Positions 1 to 64,000 of a stretch of 64,000 bases of DNA are shown here, one piece after another. How positions within the stretch are numbered: position 1 is the first letter of the stretch; every line of letters begins with the position of its first letter. This stretch comes from Proteiniphilum sp. (GTDB taxonomy: Bacteria; Bacteroidota; Bacteroidia; Bacteroidales; Dysgonomonadaceae), in assembly GCA_018433945.1 (NCBI GenBank), contig JAHDQF010000015.1, positions 34,484 to 98,483 of the forward strand, given 5' to 3'. A program made the translations under genes and the position numbers. The notes beneath the pieces were generated by a model, which saw only the letters and a list, made by a program, of their open reading frames with translations, did no database searches and had not been told where the DNA came from.

Positions 1-75
1 GAAAATACACTTCAGGAGATAAAAAAAGAACTTTCCAGATTCTGTTGAGTAATAACTTTTCACGCTTTCGGGGCG

Positions 76-283
76 CTACGGCATTTTTGTTCTTAATTTT
101 TCAGGGTTTTGCCGACAGTCCCAAATAGTTATAATAACAATTACCTGTTTCTCTTCATCGATACGATAAACAAGTTTGAAAAGTCGTCTTATAACAAGAG
201 ATCTGTAGCTTTGCTTGAATTCTTTAGAAGTTATAAATCATCTCTAATGACCTTGTAGCCTCCGACGACCAGATTATTCTCAT
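76..283 (-). pseudogene. Decayed RelE/ParE-type toxin remnant
   Basis: Read on the minus strand, an ATG at 283 overlaps the stop of the upstream antitoxin gene in an ATGA, the usual coupling in toxin-antitoxin pairs. The frame gives MRIIWSSEATRSLEMIYNF and then a stop. A second frame, shifted by one base, carries SKEFKQSYRSLVIRRLF and, further on, WDCRQNPEKL, the C-terminal signature of Bacteroidota RelE/ParE toxins, ending at 76. Only about 69 codons' worth of DNA is present against about 95-100 in the family. The toxin has therefore probably lost an internal segment of about 30 codons together with the reading frame. The family assignment rests on these two ends and is inference. Confidence 0.55.
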
Positions 284-522
284 CTTTTATATTTTTCAAA
301 CACTTCTTCCGTCGAAAAGAAAATACCGTTTTGATAGTCTATTTCCGCTTTCTTTACCGAAGCTTTCAATTCTGCTTCTGTCCGCGGAATATTCAAAATG
401 GCATCTGTTTGCTTTAAAGCGTGATAGAATGCTATTTGTTCTTTTATAATATCTTCATCCTTTTCGTTCAGGAATTCTTTTATAAATTCCAGTTTTGCAG
501 TATTTAATTTTGTTGATGTCAT
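280..522 (-). CDS. Antitoxin component of a RelE-type toxin-antitoxin pair
   Basis: An 80-residue acidic and helical protein of the kind found before RelE/ParE toxins in Bacteroidota. It has an N-terminal helical region and a C-terminal stretch (NGIFFSTEEVFEKYKR) that resembles the toxin-wrapping tail of such antitoxins. No DNA-binding motif is obvious to me. Its TGA stop overlaps the ATG of the next gene by four bases, so translation was probably coupled to the toxin. The frame is intact while the toxin is broken, so it is now an orphan, perhaps kept as protection against related toxins or simply not yet decayed. The assignment comes from context and from the toxin remnant rather than from a strong domain match. 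Confidence 0.6.
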   Translation of the reverse strand: MTSTKLNTAKLEFIKEFLNEKDEDIIKEQIAFYHALKQTDAILNIPRTEAELKASVKKAEIDYQNGIFFSTEEVFEKYKR

Positions 523-606
523 AGCTTTTCAATTAAAGTTGTAATTCTCTATAAGTTCCTCTCCTGGATTTCGTTCTGTAATTATTATCAGGATACTGTT
601 TTTACT

Positions 607-637
607 TTGTAAAGATATTACTTTTTTTGTACTTTTG
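607..637 (+). promoter_or_regulatory. Bacteroidota-type promoter of the M13 peptidase gene
   Basis: TTG at 607-609, a 20-base spacer and TACTTTTG at 630-637 match the Bacteroidota consensus (TTTG near -33, TAnnTTTG near -7). Transcription would start near 641. That excludes the in-frame TTG at 627 as a start codon and leaves a leader of about 85 bases before the ATG at 726. Confidence 0.6.
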
Positions 638-725
638 TATTTACAGACTAAAATATAAAGTCATTAGGGACCTAAGTGAGCAGAATATTCACTCAAAAAT
701 TTGCATGACTAAATATTCAAAACGT

Positions 726-2753
726 ATGAAACGAATTGTATATCTAATCATAACTGTTATGATAACCACAAGTTGTACAGAAAAAAAGACAGCACAGACG
801 GCAGATCGTCTCGATCTTGCCAATCTCGATACCACCATTGCTCCCGGTGAAAGTTTCTATCAATATGCCACGGGAGGATGGCAGCAAGCCAATCCCATCC
901 CCGACGAATATGCCCGTTATGGTTCTTTCGACAAGCTGCGCGAAGAGAATCAAAAGCAGATCCAATCGCTGATTGAAGCACTCGGTAAAGAGGAACACCC
1001 TATGGGGTCGAACGCGCAGAAAGTGGGCGATCTATACCGGATGGCGATCGACAGTGTCCGCCTCAATGAGCAGGCAGCCACACCCATCAGGGCACAACTG
1101 GAGACGATTGCGGCCGCAAAAGATAAGCAGGATGTGATCCGCCTCATGGCGCAAATCAGTCGCTATGCCGGCAATCCATTCTTTGGTTTCGCCGTGGGAC
1201 CGGACGACAAGAACAGCTCAATGAACATCGTGCACCTCTACCAGTCGGGCATCGGCATGGGCGACCGTGATTACTACCTGCTGGATGATGATCACTCCAG
1301 GTCGCTGCGCGAGGCCTATATCCGGCTGATGGAGAAACAGTTCCAAAACGCGGGATACGATAAGGATCAGGCAGAGCAGGCAGCATTGAACGTGATGCAA
1401 ATTGAGACAGCACTGGCTGAGGCACACATCACCCGTGAGATGCGTCGCATTCCGGAGCTTAACTACCACAAGATGCGGGTCGTTGAACTACCCACTGCGG
1501 TGGCCCCGTTTGATTGGGAGCTTTACTTCACCGAGGTGGGGGCTCCGGGGCTGGACAGCCTGAATGTGTCGCATCCGGCACCAATAAAAGCTGCCATAGA
1601 GGTTATTGAGCGGGAGCCGGTGGAACGATTGCAGGATTACCTGAGCTGGAAAGTGATCAACTCGGCGGCGAGGTATCTGAGCGATGCTTTCGTGGAAGCC
1701 AACTTTGAGTTTTACGGGAAAGCGCTCAGCGGTAGCAAAGAGCTGCAACCACGCTGGCGCAGGGCAATAGATGCCGTAAACGGCGCCATGGGAGAAGCCG
1801 TGGGACAACTCTATGTGGAAAAATATTTCCCGGCCCAGGCCAAAGAGCGGATGCTGAAACTGGTGGACAATCTGAAAACTGCTTTGGGTGAGCGGATAAA
1901 CCAACTTGATTGGATGAGCGACGAGACAAAAAGCAAAGCACAGGAAAAACTCGGCACTTTTATCGTGAAGATCGGGTATCCCGATAAGTGGAAAGATTAT
2001 TCTTCTCTCGAGATCAAGGGAGACGCTTACTGGCAGAACATGATGCGTGCGTCAGAATTTGAATACGCAGAGATGCTCCGTGAGCTGGGGCAGCCGGTGG
2101 ATAAGACCAAGTGGTTCATGTCGCCGCAGACGGTGAATGCCTACTACAACCCCTCCTCCAACGAGATCTGCTTCCCGGCCGGCATCCTGCAGCCTCCTTT
2201 CTTTTACATGAACGGCGACGATGCAATCAACTACGGAGGCATCGGTGTGGTGATCGGCCACGAGATGACCCATGGCTTCGACGACCAGGGACGCAAGTAC
2301 GACAAGGAGGGCAACCTTAGCGATTGGTGGACAGCCGATGATGCGGCCCGCTTTGAAGCACGTACCAGGGTGCTGGTGGATCATTTTAACGGGATCAGCG
2401 TGTTGGACACCGTTCGTGCCAATGGCTCCTTTACCCTGGGTGAGAACATCGCGGACCAGGGTGGATTGCAGGTCTCCTACCATGCTTTCATGAAGACCGA
2501 TCAGGCAAAGGGCGGTGAGGCAATAGATGGTTTCACCCCGGCACAACGCTTCTTCCTGAGCTATGCCCTTCTCTGGGCTGGCAATGTGCGGGATGCGGAG
2601 ATCCTGCGCCTGACCAAGGTGGATCCCCACTCGCTGGGCAGATGGCGCGTCGACGGTGCACTGCCCCACGTGGATGCATGGTACGAAGCGTTTCACATCA
2701 CCTCATCCGATCCGCTCTGGCTGCCTAAAGAGAAACGGGCTGCCATCTGGTAA
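726..2753 (+). CDS. pepO: M13 family (neprilysin-like) zinc metalloendopeptidase, lipoprotein
   Basis: A 675-residue secreted zinc endopeptidase of the PepO/neprilysin family, which cleaves oligopeptides in the cell envelope. The chosen ATG starts MKRIVYLIITVMITTSC, a lipoprotein-like signal ending in Cys17. In-frame starts further upstream would precede the predicted transcription start. The N-terminal M13 domain runs to roughly residue 430 and the peptidase domain follows. Visible in the latter are the NAYYNP substrate-binding strip, the zinc site HEMTH at about 512-516, and the third zinc ligand Glu573 in ENIADQGG. The length is normal for the family. It stands alone with its own promoter. 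Family assignment is firm; the natural substrate is unknown. Confidence 0.93.
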   Translation: MKRIVYLIITVMITTSCTEKKTAQTADRLDLANLDTTIAPGESFYQYATGGWQQANPIPDEYARYGSFDKLREENQKQIQSLIEALGKEEHPMGSNAQKVGDLYRMAIDSVRLNEQAATPIRAQLETIAAAKDKQDVIRLMAQISRYAGNPFFGFAVGPDDKNSSMNIVHLYQSGIGMGDRDYYLLDDDHSRSLREAYIRLMEKQFQNAGYDKDQAEQAALNVMQIETALAEAHITREMRRIPELNYHKMRVVELPTAVAPFDWELYFTEVGAPGLDSLNVSHPAPIKAAIEVIEREPVERLQDYLSWKVINSAARYLSDAFVEANFEFYGKALSGSKELQPRWRRAIDAVNGAMGEAVGQLYVEKYFPAQAKERMLKLVDNLKTALGERINQLDWMSDETKSKAQEKLGTFIVKIGYPDKWKDYSSLEIKGDAYWQNMMRASEFEYAEMLRELGQPVDKTKWFMSPQTVNAYYNPSSNEICFPAGILQPPFFYMNGDDAINYGGIGVVIGHEMTHGFDDQGRKYDKEGNLSDWWTADDAARFEARTRVLVDHFNGISVLDTVRANGSFTLGENIADQGGLQVSYHAFMKTDQAKGGEAIDGFTPAQRFFLSYALLWAGNVRDAEILRLTKVDPHSLGRWRVDGALPHVDAWYEAFHITSSDPLWLPKEKRAAIW

Positions 2754-2764
2754 ACAAACATCAC

Positions 2765-2797
2765 ATCACATCAACGAATCATCACATCAACGAATCA
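2765..2797. repeat. Two tandem copies of a 16-bp unit before ribE
   Basis: The unit TCACATCAACGAATCA occurs twice head to tail just ahead of the riboflavin synthase ATG (2804). No Shine-Dalgarno sequence is visible there. It could be slippage or a protein-binding site; the sequence does not decide. Confidence 0.7.
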
Positions 2798-2803
2798 ACC
2801 GAC

Positions 2804-3418
2804 ATGTTTTCAGGAATCGTAGAAGAGGCGGCCACGGTGGTCGCGCTGATCCGGGAGAAGGGCAACCTGCATCTCACGCTTCGCTGCTCATTCACCAATG
2901 AGCTGAAGGTAGATCAAAGCATCTCCCATAACGGGGTCTGCCTCACTGTGGTCTCCATAGAGGGTGACACCTACACCGTGACTGCCATCCGGGAGACGCT
3001 GGAACGCTCCAACCTGGGACTGCTCGAGGTGGGTAGCAAGGTGAACCTGGAGCGCAGCATGCTGATGAATGGTCGTCTCGACGGTCACATCGTGCAGGGA
3101 CATGTGGATCAGACCGCTGTCTGCCGCTCAGTGAATGAAGCGGATGGCAGCTGGTACTATACCTTTGCGTATGCTTTCGACAGGGAGATGGCAAAAAAAG
3201 GTTATCTGACTGTGGACAAGGGCTCAGTGACCGTGAACGGGGTGAGTCTCACTGTGGTTGAGCCTACGGAGAACAGCTTCAAGGTGGCCATCATCCCCTA
3301 TACATACGAACAAACCAACTTCCATCAGATCCGGGAGGGGTCGGTGGTGAACCTGGAGTTCGACATCATCGGCAAGTATATCAGTCGTCTCGTCACATTA
3401 GGTCTCCACCCGGCATAG
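2804..3418 (+). CDS. ribE: Riboflavin synthase, alpha subunit
   Basis: Catalyses the last step of riboflavin synthesis, dismutation of two 6,7-dimethyl-8-ribityllumazine molecules, in the cytoplasm. The 204 residues begin with the hallmark MFSGIVEE and contain two successive lumazine-binding barrels (about 1-97 and 98-195). Both halves carry the family signature: SHNGVCLTVV in the first and VNGVSLTVVEP in the second, and the linker contains GHIVQGHVDQ. Length is typical. It lies 50 bases behind the M13 peptidase and may be read through from that promoter. No FMN riboswitch is evident, and no other rib gene is in the window. Confidence 0.95.
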   Translation: MFSGIVEEAATVVALIREKGNLHLTLRCSFTNELKVDQSISHNGVCLTVVSIEGDTYTVTAIRETLERSNLGLLEVGSKVNLERSMLMNGRLDGHIVQGHVDQTAVCRSVNEADGSWYYTFAYAFDREMAKKGYLTVDKGSVTVNGVSLTVVEPTENSFKVAIIPYTYEQTNFHQIREGSVVNLEFDIIGKYISRLVTLGLHPA

Positions 3419-3521
3419 CGACCGGTTGAGAAAGAGGAGTAACCTGTTGCGGGTGAGCCGGAATGAATCGTTTATTATCATTAAACTTTAATCTTTTTAA
3501 CAACAAGAGCCGGGGGTTTTG

Positions 3522-3552
3522 TTGGTGGCATCGTAAAAATATGTCATCTTTG
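3522..3552 (+). promoter_or_regulatory. Putative promoter of the envelope gene cluster
   Basis: TTG at 3522-3524, a 20-base spacer and CATCTTTG at 3545-3552, one mismatch from TAnnTTTG. It lies 57 bases before the ATG at 3609 and may drive the barrel-TPR-lptC-CNNM series. Confidence 0.45.
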
Positions 3553-3608
3553 CACTCTGAAACAGTTTAAAAACCAGCTGCCAGGAGCTGGTTCATATAT
3601 TGAAACAA

Positions 3609-4949
3609 ATGAATAGCAGGAAAAAAAGGATCTCTGTACTGATCGCTTTTCTAATGATAAACGTTGTCATTTTTGCACAACAAGTGGGCACCAATTCACC
3701 TTATAGCCGGTATGGCTACGGGTTGCTCCTGAGCCCGGCCCTGGGTGCCTCTGAAGCGATGGGAGGGATCAGTTACGGCTTGCGCCGCAGTCAGCAGGCG
3801 AACCCGGGAAACCCTGCATCCTACTCCGAGCTTGACTCACTTACCTTTATCTTCGATATGGGGGTATCGGGCCATCTGGCTCATATGGATGATGGCACCA
3901 ACAAGCGTGATTTTTACAATGGCAACCTCGATTATGTGACGATGCAGTTTCCGCTTTTTCATAAGGTGGGTGTCAGCATCGGTCTCTTGCCCTATTCCAA
4001 GACAGGATATAACTACGGGGGTGTACGCTCTCTCTCCAACATTCAATATCTGGAGAGCTATCGCGGTACCGGTGGTTTGAGTCAGGTTTACGCCGGGGCA
4101 GCCTGGGAGCTGGCAAATAATTTCTCGGCCGGATTCAACCTCTCTTATCTCTTCGGTAGTTTTTCCCACAGCAGCGTGGTGATGCCGGTGACGAGCTCCG
4201 CCCTGGTGACAGAGGAGAAGAACAAGTTCCGACTCCTGAACATCAAGTATGACTTTGGTCTGCAATACCGGCATGAACTTGATAAAGGTCGTTCCGTTAC
4301 GGTGGGAGCTGTTTATACTCCTGCCGTTCACGCGGATGCAGATGTCAATCACACGATACTGCTATATGGCGGTGATCCATATGAAAACCCCTGGCTCTCG
4401 CCCTCAGGTGAGATTGCCAATGATACGATCGAAGGAACCAGTTTTCAGTTGCCACACACTTTTGGTCTGGGGTTCACCTACAGCACCGGTCGTTTGCTGA
4501 TTGGGCTGGATGGTACCTACCAGATGTGGAAGGAGGTGGAGTATCCCGGATTGCTCGATGGTCTCACCACGAACGATCGTTTCAATGACGTGATCCGCAT
4601 CAACACCGGAATGGAATATGTAATAGATCCGCTGAGTCAGAACTTTTTTCACCGAATTCGCTTCAGGGGCGGGGTGTCATACACCAACGCCTATACCAAC
4701 TTCTCTGTTGTGGACCCCGAGAGTGGTTTAAGTGCCGGGATGGGCAGTTACAGTGAATATGGGGTGAACGTGGGGTTGGGGTTACCGTTTCGTGACTACA
4801 TGAGTGGTCATGTCTCCATGCTCAACATCGGCTTTGGCTATTCCAGACAGCAGCCAGATGCCAGTTATATGATCAGCCAGGATATGTTTAAGATTTCATT
4901 GAATTTGAATATCAACGAGTTATGGTTCTTCAAACGACAGTTCAACTGA
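3609..4949 (+). CDS. Outer-membrane beta-barrel protein of unknown function
   Basis: A 446-residue protein. After the signal peptide (MNSRKKRISVLIAFLMINVV, cleaved near AQQ) the sequence reads NSPYSRYGYG, a start common to conserved Bacteroidales outer-membrane proteins. Alternating aromatic and glycine-rich strands follow throughout, as in FadL-like or PorV-like barrels, and it ends in a short strand with a penultimate aromatic patch (LWFFKRQFN). A TTG at 3600 is also in frame, but the ATG at 3609 begins the signal peptide. It heads a same-strand series with a TPR protein, LptC and a CNNM protein, which points to an envelope-assembly role. No specific function can be assigned. Confidence 0.75.
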   Translation: MNSRKKRISVLIAFLMINVVIFAQQVGTNSPYSRYGYGLLLSPALGASEAMGGISYGLRRSQQANPGNPASYSELDSLTFIFDMGVSGHLAHMDDGTNKRDFYNGNLDYVTMQFPLFHKVGVSIGLLPYSKTGYNYGGVRSLSNIQYLESYRGTGGLSQVYAGAAWELANNFSAGFNLSYLFGSFSHSSVVMPVTSSALVTEEKNKFRLLNIKYDFGLQYRHELDKGRSVTVGAVYTPAVHADADVNHTILLYGGDPYENPWLSPSGEIANDTIEGTSFQLPHTFGLGFTYSTGRLLIGLDGTYQMWKEVEYPGLLDGLTTNDRFNDVIRINTGMEYVIDPLSQNFFHRIRFRGGVSYTNAYTNFSVVDPESGLSAGMGSYSEYGVNVGLGLPFRDYMSGHVSMLNIGFGYSRQQPDASYMISQDMFKISLNLNINELWFFKRQFN

Positions 4950-5063
4950 TGAACCTGTTCTTTCGTAGAGATGGAATTTTTTGGGCAGATTAAACTTTCC
5001 TTTTAACATTTTGTCCAATTCTCAACGATTGGAAGTAGAAACAACATTAAACAAACAAAGCAT

Positions 5064-6428
5064 ATGAAAAAATTATTGTTATCAGGATTCGCGGCTCTCC
5101 TGCTGGTGGCAGGAGCCAGCGCCCAGGAAGCAGGCTATGATCCGGTGAATGCCCCATTTGGCCACGGAGAAGATAGTATCAGATGCCGGGAGAACCTCAG
5201 TCTTATGCAGACAGCTGCCAAGGCAGAAGCGTATGAGAGTGCTTTGAGACCCTGGAATGAGGCCTATGAGAACTGTCCTGCCTCCAGCAAGAATATTTAT
5301 ATTTACGGTCCACGCATCTTCAAAGCTCTTTATGCCGCTGAAACTTCAGAAGCCAGGAAGAAAGAGTATATTGATAAGGTGATGGAGATCTATGACACCC
5401 GAATGAAATATTATGGCGATGAAGATGCCCGGGGAACCATCCTGGCATACAAAACCTACGATTATATGGAGCTGATGGGTGACAATACCGATCAGAAGGT
5501 GGTTTACGACTGGCTGGGTGAAGCGGTGAATGAGATGAAAGATAAGATGTATCCGCTGGATGCCTATTCCTATTACATGGTTGCTTCACTGAGTCAGTAC
5601 CTCACTGACAATTCAAAAAAAGATCAGTACATCAGCGACTATTTCAAAGTTGTGGAGTATGTGGATCAGGCCATTGCCAATTACAAGGCAGCCGGCGATC
5701 AGTCTAACGCCGATTACCTGGGAATGGTGAAAGAGGGTATCGTGAAAGCGTTTGTGGCCAGTGGTGCCGGTGACTGTAAGACCCTCAATGAATATTATGC
5801 CGACAAGGTGGAGCCCAACAAGTCGGACAAGGAGTTCCTGAACGAGATGCTTGATGCGCTTTCATCGGTGGGATGTTCCGAATCGGATCTCTATTTCACT
5901 GCATCGGAGTATCTTTATATCCTGGAACCATCTGCCAGTGCTGCACTGGGATTGGCTAACAAGAGCCTGCGTGATAAGGATTACGACACCGCAGTGAAGT
6001 ATTACAGCGAAGCGGCCAAACTGGAAACCGATAAGAATAAGTCATCGGACTACATGATGCAGCTTGCCGGTATCTTCTCCAACCAGCGTAACTTTGCCCG
6101 TGCCCGTTCGGCTGCCTACGAAGCATTGGAGTACAACCCCAATAACGGAGAGGCCTATATCCTGATTGCCCAGCTCTATGCCAGCTCGGCCAACAACATC
6201 TTCTCCGAACCGGAAAAGGCGGGACTGGTCTATTGCGCTGCTGTGGACAAGCTGCAAAAAGCCCGTTCGGTCGATCCCAGCGTGGCCGGAAAAGCCAATA
6301 GCCTGATCAACCGTTATTCGGCAGGTTATATGGACACCGAGACCGCTTTCATGATGGGTATCAAAGCCGGCGACACGGTCCATATCCCCGGCTGGATCAA
6401 TGAATCCACTACGGTACGTCTGCGATAA
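5064..6428 (+). CDS. Periplasmic tetratricopeptide-repeat protein
   Basis: A 454-residue exported protein. It starts with a clear signal peptide (MKKLLLSGFAALLLVAGASA, cleavage before QEAG) and is largely helical. Tetratricopeptide-like repeats are plainest at about 290-400, in segments such as DKDYDTAVKYYSEAAKLE and NFARARSAAYEALEYNP. Such proteins are protein-interaction scaffolds. It lies 114 bases after the barrel-protein gene and 23 bases before lptC. A role in envelope biogenesis is inferred from the neighbours only. Not recognised as a named protein. Confidence 0.75.
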   Translation: MKKLLLSGFAALLLVAGASAQEAGYDPVNAPFGHGEDSIRCRENLSLMQTAAKAEAYESALRPWNEAYENCPASSKNIYIYGPRIFKALYAAETSEARKKEYIDKVMEIYDTRMKYYGDEDARGTILAYKTYDYMELMGDNTDQKVVYDWLGEAVNEMKDKMYPLDAYSYYMVASLSQYLTDNSKKDQYISDYFKVVEYVDQAIANYKAAGDQSNADYLGMVKEGIVKAFVASGAGDCKTLNEYYADKVEPNKSDKEFLNEMLDALSSVGCSESDLYFTASEYLYILEPSASAALGLANKSLRDKDYDTAVKYYSEAAKLETDKNKSSDYMMQLAGIFSNQRNFARARSAAYEALEYNPNNGEAYILIAQLYASSANNIFSEPEKAGLVYCAAVDKLQKARSVDPSVAGKANSLINRYSAGYMDTETAFMMGIKAGDTVHIPGWINESTTVRLR

Positions 6429-6451
6429 TAACTGAATTACATAGGCGAAAA

Positions 6452-7129
6452 GTGTTGAACAAACAACACAACATACGACTCAAAGAGCACATAACAATCA
6501 TTGTTGCAATGGTTGTTATGTCGCTTTTTTTCGTTTCCTGTCAAGAGAAAGATGAGAATCTGGTGCCTTTTAGCTACGACCCGGAGCAGGTGCCGACTAT
6601 GATCACCGATTCCGTCACCACGTTGATCTCCGACTCCGGCATCACCCGTTACAAGCTGGTGGCGGATGAATGGTGGGTGTTCGAGAAGGCTGCCGATCCC
6701 TACTGGTATTTTCCCAAGGGCATTTATCTGGAGCGATTTACGCCTGACTTCAGCATCGAAGCGACGGTCAAGGCCGACACAGCCTGGTATTACAGCAAAA
6801 AAGATCTCTGGAGGTTGAAAAAGAATGTACATGTGGAGAACATGAAAGGAGAGCTCTTCGACAGTGAAGAGTTGTATTGGGATCAGAAGAACGAAAAGGT
6901 TTACTCTGAGAGCTATATTGTCATCAAGCGGGGGGTGACCGAGATCAAGGGTTATGGCTTTGAGTCGAATCAGTCGATGACCGACTATCGCATCTTTCGT
7001 CCGCATGACGCTAAGCTTCCTTTCAGCGACCGGCCCGTTACCGATTCGCTCCAGATTCCTGCAGATAGTTCCATGGTGCTCTCTCCGAATAAACCTCAGG
7101 AGTTGAACATCAAAGAGGCGAAACCATGA
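6452..7129 (+). CDS. lptC: LPS export protein LptC, lipoprotein form
   Basis: A 225-residue protein of the LptC family, the periplasmic component that receives lipopolysaccharide from the LptBFG transporter and hands it to LptA. A positively charged N-terminus and a hydrophobic segment are followed by Cys30 (LFFVSCQEK), so it is probably a lipoprotein instead of the bitopic form of E. coli. The body contains the repetitive beta-jellyroll strands of the OstA/LptC fold (for example WRLKKNVHVENMKGELFDSE). The start is GTG at 6452, or TTG at 6455; no ATG lies before the hydrophobic segment. The stop overlaps the next ATG by four bases (ATGA). Confidence 0.85.
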   Translation: MLNKQHNIRLKEHITIIVAMVVMSLFFVSCQEKDENLVPFSYDPEQVPTMITDSVTTLISDSGITRYKLVADEWWVFEKAADPYWYFPKGIYLERFTPDFSIEATVKADTAWYYSKKDLWRLKKNVHVENMKGELFDSEELYWDQKNEKVYSESYIVIKRGVTEIKGYGFESNQSMTDYRIFRPHDAKLPFSDRPVTDSLQIPADSSMVLSPNKPQELNIKEAKP

Positions 7130-8400
7130 CACCCTCTTTGACCATTGTGTGGCTGGTTGTCAGCCTGCTGCTCTCCCTTTTTTTCTCCGGCAGCGAGGTT
7201 GTCTATCTCTCTTCCGACAAGCTGAAGTATGTGGTGAACAGTCAGCAGCAGAGCCAATGGCAATACCTCTGCAACATGCTGTTTGGACATCCACGGCAGT
7301 TCCTGGCTACACTCGTTGTAGGGAGGGTGATTGCCCTGCTCCTGTTCGTCAGCTTTTCACAGCTGCTGCTGCAACAGCAGACTGACGGTGAGGCGCTTTC
7401 TGTTACACAGTTGCTGCTCTTCTATCTCTCCATCATCGTGATCATTTTGCTTATCAACCAGTTCCTGCCACGGCTGCTGTTTCAACGCCATGCCAATTTC
7501 TGGATGAGGCTCTTTATGGTGCCTGCTTTCCTCTTCTACATTCTCTTTTATCCACTGGCTCGTTTTTTCATGATATCATCGGAAATCATCTTGCGACTTT
7601 TCGGTATCCGCGCTGCCGATTCCAAAGAGAAAAAGTTTGGTCGCAACGAGCTCGACGCATATGTGAAGCAGAGCATTCATGAGCTTGGCAACGAAGAAGA
7701 TTTGGATTCTGAGGTGAAGATCTTCCGTAACGCGCTCGATTTCTCCGGGCTGAAGATCAAGGATTGCATGGTGCCACGGGCTGAGATTGTGGCCGTGAGC
7801 CTTGATACCGATATTGAGACATTGAAAGAGAAATTTATTGAGACAGGGCTCTCCCGAATACTGGTCTTCAAGGAGGATATCGATGATATTGTGGGATACA
7901 TTCATATCTGGGAGATCTTCAGTCAGCCGGCCGACTGGACGGCAAGTGTGGCATCCATCTCGTGTGTGCCGGAGAGCATGTCTGCCAGGCAGTTGATGAG
8001 TGACCTGATGCAACAGCACAAAAGCATTGCCGTGGTGGTGGATGAATTCGGGGGCACCTCCGGCATTGTGACGATGGAGGACCTGGTGGAGGAGATCTTC
8101 GGAGAGATTGAGGATGAGTATGATGTGAATTCCAACTTCATCAAACGGGAGGGAGATAACAGCTTTGTTCTCTCCGGGCGGGTGGAGATTGATCATCTCA
8201 ATGAGATCTATCACCTTGGGCTGCCCGAGTCGGATGCCTACTCCACCGTGGCCGGTTACCTGCTTTACCACACGCAACGATTTCCCAAGACCTATGAAAC
8301 GGTTGTCATTGGTAAATATACTTTTAAAATACTGAAGGTTACGGCACGAAAAATTGAAGTGGTGCGTTTGCAGGTGAGCGAACCAGTGGCGGGGCGTTGA
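7126..8400 (+). CDS. CNNM/CorC (hemolysin-like, GldE-type) membrane protein with CBS domains
   Basis: A 424-residue inner-membrane protein. An N-terminal DUF21/CNNM transmembrane region (about 1-185, with hydrophobic segments at about 5-25, 60-85, 95-110 and 125-155) is followed by a pair of CBS domains (about 205-325, with KDCMVPRAEIVAV and the second ending in TSGIVTMEDLVEEIFGEI) and a C-terminal CorC/HlyC domain (about 335-420). Relatives are implicated in magnesium or cobalt transport; in gliding Bacteroidota the orthologue is GldE. No other gliding genes are present. Translation is probably coupled to lptC through the ATGA overlap. Confidence 0.85.
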   Translation: MTPSLTIVWLVVSLLLSLFFSGSEVVYLSSDKLKYVVNSQQQSQWQYLCNMLFGHPRQFLATLVVGRVIALLLFVSFSQLLLQQQTDGEALSVTQLLLFYLSIIVIILLINQFLPRLLFQRHANFWMRLFMVPAFLFYILFYPLARFFMISSEIILRLFGIRAADSKEKKFGRNELDAYVKQSIHELGNEEDLDSEVKIFRNALDFSGLKIKDCMVPRAEIVAVSLDTDIETLKEKFIETGLSRILVFKEDIDDIVGYIHIWEIFSQPADWTASVASISCVPESMSARQLMSDLMQQHKSIAVVVDEFGGTSGIVTMEDLVEEIFGEIEDEYDVNSNFIKREGDNSFVLSGRVEIDHLNEIYHLGLPESDAYSTVAGYLLYHTQRFPKTYETVVIGKYTFKILKVTARKIEVVRLQVSEPVAGR

Positions 8401-8464
8401 TTTTTTTTTCAATGCCGGTCGCCATTCTTTTCCCGAAAAAACGGTATATCTGCTTTATTTTTAC

Positions 8465-8472
8465 TAACTTCG
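8465..8472 (+). promoter_or_regulatory. Putative -7 box (TAACTTCG) for ppiD
   Basis: TAACTTCG resembles TAnnTTTG with C in place of the third T. No convincing TTG lies at the right distance upstream. It is 58 bases before the ATG of the foldase gene. Confidence 0.3.
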
Positions 8473-8530
8473 CACCCTTATTTGAATCAGATTACATTAT
8501 ACCTTTTAAACAGCACTAAAGATTAGTTAA

Positions 8531-10660
8531 ATGGCTACTTTACAGAAGATTAGGAATAGAGGCACGTTGTTGGTCATCGTCATTGGAGTGGCACTGCTTG
8601 CTTTTGTTTTAGGAGACCTGCTCACTTCCGGCACCACTCTTTTCGGGAGGGCGCAGGATAAGGCGTTTGTGGTGAACGACGAAGTGATATCAACCAAGGA
8701 ATATGCCGACAAGATTACCGAGTTCGAGGAGTTTCAGAAGATGGTGAGCGGTCAGAGCTCATTGGATGAGAACACCGTGGCCCAGATTCGCGAAGCGGTT
8801 TATCAGCAGATGGTTCGTCGGCGGCTGTTGGAGCATCAGGCCGGCAAGCTTGGGCTGAGTGTGAGCAAGGAAGAGATCAACGACCTGGTTCATGGTGAGT
8901 CTATTTCACCAGTGTTGCAGCAACTCCCTTTTTTCGTGGATCCGCAAACGGGTATTTTCAGTCGCGCCGCGCTGATAAACTTCCTCAACACCATTAACAT
9001 GCCGAGTCCCAATCCGGAAGAACAGGCAATCGTGAACCAGTACAAATCGCTCTGGCTGTTTATTGAAGAGATGGTCCGGACCCAGCGTCTCGAGGAGAAA
9101 TATATTACGCTCCTGTCAGGTGCGGTGATCACCAACGATGCAGAAGCAAAGAGCAATTTCGAGCATTCACAGCAGAATGCCGATATCACCTATGTGGTAC
9201 AGAACTATTTCGCCATACCTGATTCGGTGGTGACGGTGAGTGACAAGGAGATCAGGGCATACTACGACAAGCATAAGAAATCATATCGTCTGGAAGCGCC
9301 TCTGGTCAAGCTCTCCTACTTCACCAAGCAGGTGTTGCCCAGCGAAGAGGATTATGCAGCGGTAGAGGCTGAGTCGCGCGTCGCTTTCGAGGAGTTGCAG
9401 AAGAGCCAGAATCCTGCCAGCGTGGTGTCCGACTACTCGCAGGTTCCCTATCGGGATGTCTTCGTGAGCGAGTCGATGCTGACACCCGATCAGATTGAGT
9501 TTGTTCGCACGGCTGCCATCAATGAAATGTATGGTCCCCGGCTTGTAGATGATTCATACCAGATTGTAAAGTTGATCGACAAGCGTGTAGCTCCCGATTC
9601 GGTTCATTTCCGGATGATGGCCATTCCCCGCGGGTCGTTGGTGGGACAGGACTCAATCGTAACCCGTTTTACCGACAGTATTTATACCGTTATCCGCGAG
9701 GGTCAGTCGTTTGCCGATGTGGCCAACAGCCTTAATCCCAGCTCGAACGGTGGTGATGTGGGGTGGGCCAGGGAGATTGATCTGGCATCTTTTGGCTCGG
9801 AGATGGTAGAGGCTGTGTTCAACTCGCCCGAGGGTGAGCTGGTGAAGCTCTCCCTGCCGGGACAAGAGGTGATTATTCAGATTGAGGAGAGAACCCGCCC
9901 GGTGAACAAGTATAAGGTGGCTATCATCGACATGCCGGTGATCCCCAGTGAGAAGACCTCCAACAACATTGACAATGAGCTGAACCAGTTTGTCTCTACT
10001 CCCGATGTGGGTACCCGGTTTAGCGAGTTGGCATCGGAAAAAGGTTACATGGTGATGCCCAACATCACTGTTTCAGCAAACGAATTCACCTTGGCGCAGA
10101 TCCCCGGTTCGCGTCAGGTAATCACCTGGGCCGCGAATGAGAAGAAGCCGGGCAGCGTGAAGAAGTTCGACCTCACCAACCTGCGAGTTGTTGCCCGTGT
10201 GGATCAGGTGATCCCGGCCGGTACAGCACCACTCTCAGAGGTCTCTTCCGGCATCAGGTCGCAGCTGTTGAATGAGAAAAAGGCTCAGAAGATCATTGCC
10301 GATCTGAAAGCTCAAAACCTCACCACGATCGATGCCTATGCCGAAGCAATGAGCAGCCGCACCGATACGGTCCGGTTTGTGAACTTCAATACACAGAATA
10401 TCACGGGCCTGGGGTATGAACCGGTGATGAATGCGGTTGCAGCCTATGCCCCGCTCAACAGCGTGGTGGGACCATTTAAAGGCAACAATGGCGTCTATGT
10501 GTCGCAAGTGACCGAACGCACCCAGGGGAACGAGAGCTATGATGCCGATGCACAGAAGCGTAGCATGATGAATGAGAAAGCTTATCGTCTGCAGATGCAA
10601 TCCATCGAAGTGTTAAAAGATAAACTGGGCGTGGAAGATAACCGGTACCGGTTCTTCTGA
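8531..10660 (+). CDS. ppiD: Membrane-anchored peptidyl-prolyl isomerase / foldase, PpiD-SurA type
   Basis: A 709-residue protein with one N-terminal transmembrane anchor (about 12-32, LLVIVIGVALLAFVLGDLL) and a periplasmic body. The SurA/PpiD N-terminal helical domain (about 45-240) is followed by a parvulin-type rotamase domain at about 355-455 (HFRMMAIPRG, then SFADVANSLNPSSNGGDVGW and an F/G-rich end), and a long C-terminal region. PpiD helps newly exported envelope proteins fold at the inner membrane. Its position behind barrel, TPR and LptC genes fits envelope assembly. A perfect palindrome 20 bases downstream ends the unit. PpiD-like architecture is clear; orthology to E. coli ppiD is approximate. 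Confidence 0.88.
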   Translation: MATLQKIRNRGTLLVIVIGVALLAFVLGDLLTSGTTLFGRAQDKAFVVNDEVISTKEYADKITEFEEFQKMVSGQSSLDENTVAQIREAVYQQMVRRRLLEHQAGKLGLSVSKEEINDLVHGESISPVLQQLPFFVDPQTGIFSRAALINFLNTINMPSPNPEEQAIVNQYKSLWLFIEEMVRTQRLEEKYITLLSGAVITNDAEAKSNFEHSQQNADITYVVQNYFAIPDSVVTVSDKEIRAYYDKHKKSYRLEAPLVKLSYFTKQVLPSEEDYAAVEAESRVAFEELQKSQNPASVVSDYSQVPYRDVFVSESMLTPDQIEFVRTAAINEMYGPRLVDDSYQIVKLIDKRVAPDSVHFRMMAIPRGSLVGQDSIVTRFTDSIYTVIREGQSFADVANSLNPSSNGGDVGWAREIDLASFGSEMVEAVFNSPEGELVKLSLPGQEVIIQIEERTRPVNKYKVAIIDMPVIPSEKTSNNIDNELNQFVSTPDVGTRFSELASEKGYMVMPNITVSANEFTLAQIPGSRQVITWAANEKKPGSVKKFDLTNLRVVARVDQVIPAGTAPLSEVSSGIRSQLLNEKKAQKIIADLKAQNLTTIDAYAEAMSSRTDTVRFVNFNTQNITGLGYEPVMNAVAAYAPLNSVVGPFKGNNGVYVSQVTERTQGNESYDADAQKRSMMNEKAYRLQMQSIEVLKDKLGVEDNRYRFF

Positions 10661-10680
10661 TCTCATCATCCTGGCAAGTC

Positions 10681-10720
10681 ATATAAAAGGGCTGACCCGC
10701 GCGGGTCAGCCCTTTTATAT
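10681..10720. terminator. Bidirectional terminator: 40-bp perfect palindrome
   Basis: The 40 bases are exactly self-complementary: the left arm ATATAAAAGGGCTGACCCGC is the reverse complement of the right arm. The GC core flanked by A on one side and T on the other terminates equally on both strands. It sits exactly between the convergent ppiD (ends 10660) and pfp (ends 10740). Confidence 0.9.
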
Positions 10721-10739
10721 TGAGAGGTGGTCAGTGGGG

Positions 10740-12404
10740 TTACTGCACCACGATGCGTCCCTTTTGTTCCAGCTGCAATGTTTTGCTGGGCTGGTCACAT
10801 ACTTCCGTAGGGCCGAAGTACTGGATGGGACCGGGATACACATAATCGGTCTCGATGGCCCACTTTTCACGATGATCTTCGAAGTAGCTGAAAGGGGCTC
10901 CTTCCAGCTCCACCAGTGCTTTCTGGATCACCGGTTTCAATTCGCCGTGGCGGCGTTCCATGTTCATCATCATGGTGATGGGAATCCCGCCGGCAATCCA
11001 TTCGGCGGCGGCACCCGTCGTGTTGCGTACCGAGGCCATGTAGCCCGTCTTTCCTGCTGCAATAAGCATGGAAGCGGTATAACCGAGCGAATAGCAGTAG
11101 TCCGCATCATAGTTCGACGGAGCTGCGCATCGTCCTTCGTACCCGAAGAAATGGGTGATGGTGGCAAACTTACCGTTGTATTTCCCCTCTTTACTCCACT
11201 CATCGAGCCGTTTCTTCACCATCTCAGCCAGCAGCTTCTCGGTCTCGATGAGCGACACCTGTACGTTGCCGTGCGGGTCGCGGTCGAGGGTGAGCTGTCG
11301 GGCCACCGTTTCGGGCAGGCTTGCGTAGATCTCAGCATTTTCGGGCGACAGCTTGCTGATGATGTAATCCCGTTTACCGGAGCGGCGTACCAGGTCGAAC
11401 TCCTCCTGATTGTGCGCCAAAAAATCGTTCAGCTCGTTGATCAGTTTCTTCATGGCGGGGATGAACTCGATCAACCCTTCGGGAATGATCACGGTCCCGA
11501 AATTCAATCCTTTCTCCGCCCGTTTCGCGATCACGCCGGCTATCTGATCGATGATATGGTCGAGCGACCATTCCTTTGCTTCCACCTCTTCCGAGACGAT
11601 GCAGATGTTGGGATGAGTCTGCAGCGCACATTCCAGCGCGATGTGAGAGGCGGAGCGACCCATCACCTTGATGAAGTGCCAGTACTTGCGTGCCGAGTTA
11701 CAGTCACGCTGTATGTTGCCGATCAGTTCGGAGTAAACCTTGCAGGCGGTATCGAAGCCGAAGGAGGTCTCAATCTGTTCATTTTTAAGGTCTCCGTCGA
11801 TGGTTTTGGGACATCCGATCACCTGTACGCCGGCATTGATGGAGGCATAATATTCGGCCAGCACACAGGCGTTGGTGTTGGAGTCGTCGCCGCCGATAAT
11901 CACCAGTGCTTTGATATCCAGCTCTTTGAGGATCTCCAGTCCCTTGTCGAACTGCTCTTTGGTCTCCAGCTTGGTGCGTCCGGAGCCGATGATGTCGAAA
12001 CCGCCGGTATTGCGATACTCATCGATGATCGCTTCCGTCAGCTCCTTGTACTGGTGGTCTATCAGGCCGCCCGGGCCGAGAATAAATCCGTACAGTTTGC
12101 TGTCGCGATGCAGACGTTTGATGCCATCGAAGATGCCGGCAATCACATTGTGCCCGCCGGGGGCCTGACCGCCTGAGAGGATCACTCCCACGTTGCAGGG
12201 TGTGTCGCTGCCGGGCTTACCCTCACTGCCGGTAAAGGTTACGATCGGCATCCCGTAGGTGATGGGAAACAGTTTTTTGATCTCCTCCTGGTCGCGTACC
12301 GACTGAGTGGCGGCACCCTCCTTGATTTTCACGTTGCCCTTTAGTCCTTCGGGCATCTTGGGCTTATAGGTAGCCCTTGCAATTTGTAAAGCGCTTTTTG
12401 TCAT
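10740..12404 (-). CDS. pfp: Pyrophosphate-dependent phosphofructokinase (long form)
   Basis: Interconverts fructose 6-phosphate and fructose 1,6-bisphosphate using pyrophosphate, allowing reversible and ATP-sparing glycolysis. The 554 residues belong to the long (plant-beta/spirochaete-like) group. GGDDSNTN (about 170) and [10 protein letters not shown] (about 198) are the signatures of the PPi-dependent type; ATP enzymes have GGxGS at the first site. Substrate-binding [11 protein letters not shown] and PEG (in IIPEGLIEF) are also present. The ATG at 12404 ([20 protein letters not shown]) is chosen because the in-frame extension to 12653 is low-complexity and overlaps the sucA control region. 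It is divergent from sucA. Confidence 0.93.
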
Positions 12405-12557
12405 TGGGATGATTTTTATATGGAGAATGATTTGAAGCATCAAAAATAGCATTTTTTCCTCAAACGGGGAAATGCAGCATCCGTTTAATCGTTTCACAAT
12501 CTTTTGCAGTTGCATTTTTCTCCTCATATGGAATGATCCTTCTTTTATAAAAAATAG

Positions 12558-12588
12558 TTGGTTTAGACGAACAATTTCGCCATCTTTA
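12558..12588 (+). promoter_or_regulatory. Putative sucA promoter
   Basis: TTG (12558-12560), a 20-base spacer, then CATCTTTA (12581-12588), the same arrangement as the promoter at 3522-3552 but with a final A. It lies 36 bases before the sucA ATG at 12625. It also supports that start over the in-frame ATG at 12472, which lies upstream of the promoter. Confidence 0.4.
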
Positions 12589-12624
12589 TCATTTATATCA
12601 ATATTCTCACAGCAACATGGATCG

Positions 12625-15357
12625 ATGAATACAAAAAATGAACTAGGTAACATGGATATTGAAGCCCTTGAGGGTTTGTATCAGCAATACAAGGAGTCGC
12701 CTGAGAACGTGGATGAAAGTTTTCGCTTTTTCTTTCAGGGATTCGATTTGGCCAACACCCGTTATCCCGTAAAACCGACGGAAGTGAGTGGACAGAACGG
12801 GCATTTTACCAAGGAGATCGCCGTGATACGGCTGATCAACGGATACCGGCGGCGTGGACATCTCTTCACCAAGACCAATCCAGTGCGCACCCGTCGCAGT
12901 TACACACCCACGCTGGCCATTGAAAATTTCGATCTTTCGGAGGGTGACCTCGACACCGTGTTTGAGGCGGGGATAGAGGTTGGCCTGGGCAGGACCACCC
13001 TGCGTAACATCATCTCTCATCTGGAGGAGACCTACTGCAAGTCGATCGGCGTGGAGTACCGTTATATGACCAAGCCGGAGATAGTGCAGTGGCTGCAGGT
13101 GAAGATGGAGAGCAGCCGCAACCGTGAGACCTTTTCGAAAGAGGCGAAGCTGCGGATTCTGGATCGGTTGATCGAGGCTTCCGGTTTCGAGAATTACCTG
13201 CATAAGAAGTTTGTAGGTCAGAAACGGTTCTCGCTGGAGGGTTCAGAGTCGATCATCCCCGCGCTGGACACGATGATCTCGCATGCGGGTGCCTACGACG
13301 TGAACGAGATGGTATTGGGCATGGCTCACCGCGGTCGGCTCAACGTGCTGACCAACATCATGAAGAAACCTTACTCAGAGGTGTTTCGCGAGTTCAATGC
13401 ACAGAATTACGACGAGGAGATCAAGTATGGGGATGTGAAGTACCACCTGGGCTACAACAACACCTTCGACTATGAAGGTCGTACCATCTCCATCAGCCTG
13501 GCACCCAACCCGTCGCATCTGGAGGCGGTGGGACCGGTTGTACAGGGGATTGCACGGGCTAAGCTGGAGAATGAGCATGACTTCACCGACGATGCGGTGC
13601 TTCCCATCCTGGTGCATGGCGATGCCGCCATTGCCGGTCAGGGCGTGGTCTATGAGACCATTCAGTTCTCCAAGCTGAATGGCTACAAGACCGGCGGCAC
13701 CATCCATATTGTGATCAACAACCAGGTGGGTTTCACCACCAGCTACCTGCAGGGGCGTTCCAGTACCTACTGTACCGATGTGGCCAAGGTGACCCAGTCG
13801 CCAGTGTTCCACGTGAATGGCGACGACATCGAGGCGATGGTTTATGTGGCTAAGCTGGCATTGGAGTTCCGGCAGATGTTCAACATTGACGTCTTCATCG
13901 ACCTGCTCTCTTACCGCAAGTATGGTCATAACGAGGGAGATGAGCCCCGTTTCACGCAACCGGAGCTGTATGACATCATCGCGAAGCACAAGAATCCACG
14001 CGATATCTATGCCGAGAAGCTGATCGGCGAGGGGGTGATCACCCGCCAGGCGTTTGAGGAGCGTGTGGAAGCTTTTCAACAGCAGTTGGAGGAGGCCTAT
14101 GAAGTCTCTCTTTCCACCAGCCAGCTCAACCTGCAACCTTTTTTCGCTGAGAAATACAAGGATATCCGCTTCCCTGAAGCGGCCGATTTTGAGACTCCTG
14201 CAGAGACCCGTATCCCGAAAGAGCTGTTCCTGCAGCTGGCAGAACGGATCACCACCCTGCCCAGGGAGATGAAGTTTTTTAACAAGACGGTACGTCTCTT
14301 TGCCCAGCGTGCAGCCATGATCAGCGAGGACTCTTACGATTGGGCCATGGGTGAGCTGATGGCTTATGCCTCGCTGGCATGGGAGAAACATGCGGTACGG
14401 CTGAGCGGACAGGATTCCGAGCGGGGTACTTTTTCGCATCGTCATGCGGAGATCATCACCGAGGATGGGAAAGACAAATATTTTCCTTTGAAGAACCTGG
14501 GCGGGGAACAGGCCGCTGTGCGTGTCTATAACTCTCCTCTCAACGAATATGGTATCCTGGGGTTTGAATATGGCTACTCGCTGGCGCACCCTGAGGGACT
14601 CACCATCTGGGAGGCACAGTTTGGCGATTTTTACAACGTGGGACAGGTGGTGGTTGACCAGTACATTGCTGCTGCACAGGAGAAGTGGGGCATCAAGTCG
14701 GGACTGGTGATGCTGCTGCCTCATGGTTACGAGGGTCAGGGTGCTGACCATTCGAGCGGTCGTATAGAGCGGTTCCTGACTCTTTGTGCCAATCTGAACC
14801 TGCAGGTGGTGAACTGTACCACACCTGCCAACTTCTTCCACGTGCTGCGTCGGCAGCTGCACCGGGATATCCGGGTGCCGCTGATCGTTTTCACACCCAA
14901 GAGCCTGCTGCGTCATCCGGAGTGCACCTCCTCTCTTGCCGAGTTTACCGAGGGTGCTTTCCGGGAGGTGATAGGAGAGACTGCAATAAGCAACCCATCG
15001 AAGGTCAAGCGATTGCTGTTATGCAGCGGTAAGATCTACTATGAGCTGGAGGCGGCACGCCGGGAAGCGGGGAATGATGCCTTGTCGATCATCCGTATTG
15101 AACAGCTCTATCCTTTCCCGGCGAAGCAACTGCATGAGCTGACAGCGCAATACCCGGCAGATGTTGAACGGGTGTGGGTGCAGGAGGAGCCACTCAATAT
15201 GGGTGCTGCCGCTTTTGTGAAGCAACAGTTGGGCGACTGCCATCTGCGACTCATCGGTCGTCCGGCCAGTGGCGTTACGGCTGAGGGGCTGACGGCTCAG
15301 CACAAGATCAACCAGGCTGCGATCATCCAACAGGCGATCGACCTTACAACCCACTGA
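12625..15357 (+). CDS. sucA: 2-oxoglutarate dehydrogenase E1 component
   Basis: Thiamine-diphosphate-dependent decarboxylase of the 2-oxoglutarate dehydrogenase complex, which passes a succinyl group to the lipoyl arm of E2. The 910 residues start [19 protein letters not shown] with the short E1o-type N-terminal segment. Family blocks include [23 protein letters not shown], the thiamine-binding VNGDDIEAM region, [12 protein letters not shown], and the C-terminal transketolase half with [14 protein letters not shown]. Length is normal. sucB follows after 52 bases. No E3 (dihydrolipoamide dehydrogenase) gene is present, so that subunit must come from elsewhere. In an anaerobe the complex may serve a partial or branched TCA pathway (inference). 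Confidence 0.95.
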
Positions 15358-15409
15358 TGCAGCTCGTTCACTGAATCAATTTCATTCAATCATTCTCAAT
15401 CTAAAAATA

Positions 15410-16699
15410 ATGGCACAAGTAGAGATCAGAATACCGAGTCCCGGAGAATCGATCACCCATGTAGAGCTGACGCGATGGCTGGTGGCTGACGGGTCGGTAA
15501 TAAGGAAAAACAGCGAGATCGCTGAACTGGAGTCAGAGAAGGCCACATTGATGTTGGTTGCCGATGAATCAGGCAAGATCACTTTCAATGTTCCCGAGGG
15601 GGAGATGCTGGAGGTGGGTGCGGTGGCTTGTGTGATCGACACCTCTGTTCAACCGGAGGAGATAACCAAAGAGCCGGAACATGAACTTCCGGCAGCGGCT
15701 GGTGATACACCTGCAGAAAAAGCAGAGGAGGCGGCTCCTGAACCGGCGAAAGCGGAAAAAGCCGCGGGGGAAATGCCGGCTGTTGCATCCGTTGGTTCGG
15801 GTTATGACCAGGTAAAGGTGACGCCCTTGGCTGCGAGGATGATGGAGGAGAACGGCCTCTCGGTAGAGGATGTGATTCAGGGACTCCGACGTCTCAGGGG
15901 AGAGGATGTGGAGGCGGTGAGGGCCTCGGGTGCTTTAGGCGGTCCTTCGGGTTTGCGGCAGCCTGCCAGCAGGGAGAGCCGCAGTGAGCGGATGAGCTCG
16001 CTGCGCAGGAAGCTGAGTGAGCGGCTGGTGTCGGTGAAGAATGAGACCGCCATGCTGACTACGTTCAACGAGGTGGATATGAAGCCGATCATGGATCTGC
16101 GCAAGAGACATCAATCCGCGTTCGTGGAAAAACACGGGATAAAGCTGGGCATCATGTCTTTCTTCATGAAAGCCTGTTCCGTAGCATTAAAGGAGTTTCC
16201 CAATGTGAATGCCATGCTGGATGGGGAGAACCTGGTGACGTATGATTATGCCGATATTTCCGTAGCCGTGAGCACACCCAAAGGGTTGATGGTGCCGGTG
16301 ATCCGTAATGTGGAGAGCCTCACCCTGGCGGAGATTGAAAAAGCCATCGCCGATATGGCCGGGAAAGCCCGGATGGGGAAGCTGTCCATTCCGGAGATGA
16401 CCGGTGGCACATTCACGATCACCAATGGCGGCATTTTCGGTTCAATGATGTCTACCCCGTTGATCAATCCGCCTCAGTCGGCTATTCTCGGCATGCATAA
16501 TATCCTGGATCGTCCTGTAGCGATGGATGGTCAGGTAGTGATCCGGCCGATGATGTATGTGGCGTTGTCGTACGACCATCGGGTGATCGACGGCAAGGAT
16601 TCTGTCGGTTTCCTGGTACGGGTGAAGCGATTGCTGGAGAGCCCGCTGGAGATGCTTTTCAGTGGCAGCAGCGGAGAGAAAGCGCTGTTGGATCTTTGA
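15410..16699 (+). CDS. sucB: Dihydrolipoamide succinyltransferase (2-oxoglutarate dehydrogenase E2)
   Basis: Transfers the succinyl group from lipoyl-lysine to CoA and forms the core of the complex. Order of domains in the 429 residues: lipoyl domain (about 2-78; the lipoylated Lys lies in LESEKATL), an Ala/Pro/Glu-rich linker (about 85-125), peripheral subunit-binding domain (about 135-170, [16 protein letters not shown]), and the catalytic acyltransferase domain (about 195-425) with the active-site [13 protein letters not shown] near the C-terminus. It is probably co-transcribed with sucA. The 2-oxo acid specificity is inferred from the E1 partner. Confidence 0.94.
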
Positions 16700-16717
16700 T
16701 CCACCGGCGCTTATAGG

Positions 16718-19039
16718 TTATCCTGATCTACCCACGATGGTGAATCGGGCAAACTTGAGCAGCAGTTGCTTTTTGCCAGCCGATTCAAAATCGACGAAAG
16801 CACGGCGGTCGCTGCCACCCATCTCGATGGCGGTGACCACCCCGCGTCCAAACCGTTCGTGCTCGATGATATCCCCTTCCTGCAGCTCTTTTGCCTCTTT
16901 CGAGAGCGGGATGGATGAGTGTGTTTGTTGCAGGGGTACCGCCTTTTTTGGGGGGGTGATGGTCCGTTCTTTTTCCAGTCGGTCTTCCCGCATCGATCCC
17001 CAGAAATCGTCCGTTTCCGCGTTTTGGGGTTGGTCGGCAGCGGTCTGCCGGTCCATGTTGAGGTAGGTAGGATCGATATCTTTCAGGAAGCGGCTCTCCC
17101 GGGCAGGATTGATCTGGCCGTTACGAAAGCGGCTTTTGGCATAGGTGATCGTGCAGGACTCCCTGGCTCGCGTGAGGGCCACATAAAAGAGACGTCGTTC
17201 CTCCTCCAGTCCCCTCATCTCGTAGCGAGCCATTGAGGAGGGGAAGAGCTCCTCTTCCATCCCCACCACGAAGACATGTCTGAACTCGAGCCCCTTGGCA
17301 GAGTGAACCGTCATCAATGTCACTTTCTCATTTTCCGCCTCGCTATCGGTATCCTGATCGGTGAGCAGTGAGACCTCCGAGAGGAAGTCAACCAGGCGGT
17401 TGTTCTCCTCTCCCTGTTCCTGTCGTGTAGAGACAAACTCGCTCATGGCGTTGAGCAGTTCCTGTATGTTCTGGGTGCGGCTCATCCCCTCCGGGGTCAT
17501 ATCCTCGTAGGCTTCGGCAGCGATGCCACTCTTGCGGATCACCTCCTGAGCCAGTTCAAAGGCGTTGAGGCTCTCGTTTTTTTCGATGAAGCTGCTGATA
17601 AGGGTGTGGAACGCTTCAATCTTTCTTGCCGTGCCGGCGTTCACATCGAGCGAATAGGTTGCAGGTGCGGCCACCACCTGCCAGAGGCTGACCTGTTGTA
17701 GCTGTGCCGCATGGGTGATCTTGCCTACCGTCACATCGCCTATTCCCCGTGAGGGGTAGTTGATGATGCGGCGGAAAGCCTCCTCGTCGTTCGGGTTGAC
17801 GATCATACGGAAGTAGCTGATCACATCCTTAATTTCCTTTCGCTGATAGAATGATAGTCCCCCGTAAATACGGTAGGGGATGTTGTTCTTGCGCAGCGCC
17901 TCCTCGAAGATGCGCGACTGGGCGTTGGTGCGGTAGAGGATGGCGAAATCGCTGTAGGGTGAATGCTTCTCCATTCGCATCCGGCTGATCTTGTTGGCGA
18001 CGATCAATCCCTCTTCAAAGTCGGAGAAGGCGCTCTTCACCTCAATCTTCTCCCCCACGTCGTTGGTAGAAAAAATCTCCTTAAAGATCTGTTCGCTATT
18101 CTTTTTGATGAGGCTGTTGGCCGCGTTCACGATGTTCTGCGTGGAGCGGTAGTTCTGCTCCAGCTTGAAGACCCGTGTCTCGGGATAGTTGGTTTTGAAA
18201 TTCAGGATGTTGTCGATGTTAGCACCCCGAAAGGAGTAGATGCTCTGGGCATCATCGCCCACCACGCATACGCGGTGATGCTTCTCGGCCAGCTGCATCA
18301 CGATGAGGTGCTGGGCAAAGTTGGTATCCTGGTACTCATCCACCAGGATGAACTGAAACTGGTTGCGGTAACGTTCCAGTATCTCGGCATGGTCGCGGAA
18401 GAGGATGTTGGTATAGAGCAGCAGGTCGTCGAAGTCCATGCTGTTGGCAGCCCGCAGCCGCTGCTGGTAGCGGCTGTAGATCTCGCTGATGGCCGGTCGG
18501 TGTGCCTGCCGGTCGTAGTCGAGGATCTCGCTGTTTGAAGCATACATGGATGGGGTGATCAGGCTGTTCTTCGCCTTGGAGATCTGGTTGTGTACTCCAC
18601 CCGGCTTGTACTGTTTGTCGTTGAGCTCCAACTCGCGGATGATCAGCTTGATCAGGTTCCTGGAGTCGGTGGCATCGAAGATGGTGAAGTTGGACTGGAA
18701 GCCGATCGCTTCAGCCTCGTTGCGGAGGATGCGGGAGAAGATGGAGTGGAAGGTGCCCATCCAGAGGCGGCGGGCCTGTTTCTCGCCCACCAGCTCAGCG
18801 ATGCGGCTTTTCATCTCCCTTGCCGCCTTGTTGGTGAAGGTAAGAGCCAGCAGGTAGTAGGGTGGGAGACCCTGCTCCAGGAGCCAGGCAATCTTGTAGG
18901 TGAGCACGCGTGTCTTCCCCGATCCGGCGCCGGCGATCACCAGCGAGGGTCCGTCGCAGAACTCCACGGCAGCCCGTTGCGCCTCGTTCAGGTTGTCGAG
19001 GAACGACGCTGAATTCTTTTCTTCTCTCTTGAAATGCAT
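16718..19039 (-). CDS. UvrD/PcrA family superfamily 1 DNA helicase
   Basis: A 773-residue 3'-5' helicase of nucleotide-excision and mismatch repair or replication restart. Motifs in order: Q-motif NEAQRAAVE, Walker A GAGSGKTR (about 36-43), TFTNKAAREMK, Walker B DEYQDTN, motif III VVGDDAQSIYSFRGA, motif IV QNYRST, motif V VTLMTVHSAKGLEF and motif VI YVALTRA. The C-terminal tail (EGDIIEHERFGRGVVTAIE) is the PcrA-type Tudor-like RNA-polymerase-binding module. Length matches PcrA. It converges on sucB with an 18-base gap. The ATG lies only five bases after a -7 box, so the mRNA may be almost leaderless. The choice between the names pcrA and uvrD is not settled by sequence. Confidence 0.92.
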   Translation of the reverse strand: MHFKREEKNSASFLDNLNEAQRAAVEFCDGPSLVIAGAGSGKTRVLTYKIAWLLEQGLPPYYLLALTFTNKAAREMKSRIAELVGEKQARRLWMGTFHSIFSRILRNEAEAIGFQSNFTIFDATDSRNLIKLIIRELELNDKQYKPGGVHNQISKAKNSLITPSMYASNSEILDYDRQAHRPAISEIYSRYQQRLRAANSMDFDDLLLYTNILFRDHAEILERYRNQFQFILVDEYQDTNFAQHLIVMQLAEKHHRVCVVGDDAQSIYSFRGANIDNILNFKTNYPETRVFKLEQNYRSTQNIVNAANSLIKKNSEQIFKEIFSTNDVGEKIEVKSAFSDFEEGLIVANKISRMRMEKHSPYSDFAILYRTNAQSRIFEEALRKNNIPYRIYGGLSFYQRKEIKDVISYFRMIVNPNDEEAFRRIINYPSRGIGDVTVGKITHAAQLQQVSLWQVVAAPATYSLDVNAGTARKIEAFHTLISSFIEKNESLNAFELAQEVIRKSGIAAEAYEDMTPEGMSRTQNIQELLNAMSEFVSTRQEQGEENNRLVDFLSEVSLLTDQDTDSEAENEKVTLMTVHSAKGLEFRHVFVVGMEEELFPSSMARYEMRGLEEERRLFYVALTRARESCTITYAKSRFRNGQINPARESRFLKDIDPTYLNMDRQTAADQPQNAETDDFWGSMREDRLEKERTITPPKKAVPLQQTHSSIPLSKEAKELQEGDIIEHERFGRGVVTAIEMGGSDRRAFVDFESAGKKQLLLKFARFTIVGRSG

Positions 19040-19044
19040 GGGTA

Positions 19045-19052
19045 CAAAAATA
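19045..19052 (-). promoter_or_regulatory. -7 box (TATTTTTG) abutting the uvrD/pcrA-like start
   Basis: On the minus strand TATTTTTG fits TAnnTTTG exactly and ends five bases before the ATG at 19039. If transcription begins about four bases after the box, the leader would be only two or three bases. No good TTG is seen at -33. Confidence 0.4.
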
Positions 19053-19150
19053 CAACTTTTTCGTTAAGCGAAGGCAGAAGTCAAACTTGTTTGAATTAAG
19101 CCAGGTCCAAGGGAAGTCTGAGTTTATTGAATTTTTGGGCGTAACACCAT

Positions 19151-19177
19151 AAAAAAACCGCTCTCAACTGAGAGCGG
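19151..19177 (-). terminator. Terminator hairpin downstream of the HigBA module (copy 1)
   Basis: CCGCTCTCAACTGAGAGCGG (19158-19177) forms a 9-bp stem with a 2-base loop. In the minus direction it is followed by a run of seven T, so it ends higBA transcription. The same hairpin, differing only in the loop, lies at 19869-19888 on the other side of the module. Confidence 0.75.
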
Positions 19178-19204
19178 TTCAGTGAGCATTGTTCCTGATA
19201 TTCT

Positions 19205-19513
19205 TTACAACGCAGGGCGTAATTCAACAGATAATCCCATTGCAGAGACAATTTTGTAAAAAGTACCAATTGAGGGAACAATTATCCCACGCTCTACACG
19301 TGATATATATCCTTTATCTACTCCCACCCTTTCGGCTAACTGTGCTTGAGTGAGACCGGCATTCTTGCGGGCATCCAACAGAATTTGAGCATTGTAATCT
19401 TCCCATGCCTCTTGTTCCGCCTTATTTCTTTCAATTGATCCTATTTTTCCAAACTCACGTTCCAGTTCAGCACTCACATCATATAGTTCCATATTTTTCT
19501 TTTTTATATTCAT
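19205..19513 (-). CDS. higA: HigA-type antitoxin, XRE helix-turn-helix
   Basis: A 102-residue DNA-binding antitoxin. A Cro/C1-type helix-turn-helix spans about 45-98 (LLDARKNAGLTQAQLAERVG, then DKGYISRVERG), preceded by an acidic helical region that probably contacts the toxin. The gene follows the toxin and overlaps its 3' end, the order of HigBA modules. An ATG at residue 8 (19492) is an alternative start with a shorter overlap. As known for the family, it should bind its own promoter and repress with the toxin as co-repressor. The specific name is by analogy. Confidence 0.8.
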   Translation of the reverse strand: MNIKKKNMELYDVSAELEREFGKIGSIERNKAEQEAWEDYNAQILLDARKNAGLTQAQLAERVGVDKGYISRVERGIIVPSIGTFYKIVSAMGLSVELRPAL

Positions 19514-19817
19514 TCTTTAATCTTATTGCTTTTTCTATTTCATTTTGCGGAGTTATTTTTGTTTTCTTTTTAAAACCATTAAATAAGACAATTATATCTT
19601 TTCCGTCGTAAATGAAGAAAATTCTAAATTCATTATTACTGAAATTTACCCTGAATTCAAAAACAGAATCACGGATATATTTTATATAGTGATGCGGAAT
19701 CTTGTCCTCCCGGCTGAATAACAACAAAGCCTTCCTTATTTTATTACGCTCTTTATCACTCAACGTTTTCATGAACGTCTCATAATGCTTTCCGTATGCC
19801 AGAATTTTTCGCTCCAT
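19479..19817 (-). CDS. higB: HigB/RelE-like toxin (Gp49 family)
   Basis: A 112-residue protein of the phage-derived Gp49/HigB family, RelE-fold mRNA interferases that cut translated mRNA on the ribosome. Diagnostic parts are the N-terminal helix pair (TLSDKERNKIRKALLLF), the central strand block YIRDSVFEFRVNFSNNEFRIFFIY and the basic end LFNGFKKKTKITPQNEIEKA. The ATG at 19817 is preferred over a TTG at 19832 that lies inside the promoter. It overlaps the antitoxin gene by up to 35 bases. It is flanked by two copies of one terminator hairpin. Confidence 0.82.
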   Translation of the reverse strand: MERKILAYGKHYETFMKTLSDKERNKIRKALLLFSREDKIPHHYIKYIRDSVFEFRVNFSNNEFRIFFIYDGKDIIVLFNGFKKKTKITPQNEIEKAIRLKNEYKKEKYGTI

Positions 19818-19820
19818 TTG

Positions 19821-19851
19821 CAAATATATCAAAAGTTATAATATCATACAA
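19821..19851 (-). promoter_or_regulatory. higBA promoter, predicted leaderless
   Basis: On the minus strand TTG (19851-19849), 20 bases, then TATATTTG (19828-19821), a full consensus match. The toxin ATG at 19817 lies four bases after the box, which is where transcription would start, so the higB mRNA is predicted to begin at its start codon. Confidence 0.6.
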
Positions 19852-19861
19852 CTTTTTCAGC

Positions 19862-19893
19862 AAAAAAACCGCTCTCAGTTGAGAGCGGTCTTT
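19862..19893. terminator. Terminator hairpin upstream of the HigBA module (copy 2)
   Basis: CCGCTCTCAGTTGAGAGCGG (19869-19888), preceded by seven A and followed by TCTTTT, so it can act on both strands. On the minus strand it would end transcription of the barrel-protein gene at 19988. It is almost identical to the hairpin at 19158-19177. Confidence 0.75.
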
Positions 19894-19987
19894 TGGGCAT
19901 TTAAAAATGTTGTTCACAAAGCCGGTTACAGTCTCATTATCAGACCAAAGTCTTTTTCATTTCTTTTTTACGAACATCCTGTTTTTC

Positions 19988-20461
19988 TCATTGCGGGAAG
20001 GTGTAGCGTAAACTGAGTGCAAAGCCGCTGAACCAGTAATCGTTGTAATCATTTGTGAAGTTGAACGATGGTTTCCAGTCAAGCGAAGCGGTGAAAGGTG
20101 CCTGTGGGAAGATATATTCAATGCCCGCAATCAGGTCTGCACCTATCAGAAAAGCGTTGTCGTATTCATCCTTGTTATGATGTATCCCTCCAATGTGAGC
20201 GCCGAGTCCCAAGTACCAGTCCAGATTGGGTGCACCCGGTACCGGTTGCTGGTATTCATACAGACCGGCCAACTGGAAATAACGGGGTGATGCTGATAAT
20301 ATAAATTCTGCGGCGTTTGCCGGTGCGAAGAAGTGCTTCAGTGTCAATCCACTGTCATATCCCAGTCTTACACCAAATGCGGTGTTGTAGTTCTGTGCCT
20401 GTAGTGTAGTCGTCAATGCAGTAATCAGGAATCCTGCAAACAATAGTTTTTTTAGTTTCAT
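19988..20461 (-). CDS. Small outer-membrane beta-barrel protein
   Basis: A 157-residue exported protein: signal peptide MKLKKLLFAGFLITALTTTL with cleavage after QA, then about eight amphipathic strands (FGVRLGYDSGLTLKHFF near the start, FALSLRYTFPQ at the end) with the aromatic-rich C-terminal strand expected of an outer-membrane barrel of the OmpA/OmpX size class. No plug or peptidoglycan-binding domain is present. It stands alone between the HigBA module and tdk. Function unknown. The 213 bases between it and tdk hold nothing I recognise. Confidence 0.65.
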   Translation of the reverse strand: MKLKKLLFAGFLITALTTTLQAQNYNTAFGVRLGYDSGLTLKHFFAPANAAEFILSASPRYFQLAGLYEYQQPVPGAPNLDWYLGLGAHIGGIHHNKDEYDNAFLIGADLIAGIEYIFPQAPFTASLDWKPSFNFTNDYNDYWFSGFALSLRYTFPQ

Positions 20462-20674
20462 AAATTATAGTTTTAAGTGAATACTCGTTTTTATTGTAGT
20501 TCTTACATGAATACTTGTTTTATTTCAGTTAAAGATCTTTCTGGCTCTGTGTATGAAGTAAACAAACGAGCGGCAGATTTGTTTTGAAAGAGGAGAGAAA
20601 TGTCTTGTTTACAGTTAGAAGAGGGGAGACGAGTATTGATTTATTAAAGAGAAAAACAGGATAACCCCGGTAGT

Positions 20675-21253
20675 TTACTTCGCTTGTACTCTCTGGTAAC
20701 ATTTTCGGCAGAGTGGCTGATATTCTTCGGTTTCTCCCAGCATGATCTGTTTATCATTTTTTACCAGCCGGTGTGAATAGCTGGCCAGATTGCCACATTC
20801 CACACAGATGGCGTGTACTTTTGTAACATCATCGGCAATGGCGCAGAGCGCGGGTATCGGGCCAAAGGGAATACGTTTGAAATCCATATCGAGTCCGGCC
20901 ACGATTACGCGCACACCCTGATCGGCCAGTTGCTGGCAGACCTCCACGAGACCGTTGTCAAAAAACTGAGCCTCATCGATACCCACCACCTCCACGCCGG
21001 AGGAGAGGAGCAGGATGTTACCGGAATGTTCCACGGGGGTGGAGAGGATGGTGTTACGATCATGCGACACCACTTCCTCCAGCGAATAGCGTGTGTCGAT
21101 GGATGGTTTGAAGATTTCTACGGTTTGTCTGGCTATTTTAGCACGGCGCAGGCGGCGCAGCAGCTCTTCCGTTTTGCCGGAGAACATGGATCCGCAGATC
21201 ACCTCGATGCGGCCGGTGCGCAGGGTTTCATTGTGGTTTGTTTCGTTGTACAT
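20675..21253 (-). CDS. tdk: Thymidine kinase, type II
   Basis: Phosphorylates thymidine to dTMP with ATP in the cytoplasm (pyrimidine salvage). The 192 residues carry the P-loop [18 protein letters not shown] (about 21-38), DEAQFF with the catalytic Glu (about 93-98), the lid/substrate segment, and two zinc-binding pairs CVEC and CRKC near the C-terminus, the structural zinc of type II kinases. It lies 65 bases behind mutS on the same strand and may share its transcript. Confidence 0.95.
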
Positions 21254-21318
21254 GCCTGAGGGATAGGGTGCTCCCTGACCTGCTGAAAGCTTTTACTTTC
21301 AATCTTCCCGGGAGGCAA

Positions 21319-23934
21319 TTATTTTCCTTTTATAATTTTCTTGATCTCGTTCAGTTTGTTGAGTGCCTCAATGGGTGTCAGGTTATTCACATCGAGATGG
21401 ATGATCTCGTCGCGAATCTGGCTGAGGAGCGGATCATCGAGTTGAAAAAAGCTCAGCTGATAGCCCTCCCTTTTTTCGATGAAATATTTGATGGGCTTTT
21501 TGATGCCATCTTTCCGGTTGGCCGACTCCATGGCGGCGAGGATGGCGTCGGCGCGTTTGGTGATGCTCTGGGGCATCCCGGCCATGCGGGCCACGTGAAT
21601 CCCGAAGCTGTGTTCGCTTCCTCCCGGCACCAGTTTGCGCAGGAAGATCACCCTGTTGTCGATCTCTTTCACCGCCACGTTGTAGTTTTTGATTCGTTTG
21701 AACGATTTCTCCATCTCGTTCAGTTCGTGGTAGTGGGTGGCGAAGAGCGTTTTGGCCCGTGCCCGAGGGTGCTCGTGGATATACTCCACGATCGCCCAGG
21801 CGATGGAGATGCCATCGTAGGTGCTGGTACCCCGTCCCAGTTCATCAAAAAGGACCAGACTTCTGTCCGACAGGTTATTGAGGATGTTGGCCGCTTCGTT
21901 CATCTCCACCATGAAGGTGGATTCGCCCAGTGAGATGTTGTCGGAGGCGCCCACGCGGGTGAAGATCTTATCTACCAGTCCGATTTTTGCCGCATCTGCC
22001 GGTACGAAGCAGCCTATCTGCGCCATGAGCGTGATCAATGCTGTCTGGCGCAGCAGTGCCGACTTTCCAGCCATGTTGGGGCCGGTGATGATCATGATCT
22101 GTTGCGTGTCATTATCCAGATACACATCGTTCGCAATAAAAGGCTGATCGGGAGGCAGCTGCCGTTCGATGACCGGATGGCGACCGTTCCTGATGTCGAT
22201 GACATCGGAATGGTTGATTTCGGGACGGATGTAGTTGTTTTGCCGGGCCACATTGGCAAATGACAGCAGGCAGTCGGCGCGGGCAATAAGAGAGGCATTG
22301 ACCTGAATGACGGGGATGTACGTCAGCAGGCTCTCCACGAGTGCGTTATAGATCTGGGTTTCAAGTGTGATGATTTTCTCTTCTGCACCCAGTATTTTCT
22401 CTTCGTACTCTTTCAGCTCCATGGTGATGTACCGTTCGGCGCTCACCAGGGTCTGCTTCCGTGTCCATTCCGGCGGCACCTTCTCCTTATGGGTATTGCG
22501 TACCTCAATATAATAGCCAAACACATTGTTGTAGGCCACTTTCAGCGAGGGAATGCCCGTTTTTTCACTTTCGCGCTGCTGGATCTGCATCAGATAATCT
22601 TTGCCCGAGTAGGCGATATTGCGCAGGTCGTCCAACTCCTGGTTCACATTTTCCCGGATGTATCCGCCTTTATTCATCAGGGCAGGCGGCTCGGGGATGA
22701 TCTCCTTCTCTATGCGGTCGCTGATCTCGGGGCAGGGATTCAGTTTCTCTCCCATCTCCCGCAGGCTGTTATTTTCTGATGCGAGGAATGCTTCCCGGAT
22801 GGGTTCTATGGCTGTGAGCGCCACCTTCAGTTGTACCACCTCGCGTGGGGTAATCCTGCCGACGGCTGCTTTTGAGATAATCCTTTCCAGGTCGCCGATC
22901 AGGGAAAGTTGCTGTTCGAGCAGTCTTTTCAGGTCCGGCTCACGGAAGAAATCCTCCACCACATTCAGCCGCTCCTCGATTGGTTTGCCTTCTTTCAGCG
23001 GGAAGACGATCCACCGTCGCAGGAGGCGCGACCCCATGGGTGAGATTGTCTTATCCAGGATATCGAGCAGTGTTCTGCCGCCCTCGTTCATGGTGGCAAT
23101 AAGCTCCAGGCTGCGTACCGTGAACTTATCGAGCCGCATGAAACGTTCTTCTTCAATGCGTGCCAGCGAGACGATATGGGCTATCTGTTGATGCTGTGTG
23201 ATATCGAGGTAATGCAGCACCGCTCCCGAGGCGATGATTCCCAGCGGCATGTTTTCCACCCCGAATCCTTTCAGGCTTGCGGTCTGGAAGTGAGCGAGGA
23301 GCCTGTCGCGTGCAGCGTCTCCGGTAAAGATCCAGTCCTCCAGCTCCGACAGGAGCCAGTTACTGCCGAAAGCCTCTTCCAGCTTTTTCTTGTTGCCGCG
23401 CTCAATCAACAACTCTTTCGGAGAGAAGTTGGCAAGGAGCTTATCGATATCATCCCTGTCACCCTCAGCCGTGAGAAATTCCCCGGTAGAGATATCGAGA
23501 AAAGCGATGCCGTACTGATTGTTTTTGGCAATGTGCAAGGCACAGAGAAAATTGTTTTCCTTGTGGTTGAGCACCGTGTCGTTGAATGAAACGCCGGGCG
23601 TAACCAGCTCGGTAATGCCTCGTTTTACCAGTTTTTTGGTCAATTTCGGGTCTTCCAGCTGGTCGCAGATAGCCACTCGTTTGCCGGCGCGCACCAGCTT
23701 TGGCAGGTAGGTATCGAGTGCGTGATGGGGAAATCCGGCCAGCTCCACGAACTGAGCCGCGCCGTTGGCTCTTCGTGTGAGGGTGATCCCCAAAATTTCG
23801 GATGCCTCAACTGCATCATCCGAAAATGTCTCATAAAAATCACCCACGCGAAACAATAAGATGGCATCGGGATGTTTCTTCTTTATCTCGATGTATTGCA
23901 TCATCATTGGCGTCTCTGCGATCTTTTTTCCCAC
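21319..23934 (-). CDS. mutS: DNA mismatch repair protein MutS
   Basis: Recognises mismatches and starts repair. The 871 residues show the N-terminal mismatch-binding domain (about 10-125) with the Phe-x-Glu wedge in GDFYETF, the connector, core and clamp domains, and the C-terminal ABC-type ATPase with Walker [10 protein letters not shown] (about 617-625), [13 protein letters not shown] and ATHYHEL. The start is GTG at 23934, supported by an AGGAG nine bases upstream (GAGGAGAAACCCCC then GTG). Met10 would be the first ATG. The length is normal for MutS1. Confidence 0.95.
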
Positions 23935-23965
23935 GGGGGTTTCTCCTCTGTTGTTTTTAAAAAAG

Positions 23966-23973
23966 CGAAATTA
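23966..23973 (-). promoter_or_regulatory. Putative mutS -7 box (TAATTTCG)
   Basis: On the minus strand TAATTTCG, with a TTG 18 bases upstream of it, resembles the Bacteroidota promoter. It lies about 30 bases before the GTG start of mutS. Confidence 0.4.
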
Positions 23974-24118
23974 CAAAAAAAACAGGAGTATCAAAAAGTG
24001 TTTTCAATCCGTGGTATTTCCGGGGAGTTAAACTATCTGACGTATCCATGCAAAATTAAAAAACGATTCCCGTATTTGACAGATAAAATGATAGAAAGAT
24101 TAAAGATGCGGCACCTCC

Positions 24119-24757
24119 TCAAAAAGGCATATCTAAAAATTTAGTCGTGTCATTTTTTATCATTTCATCAATTCTTTGGCTGACTTTGTTCCAATTATAA
24201 TCCCCAATTATTAAATCAATTGGTTCATGCATAATATCAGCATGATAGGTGAGACCACGTAAGGCTCTCATTGCATTAGTATTTGGGTATTTTTTCTGAT
24301 AGGATTCCAGCATTTCGTTTAAGCTCATTTTTGTAGAGAGGCAAACAATATCTACAAAATCTTTTAATCTTGTTCCATTGTCTGCAATTGCATTTAACTT
24401 CATGGCCGCAATATCTTCCAGGCTATAGAGTCTTAATTTCTCTATGGTATGAATGGTTTTTACATTCTCGTATTTATGTGTTATGAAGTCAATTTTGATA
24501 TCATTGATGAATCCTTTCAGCGTATTATTATCTTGAAAATCTTCTTGAAAATTATATTTCTCCTTTAAATATAGTGATAATGCTGAAGCAGAGAAACTAT
24601 CCTTCCTGAATAAATCTAAATCAATACTTTTTCTATGACCTAGATACAAGGATAAAGCCGTTCCGCCTACAAGACTGAATTCACTGAGATTGGGATCAGC
24701 CATTAATTTTTTTAAGAGCTTAAGTGTTTCTCTCGTAACTGTTTTCGTGTGTAACAT
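24119..24757 (-). CDS. AbiEii/AbiGii-type nucleotidyltransferase toxin
   Basis: A 212-residue protein of the AbiEii family (PF08843), the nucleotidyltransferase half of AbiE-type toxin-antitoxin and phage-abortive systems. The signature is SLVGGTALSLYLGHRKSIDL followed by DLF near residues 28-50: a GG-T motif followed by the metal-binding D-x-D. A later block, LYSLEDIAAMKLNAIADNGT, is also typical. It overlaps the preceding gene by 46 bases. That partner is not an AbiEi antitoxin with a winged helix but a short uncharacterised protein. Known family members transfer nucleotides to tRNA or other targets; the target here is unknown. Confidence 0.8.
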   Translation of the reverse strand: MLHTKTVTRETLKLLKKLMADPNLSEFSLVGGTALSLYLGHRKSIDLDLFRKDSFSASALSLYLKEKYNFQEDFQDNNTLKGFINDIKIDFITHKYENVKTIHTIEKLRLYSLEDIAAMKLNAIADNGTRLKDFVDIVCLSTKMSLNEMLESYQKKYPNTNAMRALRGLTYHADIMHEPIDLIIGDYNWNKVSQRIDEMIKNDTTKFLDMPF

Positions 24758-25032
24758 GACAGTTCTTCTTTTTTTAATCCAAAAATTTTACAAACAAAAT
24801 CAATGTCTTTATCGGTTAAAAAAGGAACTTCTCTGATTATTTGCTTAAAATTTTCCAATCCACCGTATAATCTTATCGCGGCGTAAAAATCATTCATCCA
24901 TCCCCTCTCAATAATGCGTGTTACGACAATATATTTCATTTTGAACCAATCAATTTTTGACGGATCATATTCCCACAAAAGTCTTTTGGATATTGATAAA
25001 TCTTTCGACTTTTCTTCCCAATTATTAAACAT
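24712..25032 (-). CDS. DUF6922-like protein, presumed antitoxin partner of the AbiEii-type toxin
   Basis: A 106-residue protein. Its first half (ISKRLLWEYDPSKIDW, then IIERGWMNDFYAAIRLYGG) resembles the short Bacteroidota family annotated DUF6922, often found before AbiEii genes. The second half is a helical segment with possible DNA-binding character (FLTDKDIDFVCKIFGLKKEE). It is the first gene of the pair and overlaps the toxin gene by 46 bases. A strong promoter lies upstream. The antitoxin role is inferred from context and no biochemical role is known to me. Confidence 0.6.
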   Translation of the reverse strand: MFNNWEEKSKDLSISKRLLWEYDPSKIDWFKMKYIVVTRIIERGWMNDFYAAIRLYGGLENFKQIIREVPFLTDKDIDFVCKIFGLKKEELSCYTRKQLREKHLSS

Positions 25033-25119
25033 AATACCTGATTTGATTAAGTATGAAAGTGGTGTTCCTTCAGCTGTGCTATCTTCTTATGGCAATTTTT
25101 TTTGACGCATATTCAATAA

Positions 25120-25150
25120 CAAATATAACGTTTTTCCAGTTCATAAACAA
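25120..25150 (-). promoter_or_regulatory. Promoter of the AbiEii-type module
   Basis: On the minus strand TTG (25150-25148), a 20-base spacer and TATATTTG (25127-25120), a full match to the Bacteroidota consensus. It is about 87 bases before the ATG at 25032. The box and spacing are the same as in the higBA promoter. Confidence 0.6.
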
Positions 25151-25165
25151 GAGTTTTACTATAGA

Positions 25166-25224
25166 TTTTTTTTTTCAACTCTTTGACTCCGAGGATCCTT
25201 TTTGTATGGTGTCTGTCGTAACGA
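25166..25224 (-). repeat. Diverged copy A of a short coding-like repeat
   Basis: Read on the minus strand it encodes RYDRHHTKRILGVKELKKK. A related segment at 37650-37709 encodes RYDIHRIKKRASEGVKELKK. The two differ largely at synonymous positions (CGT/CGC, GTC/GTG, TTG/CTG), so both seem to descend from one protein-coding sequence. I do not recognise the protein. Confidence 0.4.
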
Positions 25225-25227
25225 TGT

Positions 25228-25416
25228 CTATAGCTGAAACCCTCTTTCAAAGAGGTCTCCCGGCCGGATATCGCAATGCAGGGGGTCGTTATCGTATATC
25301 GATTCATCGCCCGTAGAGCGTGCTTTCATCACTTCACCATGGAGGTGCAGCACATGGCTGCTTCCGGCCTGTTCATGCAGGTTGTCAATGTTTTGGGTGA
25401 TGATGTGCACCTCTAT
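25228..25416 (-). pseudogene. Internal fragment of a Sir2-family NAD-dependent deacylase
   Basis: About 62 codons matching the centre of bacterial sirtuins (CobB): EVHIITQNIDNLHEQAGSSH with the NAD-binding QN-D motif and the catalytic His in HLHGEV, then KARST and a degenerate zinc-module region ending GDLFERGFQL. An in-frame TGA (25417-25419) closes it upstream and a TAG at 25228-25230 ends it. The Rossmann N-terminus and the RPHIVWFGE part that should follow are missing. It is a relic, not a working gene. Confidence 0.75.
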
Positions 25417-25424
25417 TCATAACA

Positions 25425-25698
25425 CCCTAAATAGATCAATAATAATGGTCTATATACATCATTTCAAATGAAATATTTTGCCGAATCATCATGTTTTTCT
25501 AATTTCCCATTTGTTTGACAATTTCACATTGATATTCTCGATTTGATGTTAAAGATGAAATAAAATTTTATTTTTGCTTGCAAATTGATTTTGTAAAAAT
25601 ATATCTTTGTGAATTCATCAGTGATTAGAAAGTTTCCGTTGTAAGGTTTCACCTCGATGATGTAAGTTTGTTTTGCTAAATATAAAATACTGCGACAT
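25425..25698. other. AT-rich stretch without a recognised gene
   Basis: Between the sirtuin fragment and the transposase-like remnant. It is visibly AT-rich, lacks open frames of note, and shows no hairpin or promoter I would defend. Together with its neighbours it makes about 840 bases without an intact gene between the AbiEii-type module and susC. Confidence 0.5.
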
Positions 25699-25830
25699 GT
25701 GGAGGAGGATGCAACAAAGGATTTAGTCGGTTAGCCGGTATTCAAGCAAGTTGTGAAAATTCTTCCGAGAGAGCAGTTCAACCTTTTGGTGGGGCGATGC
25801 GGCAACGATCGCTATGAAAAGTCATTTTTT
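25699..25830 (+). pseudogene. Possible N-terminal remnant of an IS4-type transposase
   Basis: The frame reads VEEDATKDLVG, a TAG, then PVFKQVVKILPREQFNLLVG and RCGNDRYEKSF. This resembles the start of Bacteroidota IS4-family transposases (GQPVFxQ...LPR...DRYYKSF), and the TAG stands where Gln is usual. Nothing recognisable of the transposase follows. The susC promoter region begins inside its end. Short and diverged, so tentative. Confidence 0.35.
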
Positions 25831-25860
25831 CGTGATTCGATAAATAAATTTACACCTTTG
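25829..25860 (+). promoter_or_regulatory. Putative promoter of SusCD pair 1
   Basis: TTCG (25829-25832), 20 bases, then CACCTTTG (25853-25860), one mismatch from TAnnTTTG, ending 14 bases before the susC ATG. Weak but correctly placed. Confidence 0.3.
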
Positions 25861-25874
25861 ATAAATTAAAACGT

Positions 25875-28800
25875 ATGAAAGAGAAGGTATGGCTATGGAT
25901 CGTTTGTCTTTTGACGAGCACCGGGCTTGGTTTAGCCCAAACAATAACTGTCTCGGGAAAAGTGATTTCCGGGGAAGATAACGAACCTGTAATAGGGGCA
26001 ACAGTATTGGTGAAAGGTACTTCGCTGGGAACAGTAACCGACATTGATGGGCGGTTTTCGATCCCAAATGTTCCTGCCACCGCAAAAAGTTTAAGTGTTT
26101 CTTTTGTCGGTATGAAAACAGTTGAGGTGGCAATCAAACCCAATTTAAATATCCTGATGACTTCCGACACCGCCTTGTTGGATGAAGTTATGGTGGTCGC
26201 TTACGGAACGGCGAAGAAGAGTAGTTATACGGGATCGGCCTCTTTGGTACGATCCGAAGCCATCAGAGATCTACCGACAACCAGTTTCCAGAATGCTTTG
26301 CAAGGAAAGGTAGCCGGTTTGCAGATCACTTCCTCATCGGGTCAGGCTGGTTCTGCACCGAGCATCCGCATTCGTGGTAACGGATCAATGAATGCCAGTA
26401 ACGAACCGTTATATGTTATTGACGGTGTTCCTGTTGTTTCAGGAAACATCGGACAATTGAGCGATTATACCATCAATTCTACCAATAACGTGATGAACAC
26501 GTTGAATCCGGAAGATATCGAATCTATCTCTGTATTGAAAGATGCCGCTGCATCTTCATTGTATGGATCGCGTGCTGCTAACGGTGTTATTCTGATTACA
26601 ACCAAAAGAGGGAAAGAGGGGAAACCTGTGGTTAGTTTGAAAGCTTCCATGGGTTTTACCCCCGATTGGGCAACGGATAACTACGAACCGGCAAGTACAC
26701 AGGAACAGGTTAATATGCTTTACATGGTTTTTCATGATTATAATACATCCAATGGAAGAACCGAAGAATACGCAAATACAAATGCGATCAGTCGGTTAAA
26801 TACAAAATTCAACAGGCATGGATATTCATTTAGTACAGAAGGTACCGGGCTTTATGAAAATGTAATCATTTCGGAATATAACAACTCAGGACGAGCAGGA
26901 AAATACTTCGATTGGGAAGATGCCTATTTCCGTACAGCGATGTACCAGACATATGATTTGTCGGTAAGTGGTGGTTCAGCTGCTACCTCCTATTACACGT
27001 CGCTTTCTTATACCAAAGATGAAGGCCGGTTGAAAGTGAATAACTTCGATCGTGTTTCCGGGCGTGTAAACCTTACTCAAAAAGTAGGAGACGTTTTAGA
27101 AACTTCTACAAATGTGAATCTGGCCAGGACCACTAAAGAAGGATATAATGATTCACGCAGTACGGGCTCCAATTACTATATGCAAACCCGTAACCTGTTA
27201 TGGGGACTTTATTGGCCTACCGATTATGCAACTGGTCAGCCCTGGACCTTGCGTTACGGCAGTTATGCATACAACAATTTATATTATGATGAACAGTGGG
27301 AAAATCAGTCGATCAACAACAGGTTGTTCGCTACGGAAACGATCACCCTGCACTTGTTGCCCGGATTCAATGTCCGTTCAATTCTTTCGTATGATAACAA
27401 TACGGTAAAAGATCATATCTATTACAGTGCCAATCACTATAATGGCTCCTCGCAAGGTGGAACGGTAAGTGAAATGCGGACAGTGTATGAAAAAATAGTA
27501 TCTTCTACAACTGCCGACTATTCTCTCTCTGTTCAGGATCATACATTTGGGGCATTGGCTGGTTTTGAAGCTGAAAAAAATACGACTGATTATGTACGTG
27601 CTACCGGTGATAATTTGCCAACAAGTACGTTGCATACAGTTGCGACTGCCGGAACGCAGTCTTCTACCGCCTATGACTGGGGATATTCTATGGTTTCTTT
27701 TCTTTCAAAGTTGGATTATAATTATGCGCAGCGTTACTTCGCTTCGGCCTCGTTCAGGCGAGACGGTTCTTCCCGTTTAAATCCCGAATCGCGTTGGGGT
27801 AACTTCTGGTCGGTTGCCGGTTTGTGGAATCTGAAAAGAGAAGAATTCCTTATAGACAATCCGGTAATCAGCGATCTTCGCATACGTGCTTCCTACGGGG
27901 TAAATGGAACTCTACCCAGTAGTAACTACGGATATATGAGTTTGATGGGATATACAGCCAAATATATGAGTAATCCCGGAGCAACAATTAACACCGTAGG
28001 CAACGATAAACTTTCCTGGGAGACCAGTTATACGTCAAACATTGGCCTTGATTTTGGTTTGTTTGATCAGCGTCTGCGTGGAACAGTCGAATACTTCAAT
28101 CGCGATTCTAAAGATTTGCTACAGGATGTACCCATCTCTGCCATCACCGGATTTAGTTCCGCGTTGAATAACATCGGGCAGATCAATAACAAAGGAGTTG
28201 AAATTGAATTAAATGGAGATATTATCCAGAACCAAAACGGATGGCGTCTCAATGCCGGTATAAACGGAGCATTTATTCAATCAGAAGTAATTAAACTGTA
28301 TAACGGAGCAGATATCATCTGGGTAGATCCAACAGGTGGCGATAGCCGGTCTCAGTTTATTTATCGCGAAGGCGAATCCACGTTGGCTTTCTATGGTTAT
28401 GAGTGGGCAGGTGTGGATAAAACCAACGGGAAGAGTGTTTATTACATAAATAATCCGGAAAACGAAGCGAATAAGGATTTGGATTATAACGGACGTGCTG
28501 CTACGTACGATTTCAGAAAAGCCAGTTATGTTGTATTAGGCGATGCAATGCCAACTGTAAGCGGAGGCTTCAATACCAATGTTTCTTATAAAGGAATTGA
28601 TTTGGGTGTGAATTTTCTTTATAAGATAGGGGGAAAGCTGTATGATGGTGCTTATAAAGATGTCGCTGATGATGGTTACTATTGGGAACGTATCCGTGCG
28701 AAAAGTTATTACGAGAACATGTGGACCGAAAATAATCCCAATGGAACACAACCTAAAATTGACGGGAATGATCTCACGGATGCGATGCAATACAGCTCAC

Positions 28801-29039
28801 GCCACATACACGATGCCAGCTTCCTTCGTATCAAGAGCTTGTCGCTCGGATTTACACTGCCTAAGAGTATTTTACGCGATGCATTGATCCGTGATGCACG
28901 TTTGTTCTTCAATGCAAACAATCTTTGGACGATAGCTAACTATAAAGAAGCAGATCCGGAAGTGAACCAATATGGGACACGAGGATGGGAGACGCCAATC
29001 GGTAAAACGTTTGTAGTCGGTGTCGAGTTAAAATTTTAA
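25875..29039 (+). CDS. SusC/RagA-type TonB-dependent outer-membrane transporter (pair 1)
   Basis: A 1054-residue transporter that imports oligosaccharides or peptides captured by its SusD partner. Signal peptide (about 1-21, ending LGLAQ), carboxypeptidase-regulatory-like domain (about 24-110, with VIGATVLVKGTSLGTVTDID), plug domain (about 115-240, DEVMVVAYGTAKK, IRIRGNGSMNASNEPLYVID and DAAASSLYGSRAANGVI), then the 22-strand barrel ending in the aromatic strand TFVVGVELKF. The length is typical. susD follows after 16 bases. No glycoside hydrolase, peptidase or sigma/anti-sigma gene is adjacent, so the substrate cannot be read from context. Confidence 0.95.
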   Translation: MKEKVWLWIVCLLTSTGLGLAQTITVSGKVISGEDNEPVIGATVLVKGTSLGTVTDIDGRFSIPNVPATAKSLSVSFVGMKTVEVAIKPNLNILMTSDTALLDEVMVVAYGTAKKSSYTGSASLVRSEAIRDLPTTSFQNALQGKVAGLQITSSSGQAGSAPSIRIRGNGSMNASNEPLYVIDGVPVVSGNIGQLSDYTINSTNNVMNTLNPEDIESISVLKDAAASSLYGSRAANGVILITTKRGKEGKPVVSLKASMGFTPDWATDNYEPASTQEQVNMLYMVFHDYNTSNGRTEEYANTNAISRLNTKFNRHGYSFSTEGTGLYENVIISEYNNSGRAGKYFDWEDAYFRTAMYQTYDLSVSGGSAATSYYTSLSYTKDEGRLKVNNFDRVSGRVNLTQKVGDVLETSTNVNLARTTKEGYNDSRSTGSNYYMQTRNLLWGLYWPTDYATGQPWTLRYGSYAYNNLYYDEQWENQSINNRLFATETITLHLLPGFNVRSILSYDNNTVKDHIYYSANHYNGSSQGGTVSEMRTVYEKIVSSTTADYSLSVQDHTFGALAGFEAEKNTTDYVRATGDNLPTSTLHTVATAGTQSSTAYDWGYSMVSFLSKLDYNYAQRYFASASFRRDGSSRLNPESRWGNFWSVAGLWNLKREEFLIDNPVISDLRIRASYGVNGTLPSSNYGYMSLMGYTAKYMSNPGATINTVGNDKLSWETSYTSNIGLDFGLFDQRLRGTVEYFNRDSKDLLQDVPISAITGFSSALNNIGQINNKGVEIELNGDIIQNQNGWRLNAGINGAFIQSEVIKLYNGADIIWVDPTGGDSRSQFIYREGESTLAFYGYEWAGVDKTNGKSVYYINNPENEANKDLDYNGRAATYDFRKASYVVLGDAMPTVSGGFNTNVSYKGIDLGVNFLYKIGGKLYDGAYKDVADDGYYWERIRAKSYYENMWTENNPNGTQPKIDGNDLTDAMQYSSRHIHDASFLRIKSLSLGFTLPKSILRDALIRDARLFFNANNLWTIANYKEADPEVNQYGTRGWETPIGKTFVVGVELKF

Positions 29040-29055
29040 TGAGGAGGATCAGAAA

Positions 29056-30552
29056 ATGAAACATATCATCTATGCAATAGTATTTGTGGTTATCGGTGCA
29101 TTTTCACTCACGTCGTGTGACGACTTTCTGAACATGCAACCCACGAACTCCGGTAATGCCTCTGGGGCAATAGCTACACCGGCCGATGCAAAAGTAGCCC
29201 TTAATGGAATTATGAGTTCCATGACATCATCCAGTTACTATGGGCGAAACTTTTTTATGTACGGAGATGCCAAAGGTGGTGATTTGACGATCTATTCTGC
29301 AGGTCGGGGTTTGGACGGTCTTTATTCATTCTCCCACACACCAACGTCGGGGAGCTATTCCGGTTTCTGGACAGTAGGTTATTACTGTATCATGCAGATC
29401 AATAACTTACTCGAAAACATCAATAGGCTTCAGGAGGCAGGAACCGCAGGACTCGATTTTTATGAAGGACAGGCGTTGACTTTGCGTGCACTTATCTATT
29501 TCGATCTGGTTCGCCTTTACGGATTACCCTACAACTATAACAAAACCTCTTATGGTGTACCTTTGGCTGTTACTACGCTGAATAGCGATGCACAGTTAAC
29601 GCGTGCCACGGTCGAAGAAAATTATGACCAGATTCTGGAAGATCTGGCAGCCGGTAAAACTTTGTTGGCATCTGATAAATCCGTGCAAAAAGGTTATATT
29701 GGATATTATGCGAATCTGGCCATTGAAGCACGAGTAAAGCTTTATATGGAAAATTACGATGGAGCGCTTACTGCCGCAAAAGAGATTATTAACGACAATA
29801 AATATCAACTTTATACCCCTTCCGCGTGGGTCAACTCCTGGAGTTCTGAGTTTGGTTCGGAATCTATTTTCGAACTTGGAATTTATCCTACAGAATCAGA
29901 CCTTGGAACATCTTCATTGGGTTTCTATCTGATGCGTATAGCCCAGGTAACCGGTGCTTCGGGATATTTCTACGCCAGCGATTACTATCTGAATCGTTTG
30001 GGTGAAGATCCCGAAGATGTTCGCTGGGGAATAATGGATGAGGATGAATATTGGTATAATACGCAAATATCACGTAAAGGGGCTTGTTACAAATATATGG
30101 GCGGATTGATCCGGAGCGACGGGACATTTCCGGGCGATGGGAAGGAAAGTCAAACAGCTGTGAATATTAAAGTTATTCGTCTTTCGGAAATTTACCTTAT
30201 TGCTGCCGAAGCTGCCTTAAATGCAAGCACACCCGACAAGGAGGCTGCCGCAAGTTATCTGAATGAAATCCGTAAACGTGCTCCGAATCTTCCTCCGGCA
30301 ACTGCGGCAACGATTACCGATGAGATGATCCTTGATGAGCGCAGTAAAGAGCTTTTTGCCGAAGGTCAACGCTTTTTCGATATGATTCGTAAGAATAAGA
30401 TCATCGAGTTCAACGATGATTTTCAGGATATTCCGGTGAGTACCCGTAACAAGACGATTGATCGTACGTTCTATAAAATTGTTTTACCGATTTCTCAGGA
30501 TGAAATCAATGTCAACCCTGCCATCGGTGATCAGCAAAACAGCGGATATTAA
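29056..30552 (+). CDS. SusD/RagB-type substrate-binding lipoprotein (pair 1)
   Basis: A 498-residue surface lipoprotein that caps the SusC barrel and binds the substrate. Lipobox SLTSC with Cys21, then DDFLNMQPTNSGN, the usual SusD start. The helical TPR-like scaffold includes ALTLRALIYFDLVRLYG (about 134-150), and the C-terminal RagB part has YLNEIRKRAP and the ERSKELFAEGQRFFDMIRKN motif. It has an unusually strong Shine-Dalgarno sequence for this phylum (GAGGAGGA, 29041-29048). A terminator lies 46 bases after the stop. Confidence 0.94.
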   Translation: MKHIIYAIVFVVIGAFSLTSCDDFLNMQPTNSGNASGAIATPADAKVALNGIMSSMTSSSYYGRNFFMYGDAKGGDLTIYSAGRGLDGLYSFSHTPTSGSYSGFWTVGYYCIMQINNLLENINRLQEAGTAGLDFYEGQALTLRALIYFDLVRLYGLPYNYNKTSYGVPLAVTTLNSDAQLTRATVEENYDQILEDLAAGKTLLASDKSVQKGYIGYYANLAIEARVKLYMENYDGALTAAKEIINDNKYQLYTPSAWVNSWSSEFGSESIFELGIYPTESDLGTSSLGFYLMRIAQVTGASGYFYASDYYLNRLGEDPEDVRWGIMDEDEYWYNTQISRKGACYKYMGGLIRSDGTFPGDGKESQTAVNIKVIRLSEIYLIAAEAALNASTPDKEAAASYLNEIRKRAPNLPPATAATITDEMILDERSKELFAEGQRFFDMIRKNKIIEFNDDFQDIPVSTRNKTIDRTFYKIVLPISQDEINVNPAIGDQQNSGY

Positions 30553-30597
30553 CCTTATCGTGTGAGTTAAGATAAATTCCTGGAAATACAAGGATAG

Positions 30598-30638
30598 CAA
30601 TACCATTCTCCTTTTACCTGGGGATGGTATTGTTTTTT
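30598..30638 (+). terminator. Rho-independent terminator after SusCD pair 1
   Basis: CAATACCAT pairs with ATGGTATTG across a 17-base loop and is followed by six T. It ends the susCD transcript. Confidence 0.75.
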
Positions 30639-30769
30639 AGGATGCAGCTAATTTTTTAATTGCAGCATTCAGTGCTGCCGGCTGTGAGAAAACCATCATG
30701 ACGAGCTTCAAAGAGTAGGGTGAAGAAAAGTTCTTTGAAATATTTGCGTATTTTATTGTTATTTATCAT

Positions 30770-30777
30770 TAACTTCG
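30770..30777 (+). promoter_or_regulatory. -7-like box (TAACTTCG) upstream of the fakA region
   Basis: The same octamer as at 8465-8472. It precedes the transposase-like remnant by 21 bases and could be the promoter from which the lipid operon is now read. Confidence 0.3.
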
Positions 30778-30798
30778 CATCGACTAGAACTGCATGAA

Positions 30799-30950
30799 AT
30801 GTTCAAAAAATCAGACGACCACCAACCTTCAGATGCTTTTTCGTCGCCTCGTATTACTTTAAAGGCGCTAAGAAGAATGATCTGAAGAATGACCTGGCAT
30901 CACTGGTTCAGCACCCAGGTTGTGATGCGCGGGGATGAGTCTGTCTTCAA
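30799..30950 (+). pseudogene. Possible N-terminal transposase remnant (IS1182-like) upstream of fakA
   Basis: One frame reads MFKKSDDHQPSDAFSSPRIT and LKALRRMI, a TGA, then MTWHHWFSTQVVMRGDESVF. The second part resembles the WHNxFxxQVxxRIDExxF block at the start of IS1182-like transposases, and the first part resembles their N-terminus. Nothing further matches. The frame then runs on into the fakA-like gene, so the remnant may supply part of its leader. Tentative. The rest of the 432-base gap after SusCD pair 1 holds only the terminator and the -7-like box listed separately. Confidence 0.35.
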
Positions 30951-30984
30951 CGATAACCAGACACAAACAACAGCTTATAGCAAA

Positions 30985-32790
30985 ATGACATATACAGATA
31001 ATCAAGTACCAGAGATCAAGGGTATCATTGAAAATGTTTACAAATATCTTCACCGGCGAAAAGAATATATCAATGGATTAAATGTCTTTCCTGTGCCTGA
31101 TGGTGATACCGGTCTTAACATGACTTTAACGATACAGGGAGCTTTGGCAAATATGCCCGATTACAATGGTAAAGCAATTTCAAATGGTGAATATTTAAAA
31201 GATTTTGCCGGGCAAATGCTGATGAACAGCCGGGGATGCTCGGGGGTAATCCTGGCGCTGTACTGCCATGGACTTTCAGAGGTTATCGTAAATGGTGACT
31301 TTTCTCCTGCCAACTTATATAAAGCCCTTGAAAAGGGATATGAAAAAGCATACCAGGGAATTGACAATCCTAAGGAAGGAACCATACTCACGTTGATGCA
31401 TGAATTTAAGGACAAATTTGGCGAGCTAATGACAGAAGAAAAAGATTCTGTTGTTATTATCAAAAGATGTATTCCTCATTTAAAGCGGGTGCTGGACAAG
31501 ACACCCGATATGCTGCCGGTACTGAAACAAGCTGGTGTTGTAGATTCCGGTGCTGCCGGTTTTCTCATCATTCTTGAGGGATTTGAAAGAGAGATGAACG
31601 GTAAACAAACTGCTTCGGGTGAAGTCCGTGCCTCACTTATATTAAGTGCCATAAAAAATATCAGGAAACTTATTCAGAGCAGTTCCACAAACATGATAAA
31701 CAATCACCTGGGAACCTTGCATATCAATGGAGGTATTGAAAAGATCAATAATATAAGACTGCGGAATATTATCAGAGATTTTCAGCATCATTACGGAAAT
31801 ATTCTCAATAAAAGTAACAAGAATTTATTAAAAGAAGCATTGCTAAAAGATTTGGAGGAAATGGAATCCTCGTGGGATCCTCACATTAAATACAGGTATT
31901 GCACAGAATGTGTTGTAAAGTCGGATAAAATATCCTCACAGGATCAGATAAAAGAGCTGATCGGAAGCTATGGAGACAGTATGATTGTATTGAATAGCAA
32001 TGATATTTATAAGGTTCATATCCACACAAATAAGCCTGATGCGGTGTTCAATGAGGTTGCAAAGTATGGTGAACTAGTTTTTACCAAGGTTGATGACATG
32101 AAAAAGCAGCACCGCAACTTTATCAGTGATGACACGATTGAATATGAGCGGGAACGCGGCATTTTTTGCATTGTTTCCGGTTTAGGATTTAAGAAAATTC
32201 TGGAGGAGCTTGGGGCTGATGATGTATTCTGTTATGGGAAGAAAAAACCTTCTGTTGAACAGCTTGTAAAAGCAATCAATCAGTTGAAAACCAAAAATAT
32301 TATAGCCGCCCCGGATGATCAGGATATCCTGATGTCCTTAAAATATGCCGCTTCTTTGTGTAAGTCGAATGTGCATATTGTTGAATCAAAAAGTGTTATT
32401 TCTCTGATCAGTATGCTGATGGCTGTATCCAATGATACGAATATCAATAGCATGTCGTTTATTCATAAGCTGAACGATATCAGGTACTGTGGAATATCCA
32501 GGGCTATCAGAGAGACCAGGGCAGAGGATGGTACAGTTGTAAAAAAGGGAGATTTTTTCACCATGTACGACCATAAAATCATCTGTTCGGGAAAGAGTAT
32601 AAAAGAGGTAGTGGTTTAATCCATCGAAAAACTTGTGCAAAATGAGAGTCTGGTAACACTTTATAAAGGCATTCCGGCGAAAAGAGATAACAATCTGCTT
32701 CCTGATTTGAGAAAAGTATTTCCGGAGAAAGAATTTGAAGAATATTACGGCGGTCAATATCAATATTTTTATTATATAACTTTTGAATAA
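30985..32790 (+). pseudogene. fakA: FakA-like fatty acid kinase (DhaL/DegV-type), interrupted by one in-frame TAA
   Basis: ATP-dependent kinase that phosphorylates a fatty acid held by a FakB protein. N-terminal DhaL domain (about 7-205): FPVPDGDTGLNM (about 35-46) binds Mg-ATP, SRGCSGVILA (about 81) and VVDSGAAGFLI follow. The middle domain has RYCTECVVKS and VHIHTNKPDAV. The C-terminal domain (about 375 on) is DegV-like. The reading frame meets TAA at 32617-32619 after KEVVV (545 residues), but the next codons in the same frame give SIEKLVQNESLVTLYKGIPA and end YQYFYYITFE, the usual C-terminus, at TAA 32788-32790. Whole length would be about 601 residues. It is a nonsense allele, a sequence error, or read through. 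The ATG at 30985 is chosen over an earlier in-frame ATG that lies in the transposase-like remnant. Confidence 0.75.
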
Positions 32791-32797
32791 CACCAAA

Positions 32798-33670
32798 ATG
32801 GATAAAAGAATTTTAATCATTACAGCCGATAATCTTGGTCTTTCAAAAGAACAAATAGATTATCAGGACATAGAGATTTTAAAATTTCCTATTATTGTAG
32901 ATGGGAAAGAGTACCGTCAAAGTGAGGAATATAATGCAGCCTGGTTAATTGAAAGATACGTGAAAGATGGGGTCATTGCTCAAACATCTTCCATAGTAAA
33001 AGGAGAACTGGTTGAAATTGTTGAAGCCAATAAAAATAAGTATGACCTGATCATTCATGTTTTGATGAGCAGTATTCTTTCGTCAGCAACTTTCGCTGTG
33101 GCCGAGAATGTCCGGGAAATGTATGAAAAAACGATTCCCATCATCAACATTGATAGCCGGCAATTAGCGACAGGTATTGGAAATGTTCTGATGGGAGTCA
33201 TCGATATCATCAGGGAGCATGAAAATGAAAGCGATATCGTCAGATTATCGCGGGAAGTTGTGAAAAACACATTTAGCTATATGGTTATACCCGACTTGAA
33301 TTATTTTGCAAGAGGCGGTAGAATTGGAAAAGCTAAAGCTCTGATGGGTTCGGTTTTACGAATTATTCCCATTGTGGGTTTGATGGGCGATGACGAAGAG
33401 GGTTTACTTGTTCCCCTTGATAAAGGAAGAACTTATAAACAGGTAAATGATAAACTTATTGATTTGGTTAAAGCGAAAATGGCCGAGAAATCGGTAACCA
33501 ACATCAAGAGATTGCTTATGAACGAATTTGGGGATAATCAGGATGCTTTTCTCGACTTAAAAGAAAAATTAAAGTCTCTTCCCTGTAATGAAATGATGAT
33601 TGGAAGACCTGATTTAACGGCAGCTGTTCATGGCGGGCCGAAAGCATATTTTTTCTCAATCACTGTTTAA
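32798..33670 (+). CDS. fakB: DegV family fatty-acid-binding protein (FakB-like)
   Basis: A 290-residue DegV-fold protein that holds one fatty acid in a buried channel and presents its carboxylate to FakA. Family marks: N-terminal IITADNLGLSKE, QTSSIVKGE (the TSS motif that binds the fatty acid head), the central IINIDSRQLATG, YFARGGRIGKA (RGGRI), and the C-terminal VHGGPKAYFF, equivalent to the usual HxGPG. The ATG at 32798 lies seven bases after the restored fakA stop, so the two are meant to be translated together. The fatty acid preferred cannot be told from sequence. Confidence 0.82.
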   Translation: MDKRILIITADNLGLSKEQIDYQDIEILKFPIIVDGKEYRQSEEYNAAWLIERYVKDGVIAQTSSIVKGELVEIVEANKNKYDLIIHVLMSSILSSATFAVAENVREMYEKTIPIINIDSRQLATGIGNVLMGVIDIIREHENESDIVRLSREVVKNTFSYMVIPDLNYFARGGRIGKAKALMGSVLRIIPIVGLMGDDEEGLLVPLDKGRTYKQVNDKLIDLVKAKMAEKSVTNIKRLLMNEFGDNQDAFLDLKEKLKSLPCNEMMIGRPDLTAAVHGGPKAYFFSITV

Positions 33671-33683
33671 TCATTTTTTGATC

Positions 33684-34298
33684 ATGCATACATATCTGAT
33701 TTATCTGGTATGCTTTCTGGCCGGCTATTTGACCGGATCAATCTTGTTTTCTTATATTTTCACAAAAATTGTCACCGGAAAAGATATTCGTACCCTGGGC
33801 AATAACAATGCCGGTGCTGCCAATACTTATAAGAATGCCGGGCTTGTGTGGGGTATTTTAGCGGGTCTATTAGATGGTTTAAAGGCCTATATTCCAATCC
33901 TTATTGGGTACTACTGGCTCAATCTGTCCGCTGTTTCTCTTGGATTGATAGGAATCGGAGCAATAATCGGGCATTGTCGTCCGGTTTATTTCAGGTTCAA
34001 AGGCGGGCGTGCCGCCGCAACACTGATGGGCATGTATTTATTCTTCATACCTTATGAATTCATTGTTTCTTTTGTTGTGGTAGCGCTGATCGTTTATACA
34101 ATAGTCAAAAAAGACATATTTATCTGGATTCCGGCCGGAATAGTTGGTTTAAGTGCCATCGCGTCTCTGTTTTTTAATCATCCCGTTGAAGTTAAAATGA
34201 TTATCTGGGTAGCAGCACTTATTGTCTTGTTTTTCAACCGGGATTATATACCGAAAGTAATGAGCAAACTTATTCCTGGAAAGGAAATCGAAATTTAA
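33684..34298 (+). CDS. plsY: PlsY-like acyl-phosphate:glycerol-3-phosphate acyltransferase
   Basis: A 204-residue integral membrane enzyme that acylates position 1 of glycerol-3-phosphate from acyl-phosphate, the FakA product. It has about seven transmembrane segments. Conserved loops: GSILFSYIFTK with LGNNNAGAANTYKNAG (canonical SGNIGATN), GHCRPVYFRFKGGRAAAT (canonical GHxxPxFxxFKGGKGVAT), and the C-terminal FNRDYIPK. The loops differ from canonical PlsY in the Asn/Gly run and in GGRAAA for GGKGVA, so it may be a divergent paralogue. The ATG at 33684 is 13 bases after fakB; an in-frame TTG at 33630 lies inside fakB. Confidence 0.8.
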   Translation: MHTYLIYLVCFLAGYLTGSILFSYIFTKIVTGKDIRTLGNNNAGAANTYKNAGLVWGILAGLLDGLKAYIPILIGYYWLNLSAVSLGLIGIGAIIGHCRPVYFRFKGGRAAATLMGMYLFFIPYEFIVSFVVVALIVYTIVKKDIFIWIPAGIVGLSAIASLFFNHPVEVKMIIWVAALIVLFFNRDYIPKVMSKLIPGKEIEI

Positions 34299-34308
34299 AC
34301 TTGAATGT

Positions 34309-36108
34309 ATGATATTTAGAAGGCCATTTATACTCGTAGCGGGTTTCAGTACACTCTTGTTTGCTCTTTCCTCCTGTGTGGATGACAGTTACGATCTGAG
34401 CAAAGATATTTCTCTCGACATGAATGTCGGAGGAAAAGCTTTTTCGATACCGATTGGCAGTACCTCCCCCATTAAACTCAGCGACATGATCGATGAATCA
34501 GGTGTGCTGAAATCGGATGCAAGCGGTCAGTATGTCCTGTCCGAATCGGACGATTTTGATCCGGTCGATGTTGCGATTGACCCGGTGATCCTGGAGGTGG
34601 ATGAAGTGAACCTCGATCCGGTTGAACTGGACTTCCTACCGGTTTTGGATGGAGTTTCACCTGTACCGGGAGATGTTGTGGTGACGCTTCCTTATCCCAT
34701 TTCCGCTACTGTTGATCAGACAGCCAGTTTTCATATCAATGAAGTGGTGCCGGACGAGCTGATCACGATCCGCACGATTGAGCTGAACCGGGAGTCGCCG
34801 GCCACTTACGGGGTATCACTCCGGCTGGGTGGGTTACCGGAAGGTCTGGGTGACGTGACGTTTGAAGACTTCCGGCTTATCCTTCCCGATTTTCTGGTTT
34901 TTTCGGAAGAAGATCACGTGGTTGACGGCGTTCTCACCCTTGGATCCGGATTCAATCCTTACGAGGGATTCAGCAAAGAGCTTACGGTGACCGGGGTTGA
35001 TTTCAGTAAACTGAATAGCGGTGAAGGCCTGAAAATGAAAAAAGTGAATGGCAAAAACCGGTTGATCATTAATGTTCAGGTTAGTTTGAAAGGAACGTTA
35101 ACCATTCAGGAGAGCACGATCGATCCCGACCAGTTGGATCATGTCACACTGATCCCTGAAATGACCACGACTTCCCTTCAGGCTGAACGATTTACAGGAA
35201 TGATTGATCCGCATATCGATCCCATCCGCGAGTCCCTTTCGATTGACCTGGATGAAGACCTGGATTTTCTCAAGGAAGACGGTGTCGTCCTGGATGTCTC
35301 TAATCCGCAGATCCTGCTCACTGTCGGGAATACCATCGGTATTCCGTTGAACCTTCATGTTAAAATGTATGCAAAGAACAGGCATGGTCAAGTTATTGAT
35401 CGATCACAGGTAGAAGAGACGACGCTTCAAATCAAGGCCGCTGAAGTCGATGGAGAGGTCACGGAAACCAGCTTCCTGTTTTCCCGCCAGGGCTCAAGCC
35501 GGCAGGGATATGAAGCCGTGCAGATATCCGACCTGGCAAACCTGGTAAAGGTGGTCCCGGATTCGATCATCCTCGAAATGACCGGAGAAGCCGATCAGAC
35601 CGTGACCCATCATATCGATCTTGGAAAAGCTTTACAGGTCACAGGATCGTATGAAGTGATGGTTCCCTTACAGTTCAATGCTTTCCGGATTCATTACAAG
35701 GATACGATCACCGGATTGACCAAAGATCTTGAAGATATTTCCGACAAACTTAAAAATGGGGAATGGCAGTTGAAGATGACGGCTGAAAATACCGTGCCGG
35801 TTGAACTGACGCTTGATGTAGTTCCGCTCGATGTCGATGGAAATGAGATCTCGGGTGTATCGGCTACCGTTTCGGAAACCATCGCGGCAGGGCACGGACA
35901 TGAAGCTGAGGCAGTAAAGACACCGATTACCATTACCCTGAAGTCGCAGGATGGCAAGCTTCCCCTGCTGGAATCTCTTGCAATAGAGATTACCGCTGAA
36001 AATGAATCCGGGTCGGGTGCAGTTTCCTTCAATGCCAATCAGTCCCTCCGGCTTACCGGTATGAAGCTGATAACTGACGGAGGATTTGATCTGGATCTGA
36101 ATGAATGA
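34309..36108 (+). CDS. Large lipoprotein of unknown function, all-beta repeats
   Basis: A 599-residue lipoprotein (signal peptide with lipobox ALSSC, then VDDSYDLSKDISLDMNVGG). The mature part is rich in beta strands and acidic residues. A proline- and valine-rich stretch (PVDVAIDPVILEVDEVNLDP) precedes several similar strand blocks with DPDQLDHVTLIP- and ESLSIDLDEDL-type turns. It resembles a family of uncharacterised Bacteroidales lipoproteins that begin in the same way. It starts 10 bases after plsY and its stop overlaps an in-frame ATG of the next gene, so all five genes may be one operon. Function unknown. Confidence 0.65.
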   Translation: MIFRRPFILVAGFSTLLFALSSCVDDSYDLSKDISLDMNVGGKAFSIPIGSTSPIKLSDMIDESGVLKSDASGQYVLSESDDFDPVDVAIDPVILEVDEVNLDPVELDFLPVLDGVSPVPGDVVVTLPYPISATVDQTASFHINEVVPDELITIRTIELNRESPATYGVSLRLGGLPEGLGDVTFEDFRLILPDFLVFSEEDHVVDGVLTLGSGFNPYEGFSKELTVTGVDFSKLNSGEGLKMKKVNGKNRLIINVQVSLKGTLTIQESTIDPDQLDHVTLIPEMTTTSLQAERFTGMIDPHIDPIRESLSIDLDEDLDFLKEDGVVLDVSNPQILLTVGNTIGIPLNLHVKMYAKNRHGQVIDRSQVEETTLQIKAAEVDGEVTETSFLFSRQGSSRQGYEAVQISDLANLVKVVPDSIILEMTGEADQTVTHHIDLGKALQVTGSYEVMVPLQFNAFRIHYKDTITGLTKDLEDISDKLKNGEWQLKMTAENTVPVELTLDVVPLDVDGNEISGVSATVSETIAAGHGHEAEAVKTPITITLKSQDGKLPLLESLAIEITAENESGSGAVSFNANQSLRLTGMKLITDGGFDLDLNE

Positions 36109-36179
36109 AGAAGAGACAGGTCACAAGACGCAAGTTTTCAGACAGAAGGCTCAGGACTCAAAGAATCAGGAATAACACG

Positions 36180-37595
36180 ATGAAGACAGATATTAAAAAA
36201 TACATTTTCGTTATTTTCTGCAGCATGCTGACTTCAGGAGCCATTGCCCAGTCATTTCGTTCCGCTTACTTTCTCGAAGGCGTTACCGGTCGTCACCGGC
36301 TGAATCCGGCCTTCATGGGTGAAAGCAACTATATCAGCTTGCCGGGTTTGGGGTATATTGGTACGGGTATCCAGGGAAATGTAGGGCTGACCGATTTCAT
36401 TTATCCCTACGATGACCCTTCCGGCAAATATGAGTTGACCACTTTTATGAGCTCAACGGTTAAAGGGGAGGAATTTCTGAATAAACTTCATGATATGAAC
36501 CGCATCCGGATGAACCTGGATTACACTATCCTGGGCACGGGTTTTTACGGGATGGGAGGCTTCAACACCATCGAATTATCCCTGCGTTCAGATATGAATT
36601 CGAATATTCCTTTTGCCCTTTTCGACTTCATGAAGACCGGAATGGATCAAACAGAAGGAACCACCTACCAGATCCGTGATATGCGGATTTTCAGCGAAGC
36701 TCATGCTGAACTGGCCTTTGGGCACGCGCATGCTATCAACGAAAGACTCACAATAGGCGCAAAACTGAAAATCCTGCTTGCCGGTGCATACGCAGATGCT
36801 CACGTGAATCAGCTCGACGTCACCATGGCGGGGGACAAGTGGCAGGTCGTGGCGCAGGGAACTGTAGAAGGTTCTTTGGGAGGTGCCAGCTTTGAAACTG
36901 AAGATGATGGGAGAGGTGACCATATTGAGGGCGTCGAAGTTGACAATCCCGGGATGAACGGCTGGGGACTGGCCACTGATCTGGGGTTCAGCTATCAGCT
37001 CAACCACGATCTTTTATTATCGGGTGCGCTGACCGACCTGGGGTTTATTTCATGGCGGAACGTGATCGCCGGCAAGACACTGAATGAGCCTTATGAATTC
37101 GATGGGTTCGAAGATATTAATACGGATGATGATGATCCGGATCAATCGGACAATTTTGACGAACAACTGGAACAACTAGGCGATGATCTGGCTGATTTGG
37201 CGAAATTCTACGATCAGGGAGCGATCGCCGGAAAAAGAAAGATAATCGCTGCCACCCTCAACCTGGCAGCTGAATATAAAATGCCCTTTTACCGAAAACT
37301 TACAGCCGGCTTTCTCTGGACTACCCGGTTCAACGCGCTTCATACATTTACGGAAGGGAGACTGTCTGCCAATCTGACCCCATCGAAATGGTTTGATTTT
37401 TCGGTCAGTTACGGCGTTTCCAATCTGTCCCAATCACTGGGATGGATCGTCAATTTTCACCCTGCCGGATTCAATTTTTTTATCGGATCCGATCACACTG
37501 TGCTGAATGTGAATTCCCAGGGCATTCCGCTGAACAATCTTAATGCCGGGATCTTTTTGTGGATAAACATTAACTTTGGAAAACGGCGCTATTAA
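36180..37595 (+). CDS. DUF5723 family outer-membrane protein
   Basis: A 471-residue beta-barrel protein: signal peptide (MKTDIKKYIFVIFCSMLTSG, cleavage after AIAQ), then SFRSAYFLEGVTGRHRLNPA and FMGE, the standard opening of DUF5723 proteins, and many amphipathic strands. An acidic loop at about 300-340 (DINTDDDDPDQSDNFDEQLE) resembles a calcium-type patch. It ends in NINFGKRRY. An earlier in-frame ATG at 36105 overlaps the previous stop, but would add 25 basic residues in front of the signal peptide. Function unknown; the preceding lipoprotein is its probable partner. Confidence 0.75.
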   Translation: MKTDIKKYIFVIFCSMLTSGAIAQSFRSAYFLEGVTGRHRLNPAFMGESNYISLPGLGYIGTGIQGNVGLTDFIYPYDDPSGKYELTTFMSSTVKGEEFLNKLHDMNRIRMNLDYTILGTGFYGMGGFNTIELSLRSDMNSNIPFALFDFMKTGMDQTEGTTYQIRDMRIFSEAHAELAFGHAHAINERLTIGAKLKILLAGAYADAHVNQLDVTMAGDKWQVVAQGTVEGSLGGASFETEDDGRGDHIEGVEVDNPGMNGWGLATDLGFSYQLNHDLLLSGALTDLGFISWRNVIAGKTLNEPYEFDGFEDINTDDDDPDQSDNFDEQLEQLGDDLADLAKFYDQGAIAGKRKIIAATLNLAAEYKMPFYRKLTAGFLWTTRFNALHTFTEGRLSANLTPSKWFDFSVSYGVSNLSQSLGWIVNFHPAGFNFFIGSDHTVLNVNSQGIPLNNLNAGIFLWININFGKRRY

Positions 37596-37649
37596 CAGAA
37601 AGACTTTCCTGGAAAGGAATCATCTTTCCGATACTTTTTGGGATAAAAG

Positions 37650-37709
37650 TTTTTTCAGCTCCTTCACCCCTTCTGATGCCCTCTTTTTTATACGGTGGAT
37701 GTCGTAGCG
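37650..37709 (-). repeat. Diverged copy B of the short coding-like repeat
   Basis: On the minus strand it encodes RYDIHRIKKRASEGVKELKK and continues into LLSQKVSER and a stop at 37620-37622. It is related to copy A at 25166-25224. It lies between the DUF5723 gene and the MNT/HEPN pair. The open frame around it has 61 codons but no homology I recognise. Confidence 0.4.
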
Positions 37710-37793
37710 GCGGGTGGATATCAGACAAATATATATTTTTTTATCGCCAAATTTTATCGGAATATCAAATAAAATTGTATTTTTATACCTGCA

Positions 37794-38114
37794 ATGAAAA
37801 AACAAGATAATGTCATAGAGCGAATAGTAAGGCTGGCTCAGAAAGAGTTTCCAGAGTCGGAAATTTTTTTATACGGCTCAAGGGCCCGACGTGACAATAA
37901 AAGCGACTCCGATTGGGATTTACTTGTGTTACTTGATGCCCAAGATGTTTCTTTTAATAAGGAGAGAAAAATTATCGATGATTTCTACGATTTAGAGTTA
38001 GATATTGGGGAAGCCCTTTCTCCCTTGATTTACAGCAAGTCGGATTGGGAAGAAAAGTATGTACATACCCCTTTATTCGAGAATATCAGTAGAGAAGGTA
38101 TTCGTATAAAATGA
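37794..38114 (+). CDS. MNT-type minimal nucleotidyltransferase (antitoxin of a MNT/HEPN pair)
   Basis: A 106-residue polymerase-beta-like nucleotidyltransferase. The signature GSRARRDNKSDSDWDLLV (about 28-45) is a complete GSx10DxD motif with both metal-binding Asp residues. A third acidic residue probably lies in LELDIGE (about 70-76). In studied systems the MNT protein neutralises the HEPN RNase by adding AMP to it. Its stop overlaps the HEPN start in ATGA (38111-38114). Confidence 0.85.
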   Translation: MKKQDNVIERIVRLAQKEFPESEIFLYGSRARRDNKSDSDWDLLVLLDAQDVSFNKERKIIDDFYDLELDIGEALSPLIYSKSDWEEKYVHTPLFENISREGIRIK

Positions 38115-38503
38115 AGAATTTAAAAGAAGATATTATTGCGTATCGTTTGAAGCGTGCAAGAGAAACCTTTGAAGATGCGGAAATTTTGGCAGATCACGGC
38201 AAATGGAATTCGTCTATCAACAGACTGTACTATGCTTGTTATTACGCTGTTACTGCGTTACAGCTAAAGCATGGTCTTAAAACTTCAACACATTCCGGAG
38301 TAAAAACTGTCTTTTCTGAGAGCTTCATAAAACCCCAAATAATTTCTCCCGAATTGGGTAAAATATATGCACAGCTTTTTACTTTTCGTCAAAAAGGGGA
38401 TTACAGTGACTTTTTCGATTTTAATGGAGAAAGAGTTTTACCTTACTTTGAACCCGTAAAAAAATTAATCGACATTATTGAAACACTAATCACACAAGAT
38501 TAA
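38111..38503 (+). CDS. HEPN domain protein (toxin of the MNT/HEPN pair)
   Basis: A 130-residue four-helix HEPN protein of the UPF0332 type (PF05168). The second helix has SINRLYYACYYAVTALQLKH. The later motif is FRQKGDYSDFFDF: an Arg followed by GDY instead of the R-x4-6-H of the best-studied HEPN RNases, which is common in this subfamily. It is translationally coupled to the nucleotidyltransferase. RNase activity is possible but not certain without the His. Confidence 0.82.
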   Translation: MKNLKEDIIAYRLKRARETFEDAEILADHGKWNSSINRLYYACYYAVTALQLKHGLKTSTHSGVKTVFSESFIKPQIISPELGKIYAQLFTFRQKGDYSDFFDFNGERVLPYFEPVKKLIDIIETLITQD

Positions 38504-38538
38504 AATGTTCTTTTGATGATTATTCCAACTTAAAATCG

Positions 38539-38546
38539 TACTTTTG
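38539..38546 (+). promoter_or_regulatory. -7 box (TACTTTTG) before the FKBP genes
   Basis: A full match to TAnnTTTG, 29 bases before the ATG at 38576. A TTG lies 23 bases upstream, slightly too far for the consensus spacing. Confidence 0.4.
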
Positions 38547-38575
38547 TCACCAAATATAGAAAAAAGAAAAAGTGA

Positions 38576-39160
38576 ATGGATAAATTAAGTTACGCCCTCG
38601 GGATGAGTATGGCCTCCAATTTGATGAACTCGGGATTGCGCAATATTGATGTAGCCTCTTTTACCGATGCATTCAAAAGCATCTTCAACAATACAGCCCC
38701 ATCAATCTCTCCTCAGGAAGCCAACCAGGTGATACAAGATTTCTTCAGCAAGCGTCAGGACGAGATGCTTAACCGGAATCTGGAAGAGGGTAAGGCCTTT
38801 CTGGCTGAAAACGGTAAAAACGAAAAGGTGGTGACGCTGCCCAGTGGTCTTCAGTATGAGGTATTGACAGAAGGCAAAGGAGCCAGGCCAGGTCTCACCG
38901 ACAAGGTGAAATGTCACTATCACGGTACGCTGCTCGATGGCACCGTGTTTGACAGTTCGGTGCAACGAGGTCAACCTGCAGTATTTGGTGTGAACCAGGT
39001 CATCAAAGGGTGGGTAGAAGCATTGCAGCTGATGTCTGTCGGTTCCAAGTGGCGTCTCTTCATCCCCTCTCACCTGGCCTACGGGGAACAGGGTGCCGGC
39101 AACTCCATCGAACCCAACTCAACGCTGATCTTCGAAGTTGAGTTACTCGGCATTGAATAG
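38576..39160 (+). CDS. FKBP-type peptidyl-prolyl cis-trans isomerase, cytoplasmic form
   Basis: A 194-residue Mip/FkpA-like isomerase. A short N-terminal dimerisation domain (about 1-75: KLSYALGMSMASNLM, then ISPQEANQVIQDFF) is followed by a linker helix and the FKBP domain (about 85-193) with VKCHYHGTLLDGTVFDSS, GVNQVIKGWVEALQLM and SHLAYGEQGAGNSI, including the usual Tyr, Asp, Val-Ile, Trp and Tyr pocket residues. It has no signal peptide, unlike its neighbour. Its 3' neighbour is a lipoprotein paralogue with the same architecture. Confidence 0.9.
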   Translation: MDKLSYALGMSMASNLMNSGLRNIDVASFTDAFKSIFNNTAPSISPQEANQVIQDFFSKRQDEMLNRNLEEGKAFLAENGKNEKVVTLPSGLQYEVLTEGKGARPGLTDKVKCHYHGTLLDGTVFDSSVQRGQPAVFGVNQVIKGWVEALQLMSVGSKWRLFIPSHLAYGEQGAGNSIEPNSTLIFEVELLGIE

Positions 39161-39229
39161 GTTAAGTAAGATAGAAGAGAAATAGAGAATCAAAAGATTT
39201 CCAACGAACAAATAAGTAAACAAACAAAC

Positions 39230-40243
39230 ATGAAGAAAACTATTTTGGGCACTTTCAGTGCCGTAATCGTGATGGCGGTGATGATGGTCTCCTGTGGTGG
39301 AGCCTCTACCCCCAAGACCTCACTAAAAAATTCAGTAGACAGCGTATCTTATGCATACGGAGTGAGCATGACCGAACAGGGATTGGTTCAGTTTCTGGAG
39401 CAGTCCGGCGTACTGCAGAGCACCTCCAATATTGAGTATGACTATCAGATGCGGATCGCATCTGCCGATTCAACACAGAAAGAGGCATTAGAGAAAGAGA
39501 TGAAAGCAAAGTTGGACTCCATCAACAAGATCAATGCCCCCCGTTTGAGTCAGTTCATCAAGGGTCTCACGGAAGGTATGAGCCTCGAAGAGAAGTCAGC
39601 CTACGCCAACGGCTTGAGTATCGGTGTGCAGTTCTCTCAGCAGATGTTGCCGCAGTTTACCAGCATGCTTTTCGGAAGCGACTCCACCAAGACGGTAAAC
39701 AAGGATCAGGTGCTGGCAGGTATTGTCTCCACACTGAAGAACCAGGAGTTGGCCATCAGCAAGATGGAAGCCAACGGCATGGTGCAGAATGCAGTGGAAA
39801 AAGCGCAGGCTGAACAGCAACTTCGTCAGGAAGAAGATCTCAGGGCACAATATGCCGACAGCATTGCTGCCGGTGATGCCTATATGGCCGAGAACGCTAA
39901 ACGGGAAGGCGTGGTTACACTCCCCAGCGGACTGCAGTATGAGATTCTCCGTGCCGGTAACGGCCCGATGCCCGCAGAAACTGACCGCGTAAAGGTACAC
40001 TATCATGGCACCCTGATCAACGGGACGGTGTTTGATAGCAGTGTTGATCGCGGTGAACCCGCCACCTTCGGCGTGAACCAGGTGATCCCGGGCTGGACCG
40101 AAGCATTGAAGCTGATGCCCGTCGGTTCCAAGTGGAGACTCTATATCCCCTACGACCTGGCATATGGCTCTGCTGACCGGGGCGCCATCAAGCCTTTCTC
40201 CAACCTGATCTTCGACGTGGAGTTGATTAGTATTGAGAAATAA
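39230..40243 (+). CDS. FKBP-type peptidyl-prolyl cis-trans isomerase, lipoprotein
   Basis: A 337-residue exported isomerase: lipobox MMVSC (Cys22), a longer Mip-type helical dimerisation region (about 30-215: VDSVSYAYGVSMTEQGL, then ASADSTQKEALEKEMKAKLD), and a C-terminal FKBP domain (about 220-336) with VHYHGTLINGTVFDSS, GVNQVIPGWTEALKLMPVG and YDLAYGSADRGAI. It probably helps fold periplasmic or outer-membrane proteins. It is a tandem duplicate of the cytoplasmic form and ends at a strong terminator. Confidence 0.9.
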   Translation: MKKTILGTFSAVIVMAVMMVSCGGASTPKTSLKNSVDSVSYAYGVSMTEQGLVQFLEQSGVLQSTSNIEYDYQMRIASADSTQKEALEKEMKAKLDSINKINAPRLSQFIKGLTEGMSLEEKSAYANGLSIGVQFSQQMLPQFTSMLFGSDSTKTVNKDQVLAGIVSTLKNQELAISKMEANGMVQNAVEKAQAEQQLRQEEDLRAQYADSIAAGDAYMAENAKREGVVTLPSGLQYEILRAGNGPMPAETDRVKVHYHGTLINGTVFDSSVDRGEPATFGVNQVIPGWTEALKLMPVGSKWRLYIPYDLAYGSADRGAIKPFSNLIFDVELISIEK

Positions 40244-40272
40244 AGGAATTCTAACCTACGATATTTTTAAAG

Positions 40273-40296
40273 ACCACCCTTCGGGGTGGTTTTTTT
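40273..40296 (+). terminator. Rho-independent terminator after the FKBP genes
   Basis: ACCACCC and GGGTGGT (outer bases 40273 and 40290) pair across a TTCG tetraloop and are followed by six more T. Confidence 0.9.
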
Positions 40297-40461
40297 GTGC
40301 AAAGTGAATTATTGCTTTTTTGTTATCAGAATTAATAATTGTGGATTGATGATGTAAATATCATAATAGAATTAAGCACTATTAAAAGGGTTTTCGCTTA
40401 CTTATTTTATGAAATATCCATGTTCATGATGTTAAAAGTGTATCTATATTTCGAAAAAAAG

Positions 40462-40492
40462 TTGCATGTTGTTTTTTTCTGATGTATATTTG
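40462..40492 (+). promoter_or_regulatory. Promoter of SusCD pair 2, long leader
   Basis: TTG (40462-40464), 20 bases, then TATATTTG (40485-40492), a full consensus match. Transcription from here would leave a leader of about 435 bases before susC (40931). A second TATATTTG at 40673-40680 lacks a TTG at the right spacing. The remainder of the 687-base gap is AT-rich and holds no frame or hairpin I recognise. Confidence 0.5.
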
Positions 40493-40930
40493 CCTCCTTA
40501 ATTAAGGTAAATGGTTATCACCGTAAAATATTTGTTAAATGAATGATTTATTAAAATGGTTCACATCATTGCATCTCTATACGAAGTATTATAAAGTGAC
40601 ATTTTTATTTTACTGTTCGTAGCTTTTATTGAAAAAAATATACGAAAAATTAGTTATTTAAAATATTTGACATATATTTGTAACACAGTTTTTTTATAGA
40701 TATGTTAATCAAGCGATATATCTGTAAAAAGTGGTAAAAGGAGTGAAGGTGGTAGGTTTATCACTATGATATTGAAGAAACTAATGTTCAAAGGGCTATT
40801 ATGAAATGAGATTAATTAATTAATTAAGAATCGTGGATGAAAATCTTACACATAAGACTATCCACATTCATTCCTGACTATTGATTGAATTTTGAAAAAG
40901 TAATTAGTATTTATTAAAAAAGTAGAGTTT

Positions 40931-43900
40931 ATGAAAAGAAAACTAATGATGTTTTTATCCCTTTTCTTTTTGGGAATAGGGATTATATCTGCTCAGACAC
41001 AGGTACGTGGTACTGTGGTGGATGAAGCAGGTGAACCAGTAATTGGTGCAACCATTCAGATCAAAGGGACAACACAGGGAACTGTTACCGATATGGACGG
41101 TAATTTCTCACTGTCTGCACCTTCTAATGGTACACTTGTGATCTCGTATGTTGGGTATGCTACACAAGAGGTGCCAGTGCGCGCAAATGTTAGAGTAGTG
41201 TTAACACCCGATACACAAATGTTGCAGGAAGTTGTTGTGGTGGGAGCTATGGGTATTGCCCGTCCTCCAAGATCAGCGGGATTTGGACAATCAGTAGTGG
41301 ATCCGAGCGATGCCATCCAGAAAGCCGAACCTGATTTATTTCGATCACTGGATGGGAAAATTCCGGGTGTTCAGGTTGGTGCCTCTTCAGCTACAGCTGG
41401 GAGTGCGACCAAAGTACTGATTAGAGGGAACTCTTCCTTCTTAGGGAACAATGATCCTCTATATGTTGTGGACGGTGTGCCATACAGTAATACGGAAGTG
41501 ACTACCGGTAACAGATTGACAACAGCTGGAGCCTATGGTACCGGTATTTCGACATTAGATCCCAATGATATTGAAAGTATGACCGTGTTGAAGGGAGCTG
41601 CTGCCGCTGCCTTATATGGTAGTCGTGCTGCCAATGGGGTGGTTTTGGTAACCACTAAAGCGGGGAGTAAACGAGTACGCCCTTCACAAAAGAAGTTTGA
41701 AGTTACTCTTACATCCTCCTATTCTACAGAAACGATTGCCTCATTGCCTGATTACCAAAACTCCTACGGTCAGGGAAGCAATTTCCGCTATTCGAATGCA
41801 AACGGTTCATGGGGGCCTCCTTTCGGCTCCAGCGTTGAGACAATACCTCTATATCCGAACTACAAGAATGCTTTTCCTGACTGGGAAACAACAATTCCTT
41901 ACAAGGCATATCCGAACAATGTGAAAGATATGTTCAGGACAGGAGAGATTTTTGATAACTCAGTTAATATAATGAGTTATAATGATAAAGGTAATTTCAG
42001 TACTACTGTTTCAAGACTTTCACAAGATGGATATATTCCGCATTCTGCATTTGAAAGAACTTCATTCAGTGTGGGAGGAAATCAGAAACTGGATAATGGT
42101 GTTACAGTAGGAGGGACTCTTTCCTACTCTAGAACTATACAAGATGGTCCTTTCTTTGGTGCTGGGAATTATAGCGGGTCAGTTAGTTCATTTGCCCGTG
42201 CAATGCTTATTCCGCGAAATGTGGATATGGTGGGTCTACCATATGAGACCCCTGATGGGCGGAACCTGATGGCATTTGGCGGTGTGGACAATCCCTTATG
42301 GTCCTGGAAATACAATACGATTAACACAGTTATGGATCGTACAGTCAGCACTGTGAATGCCGGATATGATATTACTAGCTGGTTATCTGCTAGCTATCAG
42401 TTTGGTTGGAACCAATATGAAATGGACCGTAAACAAGTGATCAATATCGGTTCAGTTGGACCAGAAGCTTTCCCCGGTGAAGGACAGATTACCAACGACA
42501 ATTACACAACTCAGGAGCTTGAATCAAACTTCAATTTAACTTTCAAGCACAAGTTTGATGAGGATTATGACCTGAGGGTAACCGTTGGACACAATGTAAA
42601 CCAACGTACTACTCATAGCTCCAATCAAGTGGGTAACAAGATGATATTCAAGGGTATATATAACGTTGATAATACTCAGGAGCAGACAGCCAGTGAATCT
42701 CAGTCTAAAAGAAGGTTGTGGGCGTTGTATGCTGATGCAATGCTGGGTTATAAAAACTATGCATTCTTGAATTTGACATTACGTAACGATCATTCATCTA
42801 CTTTGCCAGTTGATCATAGGAGTTACTTCTATCCTGCTGTTGCCGGATCATTTGTCTTCACAGATGCTTTGGAAATAGATCCTGATATCATGAACTTTGG
42901 TAAACTACGTCTCGCATGGGGCCGTGTGGGAAATGATGCAGGTCCTTACTATGTAAATGGCACCTATCTTCAGGACACTCCTTTTGGAGGCAATCCCATC
43001 ATGTTATTGCCCACTACTTCGTATGACCCGGAACTAAAACCTGAGTTTACAACAGAGTTTGAGGCTGGTGCTGAATTAAATTTTTTACAGGATAGGATTG
43101 GTATCGATTTTACATGGTATAATCGATCGACTACCAATCAGATTGCGCCGTTAAGCCTTCCTTCATCTACCGGTTCAAGAACATATTACACCAACTTTGG
43201 CGAGTTGAACAACAAGGGTGTGGAAATTGGGCTTACATTGGTGCCCATCCAACTTTCGAATTCATTTAAATGGGATATATTCACGACTTTCACAAAGAAC
43301 AATAGTAATGTGGTATCATTGATTGAAGGCATAGAACAGATTACCCTTAATACTGGATCAACTTCGGAACCTCAGCCAACTCTCAAACCTGGTTACCCCT
43401 ACGGATTTCTTAGAGGTACTGTCATTGCTCGTGATGATGAAGGCAACATGCTGGTGAATCCAAACAGTGGAGCATATATTGAGAATTCCGATTTGGGTGA
43501 CCTTGGTGATCCATATCCTGATTTCAAGTTAGCCATCAATAATACATTTACCTATAAAGGGTTTTCATTAGGTGTTTTATTCGATGCAAGAGTCGGCGGG
43601 ATTCTTATTTCCGGTCCTGCTTCAGATCTATTGGGACGAGGTGTTACGAAAGATACTGAAGATAGGTTAGGATCTCGCATTCTTCCTGGTGTATTAGGTG
43701 ATCCCAATACATTGGAACCCATCCTCGACGGGAATGGGAATAAGATTCAAAATATGATACAATTATCTGAAAATGATCTTTGGTTCTCTCCCTCCGAGGG
43801 AAATACATTTTCAATTAATAGTGTTGATGAATTTCAGGCTTTTGATGCTACTGTATTTCGTTTAAGTGAGATATCACTTGGGTATGATTTACCAAAAAAA

Positions 43901-44101
43901 TGGTTGCAGAATACATTTATTGGCTCTGCTAATATTTCATTAATCGCAAGGAATCTTTGGCATTTTGCCCCCGGATTCCCTAAGTATACTAATTATGATC
44001 CGGGCTCTAATGCATTTGGTAGTGGTAATGTTCAGGGTATTGATCGTGAAAGTGCACCTACCACCCGTAGAATTGGCTTGAATGCTAAATTAACATTCTG
44101 A
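40931..44101 (+). CDS. SusC/RagA-type TonB-dependent outer-membrane transporter (pair 2)
   Basis: A 1056-residue SusC-family transporter. Signal peptide (about 1-21, ending GIISAQ), carboxypeptidase-regulatory-like domain (about 24-105, VIGATIQIKGTTQGTVTDMD), plug (about 110-245: VVGAMGIARPPRSAG in place of the usual VVGYG, NDPLYVVDGVPY and GAAAAALYGSRAANGVV), then the barrel with a final RRIGLNAKLTF strand. The extra length and GMGIARPPRS-type segment recur in the class paired with SusD-like_2 lipoproteins. susD-like and a third lipoprotein gene follow closely. Substrate unknown. Confidence 0.94.
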   Translation: MKRKLMMFLSLFFLGIGIISAQTQVRGTVVDEAGEPVIGATIQIKGTTQGTVTDMDGNFSLSAPSNGTLVISYVGYATQEVPVRANVRVVLTPDTQMLQEVVVVGAMGIARPPRSAGFGQSVVDPSDAIQKAEPDLFRSLDGKIPGVQVGASSATAGSATKVLIRGNSSFLGNNDPLYVVDGVPYSNTEVTTGNRLTTAGAYGTGISTLDPNDIESMTVLKGAAAAALYGSRAANGVVLVTTKAGSKRVRPSQKKFEVTLTSSYSTETIASLPDYQNSYGQGSNFRYSNANGSWGPPFGSSVETIPLYPNYKNAFPDWETTIPYKAYPNNVKDMFRTGEIFDNSVNIMSYNDKGNFSTTVSRLSQDGYIPHSAFERTSFSVGGNQKLDNGVTVGGTLSYSRTIQDGPFFGAGNYSGSVSSFARAMLIPRNVDMVGLPYETPDGRNLMAFGGVDNPLWSWKYNTINTVMDRTVSTVNAGYDITSWLSASYQFGWNQYEMDRKQVINIGSVGPEAFPGEGQITNDNYTTQELESNFNLTFKHKFDEDYDLRVTVGHNVNQRTTHSSNQVGNKMIFKGIYNVDNTQEQTASESQSKRRLWALYADAMLGYKNYAFLNLTLRNDHSSTLPVDHRSYFYPAVAGSFVFTDALEIDPDIMNFGKLRLAWGRVGNDAGPYYVNGTYLQDTPFGGNPIMLLPTTSYDPELKPEFTTEFEAGAELNFLQDRIGIDFTWYNRSTTNQIAPLSLPSSTGSRTYYTNFGELNNKGVEIGLTLVPIQLSNSFKWDIFTTFTKNNSNVVSLIEGIEQITLNTGSTSEPQPTLKPGYPYGFLRGTVIARDDEGNMLVNPNSGAYIENSDLGDLGDPYPDFKLAINNTFTYKGFSLGVLFDARVGGILISGPASDLLGRGVTKDTEDRLGSRILPGVLGDPNTLEPILDGNGNKIQNMIQLSENDLWFSPSEGNTFSINSVDEFQAFDATVFRLSEISLGYDLPKKWLQNTFIGSANISLIARNLWHFAPGFPKYTNYDPGSNAFGSGNVQGIDRESAPTTRRIGLNAKLTF

Positions 44102-44124
44102 TAACGAATTAAATTGTTTTTAAT

Positions 44125-45804
44125 ATGAAAAAAATAGTGAAACTTTTTTGGGCATTAGCTATTCTGTTATATCTGGGTAGTTGTACAGATGATTACCTTG
44201 ACATTAATGAGGATCCTAATAGTCCTACAACCCCAGAACTAAATCAGCTTCTTTCGGGGAGCCAGTACTTCATGGTACAGGCAATAAGTCAGGGTAATTT
44301 TATAGGTACAGGTCTCTCTTCATATGTGCATCATCTTGTCTCACGTGAGGTTCAAAACTATGGGATGACACCAGGTGCGAATAATCCCTATAATACCTGG
44401 AATTATTTATATACCTACGTGCTTACAGATTATGACGCTATTATTGCCAATGCCGAACCTGAGGGGAATCTTATTTATGCTGGTATTGCAAAGACTCTTA
44501 AGGCCTATACCTTTTCTGTAATGGTTGATTTGTGGGGTGATGTTCCTTATTCGGAATTTAATGTTCCGGGTCAGACAGCTCCGAGTCCCGATAGTAGCAA
44601 TGATATTTACAATGCACTTATTACACTCTTAGAGGAGGGAAAGACAAATTTGACTGTTGAAGCAGAGAATAAACTGAGGCCTGGCAAAGATGATTTCTTT
44701 TATGCTGGTGATGTCGCTAAGTGGGTTCGTGTGAATAACACCATTAAATTAAAGTTATTGTTACAGACGCGTAAGGCAAAATCAGATATTACTGATTGGC
44801 AAAACAAGTTTAATGGACTCATCACTGAAAATGCCTTTATTAAGAAGGGTGAAGATTTTCAGTTTTGGTTTAATAGTGTGACGAGCCCTGCGGATGAGCG
44901 TCACCCCGCTTTTTCATCACTATATGGGCAACATACCCATTTTATCAGTCCCTATTTCTACGAGACAATGATGGGTCAAACCTATAATACAACTGACAAT
45001 CCCTTTACTGGTATAGAAGATCCTCGTGTGCCATACTATTTCTATAATCAATTGCCCGATGGCTCCAGAACTGAAACGGAAAGTCCTCACGAGTATAGAA
45101 ACGGGAACTTTGTTTCGATCTTTTTCGCAACAATCGGACCTAACTCTGCCGGCAGTAATGACCACTCCTATACCAAATATGGAATTTATCCAATTGGCGG
45201 AAAATATGATGATGGAAATGGTGGTAGAATTGCTGATGCTGAAGAACCAACCGGTATTGCTCCTCACAAAATTATCACTTTTGCAGCCCTGAAGTTTATG
45301 CTGGCTGAGCTGGCTTTAGCAGGAGAAACAACTGACGATGCTGCAGCATTATTGGAAGAAGCAATTGAAGCATCGATTGATCATGTACACAGTGTTGTGG
45401 ATAAAAACCCATCAGCATCTAATCCTGCACCTAAAATCGATGATGTTGATAGAGAATTTTTTGTTAATGCAATTCTTGCCAGATTTAATGCAGCAGATGC
45501 AGAAGGTAAGATGAGAATTATCATGACACAAAAGTGGATTCACAATTTCATGAACCCTATTGATGTATATACTGATTATAGGCGTACTGGTTATCCTTTA
45601 TTCTTTGATCCGAATAAGACACAGGATCCCGGTTTTGGAGTAAATCCGACTGTCACAGAACTATCAGATGCAAGGGTACCAATCTCAAATCTGGCATCGT
45701 TCCCACGTTCACTTTACTATCCGACCAATTCAGAAACCGAGTTAAATCCAAATATGACACAAAAAACCAATTTGTCAACTCCATTTGTGTTTTGGGATAA
45801 ATAA
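44125..45804 (+). CDS. SusD-like_2 family substrate-binding lipoprotein (pair 2)
   Basis: A 559-residue surface lipoprotein: lipobox YLGSC (Cys20), then TDDYLDINEDPNSPTTPELN, the opening of the PF12771 SusD-like_2 family, which differs from the RagB type of pair 1. Helical scaffold with KTLKAYTFSVMVDLWGDVPY (about 125-144), and a C-terminal part with MTQKWIHNFMNPIDVYTDYR and RTGYP. It is 23 bases behind susC and 21 bases before a third lipoprotein gene. It presumably caps the pair 2 transporter. Confidence 0.9.
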   Translation: MKKIVKLFWALAILLYLGSCTDDYLDINEDPNSPTTPELNQLLSGSQYFMVQAISQGNFIGTGLSSYVHHLVSREVQNYGMTPGANNPYNTWNYLYTYVLTDYDAIIANAEPEGNLIYAGIAKTLKAYTFSVMVDLWGDVPYSEFNVPGQTAPSPDSSNDIYNALITLLEEGKTNLTVEAENKLRPGKDDFFYAGDVAKWVRVNNTIKLKLLLQTRKAKSDITDWQNKFNGLITENAFIKKGEDFQFWFNSVTSPADERHPAFSSLYGQHTHFISPYFYETMMGQTYNTTDNPFTGIEDPRVPYYFYNQLPDGSRTETESPHEYRNGNFVSIFFATIGPNSAGSNDHSYTKYGIYPIGGKYDDGNGGRIADAEEPTGIAPHKIITFAALKFMLAELALAGETTDDAAALLEEAIEASIDHVHSVVDKNPSASNPAPKIDDVDREFFVNAILARFNAADAEGKMRIIMTQKWIHNFMNPIDVYTDYRRTGYPLFFDPNKTQDPGFGVNPTVTELSDARVPISNLASFPRSLYYPTNSETELNPNMTQKTNLSTPFVFWDK

Positions 45805-45825
45805 TCAATTTAAAGAGAAAGCAAT

Positions 45826-46728
45826 ATGAAAAAAGTATATTTATTATTTATCACCCTATCCCTTTTGATGTTAGGGTATAGTTGTAGCAAGGATCTACCA
45901 TATCCAATTGATGAAGTGAAACGTGGAGTGGTTATTGACATTGTTCGTGCTGAGGGCTCAGATGGTGTATTATATAGAGATGAAACCGGAGGCAACTACA
46001 AGGTAAAAGTGACCATACCTGAACAGCAAGGAGATTATTCCTTTATGAAGCATGCACAATTGCTTGCGGTATTCCAAGGAATAGATGGGACGATCACCTC
46101 AAAAGTGGTGGAGGATAATATTACCGAATTTCCGAAAGAAATCCCAATAAATATTGGTCAGGTGTATAGTCTTTTCGGACTGACTGCCCCTGCAATTGGA
46201 GAAGTTCTTTATTTTACCACTAATGTGGTACTGGAAGATGGCAATGTGATTCCGGGATGGACCAAAGAGGTGGGGTACAATAACCGTGCTTTTAGTGGAT
46301 GGAGGATAGATGGAAGAGCCTATTCCTATAATGTGCGGTATGCAGTTGTGTGTGCTCTGGATTTGGATGTATTTGTGGGTACATGTACAGTCACGCAAGA
46401 TGACTGGTGGGGAGAAACACCCTATGAAGTACAGGTGACCAAAGTCGGTGAAAATCAGTTGCAGATTGACGGTTTGTATAATGGTGCAGCAGAGAATCCG
46501 CTGGTGATTACTATCGATCCTGCAGACTATTCCATTTCATTTGATAAGCAGATTCTGGCTCCAAATTCAGGACTGGATTGGTGGGGTATTCCAGCATATA
46601 GCAATTTTGCCCTAAGTGCCGGTACAGGAGTGGTTGATGCATGTGATAATATTATCAGTTTCAGTGCTACTGCTACAGTAGATGCCGGTTCATTTGGCGG
46701 TGGATTCGTGATACAACTGAAAAAATAG
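45826..46728 (+). CDS. Surface lipoprotein of unknown function in SusCD locus 2
   Basis: A 300-residue lipoprotein: lipobox LGYSC (Cys20), then SKDLPYPIDEVKRGVVIDI, followed by mostly beta-sheet sequence. Two short tryptophan motifs, TVTQDDWWGETPYEV (about 187-201) and LDWWGIPAYSNFAL (about 249-262), suggest a small ligand-binding domain. The last strand is FGGGFVIQLKK. It has the place that SusE/SusF-like surface glycan-binding proteins take in utilisation loci, but the sequence does not show which ligand. Co-transcribed with susC and susD-like; a terminator lies 117 bases downstream. Confidence 0.6.
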   Translation: MKKVYLLFITLSLLMLGYSCSKDLPYPIDEVKRGVVIDIVRAEGSDGVLYRDETGGNYKVKVTIPEQQGDYSFMKHAQLLAVFQGIDGTITSKVVEDNITEFPKEIPINIGQVYSLFGLTAPAIGEVLYFTTNVVLEDGNVIPGWTKEVGYNNRAFSGWRIDGRAYSYNVRYAVVCALDLDVFVGTCTVTQDDWWGETPYEVQVTKVGENQLQIDGLYNGAAENPLVITIDPADYSISFDKQILAPNSGLDWWGIPAYSNFALSAGTGVVDACDNIISFSATATVDAGSFGGGFVIQLKK

Positions 46729-46845
46729 TATCTGAACCCAACCCATTTTCATAAACTGGGAATTTATACCAGTTTGAATGAAAAAATACAATTTATTGAG
46801 AGAGGAGTATATAGCTATTAATTTTATTTGATTGCCTCAATTAGA

Positions 46846-46876
46846 AAAATGAGTCCGTATCTTACGGACTCATTTT
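46846..46876. terminator. Rho-independent terminator after SusCD locus 2
   Basis: AAAATGAGTCCGTA (46846-46859) pairs perfectly with TACGGACTCATTTT (46863-46876) around a 3-base loop. A- and T-runs at both edges allow termination on either strand. The rest of the 305 bases before the next gene holds only a -7 box. Confidence 0.88.
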
Positions 46877-47003
46877 GTTTGTACGCCATGCATGGCTTAC
46901 AACTAAGGGCAAAACATCCATAGGGTACATATTGATTCGTGTACCTTCCTCTTAGATATCTTTTATCCAAAATAGTTGAAGACCTTCCATGAATAAAAAA
47001 GTT

Positions 47004-47011
47004 TATCTTTG
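47004..47011 (+). promoter_or_regulatory. -7 box (TATCTTTG) of the TPR-HTH regulator gene
   Basis: A full match to TAnnTTTG, 22 bases before the ATG at 47034. The nearest TTG is 25 bases upstream, longer than usual. The same octamer is used at 48813-48820. Confidence 0.45.
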
Positions 47012-47033
47012 TAATCTATAACGGAGAAAAAAC

Positions 47034-48707
47034 ATGAGGGTCTGGAGATTTATATTAACCTTATTGGTGATTATTGTTTTGGGTACATCGTGTGATAACG
47101 GCAGGGACAAGGCTGTATTTCAACGTTTGAAAACGTGGGACGCTGTGATAGACTCGCTCCCTGCTCAGATATCGGATAGTTTGAAGACGTTGGATGTAAA
47201 TCAACTCTCCCGGACAAACAGGGCTTATTATCATCTGCTGAAAGTGATCTCAGACGATAAGACCTATGTCAATTTCACAAATGACTCTCTTATCAGCACT
47301 GTCAGTGATTACTACCGGTCTCATGAACCCAAAAACAGAAACTACATTCGAGCATTGGCCTATAAAGGGATTGTGCGTACCCGAATGGGGGTGAAAGATA
47401 GTACGGTGTACGAACCTCTCAGGGAAGCTGACAGATTATTTCAATCAATGGTACCTCCGGATCCTTCCCTTGGATATCTCATAAATTATTTTTTGGGGAA
47501 TATCCACTACAATAACCGTAATTACGCTACTGCCAACGATTACTTTCAACGTACCCTTGGATTTGCACGCCAGGAAAAGGATTCAATGCATGTTTTTGAT
47601 ACCTTTCTGGCACTCTACTGGAACGAAATGCAGCAAAAAGATTTTGTGAAAGGGAAATTATATCTCGATTCGCTCTCAGCCTTTTATCATAAACTTTCCG
47701 GTAAAGACTACTTTATATTAAATGCACAGTCCATCTATTTTGATGTTTTGGATCAACCGGAAAAAGCGTTGGAGAAAGAAAAGGCAAAACTGTTGCTTTA
47801 TAACAGTCAGGAAGAGAATATTGAACTTTCAAGGGTTTATTATAATATATCGGATATTTATGTAGGTCTTGAACAATTGGACAGCGCTATGTTATACGCG
47901 CAAATGGCCATTGATTGCATTAAAGACAGTACATTCAGACAAAATCATTTATATTTTCAAAATGTTGCGAATATAGCAGAGAAGCAGGGAAATTATTCTC
48001 TATCAAATGCTTATTTACGAAGAGCATTCGAATTACTAAATCAATCCATCAAAGATCGTTTGGACACCCAGATTGCAGAGCTCGAAAAAAAATATGATCT
48101 CACCGAAGCCGAGAACGAGATACTCAGAACTCGGCAACAGAGTTTGCGAATTATTATAGGCGCTTTAACGCTGGTGATCATCCTGATTATGATTTCCATG
48201 TCTGCCCTAATGGTGAGAAGAAAAGCCAACATGAGATTGCTACAGGCAGAACACAGGATGCAGCAGCAGGAGCTGCAGGCAAACATTTTGAAAGAGGAGG
48301 CTAACAAACGCAAATGGTTGCTGGAGCTTTACAGCAATATTTCAGACCGGCTTACTTTTTTGCATGGTGAAGTTGAAGCGCTTACCCAACGGTATATCTC
48401 CACACACCCGAAAGTATATAACGAGATGCAACAGATCTTAAAACATACCGATACCGATTTGCGGGATATCACGAAAACCCTTGCTACGGACGATGAAACA
48501 TTTTACGCTTATACGCATCTGAACGATAAGGATGGAATTTTCAATACCAATGAAAAAATGTTGCTCATGTTGCTGGCATGTGATGCAGACAACCGCCAAC
48601 TGGCCACTTTTATGAATACGACCGTGGAAAGTATCAGGGTGAGAAAATCGCAACTGAAGAAGAAAATGTTGGAAAATGGACTTGAGATTACCATTTTCCG
48701 GGAGTAA
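47034..48707 (+). CDS. Membrane-spanning TPR sensor with C-terminal helix-turn-helix
   Basis: A 557-residue regulator of a common Bacteroidota architecture. The N-terminus has a signal-like helix with a lipobox-like GTSC (Cys20). A periplasmic helical TPR region follows (about 60-350, for example YFLGNIHYNNRNYATANDYF and LEQLDSAMLYAQMAIDCIKD), then one transmembrane helix (about 370-392, IIIGALTLVIILIMISMSAL), a coiled-coil linker (about 395-435) and a C-terminal LuxR-like helix-turn-helix (about 505-550, NRQLATFMNTTVESIRVRKS). It probably senses an envelope signal and controls genes directly. The DUF3244 and AraC-type genes 196 bases downstream are likely targets (inference). Confidence 0.75.
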   Translation: MRVWRFILTLLVIIVLGTSCDNGRDKAVFQRLKTWDAVIDSLPAQISDSLKTLDVNQLSRTNRAYYHLLKVISDDKTYVNFTNDSLISTVSDYYRSHEPKNRNYIRALAYKGIVRTRMGVKDSTVYEPLREADRLFQSMVPPDPSLGYLINYFLGNIHYNNRNYATANDYFQRTLGFARQEKDSMHVFDTFLALYWNEMQQKDFVKGKLYLDSLSAFYHKLSGKDYFILNAQSIYFDVLDQPEKALEKEKAKLLLYNSQEENIELSRVYYNISDIYVGLEQLDSAMLYAQMAIDCIKDSTFRQNHLYFQNVANIAEKQGNYSLSNAYLRRAFELLNQSIKDRLDTQIAELEKKYDLTEAENEILRTRQQSLRIIIGALTLVIILIMISMSALMVRRKANMRLLQAEHRMQQQELQANILKEEANKRKWLLELYSNISDRLTFLHGEVEALTQRYISTHPKVYNEMQQILKHTDTDLRDITKTLATDDETFYAYTHLNDKDGIFNTNEKMLLMLLACDADNRQLATFMNTTVESIRVRKSQLKKKMLENGLEITIFRE

Positions 48708-48788
48708 GAGCCGTTAAAATAGACCTCCCTAAAATGTTGATAATGAAATTTTAATGCCGTTCATAGGCGTTAAATTACATTAGGGGTA

Positions 48789-48820
48789 TTGACTTTTGAT
48801 TCCTTAATATGCTATCTTTG
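48789..48820 (+). promoter_or_regulatory. Promoter of the DUF3244/AraC-type gene pair
   Basis: TTG (48789-48791), 21 bases, then TATCTTTG (48813-48820). It leaves a leader of about 80 bases before the ATG at 48904. Confidence 0.55.
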
Positions 48821-48903
48821 TGTCTGAAATCTATAAAGAATAGAAATTCAGAAATCAAATTATTTTTCACGTTGAATAATAATATAAAAAAAATTAAGGC
48901 TCT

Positions 48904-49326
48904 ATGAAAAAAACATTTTTCGCTTTTTTACTTCTTGTTGTATCATCTACTTTGCTGTTCCCTTTTTCAGCTTTAGCACAAGATCCGGTAGAAGACAAGA
49001 TCGAGTTAAGCAGACAAGGCGGCACCACCCGTATTGCCAGCGCCGACAGGATGTTTAGCATGCAGGCCGTGTCTGTGGAACCGGAAGTGGAAGCATACAA
49101 CTACCGCAACGTGGTGACTATCTCAGTGCAGAATTACAGGGGTAGTGCATTGGTAGAAATTATCGGTAACAAAGGAGCTAAACAAACCTTTTTTGAAGTG
49201 TATGACATGGGGTTTGAAGCAGTCAATCTGAACGGTCTCCCCGCAGGAGAATATACCATTCGTATTACTCTCGGTTCAGATGTATTTACAGGAACATTTA
49301 ATAAAGGACAGCATGGACGCCGCTAA
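48904..49326 (+). CDS. Secreted DUF3244 family protein
   Basis: A 140-residue exported protein: signal peptide (MKKTFFAFLLLVVSSTLLFP, cleavage after ALA), then a single immunoglobulin-like beta-sandwich (about 65-135) with VVTISVQNYRGSALVEI and NLNGLPAGEYTIRITLGSD, the shape of DUF3244/T9SS-tail-like domains. No enzyme motif is present. The 3' end overlaps the next gene by 14 bases, so a secreted protein and a DNA-binding protein are co-expressed. Function unknown. Confidence 0.75.
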   Translation: MKKTFFAFLLLVVSSTLLFPFSALAQDPVEDKIELSRQGGTTRIASADRMFSMQAVSVEPEVEAYNYRNVVTISVQNYRGSALVEIIGNKGAKQTFFEVYDMGFEAVNLNGLPAGEYTIRITLGSDVFTGTFNKGQHGRR

Positions 49327-49795
49327 ATTAAAAAACAGTAACGATGAGAGCGTACGCAAGTACCTGCTCACAGATGTGGAATCATGCACATTCACCTTCT
49401 CCGACGGGCTCAAAAGCAAGGTTATACCGTCACCCAACAATGATATCGTGCTGGTGAAACTGATCCCCCACACATCCAAGTTGAAGAGCTTCGAAGACAA
49501 GGTGCTCGCCAATTACGGTTCGGTGAAGAATATTACAGAACTGGCCACGTTATGCGGATATGACTGCCTTCGTACATTCACCCGTCACTTCAAGAAATGT
49601 TTCAACCAGACTCCCTATCAGTGGCTGTTGGAACGGAAGATGGAGGAGATTCACTCGATGGTGCTCAGCTCCGACCTCACCATTACTGAGATCGCGAGGA
49701 TGTATGAGTTCAAAAGCGTTTCTCACCTGGTGAACGTCTTCAGCAAAAGATTTGGTATTTCACCGCAAAGATGCAGGTTGTCCAACGCAATTTGA
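49313..49795 (+). CDS. Short AraC-type transcriptional regulator
   Basis: A 160-residue DNA-binding protein. The C-terminal AraC domain holds both helix-turn-helix motifs (about 67-155: ITELATLCGYDCLRTFTRHF then LTITEIARMYEFKSVSHLVN), with GISPQRCR at the end. The first about 65 residues (CTFTFSDGLKSKVIPSPNND) replace the usual larger sensing domain. The ATG at 49313 is chosen because AAAGGA lies just upstream, which puts the Shine-Dalgarno inside the DUF3244 gene. An ATG at 49280 is also in frame. It may regulate its own operon. Confidence 0.78.
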   Translation: MDAAKLKNSNDESVRKYLLTDVESCTFTFSDGLKSKVIPSPNNDIVLVKLIPHTSKLKSFEDKVLANYGSVKNITELATLCGYDCLRTFTRHFKKCFNQTPYQWLLERKMEEIHSMVLSSDLTITEIARMYEFKSVSHLVNVFSKRFGISPQRCRLSNAI

Positions 49796-49877
49796 CTCTC
49801 CCTTTTATTCATTGAACTTTGGACACAATCTTGGTTTTATATCCGGACAATCTTGTATGATCTGACTGGTGAAAGTG

Positions 49878-49908
49878 AAAAGCGCCCCCGTTATGGAGAC
49901 GCTTTTTT
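49878..49908. terminator. Terminator between the AraC-type gene and glgP
   Basis: AAAAGCG pairs with CGCTTTT around an imperfect stem, followed by further T. It separates convergent genes and may serve both strands. Confidence 0.65.
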
Positions 49909-49934
49909 AAATTTATTTGCCGTTGCTGGGATCA

Positions 49935-52499
49935 TCAGATCCAGCGCATGTAGGCAAAATCCATCCGGTGTGGCAGGTCGGGATGCTTCGGATAGATCCG
50001 CAAACCAAACTGATGGGCACCCGGATCTTTCAGACCGCAGCGCGTCTCGAAATAGAGCAGGTTGCCTTCCTGCTTCACCAGCTCAAACGGGCAGGATTCG
50101 ATGTACTGCTGTTCGTTGCTCCTGGGATCCTGGTCCACAACCACACCCTCCACACCCAGATCGCAGGTGAGCTCCTTACGGTCGATCACCACCCTGCCGA
50201 ACACTTCGTTCTTTCCTTTTGAGCCATCCTTCTGCTGGTTCGGGTTGAACTCCAGCTTCACAACCTCAAGGCTGTCCCACTTGGAGGCGGTATCCTCTTT
50301 CCAGCGAACAATCTCTTTTACCTTGGCATAGTTGTCCGCATGAAGCAGCTTTGAGCGAACGCTCAGCTTGTTGTAGAAACGGTCATAATAATCGTCCATC
50401 ATCCGCTTGGTGGTGTAGTGTGGCGCGATTTCGGCCATCGACTTCTTGATATACTGGATCCACTCGGGAGAGTAACCCTGGCTGTTATGGGCATAATAGA
50501 GCGGGATGATCTCATTCTCGAGCATCGAGTAGATGGTGGAGGCATCCAGCTCATCCTGGAACGATTGATTGTCGTAGTTACGCTTGTCGGTCAGTGCCCA
50601 GCCGGCACCCTCGCGATAACCTTCATACCACCATCCATCCAGCACCGAGAGGTTCAGTACCCCGTTCATTTCGGCTTTCTCTCCCGAGGTGCCGGAGGCT
50701 TCCTGCGCCCGGGTGGGGGTGTTGAGCCAGATGTCCACACCCGATACCAATCGCTTCGCCAGTCGCATGTCATAGTTCTCCAGGAAGATGATCTTGCCCA
50801 GGAACTCGGGACGACGGGAGATCTCCACAATCTGCTTGATCAGCCCCTGTCCGCCGCCATCGGCGGGATGCGCCTTCCCGGCAAAGATGAATTGCACCGG
50901 ATACTTCGGATTGTTCACGATGCGTGACAGTCGTTCCAGGTCGGTGAAGAGCAGATGCGCCCGCTTGTAGGTGGCAAAACGGCGTGCGAACCCTATCAGC
51001 AGCGCATTGGGGTTCACCTCCTCCAGCATGCTCATGATCCGCGACGGATCGGCCTGGTTCTTGAGCCATCCCTCCTTGAATTCCACCTGGATGTAGTCCA
51101 CCAGCTTCTTCTTCAGATGCATCCGCAGCTCCCACAGCTCTTCGTCATTCACATCCCAGATCTTCTTCCAGCTCTCAGGATTGGACTGATCCGCGTAGAA
51201 AGAGTCTCCAAAATGTTTCTCGTAAAGTGCCTTCACCGACGAGGTGGCCCAACTGGGGAGATGTACCCCGTTGGTCACGTAACCTACGTGTAGTTCCTCG
51301 GGGAAATAGCCTTTCCACACCGGCTGGAACATCTTCTGTGACACGATGCCATGCAGCTTGCTCACGCCGTTGCTCTCCTGTGCCGTGTTCAGCGCGAAGA
51401 CGCTCATGGAGAACTTCTCCTGGGTGCCGGGGTTGGCGCGTCCCATGTCCATGAACTGCTGCCAGGTGATTCCCAGCTCTAGTACGATTGGAGACATGTA
51501 CTTGCCGATCAGCGCCTCATCGAAATAGTCATGGCCGGCCGGTACGGGGGTATGCACGGTGTAGAGCGAGGAGGCACGTACTACTTCCAGTGCTTCCTGG
51601 AATGTGAGCCCCTCTTCCCTGATATAGTCCAGCAAGCGCTGTACACTGATCAGGGCGGCATGACCTTCGTTCATGTGATAGACATCTTTCTTGATGCCCA
51701 GCTTGTTGAGCAGCAGGATGCCACCGATGCCGAGCATGAACTCCTGCTTCATGCGGTTCTCCCAGTCACCCCCGTAGAGATGATGGGTGATGGAACGGTC
51801 GAATTCGCTGTTCGAATCGAAATCGGTATCCATCAGGTAGAGGTTGACCCTGCCCACTGCTACTTTCCAGATATGCGAGTAGATGATGCGATCGTGAAAG
51901 GGTACCTCCAGGATCATTGGTGTGCCATCATCGTTCATCACCTGCGTGATGGGCAGGTTACCGAAATGCTGCGCTTCGTAGTTCGCAATCTGCTGACCAT
52001 CTATTGAGAGGGATTGGGTGAAGTAACCGTAGCGGTAGAGAAAACCTACAGCGGTCATGTTTACATTGCTGTCGCTTGCCTCCTTGAGGTAGTCACCTGC
52101 CAGGATACCCAGACCGCCCGAATAGATCTTCAGCACATGTGACAAGCCATACTCCATGCTGAAGTAAGCCACACTGGATCGATTACTGTTCATGGGAACT
52201 GCCATGTAATCACGGAATTTGCGGTAAACACGCTCGATGCGTGCCATCATCTCACTGTCGTGGATGATCCGCTCCGCGGTGTCTGACTTCAGGTTCAGCA
52301 GTAGAACCACCGGGTTCTTGCCACTCTCCTCCCACTCCTGTGGATCCATCGTCTCGAAAATTGCTTTCGCCTCTTCGTTCCAGACCCACCAGAGGTTGTG
52401 CGCGATCTCTTCAAGGGGACGCAGCTCCGCGGGTAGCTCGGCATGCACATGGATATCTCTCCAGACCGGAGCATTGGAATAACTCGATTTTATGATCAT
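49935..52499 (-). CDS. glgP: Alpha-glucan (glycogen) phosphorylase
   Basis: Releases glucose 1-phosphate from glycogen by phosphorolysis; pyridoxal-phosphate enzyme of family GT35. The 854 residues begin with a DUF3417 N-terminal domain ([20 protein letters not shown]) typical of the alpha-glucan family phosphorylases of Bacteroidota. The phosphorylase core follows, with the PLP-binding [20 protein letters not shown] region (Lys lies in GEKAEMNG). Other marks are HMNEGHAAL and [19 protein letters not shown]. It follows the glycogen synthase gene with a 133-base gap that contains a GC-rich hairpin. The two enzymes make a storage glucan cycle. Confidence 0.93.
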
Positions 52500-52579
52500 T
52501 GTTGGTTCTGTTTTATTTCCTACTTAATATTTATTTTATTTTAATAACAACCTGAATGATAGCTGAATCATACAAACAG

Positions 52580-52606
52580 GATGCCGCTTGTCGAGATAGC
52601 GGCATC
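52580..52606 (-). promoter_or_regulatory. GC-rich hairpin between glycogen synthase and glgP
   Basis: GATGCCGCT and AGCGGCATC form a perfect 9-bp stem with a 9-base loop in the 133-base gap. No T-run follows in the minus direction, so it is not an ordinary terminator. It could stabilise or separate the two mRNA halves. Confidence 0.5.
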
Positions 52607-52632
52607 AGACTTTCATAGATAAATATAACACT

Positions 52633-54327
52633 TTATTCTGCTTTAAGTTTGCAGGGTTTGGATAATCTGACGAAGGAGTTATGCAAAGCTTTGCAGTATG
52701 CCTCCTGGTAATGTGCAACAAAGTGAGCCCAGTCCGCCTTGTCCGACAGGGCGGCGGCACGCTCTTTCAACAGTTTCACCTGCTCTTCACTTTTCTGTGA
52801 GAAGTCCAGCACCAGAAGTGCAATCTCATCGGCAACCTCAGCGTGGTTGCTGTCATCCCGGTGGATCACCTCGATGCCATCATCCATCCCTTTCTGGTCA
52901 CCCTGCTTTTGTGCCCATACGCCAAAGCCGGCAAGCGACGTGGTAATGGTGGGGATTGAAAAAGCGACGCTCTCGTGCGGCGTATAGCCCCATGGCTCGT
53001 AATAGGAGGGGAAGATCGAGAGATCCAGTCCGATTAATAGATCGTAGTAGGGCAGGTTGAAGATGCCGTCGTCACCATTCAGGTAGGAGGGTACGAAGAT
53101 GATCTTCACCCGTTCATGCTCGCTGTTGCAGAATCCGGAATGTTGCACCTGGTTGAGGATGCTGTCATGCTCCGGTTCCATCAGCTCGTGGGTCACAAAG
53201 GGACACTCTTTTCCATTGACACTAACCCCGGGCAGTGACTCACCCCTCAGCAGTGCCTGTAAATCGGTACGGGGCCCCCTGATCCAGCCGGGTACCATGA
53301 TAAAAGCGATCACATCTTTTGTCAGCCCCGGCATCTTATGCAGCCGGTTCATCGACTCCACGAACAGATCAAGCCCCTTGTTCCTGTATTCATAGCGCCC
53401 ACTGGTGCCTATCAACAGTGCATCGGGATCGACAGCGTGACCCAGCATCTTCTCCGCCACCTGCAGCAGTACCCCGCGGGCACGTTCACGTGCTTCACCG
53501 TATGCTTCCCCTTTTGGAATGAAATCTTTCTCGAAACCGTTGGGTGTCACCACGTCGGGTTGACGTTGCAACAGCTGCGCACACTCGCGGGCGGTGATAT
53601 CGCTCACGGTGGTGAAGCAGTCCGCGTTTTGAGCCGCTTTCTTCTCGATGGAGTGTTTGGACGACATGTTGAGCTGACGCGCCATCTGGTCACCGTTGTA
53701 CTCTTTCAGGCGATCGTAGAGCGGTAGGTTGTTGCTGGCAATGGAGCGGCCGATGGAGGTGGCGTGGGTGGTGAAGAGGGTGGCGATCTTGGGCAGATGC
53801 TTGCGGATATAAAGCGCGCCCGCTCCCGCCATCCACTCGTTGAAGTGGGCAACCACGTTGTCAGCCTCCAGCTTGTGATAACGATAAAAACTCTCGATCA
53901 CCAGGCCTGTGGCATAGGCAAACATCACCGACTCATGATAGTCGCCATAGGCATGGAGCGAATCCACTCCGAAATCAATCCACATGGAGGTGTAGATATC
54001 GTTCTGCTTCGCGAAGAAAGCATCGAACTTCACCAGGAAGACAATCGGCTCTCCAGGCACATCCCATCGTCCGGCACGTATCTCCAGGTTTTGGTTGCTC
54101 TTCGCGAAGTCGCACCACTCCGCGTAGAGGGTGCGATCTTCCCTGAACCAGGGATTCTCCCGTTCCTGCCAGAGATCGGGTCCGATAAAAAAAATGCGGT
54201 CTTTATATAGTTTTTGGAGGGAGTTGGCTCGGGTGGAGAGTACGGTATAAATACCGCCTACCTTGTTGCATACCTCCCAGCTGGTTTCGAAGATGTAGTC
54301 GGGCGTATGACGGGTATCAATCTGCAT
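52633..54327 (-). CDS. Glycogen synthase, GT3 (eukaryotic GYS-like) type
   Basis: Transfers glucose from a nucleotide sugar to growing glycogen. The 564 residues start MQIDTRHTPDYIFETSWEVC, with the ETSWEVCNKVGGIYTVLSTR block of GT3 synthases in place of the KxGGL of bacterial GlgA. Other marks are HFNEWMAGAGALYIRKH, TPNGFEKDF and FPSYYEPWGYTPHESVAF with the catalytic Glu. The ATG at 54327 is chosen; an in-frame TTG at 54357 lies inside the promoter box. It lies upstream of glgP. No branching enzyme or ADP-glucose pyrophosphorylase is present. Confidence 0.88.
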   Translation of the reverse strand: MQIDTRHTPDYIFETSWEVCNKVGGIYTVLSTRANSLQKLYKDRIFFIGPDLWQERENPWFREDRTLYAEWCDFAKSNQNLEIRAGRWDVPGEPIVFLVKFDAFFAKQNDIYTSMWIDFGVDSLHAYGDYHESVMFAYATGLVIESFYRYHKLEADNVVAHFNEWMAGAGALYIRKHLPKIATLFTTHATSIGRSIASNNLPLYDRLKEYNGDQMARQLNMSSKHSIEKKAAQNADCFTTVSDITARECAQLLQRQPDVVTPNGFEKDFIPKGEAYGEARERARGVLLQVAEKMLGHAVDPDALLIGTSGRYEYRNKGLDLFVESMNRLHKMPGLTKDVIAFIMVPGWIRGPRTDLQALLRGESLPGVSVNGKECPFVTHELMEPEHDSILNQVQHSGFCNSEHERVKIIFVPSYLNGDDGIFNLPYYDLLIGLDLSIFPSYYEPWGYTPHESVAFSIPTITTSLAGFGVWAQKQGDQKGMDDGIEVIHRDDSNHAEVADEIALLVLDFSQKSEEQVKLLKERAAALSDKADWAHFVAHYQEAYCKALHNSFVRLSKPCKLKAE

Positions 54328-54354
54328 AACATCAATTTCTTGTTGGAACGAGTA

Positions 54355-54384
54355 CAAAGGTAATAAAAAAAAGGATTACCTTTG
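54355..54384. promoter_or_regulatory. Back-to-back -7 boxes of glycogen synthase and mfd
   Basis: TACCTTTG occurs on the minus strand (54362-54355) and again on the plus strand (54377-54384), separated by 14 bases. The outward-facing boxes drive the divergent genes with leaders of about 24 and 10 bases. Neither has a TTG at the usual distance. Confidence 0.5.
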
Positions 54385-54397
54385 TACTTTCGTTTGA

Positions 54398-57300
54398 ATG
54401 GTTGAAACAATAGAGATTACGCAACTTCAACAGCGGATGGATCTCCATCCCAATATTGCAGCGGCAGGCTCGTTACTCGATAAGGTGCACTTGATATCGG
54501 TATCCGGTTTGCAGGGGTCGTCGCGTGCGCTTTTTGCCGTTTCCCTCTTTCACAGGGCTCCACAAACCTATCTCTATATCCTCAACGATGCCGAAACGGC
54601 TGGTTACTTCTATCACGATCTGACACAACTGATCGGCTCTCATGAGGTGCTCTTCTTCCCCTCGGCTTACAAGCGGGCGGCCCGTTACGGGCAGCTCGAT
54701 GCCGCTAACGAGGTGCTCCGCACCGAAACACTGAGTCGATTGCAGGATGATCCCGGTCCGTTGATCATTGTCAGCTACCCCGATGCACTGGCGGAGAAGA
54801 CCGTCTCCCGCGATCAGCTGGCGGAGAAGACGCTGAAGCTGTCGGCAGGTGAGCAGGTCGATGCTTCCTTTGTAAGCGAGCTGCTTGACAGCTACGGGTT
54901 TCAGTACGTTGACTATGTATATGAGCCGGGACAGTATGCAGTGAGAGGGAGCATCCTCGATGTCTTCTCTTTCTCCGGCGAGCTGCCCTACCGGATCGAT
55001 TTCTTTGGCGATGAGGTGGAGACCATCCGTACATTCGACCTGGAGACACAGCTCTCGAAAGAGAAGCTCAACGAGGTACGTATCGTGCCCGAGTTCAGTC
55101 GCAGTGGCGGACTGCATGCCTCTCTGTTCGACTCGTTGCCTGGAAGATGCGTGATCGGGGTGGAGGATATGCGTTGGATCGCCAGCCGCGTGGAGTCGCT
55201 CAATCAGGATGAGCTGCACATCGACCCCAAAGATGTGGAGTTTGTCAAAGCTGACCTGCTGACCAGGGAGGAGTTCCTGTCGCACATCGCTCCTTTCCGT
55301 CAACTGCGGTTTGATGTGACGATGCAGGAGATACCCGATGCGACCCTGCGCTTTCAGACCTCCCTGCAGCCGCTCTACCACAAGAACTTCGACCTCCTGA
55401 GCGAGTCGCTCCATCATTTTATTGACAATGGATACAGTCTCTATATCCTGAGTGACAGCGAGAAGCAGCAGAAGCGACTCTTCCATATCTTCGAGGACCG
55501 AAACGATCCCATCCCTTTCGTGCCGGTAAACAAGACGTTACACGAGGGCTTCTCATGTGAGACGCTGAAGATATGTTGTTTCACCGACCACCAGATCTTC
55601 GACCGTTTTCATAAGTACAGCCTCAAGTCGGAAAAGGCTCGCACCGGTAAGCTCGCCCTCACACTAAAGGAGATCAACCAGCTGCAGCAGGGCGATTACG
55701 TGGTGCACATGGACCATGGCATCGGCCGTTTTGCGGGGTTGGTGCGCCTGCGCATCGGCGACAAGGTGCAGGAGGTGATTAAGCTCACCTACCTGAACAA
55801 CGACGCGGTGTTCGTCTCCATTCACGCGCTGCACAAGGTTTCCAAGTACAAGGGCAAAGAGGGTGAGTCGCCCCAGCTCAATAAGCTGGGCTCCGGCGCC
55901 TGGGAGAAAGTGAAGGAGCGAACCAAGAAGAAGATCAAGGACATCGCCCGCGATCTGATTAAGCTCTATGCCCGCCGGCTGGAGGAGAAAGGATATGCCT
56001 TTTCGCGTGACTCCTACCTGCAGACCGAGCTGGAGGCTTCTTTCATGTATGAGGATACGCCCGACCAGCTCAAGGCTACGCGTGATGTGAAAGCCGATAT
56101 GCAGAGTGAACAGCCCATGGATCGCCTGATCTGCGGCGACGTGGGCTTCGGCAAGACCGAGATCGCCGTGCGGGCTGCCTTCAAGGCGGCTACCGACGGC
56201 AAGCAGACCGCCGTGCTGGTGCCTACCACCGTGCTGGCTACACAGCACTACCACACCTTCCGCGACCGCCTGGCCAACTTCCCGGTGACAGTGGATTACC
56301 TGAGCCGCGCACGCAGCAGCAAGGAACAGAAAGAGATCCTGAACAACCTGAAGGAGGGAAAGATCGACATCCTGATCGGTACCCATCGCCTGGTGGGTAA
56401 GGATGTGCAGTTCCATGACCTGGGCCTGCTCATCATCGACGAGGAGCAGAAGTTCGGCGTATCGGTAAAAGAGAAGCTGAAACAACTCAAGGTGAACGTC
56501 GATACGCTCACCATGACCGCTACACCCATCCCCCGCACCCTCCAGTTCTCGCTGATGGGGTCGCGTGACCTCTCCACCATCAACACACCACCGCCTAACC
56601 GTTACCCGGTGCAGACCGAAGTGCACACCTTCGACATCGAGGTCATCCGCGATGCCATCAACTTCGAGATGAGCCGCAACGGCCAGGTCTTTATCGTGAA
56701 TAACCGCATACAGAACATCTACGAACTGGAGGCACTCATCAAGCGTGAGATCCCGGATGTGCGGATCGCCGTGGGTCATGGGCAGATGGATCCGAAGAAG
56801 CTGGAGAGAGTGATCGCCGATTTCATCGATCAGGAACAGGACGTGCTGATCGCCACCACCATCATCGAGTCGGGCATCGACATGCCCAACGTGAATACCA
56901 TCCTCGTGATCGATGCCCAGAACTTCGGACTGAGCGACCTCCACCAGCTGCGTGGCAGGGTGGGGCGCAGCAACCGCAAGGCGTTCTGCTACCTGCTTGC
57001 GCCTCCCCTCTACACGTTGAGCGTCGATTCGCGCCGCCGCCTGCAGGCCATCGAAAACTTCTCCGAGCTGGGCAGCGGCATCCATATCGCCATGCAGGAT
57101 CTGGATATCCGCGGTGCAGGTAACCTGCTGGGTGCCGAGCAGAGCGGTTTCATTGCCGACCTGGGATACGAGACCTACCGCAAGATCCTCACTGAGGCGG
57201 TACAGGAGCTGCGCAAGGAGGAGTTCTCAGACCTCTACCGCGAGGCGCAGGAGGCAAAGGCTGAGGAGCAGGGATTTGTGGAGGATGTGCTGGTGGAAAG

Positions 57301-57751
57301 TGATCTGGAGCTGATGTTCCCGGTGATGTATATCCCCAATGATGCTGAGCGGGTGGCTATCTACCGGGAGCTGGACAACATAGAGACCGAAACCGAGATG
57401 CTCGAATTCACCGCACGCCTCGAGGACCGCTTCGGCAAGATACCGCCACAGGGCAGGGAGCTGATCCGCATCGTGCGGTTGCGGCGACTGGCCAAAGCGC
57501 TCGGCATGGAAAAGGTGGTGCTGAAGAATGGACAGATGAGCCTCAACCTGATCAGCGATCCCGACTCACCCTATTACCGGTCTGCTGCTTTCGACAAGTT
57601 GATGCTCTTCGTGCAGCATCACTCCAGCCAGTGCCAGCTGCGGGAGAATGGCAAAAAACGTTCCGTGGTGATACGTAACATCGGTACCGTGGAAACAGCG
57701 GTGGCTGCGCTGGAGGAGATGCTTATATCACATAATCAAATGGACCGCTGA
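54398..57751 (+). CDS. mfd: Transcription-repair coupling factor Mfd
   Basis: Removes RNA polymerase stalled at DNA damage and recruits UvrA. The 1117 residues show the UvrB-like N-terminal homology region (about 20-330), the RNA-polymerase-interaction domain (about 420-490, GDYVVHMDHGIGRF), the RecG-like SF2 translocase with Walker A CGDVGFGKTEIA (about 577-588), DEEQKFGV, TMTATPIPRTL and TTIIESGIDMPN, the LRGRVGRSNR motif and the C-terminal TRCF domain. The length is normal. Its 3' end overlaps the convergent cysE end by 29 bases. Confidence 0.96.
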   Translation: MVETIEITQLQQRMDLHPNIAAAGSLLDKVHLISVSGLQGSSRALFAVSLFHRAPQTYLYILNDAETAGYFYHDLTQLIGSHEVLFFPSAYKRAARYGQLDAANEVLRTETLSRLQDDPGPLIIVSYPDALAEKTVSRDQLAEKTLKLSAGEQVDASFVSELLDSYGFQYVDYVYEPGQYAVRGSILDVFSFSGELPYRIDFFGDEVETIRTFDLETQLSKEKLNEVRIVPEFSRSGGLHASLFDSLPGRCVIGVEDMRWIASRVESLNQDELHIDPKDVEFVKADLLTREEFLSHIAPFRQLRFDVTMQEIPDATLRFQTSLQPLYHKNFDLLSESLHHFIDNGYSLYILSDSEKQQKRLFHIFEDRNDPIPFVPVNKTLHEGFSCETLKICCFTDHQIFDRFHKYSLKSEKARTGKLALTLKEINQLQQGDYVVHMDHGIGRFAGLVRLRIGDKVQEVIKLTYLNNDAVFVSIHALHKVSKYKGKEGESPQLNKLGSGAWEKVKERTKKKIKDIARDLIKLYARRLEEKGYAFSRDSYLQTELEASFMYEDTPDQLKATRDVKADMQSEQPMDRLICGDVGFGKTEIAVRAAFKAATDGKQTAVLVPTTVLATQHYHTFRDRLANFPVTVDYLSRARSSKEQKEILNNLKEGKIDILIGTHRLVGKDVQFHDLGLLIIDEEQKFGVSVKEKLKQLKVNVDTLTMTATPIPRTLQFSLMGSRDLSTINTPPPNRYPVQTEVHTFDIEVIRDAINFEMSRNGQVFIVNNRIQNIYELEALIKREIPDVRIAVGHGQMDPKKLERVIADFIDQEQDVLIATTIIESGIDMPNVNTILVIDAQNFGLSDLHQLRGRVGRSNRKAFCYLLAPPLYTLSVDSRRRLQAIENFSELGSGIHIAMQDLDIRGAGNLLGAEQSGFIADLGYETYRKILTEAVQELRKEEFSDLYREAQEAKAEEQGFVEDVLVESDLELMFPVMYIPNDAERVAIYRELDNIETETEMLEFTARLEDRFGKIPPQGRELIRIVRLRRLAKALGMEKVVLKNGQMSLNLISDPDSPYYRSAAFDKLMLFVQHHSSQCQLRENGKKRSVVIRNIGTVETAVAALEEMLISHNQMDR

Positions 57752-58544
57752 AATCTTTACCGGATCTGATCTTTACATCCACAGAATTGGTTACCAGGGA
57801 GTATGGGATCACACTCCGTGTGAGCCATGCACCCCCCCCGATGGTGGAGTCGTGACCGATGACCGTGGCCCCCCCCAGGATGGTGGCATTGGCGTAGATC
57901 ACCACATTGTCCTCCACGGTGGGGTGGCGTTTCACATTGGAGAGTTTCTTCTCCACGTAGAGCGCACCCAGCGTTACTCCCTGGTAGATCTTTACATTGT
58001 CACCGATCTCGGTCGTCTCACCGATCACGATGCCGGTGCCGTGGTCCATGAAGAAATTTTTCCCGATGCGTGCTGCCGGGTGGATATCGATACCCACACG
58101 GGCATGGGCATGCTCAGAAAAGAGACGGGAGATGAGCGGGAGCCCCAGCTCATACAACGCGTGTGCGATCCGGTAGGCACAGAGTGCATAGAAGCCGGGG
58201 TAGGTGATGACCACCTCCTCCAGGCTCTTGGCCGCGGGGTCATACTGCAGGTAGCAGGCGGCATCCTTGTAGAGCCGTTCCTGCAAAGCAGGATAGCATG
58301 CGAAAAAGGCTTCTGTTTTCTCATCTGCCGCCTGCTGGTTGTGGAGCATGGTGATGTTGGCATGTAGCTTCTCGGCTGCCGTCTTGAGTCCCTCCTGCAC
58401 ATACATCCCCTCGGGACAGTCGCAGATGGGAAACATCAGGTTGATCAGCGTGTCGATCACCTCCTCCAGTTCGCACTTGTTGACAGGGATGTTGATGGGC
58501 TGGGGACTGAATTGCTCAATTAGTTGTCGGGTCTTGTCGGTCAT
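57723..58544 (-). CDS. cysE: Serine O-acetyltransferase
   Basis: Makes O-acetylserine from serine and acetyl-CoA, the precursor of cysteine. A helical N-terminal domain (about 1-135) precedes the left-handed parallel beta-helix of hexapeptide repeats (about 140-250) with the catalytic DHGTGIVIGET and the GNxxIYQGVTLGA-type strand DNVKIYQGVTLGA, then the KRHPTVEDNVVIYANATILG repeats. 273 residues, typical of the EpsC/SatA group. It is the last gene of the minus-strand series from recA. Confidence 0.9.
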   Translation of the reverse strand: MTDKTRQLIEQFSPQPINIPVNKCELEEVIDTLINLMFPICDCPEGMYVQEGLKTAAEKLHANITMLHNQQAADEKTEAFFACYPALQERLYKDAACYLQYDPAAKSLEEVVITYPGFYALCAYRIAHALYELGLPLISRLFSEHAHARVGIDIHPAARIGKNFFMDHGTGIVIGETTEIGDNVKIYQGVTLGALYVEKKLSNVKRHPTVEDNVVIYANATILGGATVIGHDSTIGGGAWLTRSVIPYSLVTNSVDVKIRSGKDFSGPFDYVI

Positions 58545-58577
58545 AGGTGGTTTGGTTTTCTGCGATTATCAGCCTGT

Positions 58578-60566
58578 TCAACGGAGGTGACTGATCCGTT
58601 CAATGAGCTCAGCTCCCAGTGCCTTTTTTACTTCAATATGCTTGAGGGTGGTGATGACAAAGGGATTTTTATCGAAGGCGCCGCGTACATATTCAAAGTC
58701 GAGCGCTTTCTCCTGAATATTGCCATCGGCACCGAAGCCGGTCTTAAAGGAGAGTGAGAACTCCTTGCGGGCATCGCTATAGATCATCTCATCGAGGCTC
58801 ACAACGCTCTCCTCCCATTTTTTTACGATGCGGATCACATCGGCTGCGGTGATGGTATCGGGTGTGAGCTGGTAGAAGGAGAGGATCTTGTCCCACGCCC
58901 AGGTCCATTCGTTCACGTAGTAGTTGGCGTGCAGCTCCGCGAACACCTCGTTGATCTCTTGCAGTCTTGTGATTTCACCCGATTCAATACGGTTCAACAG
59001 GTTGTCGATCTCCGTCTTGGGGGCAATCAGCCCGGAGAGATCTACCCACTCGCCCAGACCCACTGTGGAGCCGGGATCGAGCCGCTCCCGTATCTCCTCG
59101 TTGCTGTTGAAGCGTGTTCCTTACAGACGTTTGATGAGGGAGTTACCCAGAAACTTGTGGATGATGATCTCGTAGAGATCCAATCCTCTTTTCAGTGCCC
59201 GATTGGTGATGATACAGCTCTGAAAGGTATAGATCTCAGAGGTCTCACCGGCGGTGGCCTGTAGATTGCGGAGGATCTCTACGCCGGCGAACACCTTCTG
59301 GATGGTGTAGGGACTGAGCAGGTTGAAGTTGATGCAGTCCAGCTTGTCGGGATCCTTGCGTCTGTCCCTTTCGGGCCATTTCTTGGCATCGCGGATGGTG
59401 CCTACGCTGCGCAGATTGACTGCCGGCGCGATGTAGGTGCTGTTGTCTTTCTCCACCAGATAGGAGAAAGGCAGGTTGGATGTGTCGGCATGTTGAATGT
59501 GCCGTCCCAGGATGAGGGAGAACGCTCCAACCTTTGCAGGCCACATCACGTAGGAGTTACTGGTGGTCTTGGCGCCTCTCTCCACGATCCCCTGGTGAAT
59601 GGGTCCCAGCTTGTACATGTGGTTGCTCTGGTTCGACCCCGAACCGGCATTCATGAAGGAGAACATGCCGGCGATCAGGAGTGTTGACTTGTGATGCGTC
59701 ACTGTATAGGGGCCTGCAAAGAGGGCACAGGCTTCCCCGTTCTCTCCCTGGCAGTTGCTGAAGAAGAGCGAATCGGAGGCGGAGTAACCATGATCGATAT
59801 GGCAGGCTTGACCCACGAAGCAGCGGGTGATGAACGATCCACCGTCGATCGTGGTCCCGGAGGAGATGATGAAGTCCTCAGCAATCACATTCCGACCAAT
59901 ATATACCGGGTCATGCTCGTTGCTGTTGATGCTGCCGTTTTTCAGTTTCATCGTGCCGGTGATCTTGGTGTGGGGACCGATGCGCACGTTCTTGATATAT
60001 CCCACATTGACGATCTTGCAGCAGTCGCCTATGCTCCCCCGGTCGGAGGCATGCTTGTCACAATAGAAATCGATAATGGCTTTCATCTTCTCAATCAGCA
60101 CCGGCCGGTGACGGTAGAGCGAGTAGATGTAGGCGAAGTGGGCTGACAACTTGTCGTTGATATGTACTTCACGGCCTCCGGTTTCATTCAGCACGCAGAC
60201 CTCCACACCGTTCCCGAACTTGGTGAAGCCATCCACCATGATCACATCTACATTCTGGATGAAACAGTCGTCACCGATGCTGTAGTTGGCAATATAGTTC
60301 TGAACGTTCTCGATAACCACATCGTCGCCAACCGTGCAGTTGTGGAGCACAGCATGGTTGATGCCTGCATGTTTTTTCAATCCCCCTGCAAGGGCAAACT
60401 CTTTCTCAAAGAGCCCCAACTCAATTTGTCCTGAAAACTGGGTATGTCTGATATGGTCGGGAAGAAATCCCTCCTTTACCCTGACGGCATCCCAATTGGT
60501 GCTGCTGCACCCATTCTGTTGGAGTGCCAGGATCTCTGCTTCGGTCAATGATCGGTATGATGGCAT
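58578..60566 (-). pseudogene. DUF4954 family beta-helix protein, interrupted by one in-frame TAA
   Basis: The frame from 60566 gives 481 residues of a hexapeptide-rich left-handed beta-helix protein (SIGDDCFIQNVDVIMVDGF, IGRNVIAEDFIISSGTTIDG) with an N-terminal helical cap, and reaches TAA at 59121-59123 after FLGNSLIKRL. The next codons in the same frame read GTRFNSNEEIRERLDPGSTV, then GLGEWVDLSGLIAPKTEIDN, the rest of a DUF4954 protein, to 58578. Whole length is about 662 residues, which fits the family. Only the TAA is wrong: no indel and no decay elsewhere. Close homologues probably have Glu at that point (GAA to TAA, inference). The family resembles nucleotide-sugar or acyl transferases but has no proven role. 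It lies nine bases after recA. Confidence 0.8.
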
Positions 60567-60575
60567 CCTCTGTTT

Positions 60576-61589
60576 TTACTTGCTTTTCAACGCTTCAAAA
60601 ATAAGCTTCTCCAGCTCCTCGGCCAGCTCCGGGTTGTCCCGTATGGCCAGCTTGGCTGCATCGCGCCCCTGTCCCAGCCTGGTGTCGTTATAGCTATACC
60701 AGGAGCCGCTCTTCTTGATGATGTTGAGCTCCGATCCCAGGTCTATGATCTCACCGGTGCGGGAGATCCCCTCGCCATACATGATGTCGAACTCGGCCTT
60801 GCGGAAAGGAGGAGCCAATTTGTTCTTCACCACTCTGACACGGGTGGGGCGACCGATCTGCTCCTCGCCATCCTTGAGGGGCGATCCGTTGGAACGGATA
60901 TCAAGCCGCACCGAGGCGTAGAACTTCAGGGCATTCCCACCAGTGGTGGTCTCCGGGTTGCCGAACATCACCCCAATCTTCTCACGCAGCTGGTTGATGA
61001 AGATGCAGGTGGTGTTGGTCTTGCTGATGGCAGAGGTGAGCTTACGCAGTGCCTGTGACATCAGCCGTGCCTGCAACCCCACATTGGAGTCGCCCATATC
61101 CCCTTCAATCTCTTTCTTGGGAGTGAGTGCTGCCACCGAGTCGATGACGATGATATCGACAGCTGAAGAGCGGATCAGCTGCTCTGCTATCTCAAGTGCC
61201 TCCTCACCGCTGCCCGGTTGTGAGATCAGCAGTTCATCGGTGTTGACACCCAGCTTCTCCGCGTAGAAACGATCGAATGCATGCTCCGCATCGATAAAAG
61301 CAGCCACTCCTCCTGCTTTCTGCGCTTCGGCAATGGCATGTATGGCCAGCGTGGTCTTGCCTGACGATTCCGGACCATAGATCTCAATCACCCTGCCACG
61401 CGGGTATCCTCCCACGCCCAGAGCCACGTTCAGACCGATGGACCCGGTGGAGATGACCGGCACCTCCTCGACCTTCTCATCGCCCATCATCATGATCGAT
61501 CCTTTGCCGTAGGTCTTCTCTATCTTATCCATCGCTGACCGCAGTGCTTTTAGCTTCTCACTGTTCTTGTTCTCTTTTTCCTGTTCCAT
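60576..61589 (-). CDS. recA: Recombinase RecA
   Basis: Forms filaments on single-stranded DNA for homologous recombination and the damage response. The 337 residues start [20 protein letters not shown]; an in-frame GTG at 61634 lies inside the promoter and is rejected. Motifs: Walker [41 protein letters not shown] (L2-loop region), and [15 protein letters not shown]. Length is normal. The DUF4954 gene follows after nine bases. Confidence 0.97.
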
Positions 61590-61633
61590 AATGTATTGTT
61601 GGTTTGTTTCTTTTTTAAGCCCTGTAACCCTCA

Positions 61634-61661
61634 AAGGTATAAAAAAAGTTCATATGAACCG
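61634..61661 (-). promoter_or_regulatory. recA promoter with a palindromic operator-like site
   Basis: On the minus strand TACCTTTG (61641-61634) is a full -7 match 45 bases before the recA ATG. Directly upstream, GTTCATATGAAC (61661-61650) is a perfect 12-bp palindrome in the -20 to -31 region, where a repressor would block RNA polymerase. Confidence 0.45.
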
Positions 61662-61681
61662 ACTGGATGAGTGGCACATTT

Positions 61682-62788
61682 TTATGCCAGTCGATAAATT
61701 CCTCCTGGCAACGCTTTCACCACATTTTTCACCTCTAACTCCAGCAGTGTGAGGAATAACTCTGTCACAGGGATGTTAAGCTCAATGGAGAGGTTATTGA
61801 CCTGCATCGTCTCCTGTTGTCTGAGCAATTGGCAGATCTGCTCCTCCTCCGCTGTCAGCTCCGTGAATAACGTTTTCTGTACCGGGTTTTCAGCTTTTGC
61901 CTGTTTCTCCCATCCCATGTGTGCCAGGAACTGGCCGGTGCTGTGCAGCAGGACAGCCTGGTTGTTGGCGATGAGATGGTTGCAGCCTGCCGACATTGGG
62001 TCTTTCACCCGCCCTGGGAGGGCAAACACCTCACGATAGTATGAGTTTGCAATATCAGCTGTGGTGAGCGAACCACCTTTCTCGCCCGACTCGACCACCA
62101 CCACTGCGTCGGCTATCCCGGCTACGATGCGGTTGCGTTTCACGAAGTTGTGCCGGTCGGGGTTGGTCTCGCTGGGGAACTCGGTGAGCAGCGCCCCCGT
62201 TTTCAACATCTCAATAGCGGTCTGCCGGTGCAGGGAGGGGTAGATACGGTCCAGGCCGTGGGCCAGCACCGCCACGGTGGAGAGTCCCTCTCTGAGTGCT
62301 GACCGATGGGCGCAGATATCGATGCCGTAGGCCAGTCCGCTTACAATCAGGATGTCGGGATCATGCTCCGACAACTCACGGATAAATGTCTCACAAAACT
62401 GCGTTCCCTGGCGCGTGGCATTGCGGGTACCCACCACGCTGACCACCTTGCTGCGGTTCAGATCAGTCTGTCCCCTGACGTAGAGCAGTATCGGTGCATC
62501 GATGCATTGGGTAAGCCGCTGTGGGTAGGAGGGATCGGTAAAGAAAAGGGCTTGCAGGTTGTTTTTTGTGATAAAGGTAAGCTCTTTTTCTGCCCGACGG
62601 AGCACCTCAGGGTTGCGGATCTCATCGATCACCTTCTCCGGGAGCCGGGGGATCGCTTTGAGCCGCTGCCTGCTCTCCCGGAAGATCGCCTCCTCATCAC
62701 CCACGATCTCCATCAGGTTGCGGGCATGCATCACCCCCACGCCTTTGATCAGCGTGAGCGCGATCCGGTATAGGGTTTTGTTGTTCAT
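61682..62788 (-). CDS. dprA: DNA processing protein DprA/Smf
   Basis: Binds single-stranded DNA entering the cell and loads RecA on it in natural transformation; widespread also in non-competent bacteria. Order in the 368 residues: a helix-hairpin-helix/SAM-like N-terminus (about 10-75), a Rossmann core with VVGTRNATRQGTQFCETFIR and VSGLAYGIDICAHRSAL, and a C-terminal winged helix (about 300-366, TAEEEQICQLLRQQETMQVN). It lies 92 bases before recA on the same strand, consistent with the RecA partnership. Confidence 0.92.
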   Translation of the reverse strand: MNNKTLYRIALTLIKGVGVMHARNLMEIVGDEEAIFRESRQRLKAIPRLPEKVIDEIRNPEVLRRAEKELTFITKNNLQALFFTDPSYPQRLTQCIDAPILLYVRGQTDLNRSKVVSVVGTRNATRQGTQFCETFIRELSEHDPDILIVSGLAYGIDICAHRSALREGLSTVAVLAHGLDRIYPSLHRQTAIEMLKTGALLTEFPSETNPDRHNFVKRNRIVAGIADAVVVVESGEKGGSLTTADIANSYYREVFALPGRVKDPMSAGCNHLIANNQAVLLHSTGQFLAHMGWEKQAKAENPVQKTLFTELTAEEEQICQLLRQQETMQVNNLSIELNIPVTELFLTLLELEVKNVVKALPGGIYRLA

Positions 62789-62817
62789 GAGAATAAGCTA
62801 TAAGCTGAAAAGGAACC

Positions 62818-63225
62818 TTAACCGATGTAATCCCTGAAAGCGCGGTCAAACAGTTCCGGTTTCGACAGCTTGCCGTTCACCAGATTGACCACCTCGATCT
62901 TCGCCCTGGCGCAGACAACTCCATCCTTTGCACGAATGATCTCCTGATGGAAGATGTACTTCACCCCAATCCGCTCCAACCGGGTGACGGTGCAGCGGAA
63001 GAGATCCATCCCGATAAGGGGTACCTTGTAGCGGATCTCCACCTTGGCAACTACTGCATCGATACCCTCGAGGTGCAGTTGGTGGAAATTCAATCCCACC
63101 TTCTCCAGAAACTCATGTCTCGCTACCTCGAAGTAGTGCTGATAGTTGGCATTGTTCACATGCCCCTGTGTATCGCACTCATAATCACGCACCTTTAGCG
63201 TAAGTTCAAAAAGAGGTTCAGCCAT
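62818..63225 (-). CDS. Acyl-CoA thioesterase, YbgC/FadM hotdog family
   Basis: Hydrolyses acyl-CoA or acyl-ACP thioesters. 135 residues in one hotdog domain. The catalytic segment YECDTQGHVNNANYQHYFE contains the conserved Asp and the GHVNN turn; KVEIRYKVPLIGMDLFRCTV and GVVCARAKIEVV follow. In Bacteroidota this gene often sits beside dprA, as here (29 bases). The physiological substrate is unknown. Confidence 0.85.
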   Translation of the reverse strand: MAEPLFELTLKVRDYECDTQGHVNNANYQHYFEVARHEFLEKVGLNFHQLHLEGIDAVVAKVEIRYKVPLIGMDLFRCTVTRLERIGVKYIFHQEIIRAKDGVVCARAKIEVVNLVNGKLSKPELFDRAFRDYIG

Positions 63226-63246
63226 GCATTTTTCTTTTTTCTGATT

Positions 63247-64000
63247 TTACTGTTTATTTTTCAACCATTCCCGGGCATTGGCGAATGCTTCCATCCAGGG
63301 GGTCACCTCATGCTTCCTGTGGGCAAATGGATAGTAAGCATTCTGCCAGGGGAAGATGGTGCGCTCCAGGTGGGGCATCATGGCCAGGTGGCGGCCGTCG
63401 CGTGAGCAGACGGCGGCAGTGGCATGGTCGGAGCCGTTGGGGTTACCGGGGTACGCGTCATACACATATTTCGCCGCAATATGGTAGGTGGATTCCTCCT
63501 CCGGCAAGACGAAGCGACCTTCGCCGTGGGCCACCCAGATGCCCAGTTTGGTGCCCCCGAGTGATCGGAACAGCACCGATTCATTCTTTGGGATCTCCAC
63601 ACTCACGAATGCCGACTCAAACTTATGGGACAGATTATGCGCCATCCTGGGATGTTTTTCACCCATTTCAGGGTAGATCAGTCCCAGCTCCATCAGCAGC
63701 TGGCAGCCGTTGCAGATGCCCAGGCTCAGGGTATCTTCGCGGGCAAAATAGTTTTCGAGCGCCGTTTTTGCCTTTTCGTTATAGCGGAAGCCGCCGGCCC
63801 ATCCCTTGGCGGAACCCAGCACGTCGGAGTTGGAGAAGCCGCCGCAGAAGACGGCAAACTGCACATCCTCCAGCGTCTCGCGACCCGAGGTGAGGTCGGT
63901 CATGTGCACATCCTTCACATCAAAGCCTGCCAGGTAAAGGGCATAAGCCATTTCACGTTCTCCGTTGGTTCCTTTTTCGCGGATGATCGCCGCGGTGAGG
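63247..64000 (-). CDS. purL: Phosphoribosylformylglycinamidine synthase, C-terminal part (cut by window end)
   Basis: Glutaminase end of the large, single-chain FGAM synthase of purine biosynthesis, which supplies ammonia to the synthase active site. The frame is open to 64000 without a start, so this is only the last about 250 residues of a protein of about 1230. Before MAYALYLAG one reads AAIIREKGTNGERE, the standard junction into the glutamine amidotransferase domain. The catalytic Cys is in SLGICNGCQLLMELG; the His/Glu pair lies near the C-terminus in the MMPHLERTIFPWQ region. Confidence 0.93.
   Translation of the reverse strand, partial: LTAAIIREKGTNGEREMAYALYLAGFDVKDVHMTDLTSGRETLEDVQFAVFCGGFSNSDVLGSAKGWAGGFRYNEKAKTALENYFAREDTLSLGICNGCQLLMELGLIYPEMGEKHPRMAHNLSHKFESAFVSVEIPKNESVLFRSLGGTKLGIWVAHGEGRFVLPEEESTYHIAAKYVYDAYPGNPNGSDHATAAVCSRDGRHLAMMPHLERTIFPWQNAYYPFAHRKHEVTPWMEAFANAREWLKNKQ

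Follow-up and report, generated by a model that had tools for sequence, protein, structure and literature searches.

We report that the fakA gene of a Proteiniphilum-like genome is interrupted by a private in-frame TAA codon, which is absent from the relatives examined and is followed by an intact fakB and plsY in a genome with no PlsX match. The stop is most probably a recent single-codon nonsense mutation. We infer that it is present in living cells and that FakA activity has been lost or weakened, whereas a consensus or assembly error is the less likely alternative. The window referred to throughout is the 64,000-nucleotide stretch analysed here, which is part of the 98,483-base contig C53 in a 2.31 Mb genome of 92 contigs that is about 92% complete. 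Its relevant features are listed in Table 1.

Table 1. Features of the fakA region, in window positions
Feature	Position	Strand	Basis
fakA open part (Dak2 kinase domain, FakA-like middle domain, first part of FakA-like C-terminal domain)	30985..32616	+	domain matches; start by comparison with close relatives
Private in-frame TAA	32617..32619	+	sequence and homologue comparison
fakA tail, 56 codons and final TAA; contains the FEEYYGGQ...YYITFE end	32620..32790	+	frame, domain match, alignment
fakB (DegV family), intact; sole DegV match in the genome	32798..33670	+	domain match
plsY (glycerol-3-phosphate acyltransferase family PF02660), intact, third cassette gene	33684..34298	+	domain match

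The fakA frame and its tail

The open reading frame at 30889–32619 ends with KSIKEVVV and the TAA, and the next base is T. The same frame then continues without an indel or second stop from SIEKL to YYITFE (codons at 32620–32787), where it is closed by a TAA at 32788–32790, seven bases before the fakB ATG. The initial annotation had described this arrangement and taken the tail for the usual end of FakA/YloV proteins; reading of the frame bears out the former, and a FakA-like_C match that reaches the profile end bears out the latter. Because close relatives start there, the true start of fakA is probably the ATG at 30985 rather than 30889, which makes the interrupting stop codon 545. Upstream of this conserved start, the frame is open for 32 codons (30889–30984). 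A search of the genome for a second fakA copy found none. The G+C content of the gene, 38% compared with 48% in a genome sample, is in line with horizontal gain without proving it.

The open part alone matches Dak2, FakA-like_M and FakA-like_C in that order, with scores of 100.6, 86.4 and 85.7 bits that all exceed the curated cut-offs. When the stop is read as X, the FakA-like_C score rises by 31 bits to 116.7. The tail alone matches positions 160–216 of the 216 in the Pfam FakA-like_C profile (E 0.0012; 18.7 bits, under the model cut-off of 23). Judged by these profile matches, the homology of the tail to FakA-like_C is not due to chance. For TIGR03599 (cut-off 396.1), the open part scores 370.7 bits, below the threshold, and the version with X scores 397.0, just above it; the FakA_VfrB equivalog NF038248 (cut-off 975) gives 268.7 bits, or 291.7 with X, under its threshold in both cases.

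The tail was aligned with 30 of the 34 homologues that cover the stop site, leaving out L026 and L038 (one stop somewhere in the matched stretch), L042 (a two-piece match) and L047 (a partial match). This alignment has nine invariant columns, and the window sequence conforms to every one of them. Of the 30 homologues, 29 end in glutamate and one in aspartate, and this C-terminal acidic residue is missing from the open part of the window gene and present at the end of its tail. The gene has the domain order of FakA/YloV (TIGR03599; Pfam Dak2, FakA-like_M and FakA-like_C; structures 7w7h and 6w6b), the conserved terminal glutamate and an adjoining fakB, but differs from that family in being interrupted before the last 56 residues and in belonging to a fakA–fakB–plsY cassette of a genus for which no PlsX match was obtained.

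The stop is absent from the homologues examined

We collected 58 fakA loci and left out one, from a phytoplasma (L052); the remaining 57 comprise 34 that span the stop site and 23 that do not. Each of the 34 has a sense codon at the site and a match that extends through the whole tail. This count was made without the order-level matches G039, G041, G053 and G055, and the genus genome G029 is represented in it by record L035. A stop shared with relatives is accordingly rejected, as is the 'TAA inside' of relative G017, which is upstream of the conserved ATG and away from the site. Homologues terminating at this TAA with no tail, a finding that the initial annotation had set against its own claim, number 0 of 34. 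Within the genus, fakA is found in 4 of 39 genomes, the window genome included, and the stop in the window genome only; a fifth match, in G008 (67 residues, E 7.6e-4), was left uncounted.

The locus has the sequence hallmark of a nonsense pseudogene: a stop that is private and disabling, followed by remnants with homology to the intact gene. Like ordinary bacterial nonsense pseudogenes, it has a single private stop in a frame that otherwise remains open, and interrupted ORFs are equally frequent in G017 under the same filter; it differs from them in that it is known from assembled sequence alone and its loss of activity is predicted. A fakA nonsense mutant was not found among the titles and abstract beginnings of the literature searched; a nonsense mutation in fabO is described in the available text of PMC10449490.

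Nonsense mutation or consensus error

To place the stop in its genomic context, 733,715 bases of the window genome were compared with 1,609,676 bases of G017, giving 141 comparable ORFs of at least 100 codons in each direction (77 and 82 in a smaller first pass). A stop was counted where identity was at least 50% over the 20 residues before it and at least 35% over the 20 after it. Interrupted ORFs number 3/141 in the window genome and 3/141 in G017 (∼2% each), and because of this equality the fakA stop can be regarded as background. The three in the window genome are fakA, a DUF4954–DUF6819 gene and one ORF with both a stop and a frameshift; the three in G017 hold four stops, and one further G017 ORF has a frameshift only. 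Stops that failed the filter were not counted (five in 4 ORFs of the window genome, 18 in 10 ORFs of G017); many of these are close to the boundaries of ORFs, where calling is variable, and some of the test ORFs may be spurious. One such stop in the window genome, at codon 343 of 353, is likewise TAA.

The DUF4954–DUF6819 gene (window 58578–60566, minus strand) carries a second private in-frame TAA at 59121–59123, between two Pfam domains that were named on the protein of a relative. At this site, 29 of 30 genus loci have a sense codon, the exception being the window genome (loci were available for 30 of the 36 matches).

An error in the consensus or assembly, in which case the cells would carry a sense codon in fakA, is possible but rather unlikely. 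The stop is known from only one fragmented genome, in 92 contigs, and the cassette is otherwise intact and under constraint, with dN/dS of 0.18 to 0.24 for fakB and plsY against three relatives. The TAA at 59121–59123 is also on contig C53, where 2 of 22 comparable ORFs are interrupted compared with 1 of 119 elsewhere (chance ∼0.06 by simple arithmetic); two of three stops on one contig might reflect a locally poor consensus. However, if random base errors had produced three stops in 141 ORFs, many other errors would be implied, and the window fakA has no excess of nonsynonymous unique codons: its body has 20 nonsynonymous and 31 synonymous, compared with 8/15, 11/12 and 31/55 in the relatives.

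The substitution pattern bears on the age of the proposed nonsense mutation. Against L014, the tail shows seven nonsynonymous differences in 134.7 sites (dN/dS 0.26) and the 150 codons preceding it have four in 354.3 sites (dN/dS 0.05). Against L023, the corresponding values are 10 in 135.0 and 14.5 in 355.2 sites, and between L014 and L023 they are three in 135.0 and 16.5 in 354.5 sites. The L014 comparison hints at relaxed selection on the tail, with numbers too small for dating the stop. Two tail codons specify a residue not seen in the three nearest relatives, all of which have an identical codon there; by residue alone there are three new positions, two of them common to the more distant L016. 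Had the tail been neutral throughout, ∼22 changes would be expected on the window lineage (134.7 sites × 0.327/2, where 0.327 is dS for the body). From these comparisons, and with fakB and plsY still constrained, the stop appears only roughly recent.

Readthrough and a split protein

Of the four readings offered in the initial annotation, a fresh nonsense mutation is the best supported and an assembly error persists as its competitor; neither programmed readthrough nor a gene working in two pieces gained any support. Functional readthrough or suppression, with the TAA read part-time as an amino acid, would fit a tail that is in frame and conserved, and the variability of the residue at the site among relatives might mean that an inserted residue is tolerated. 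We nevertheless regard it as very improbable. A stop conserved at the same place, as programmed readthrough would predict, occurs in 0 of 34 homologues, and the searches for a stimulating structure or suppressor tRNA gave nothing. RNA from 32600–32720 folds no better than shuffled sequences (z 0.87; an equal or better fold in 161 of 200 shuffles), and an Rfam search over 30500–34500 returned one match, to a snoRNA family (E 0.48, below the gathering score), and no readthrough signal. In this genome, about 92% complete, 45 Rfam tRNA matches include 44 genes named by ARAGORN, among which there is no stop-reading anticodon; the remaining match is partial and gave no ARAGORN gene. TAA also terminates 75 of 140 comparable ORFs and is thus an ordinary terminator here. 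Genome-wide reassignment of TAA is rejected on the same count, and because 59,517 aligned codons hold only two in-frame TAA codons that pass the flank filter and three that fail it.

A structure model of the intact FakA from L014 has a mean pLDDT of 70.8 and a pTM of 0.51, with block values between 84 and 93 from residue 491 onward. It matches the S. suis FakA–FakB2 complex 7w7h at E 3.3e-37, although the whole-chain TM-score is only 0.33, and it also matches S. aureus FakA_C 6w6b (E 2.7e-14). The window stop maps inside helix 533–544 of this model and is followed by another helix and three strands, so that the 56-residue tail is part of a single subdomain only and the two pieces are not domains. 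This argues against a FakA that is functional as it stands, either because the end of FakA_C is not needed or because translation from GTG 32635, where a 51-codon ORF begins, yields the tail as a separate product. The tail has no methionine codon and none of the 34 homologues is split at the site, which makes such a protein equally hard to credit.

Predicted effect of the truncation

Under the favored nonsense mutation, the truncated FakA would keep the kinase and middle domains and lose approximately the second half of subdomain 2 of the FakB-binding C-terminal domain, including the terminal glutamate. In the portions of PMC9136124 available, FakA_C of S. aureus binds FakB, FakA without its C-terminal domain retains kinase activity with an apparent KM for FakB1 of 0.99 compared with 0.09 µM, and the last residue helps FakB binding, its change raising KM. 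The available text of PMC11617999 describes competing models, with the importance of the FakA C-terminal domain not fully elucidated. The truncated protein is predicted to show reduced activity or none, owing to misfolding or to poor binding of FakB. Since no PlsX was found in the genome, loss of FakA would leave FakB and PlsY idle.

The fakA–fakB–plsY cassette

PlsX is the other maker of acyl-phosphate. It has no match in any of the 39 genus genomes; the same search was positive for 8 of the 14 control genomes but not for that of Bacteroides. Downstream of fakA, fakB follows in 34/34 loci and plsY is present in 31/31 loci with enough downstream DNA, L024, L029 and L033 being too short to tell. 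Within the genus, plsY occurs in the same four of 39 genomes as fakA, and DegV in five; one of the same-genus genomes, G004, has DegV-family matches (L246 and L250) and no fakA match. The lack of a PlsX match and the joint occurrence of the three genes indicate that FakA is the sole recognized acyl-phosphate maker for PlsY here. According to the available parts of PMC9136124, FakB brings the fatty acid, FakA phosphorylates it and PlsY uses the acyl-phosphate.

Given this role of FakA, the lineage might keep the cassette useful despite the stop, through low-level readthrough or because FakA can do without the end of its FakB-binding domain, but we consider this improbable. The cassette is dispensable in the genus, as shown by the distribution of its genes. 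The genome has seven PF01553 acyltransferase matches, six above the cut-off, and with other acyltransferases present, the cell might survive without the cassette.

The stop itself has little weight beyond annotation, where the break would go unnoticed, with a gene caller listing a FakA that is only a little short. It is of an ordinary kind, either a private and likely recent nonsense codon or a consensus error, and the more interesting lead is the PlsX-free cassette. In a genus with no PlsX match, the cassette would constitute a natural pathway that converts free fatty acids to lysophosphatidic acid without PlsX, of which the window genome may offer a naturally occurring loss-of-function example. 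An in vitro combination of the three corresponding Bacillus enzymes, with PlsX left out, is described in the available text of PMC13400652. No paper about such a cassette in Bacteroidetes was found among titles and abstract beginnings, which is no proof of absence. The cassette (window 30985–34298; loci L014–L047) is found mostly in records with Bacteroidales or Bacteroidota in their titles, and in a few titled Cloacimonadota or Neomarinimicrobiota.
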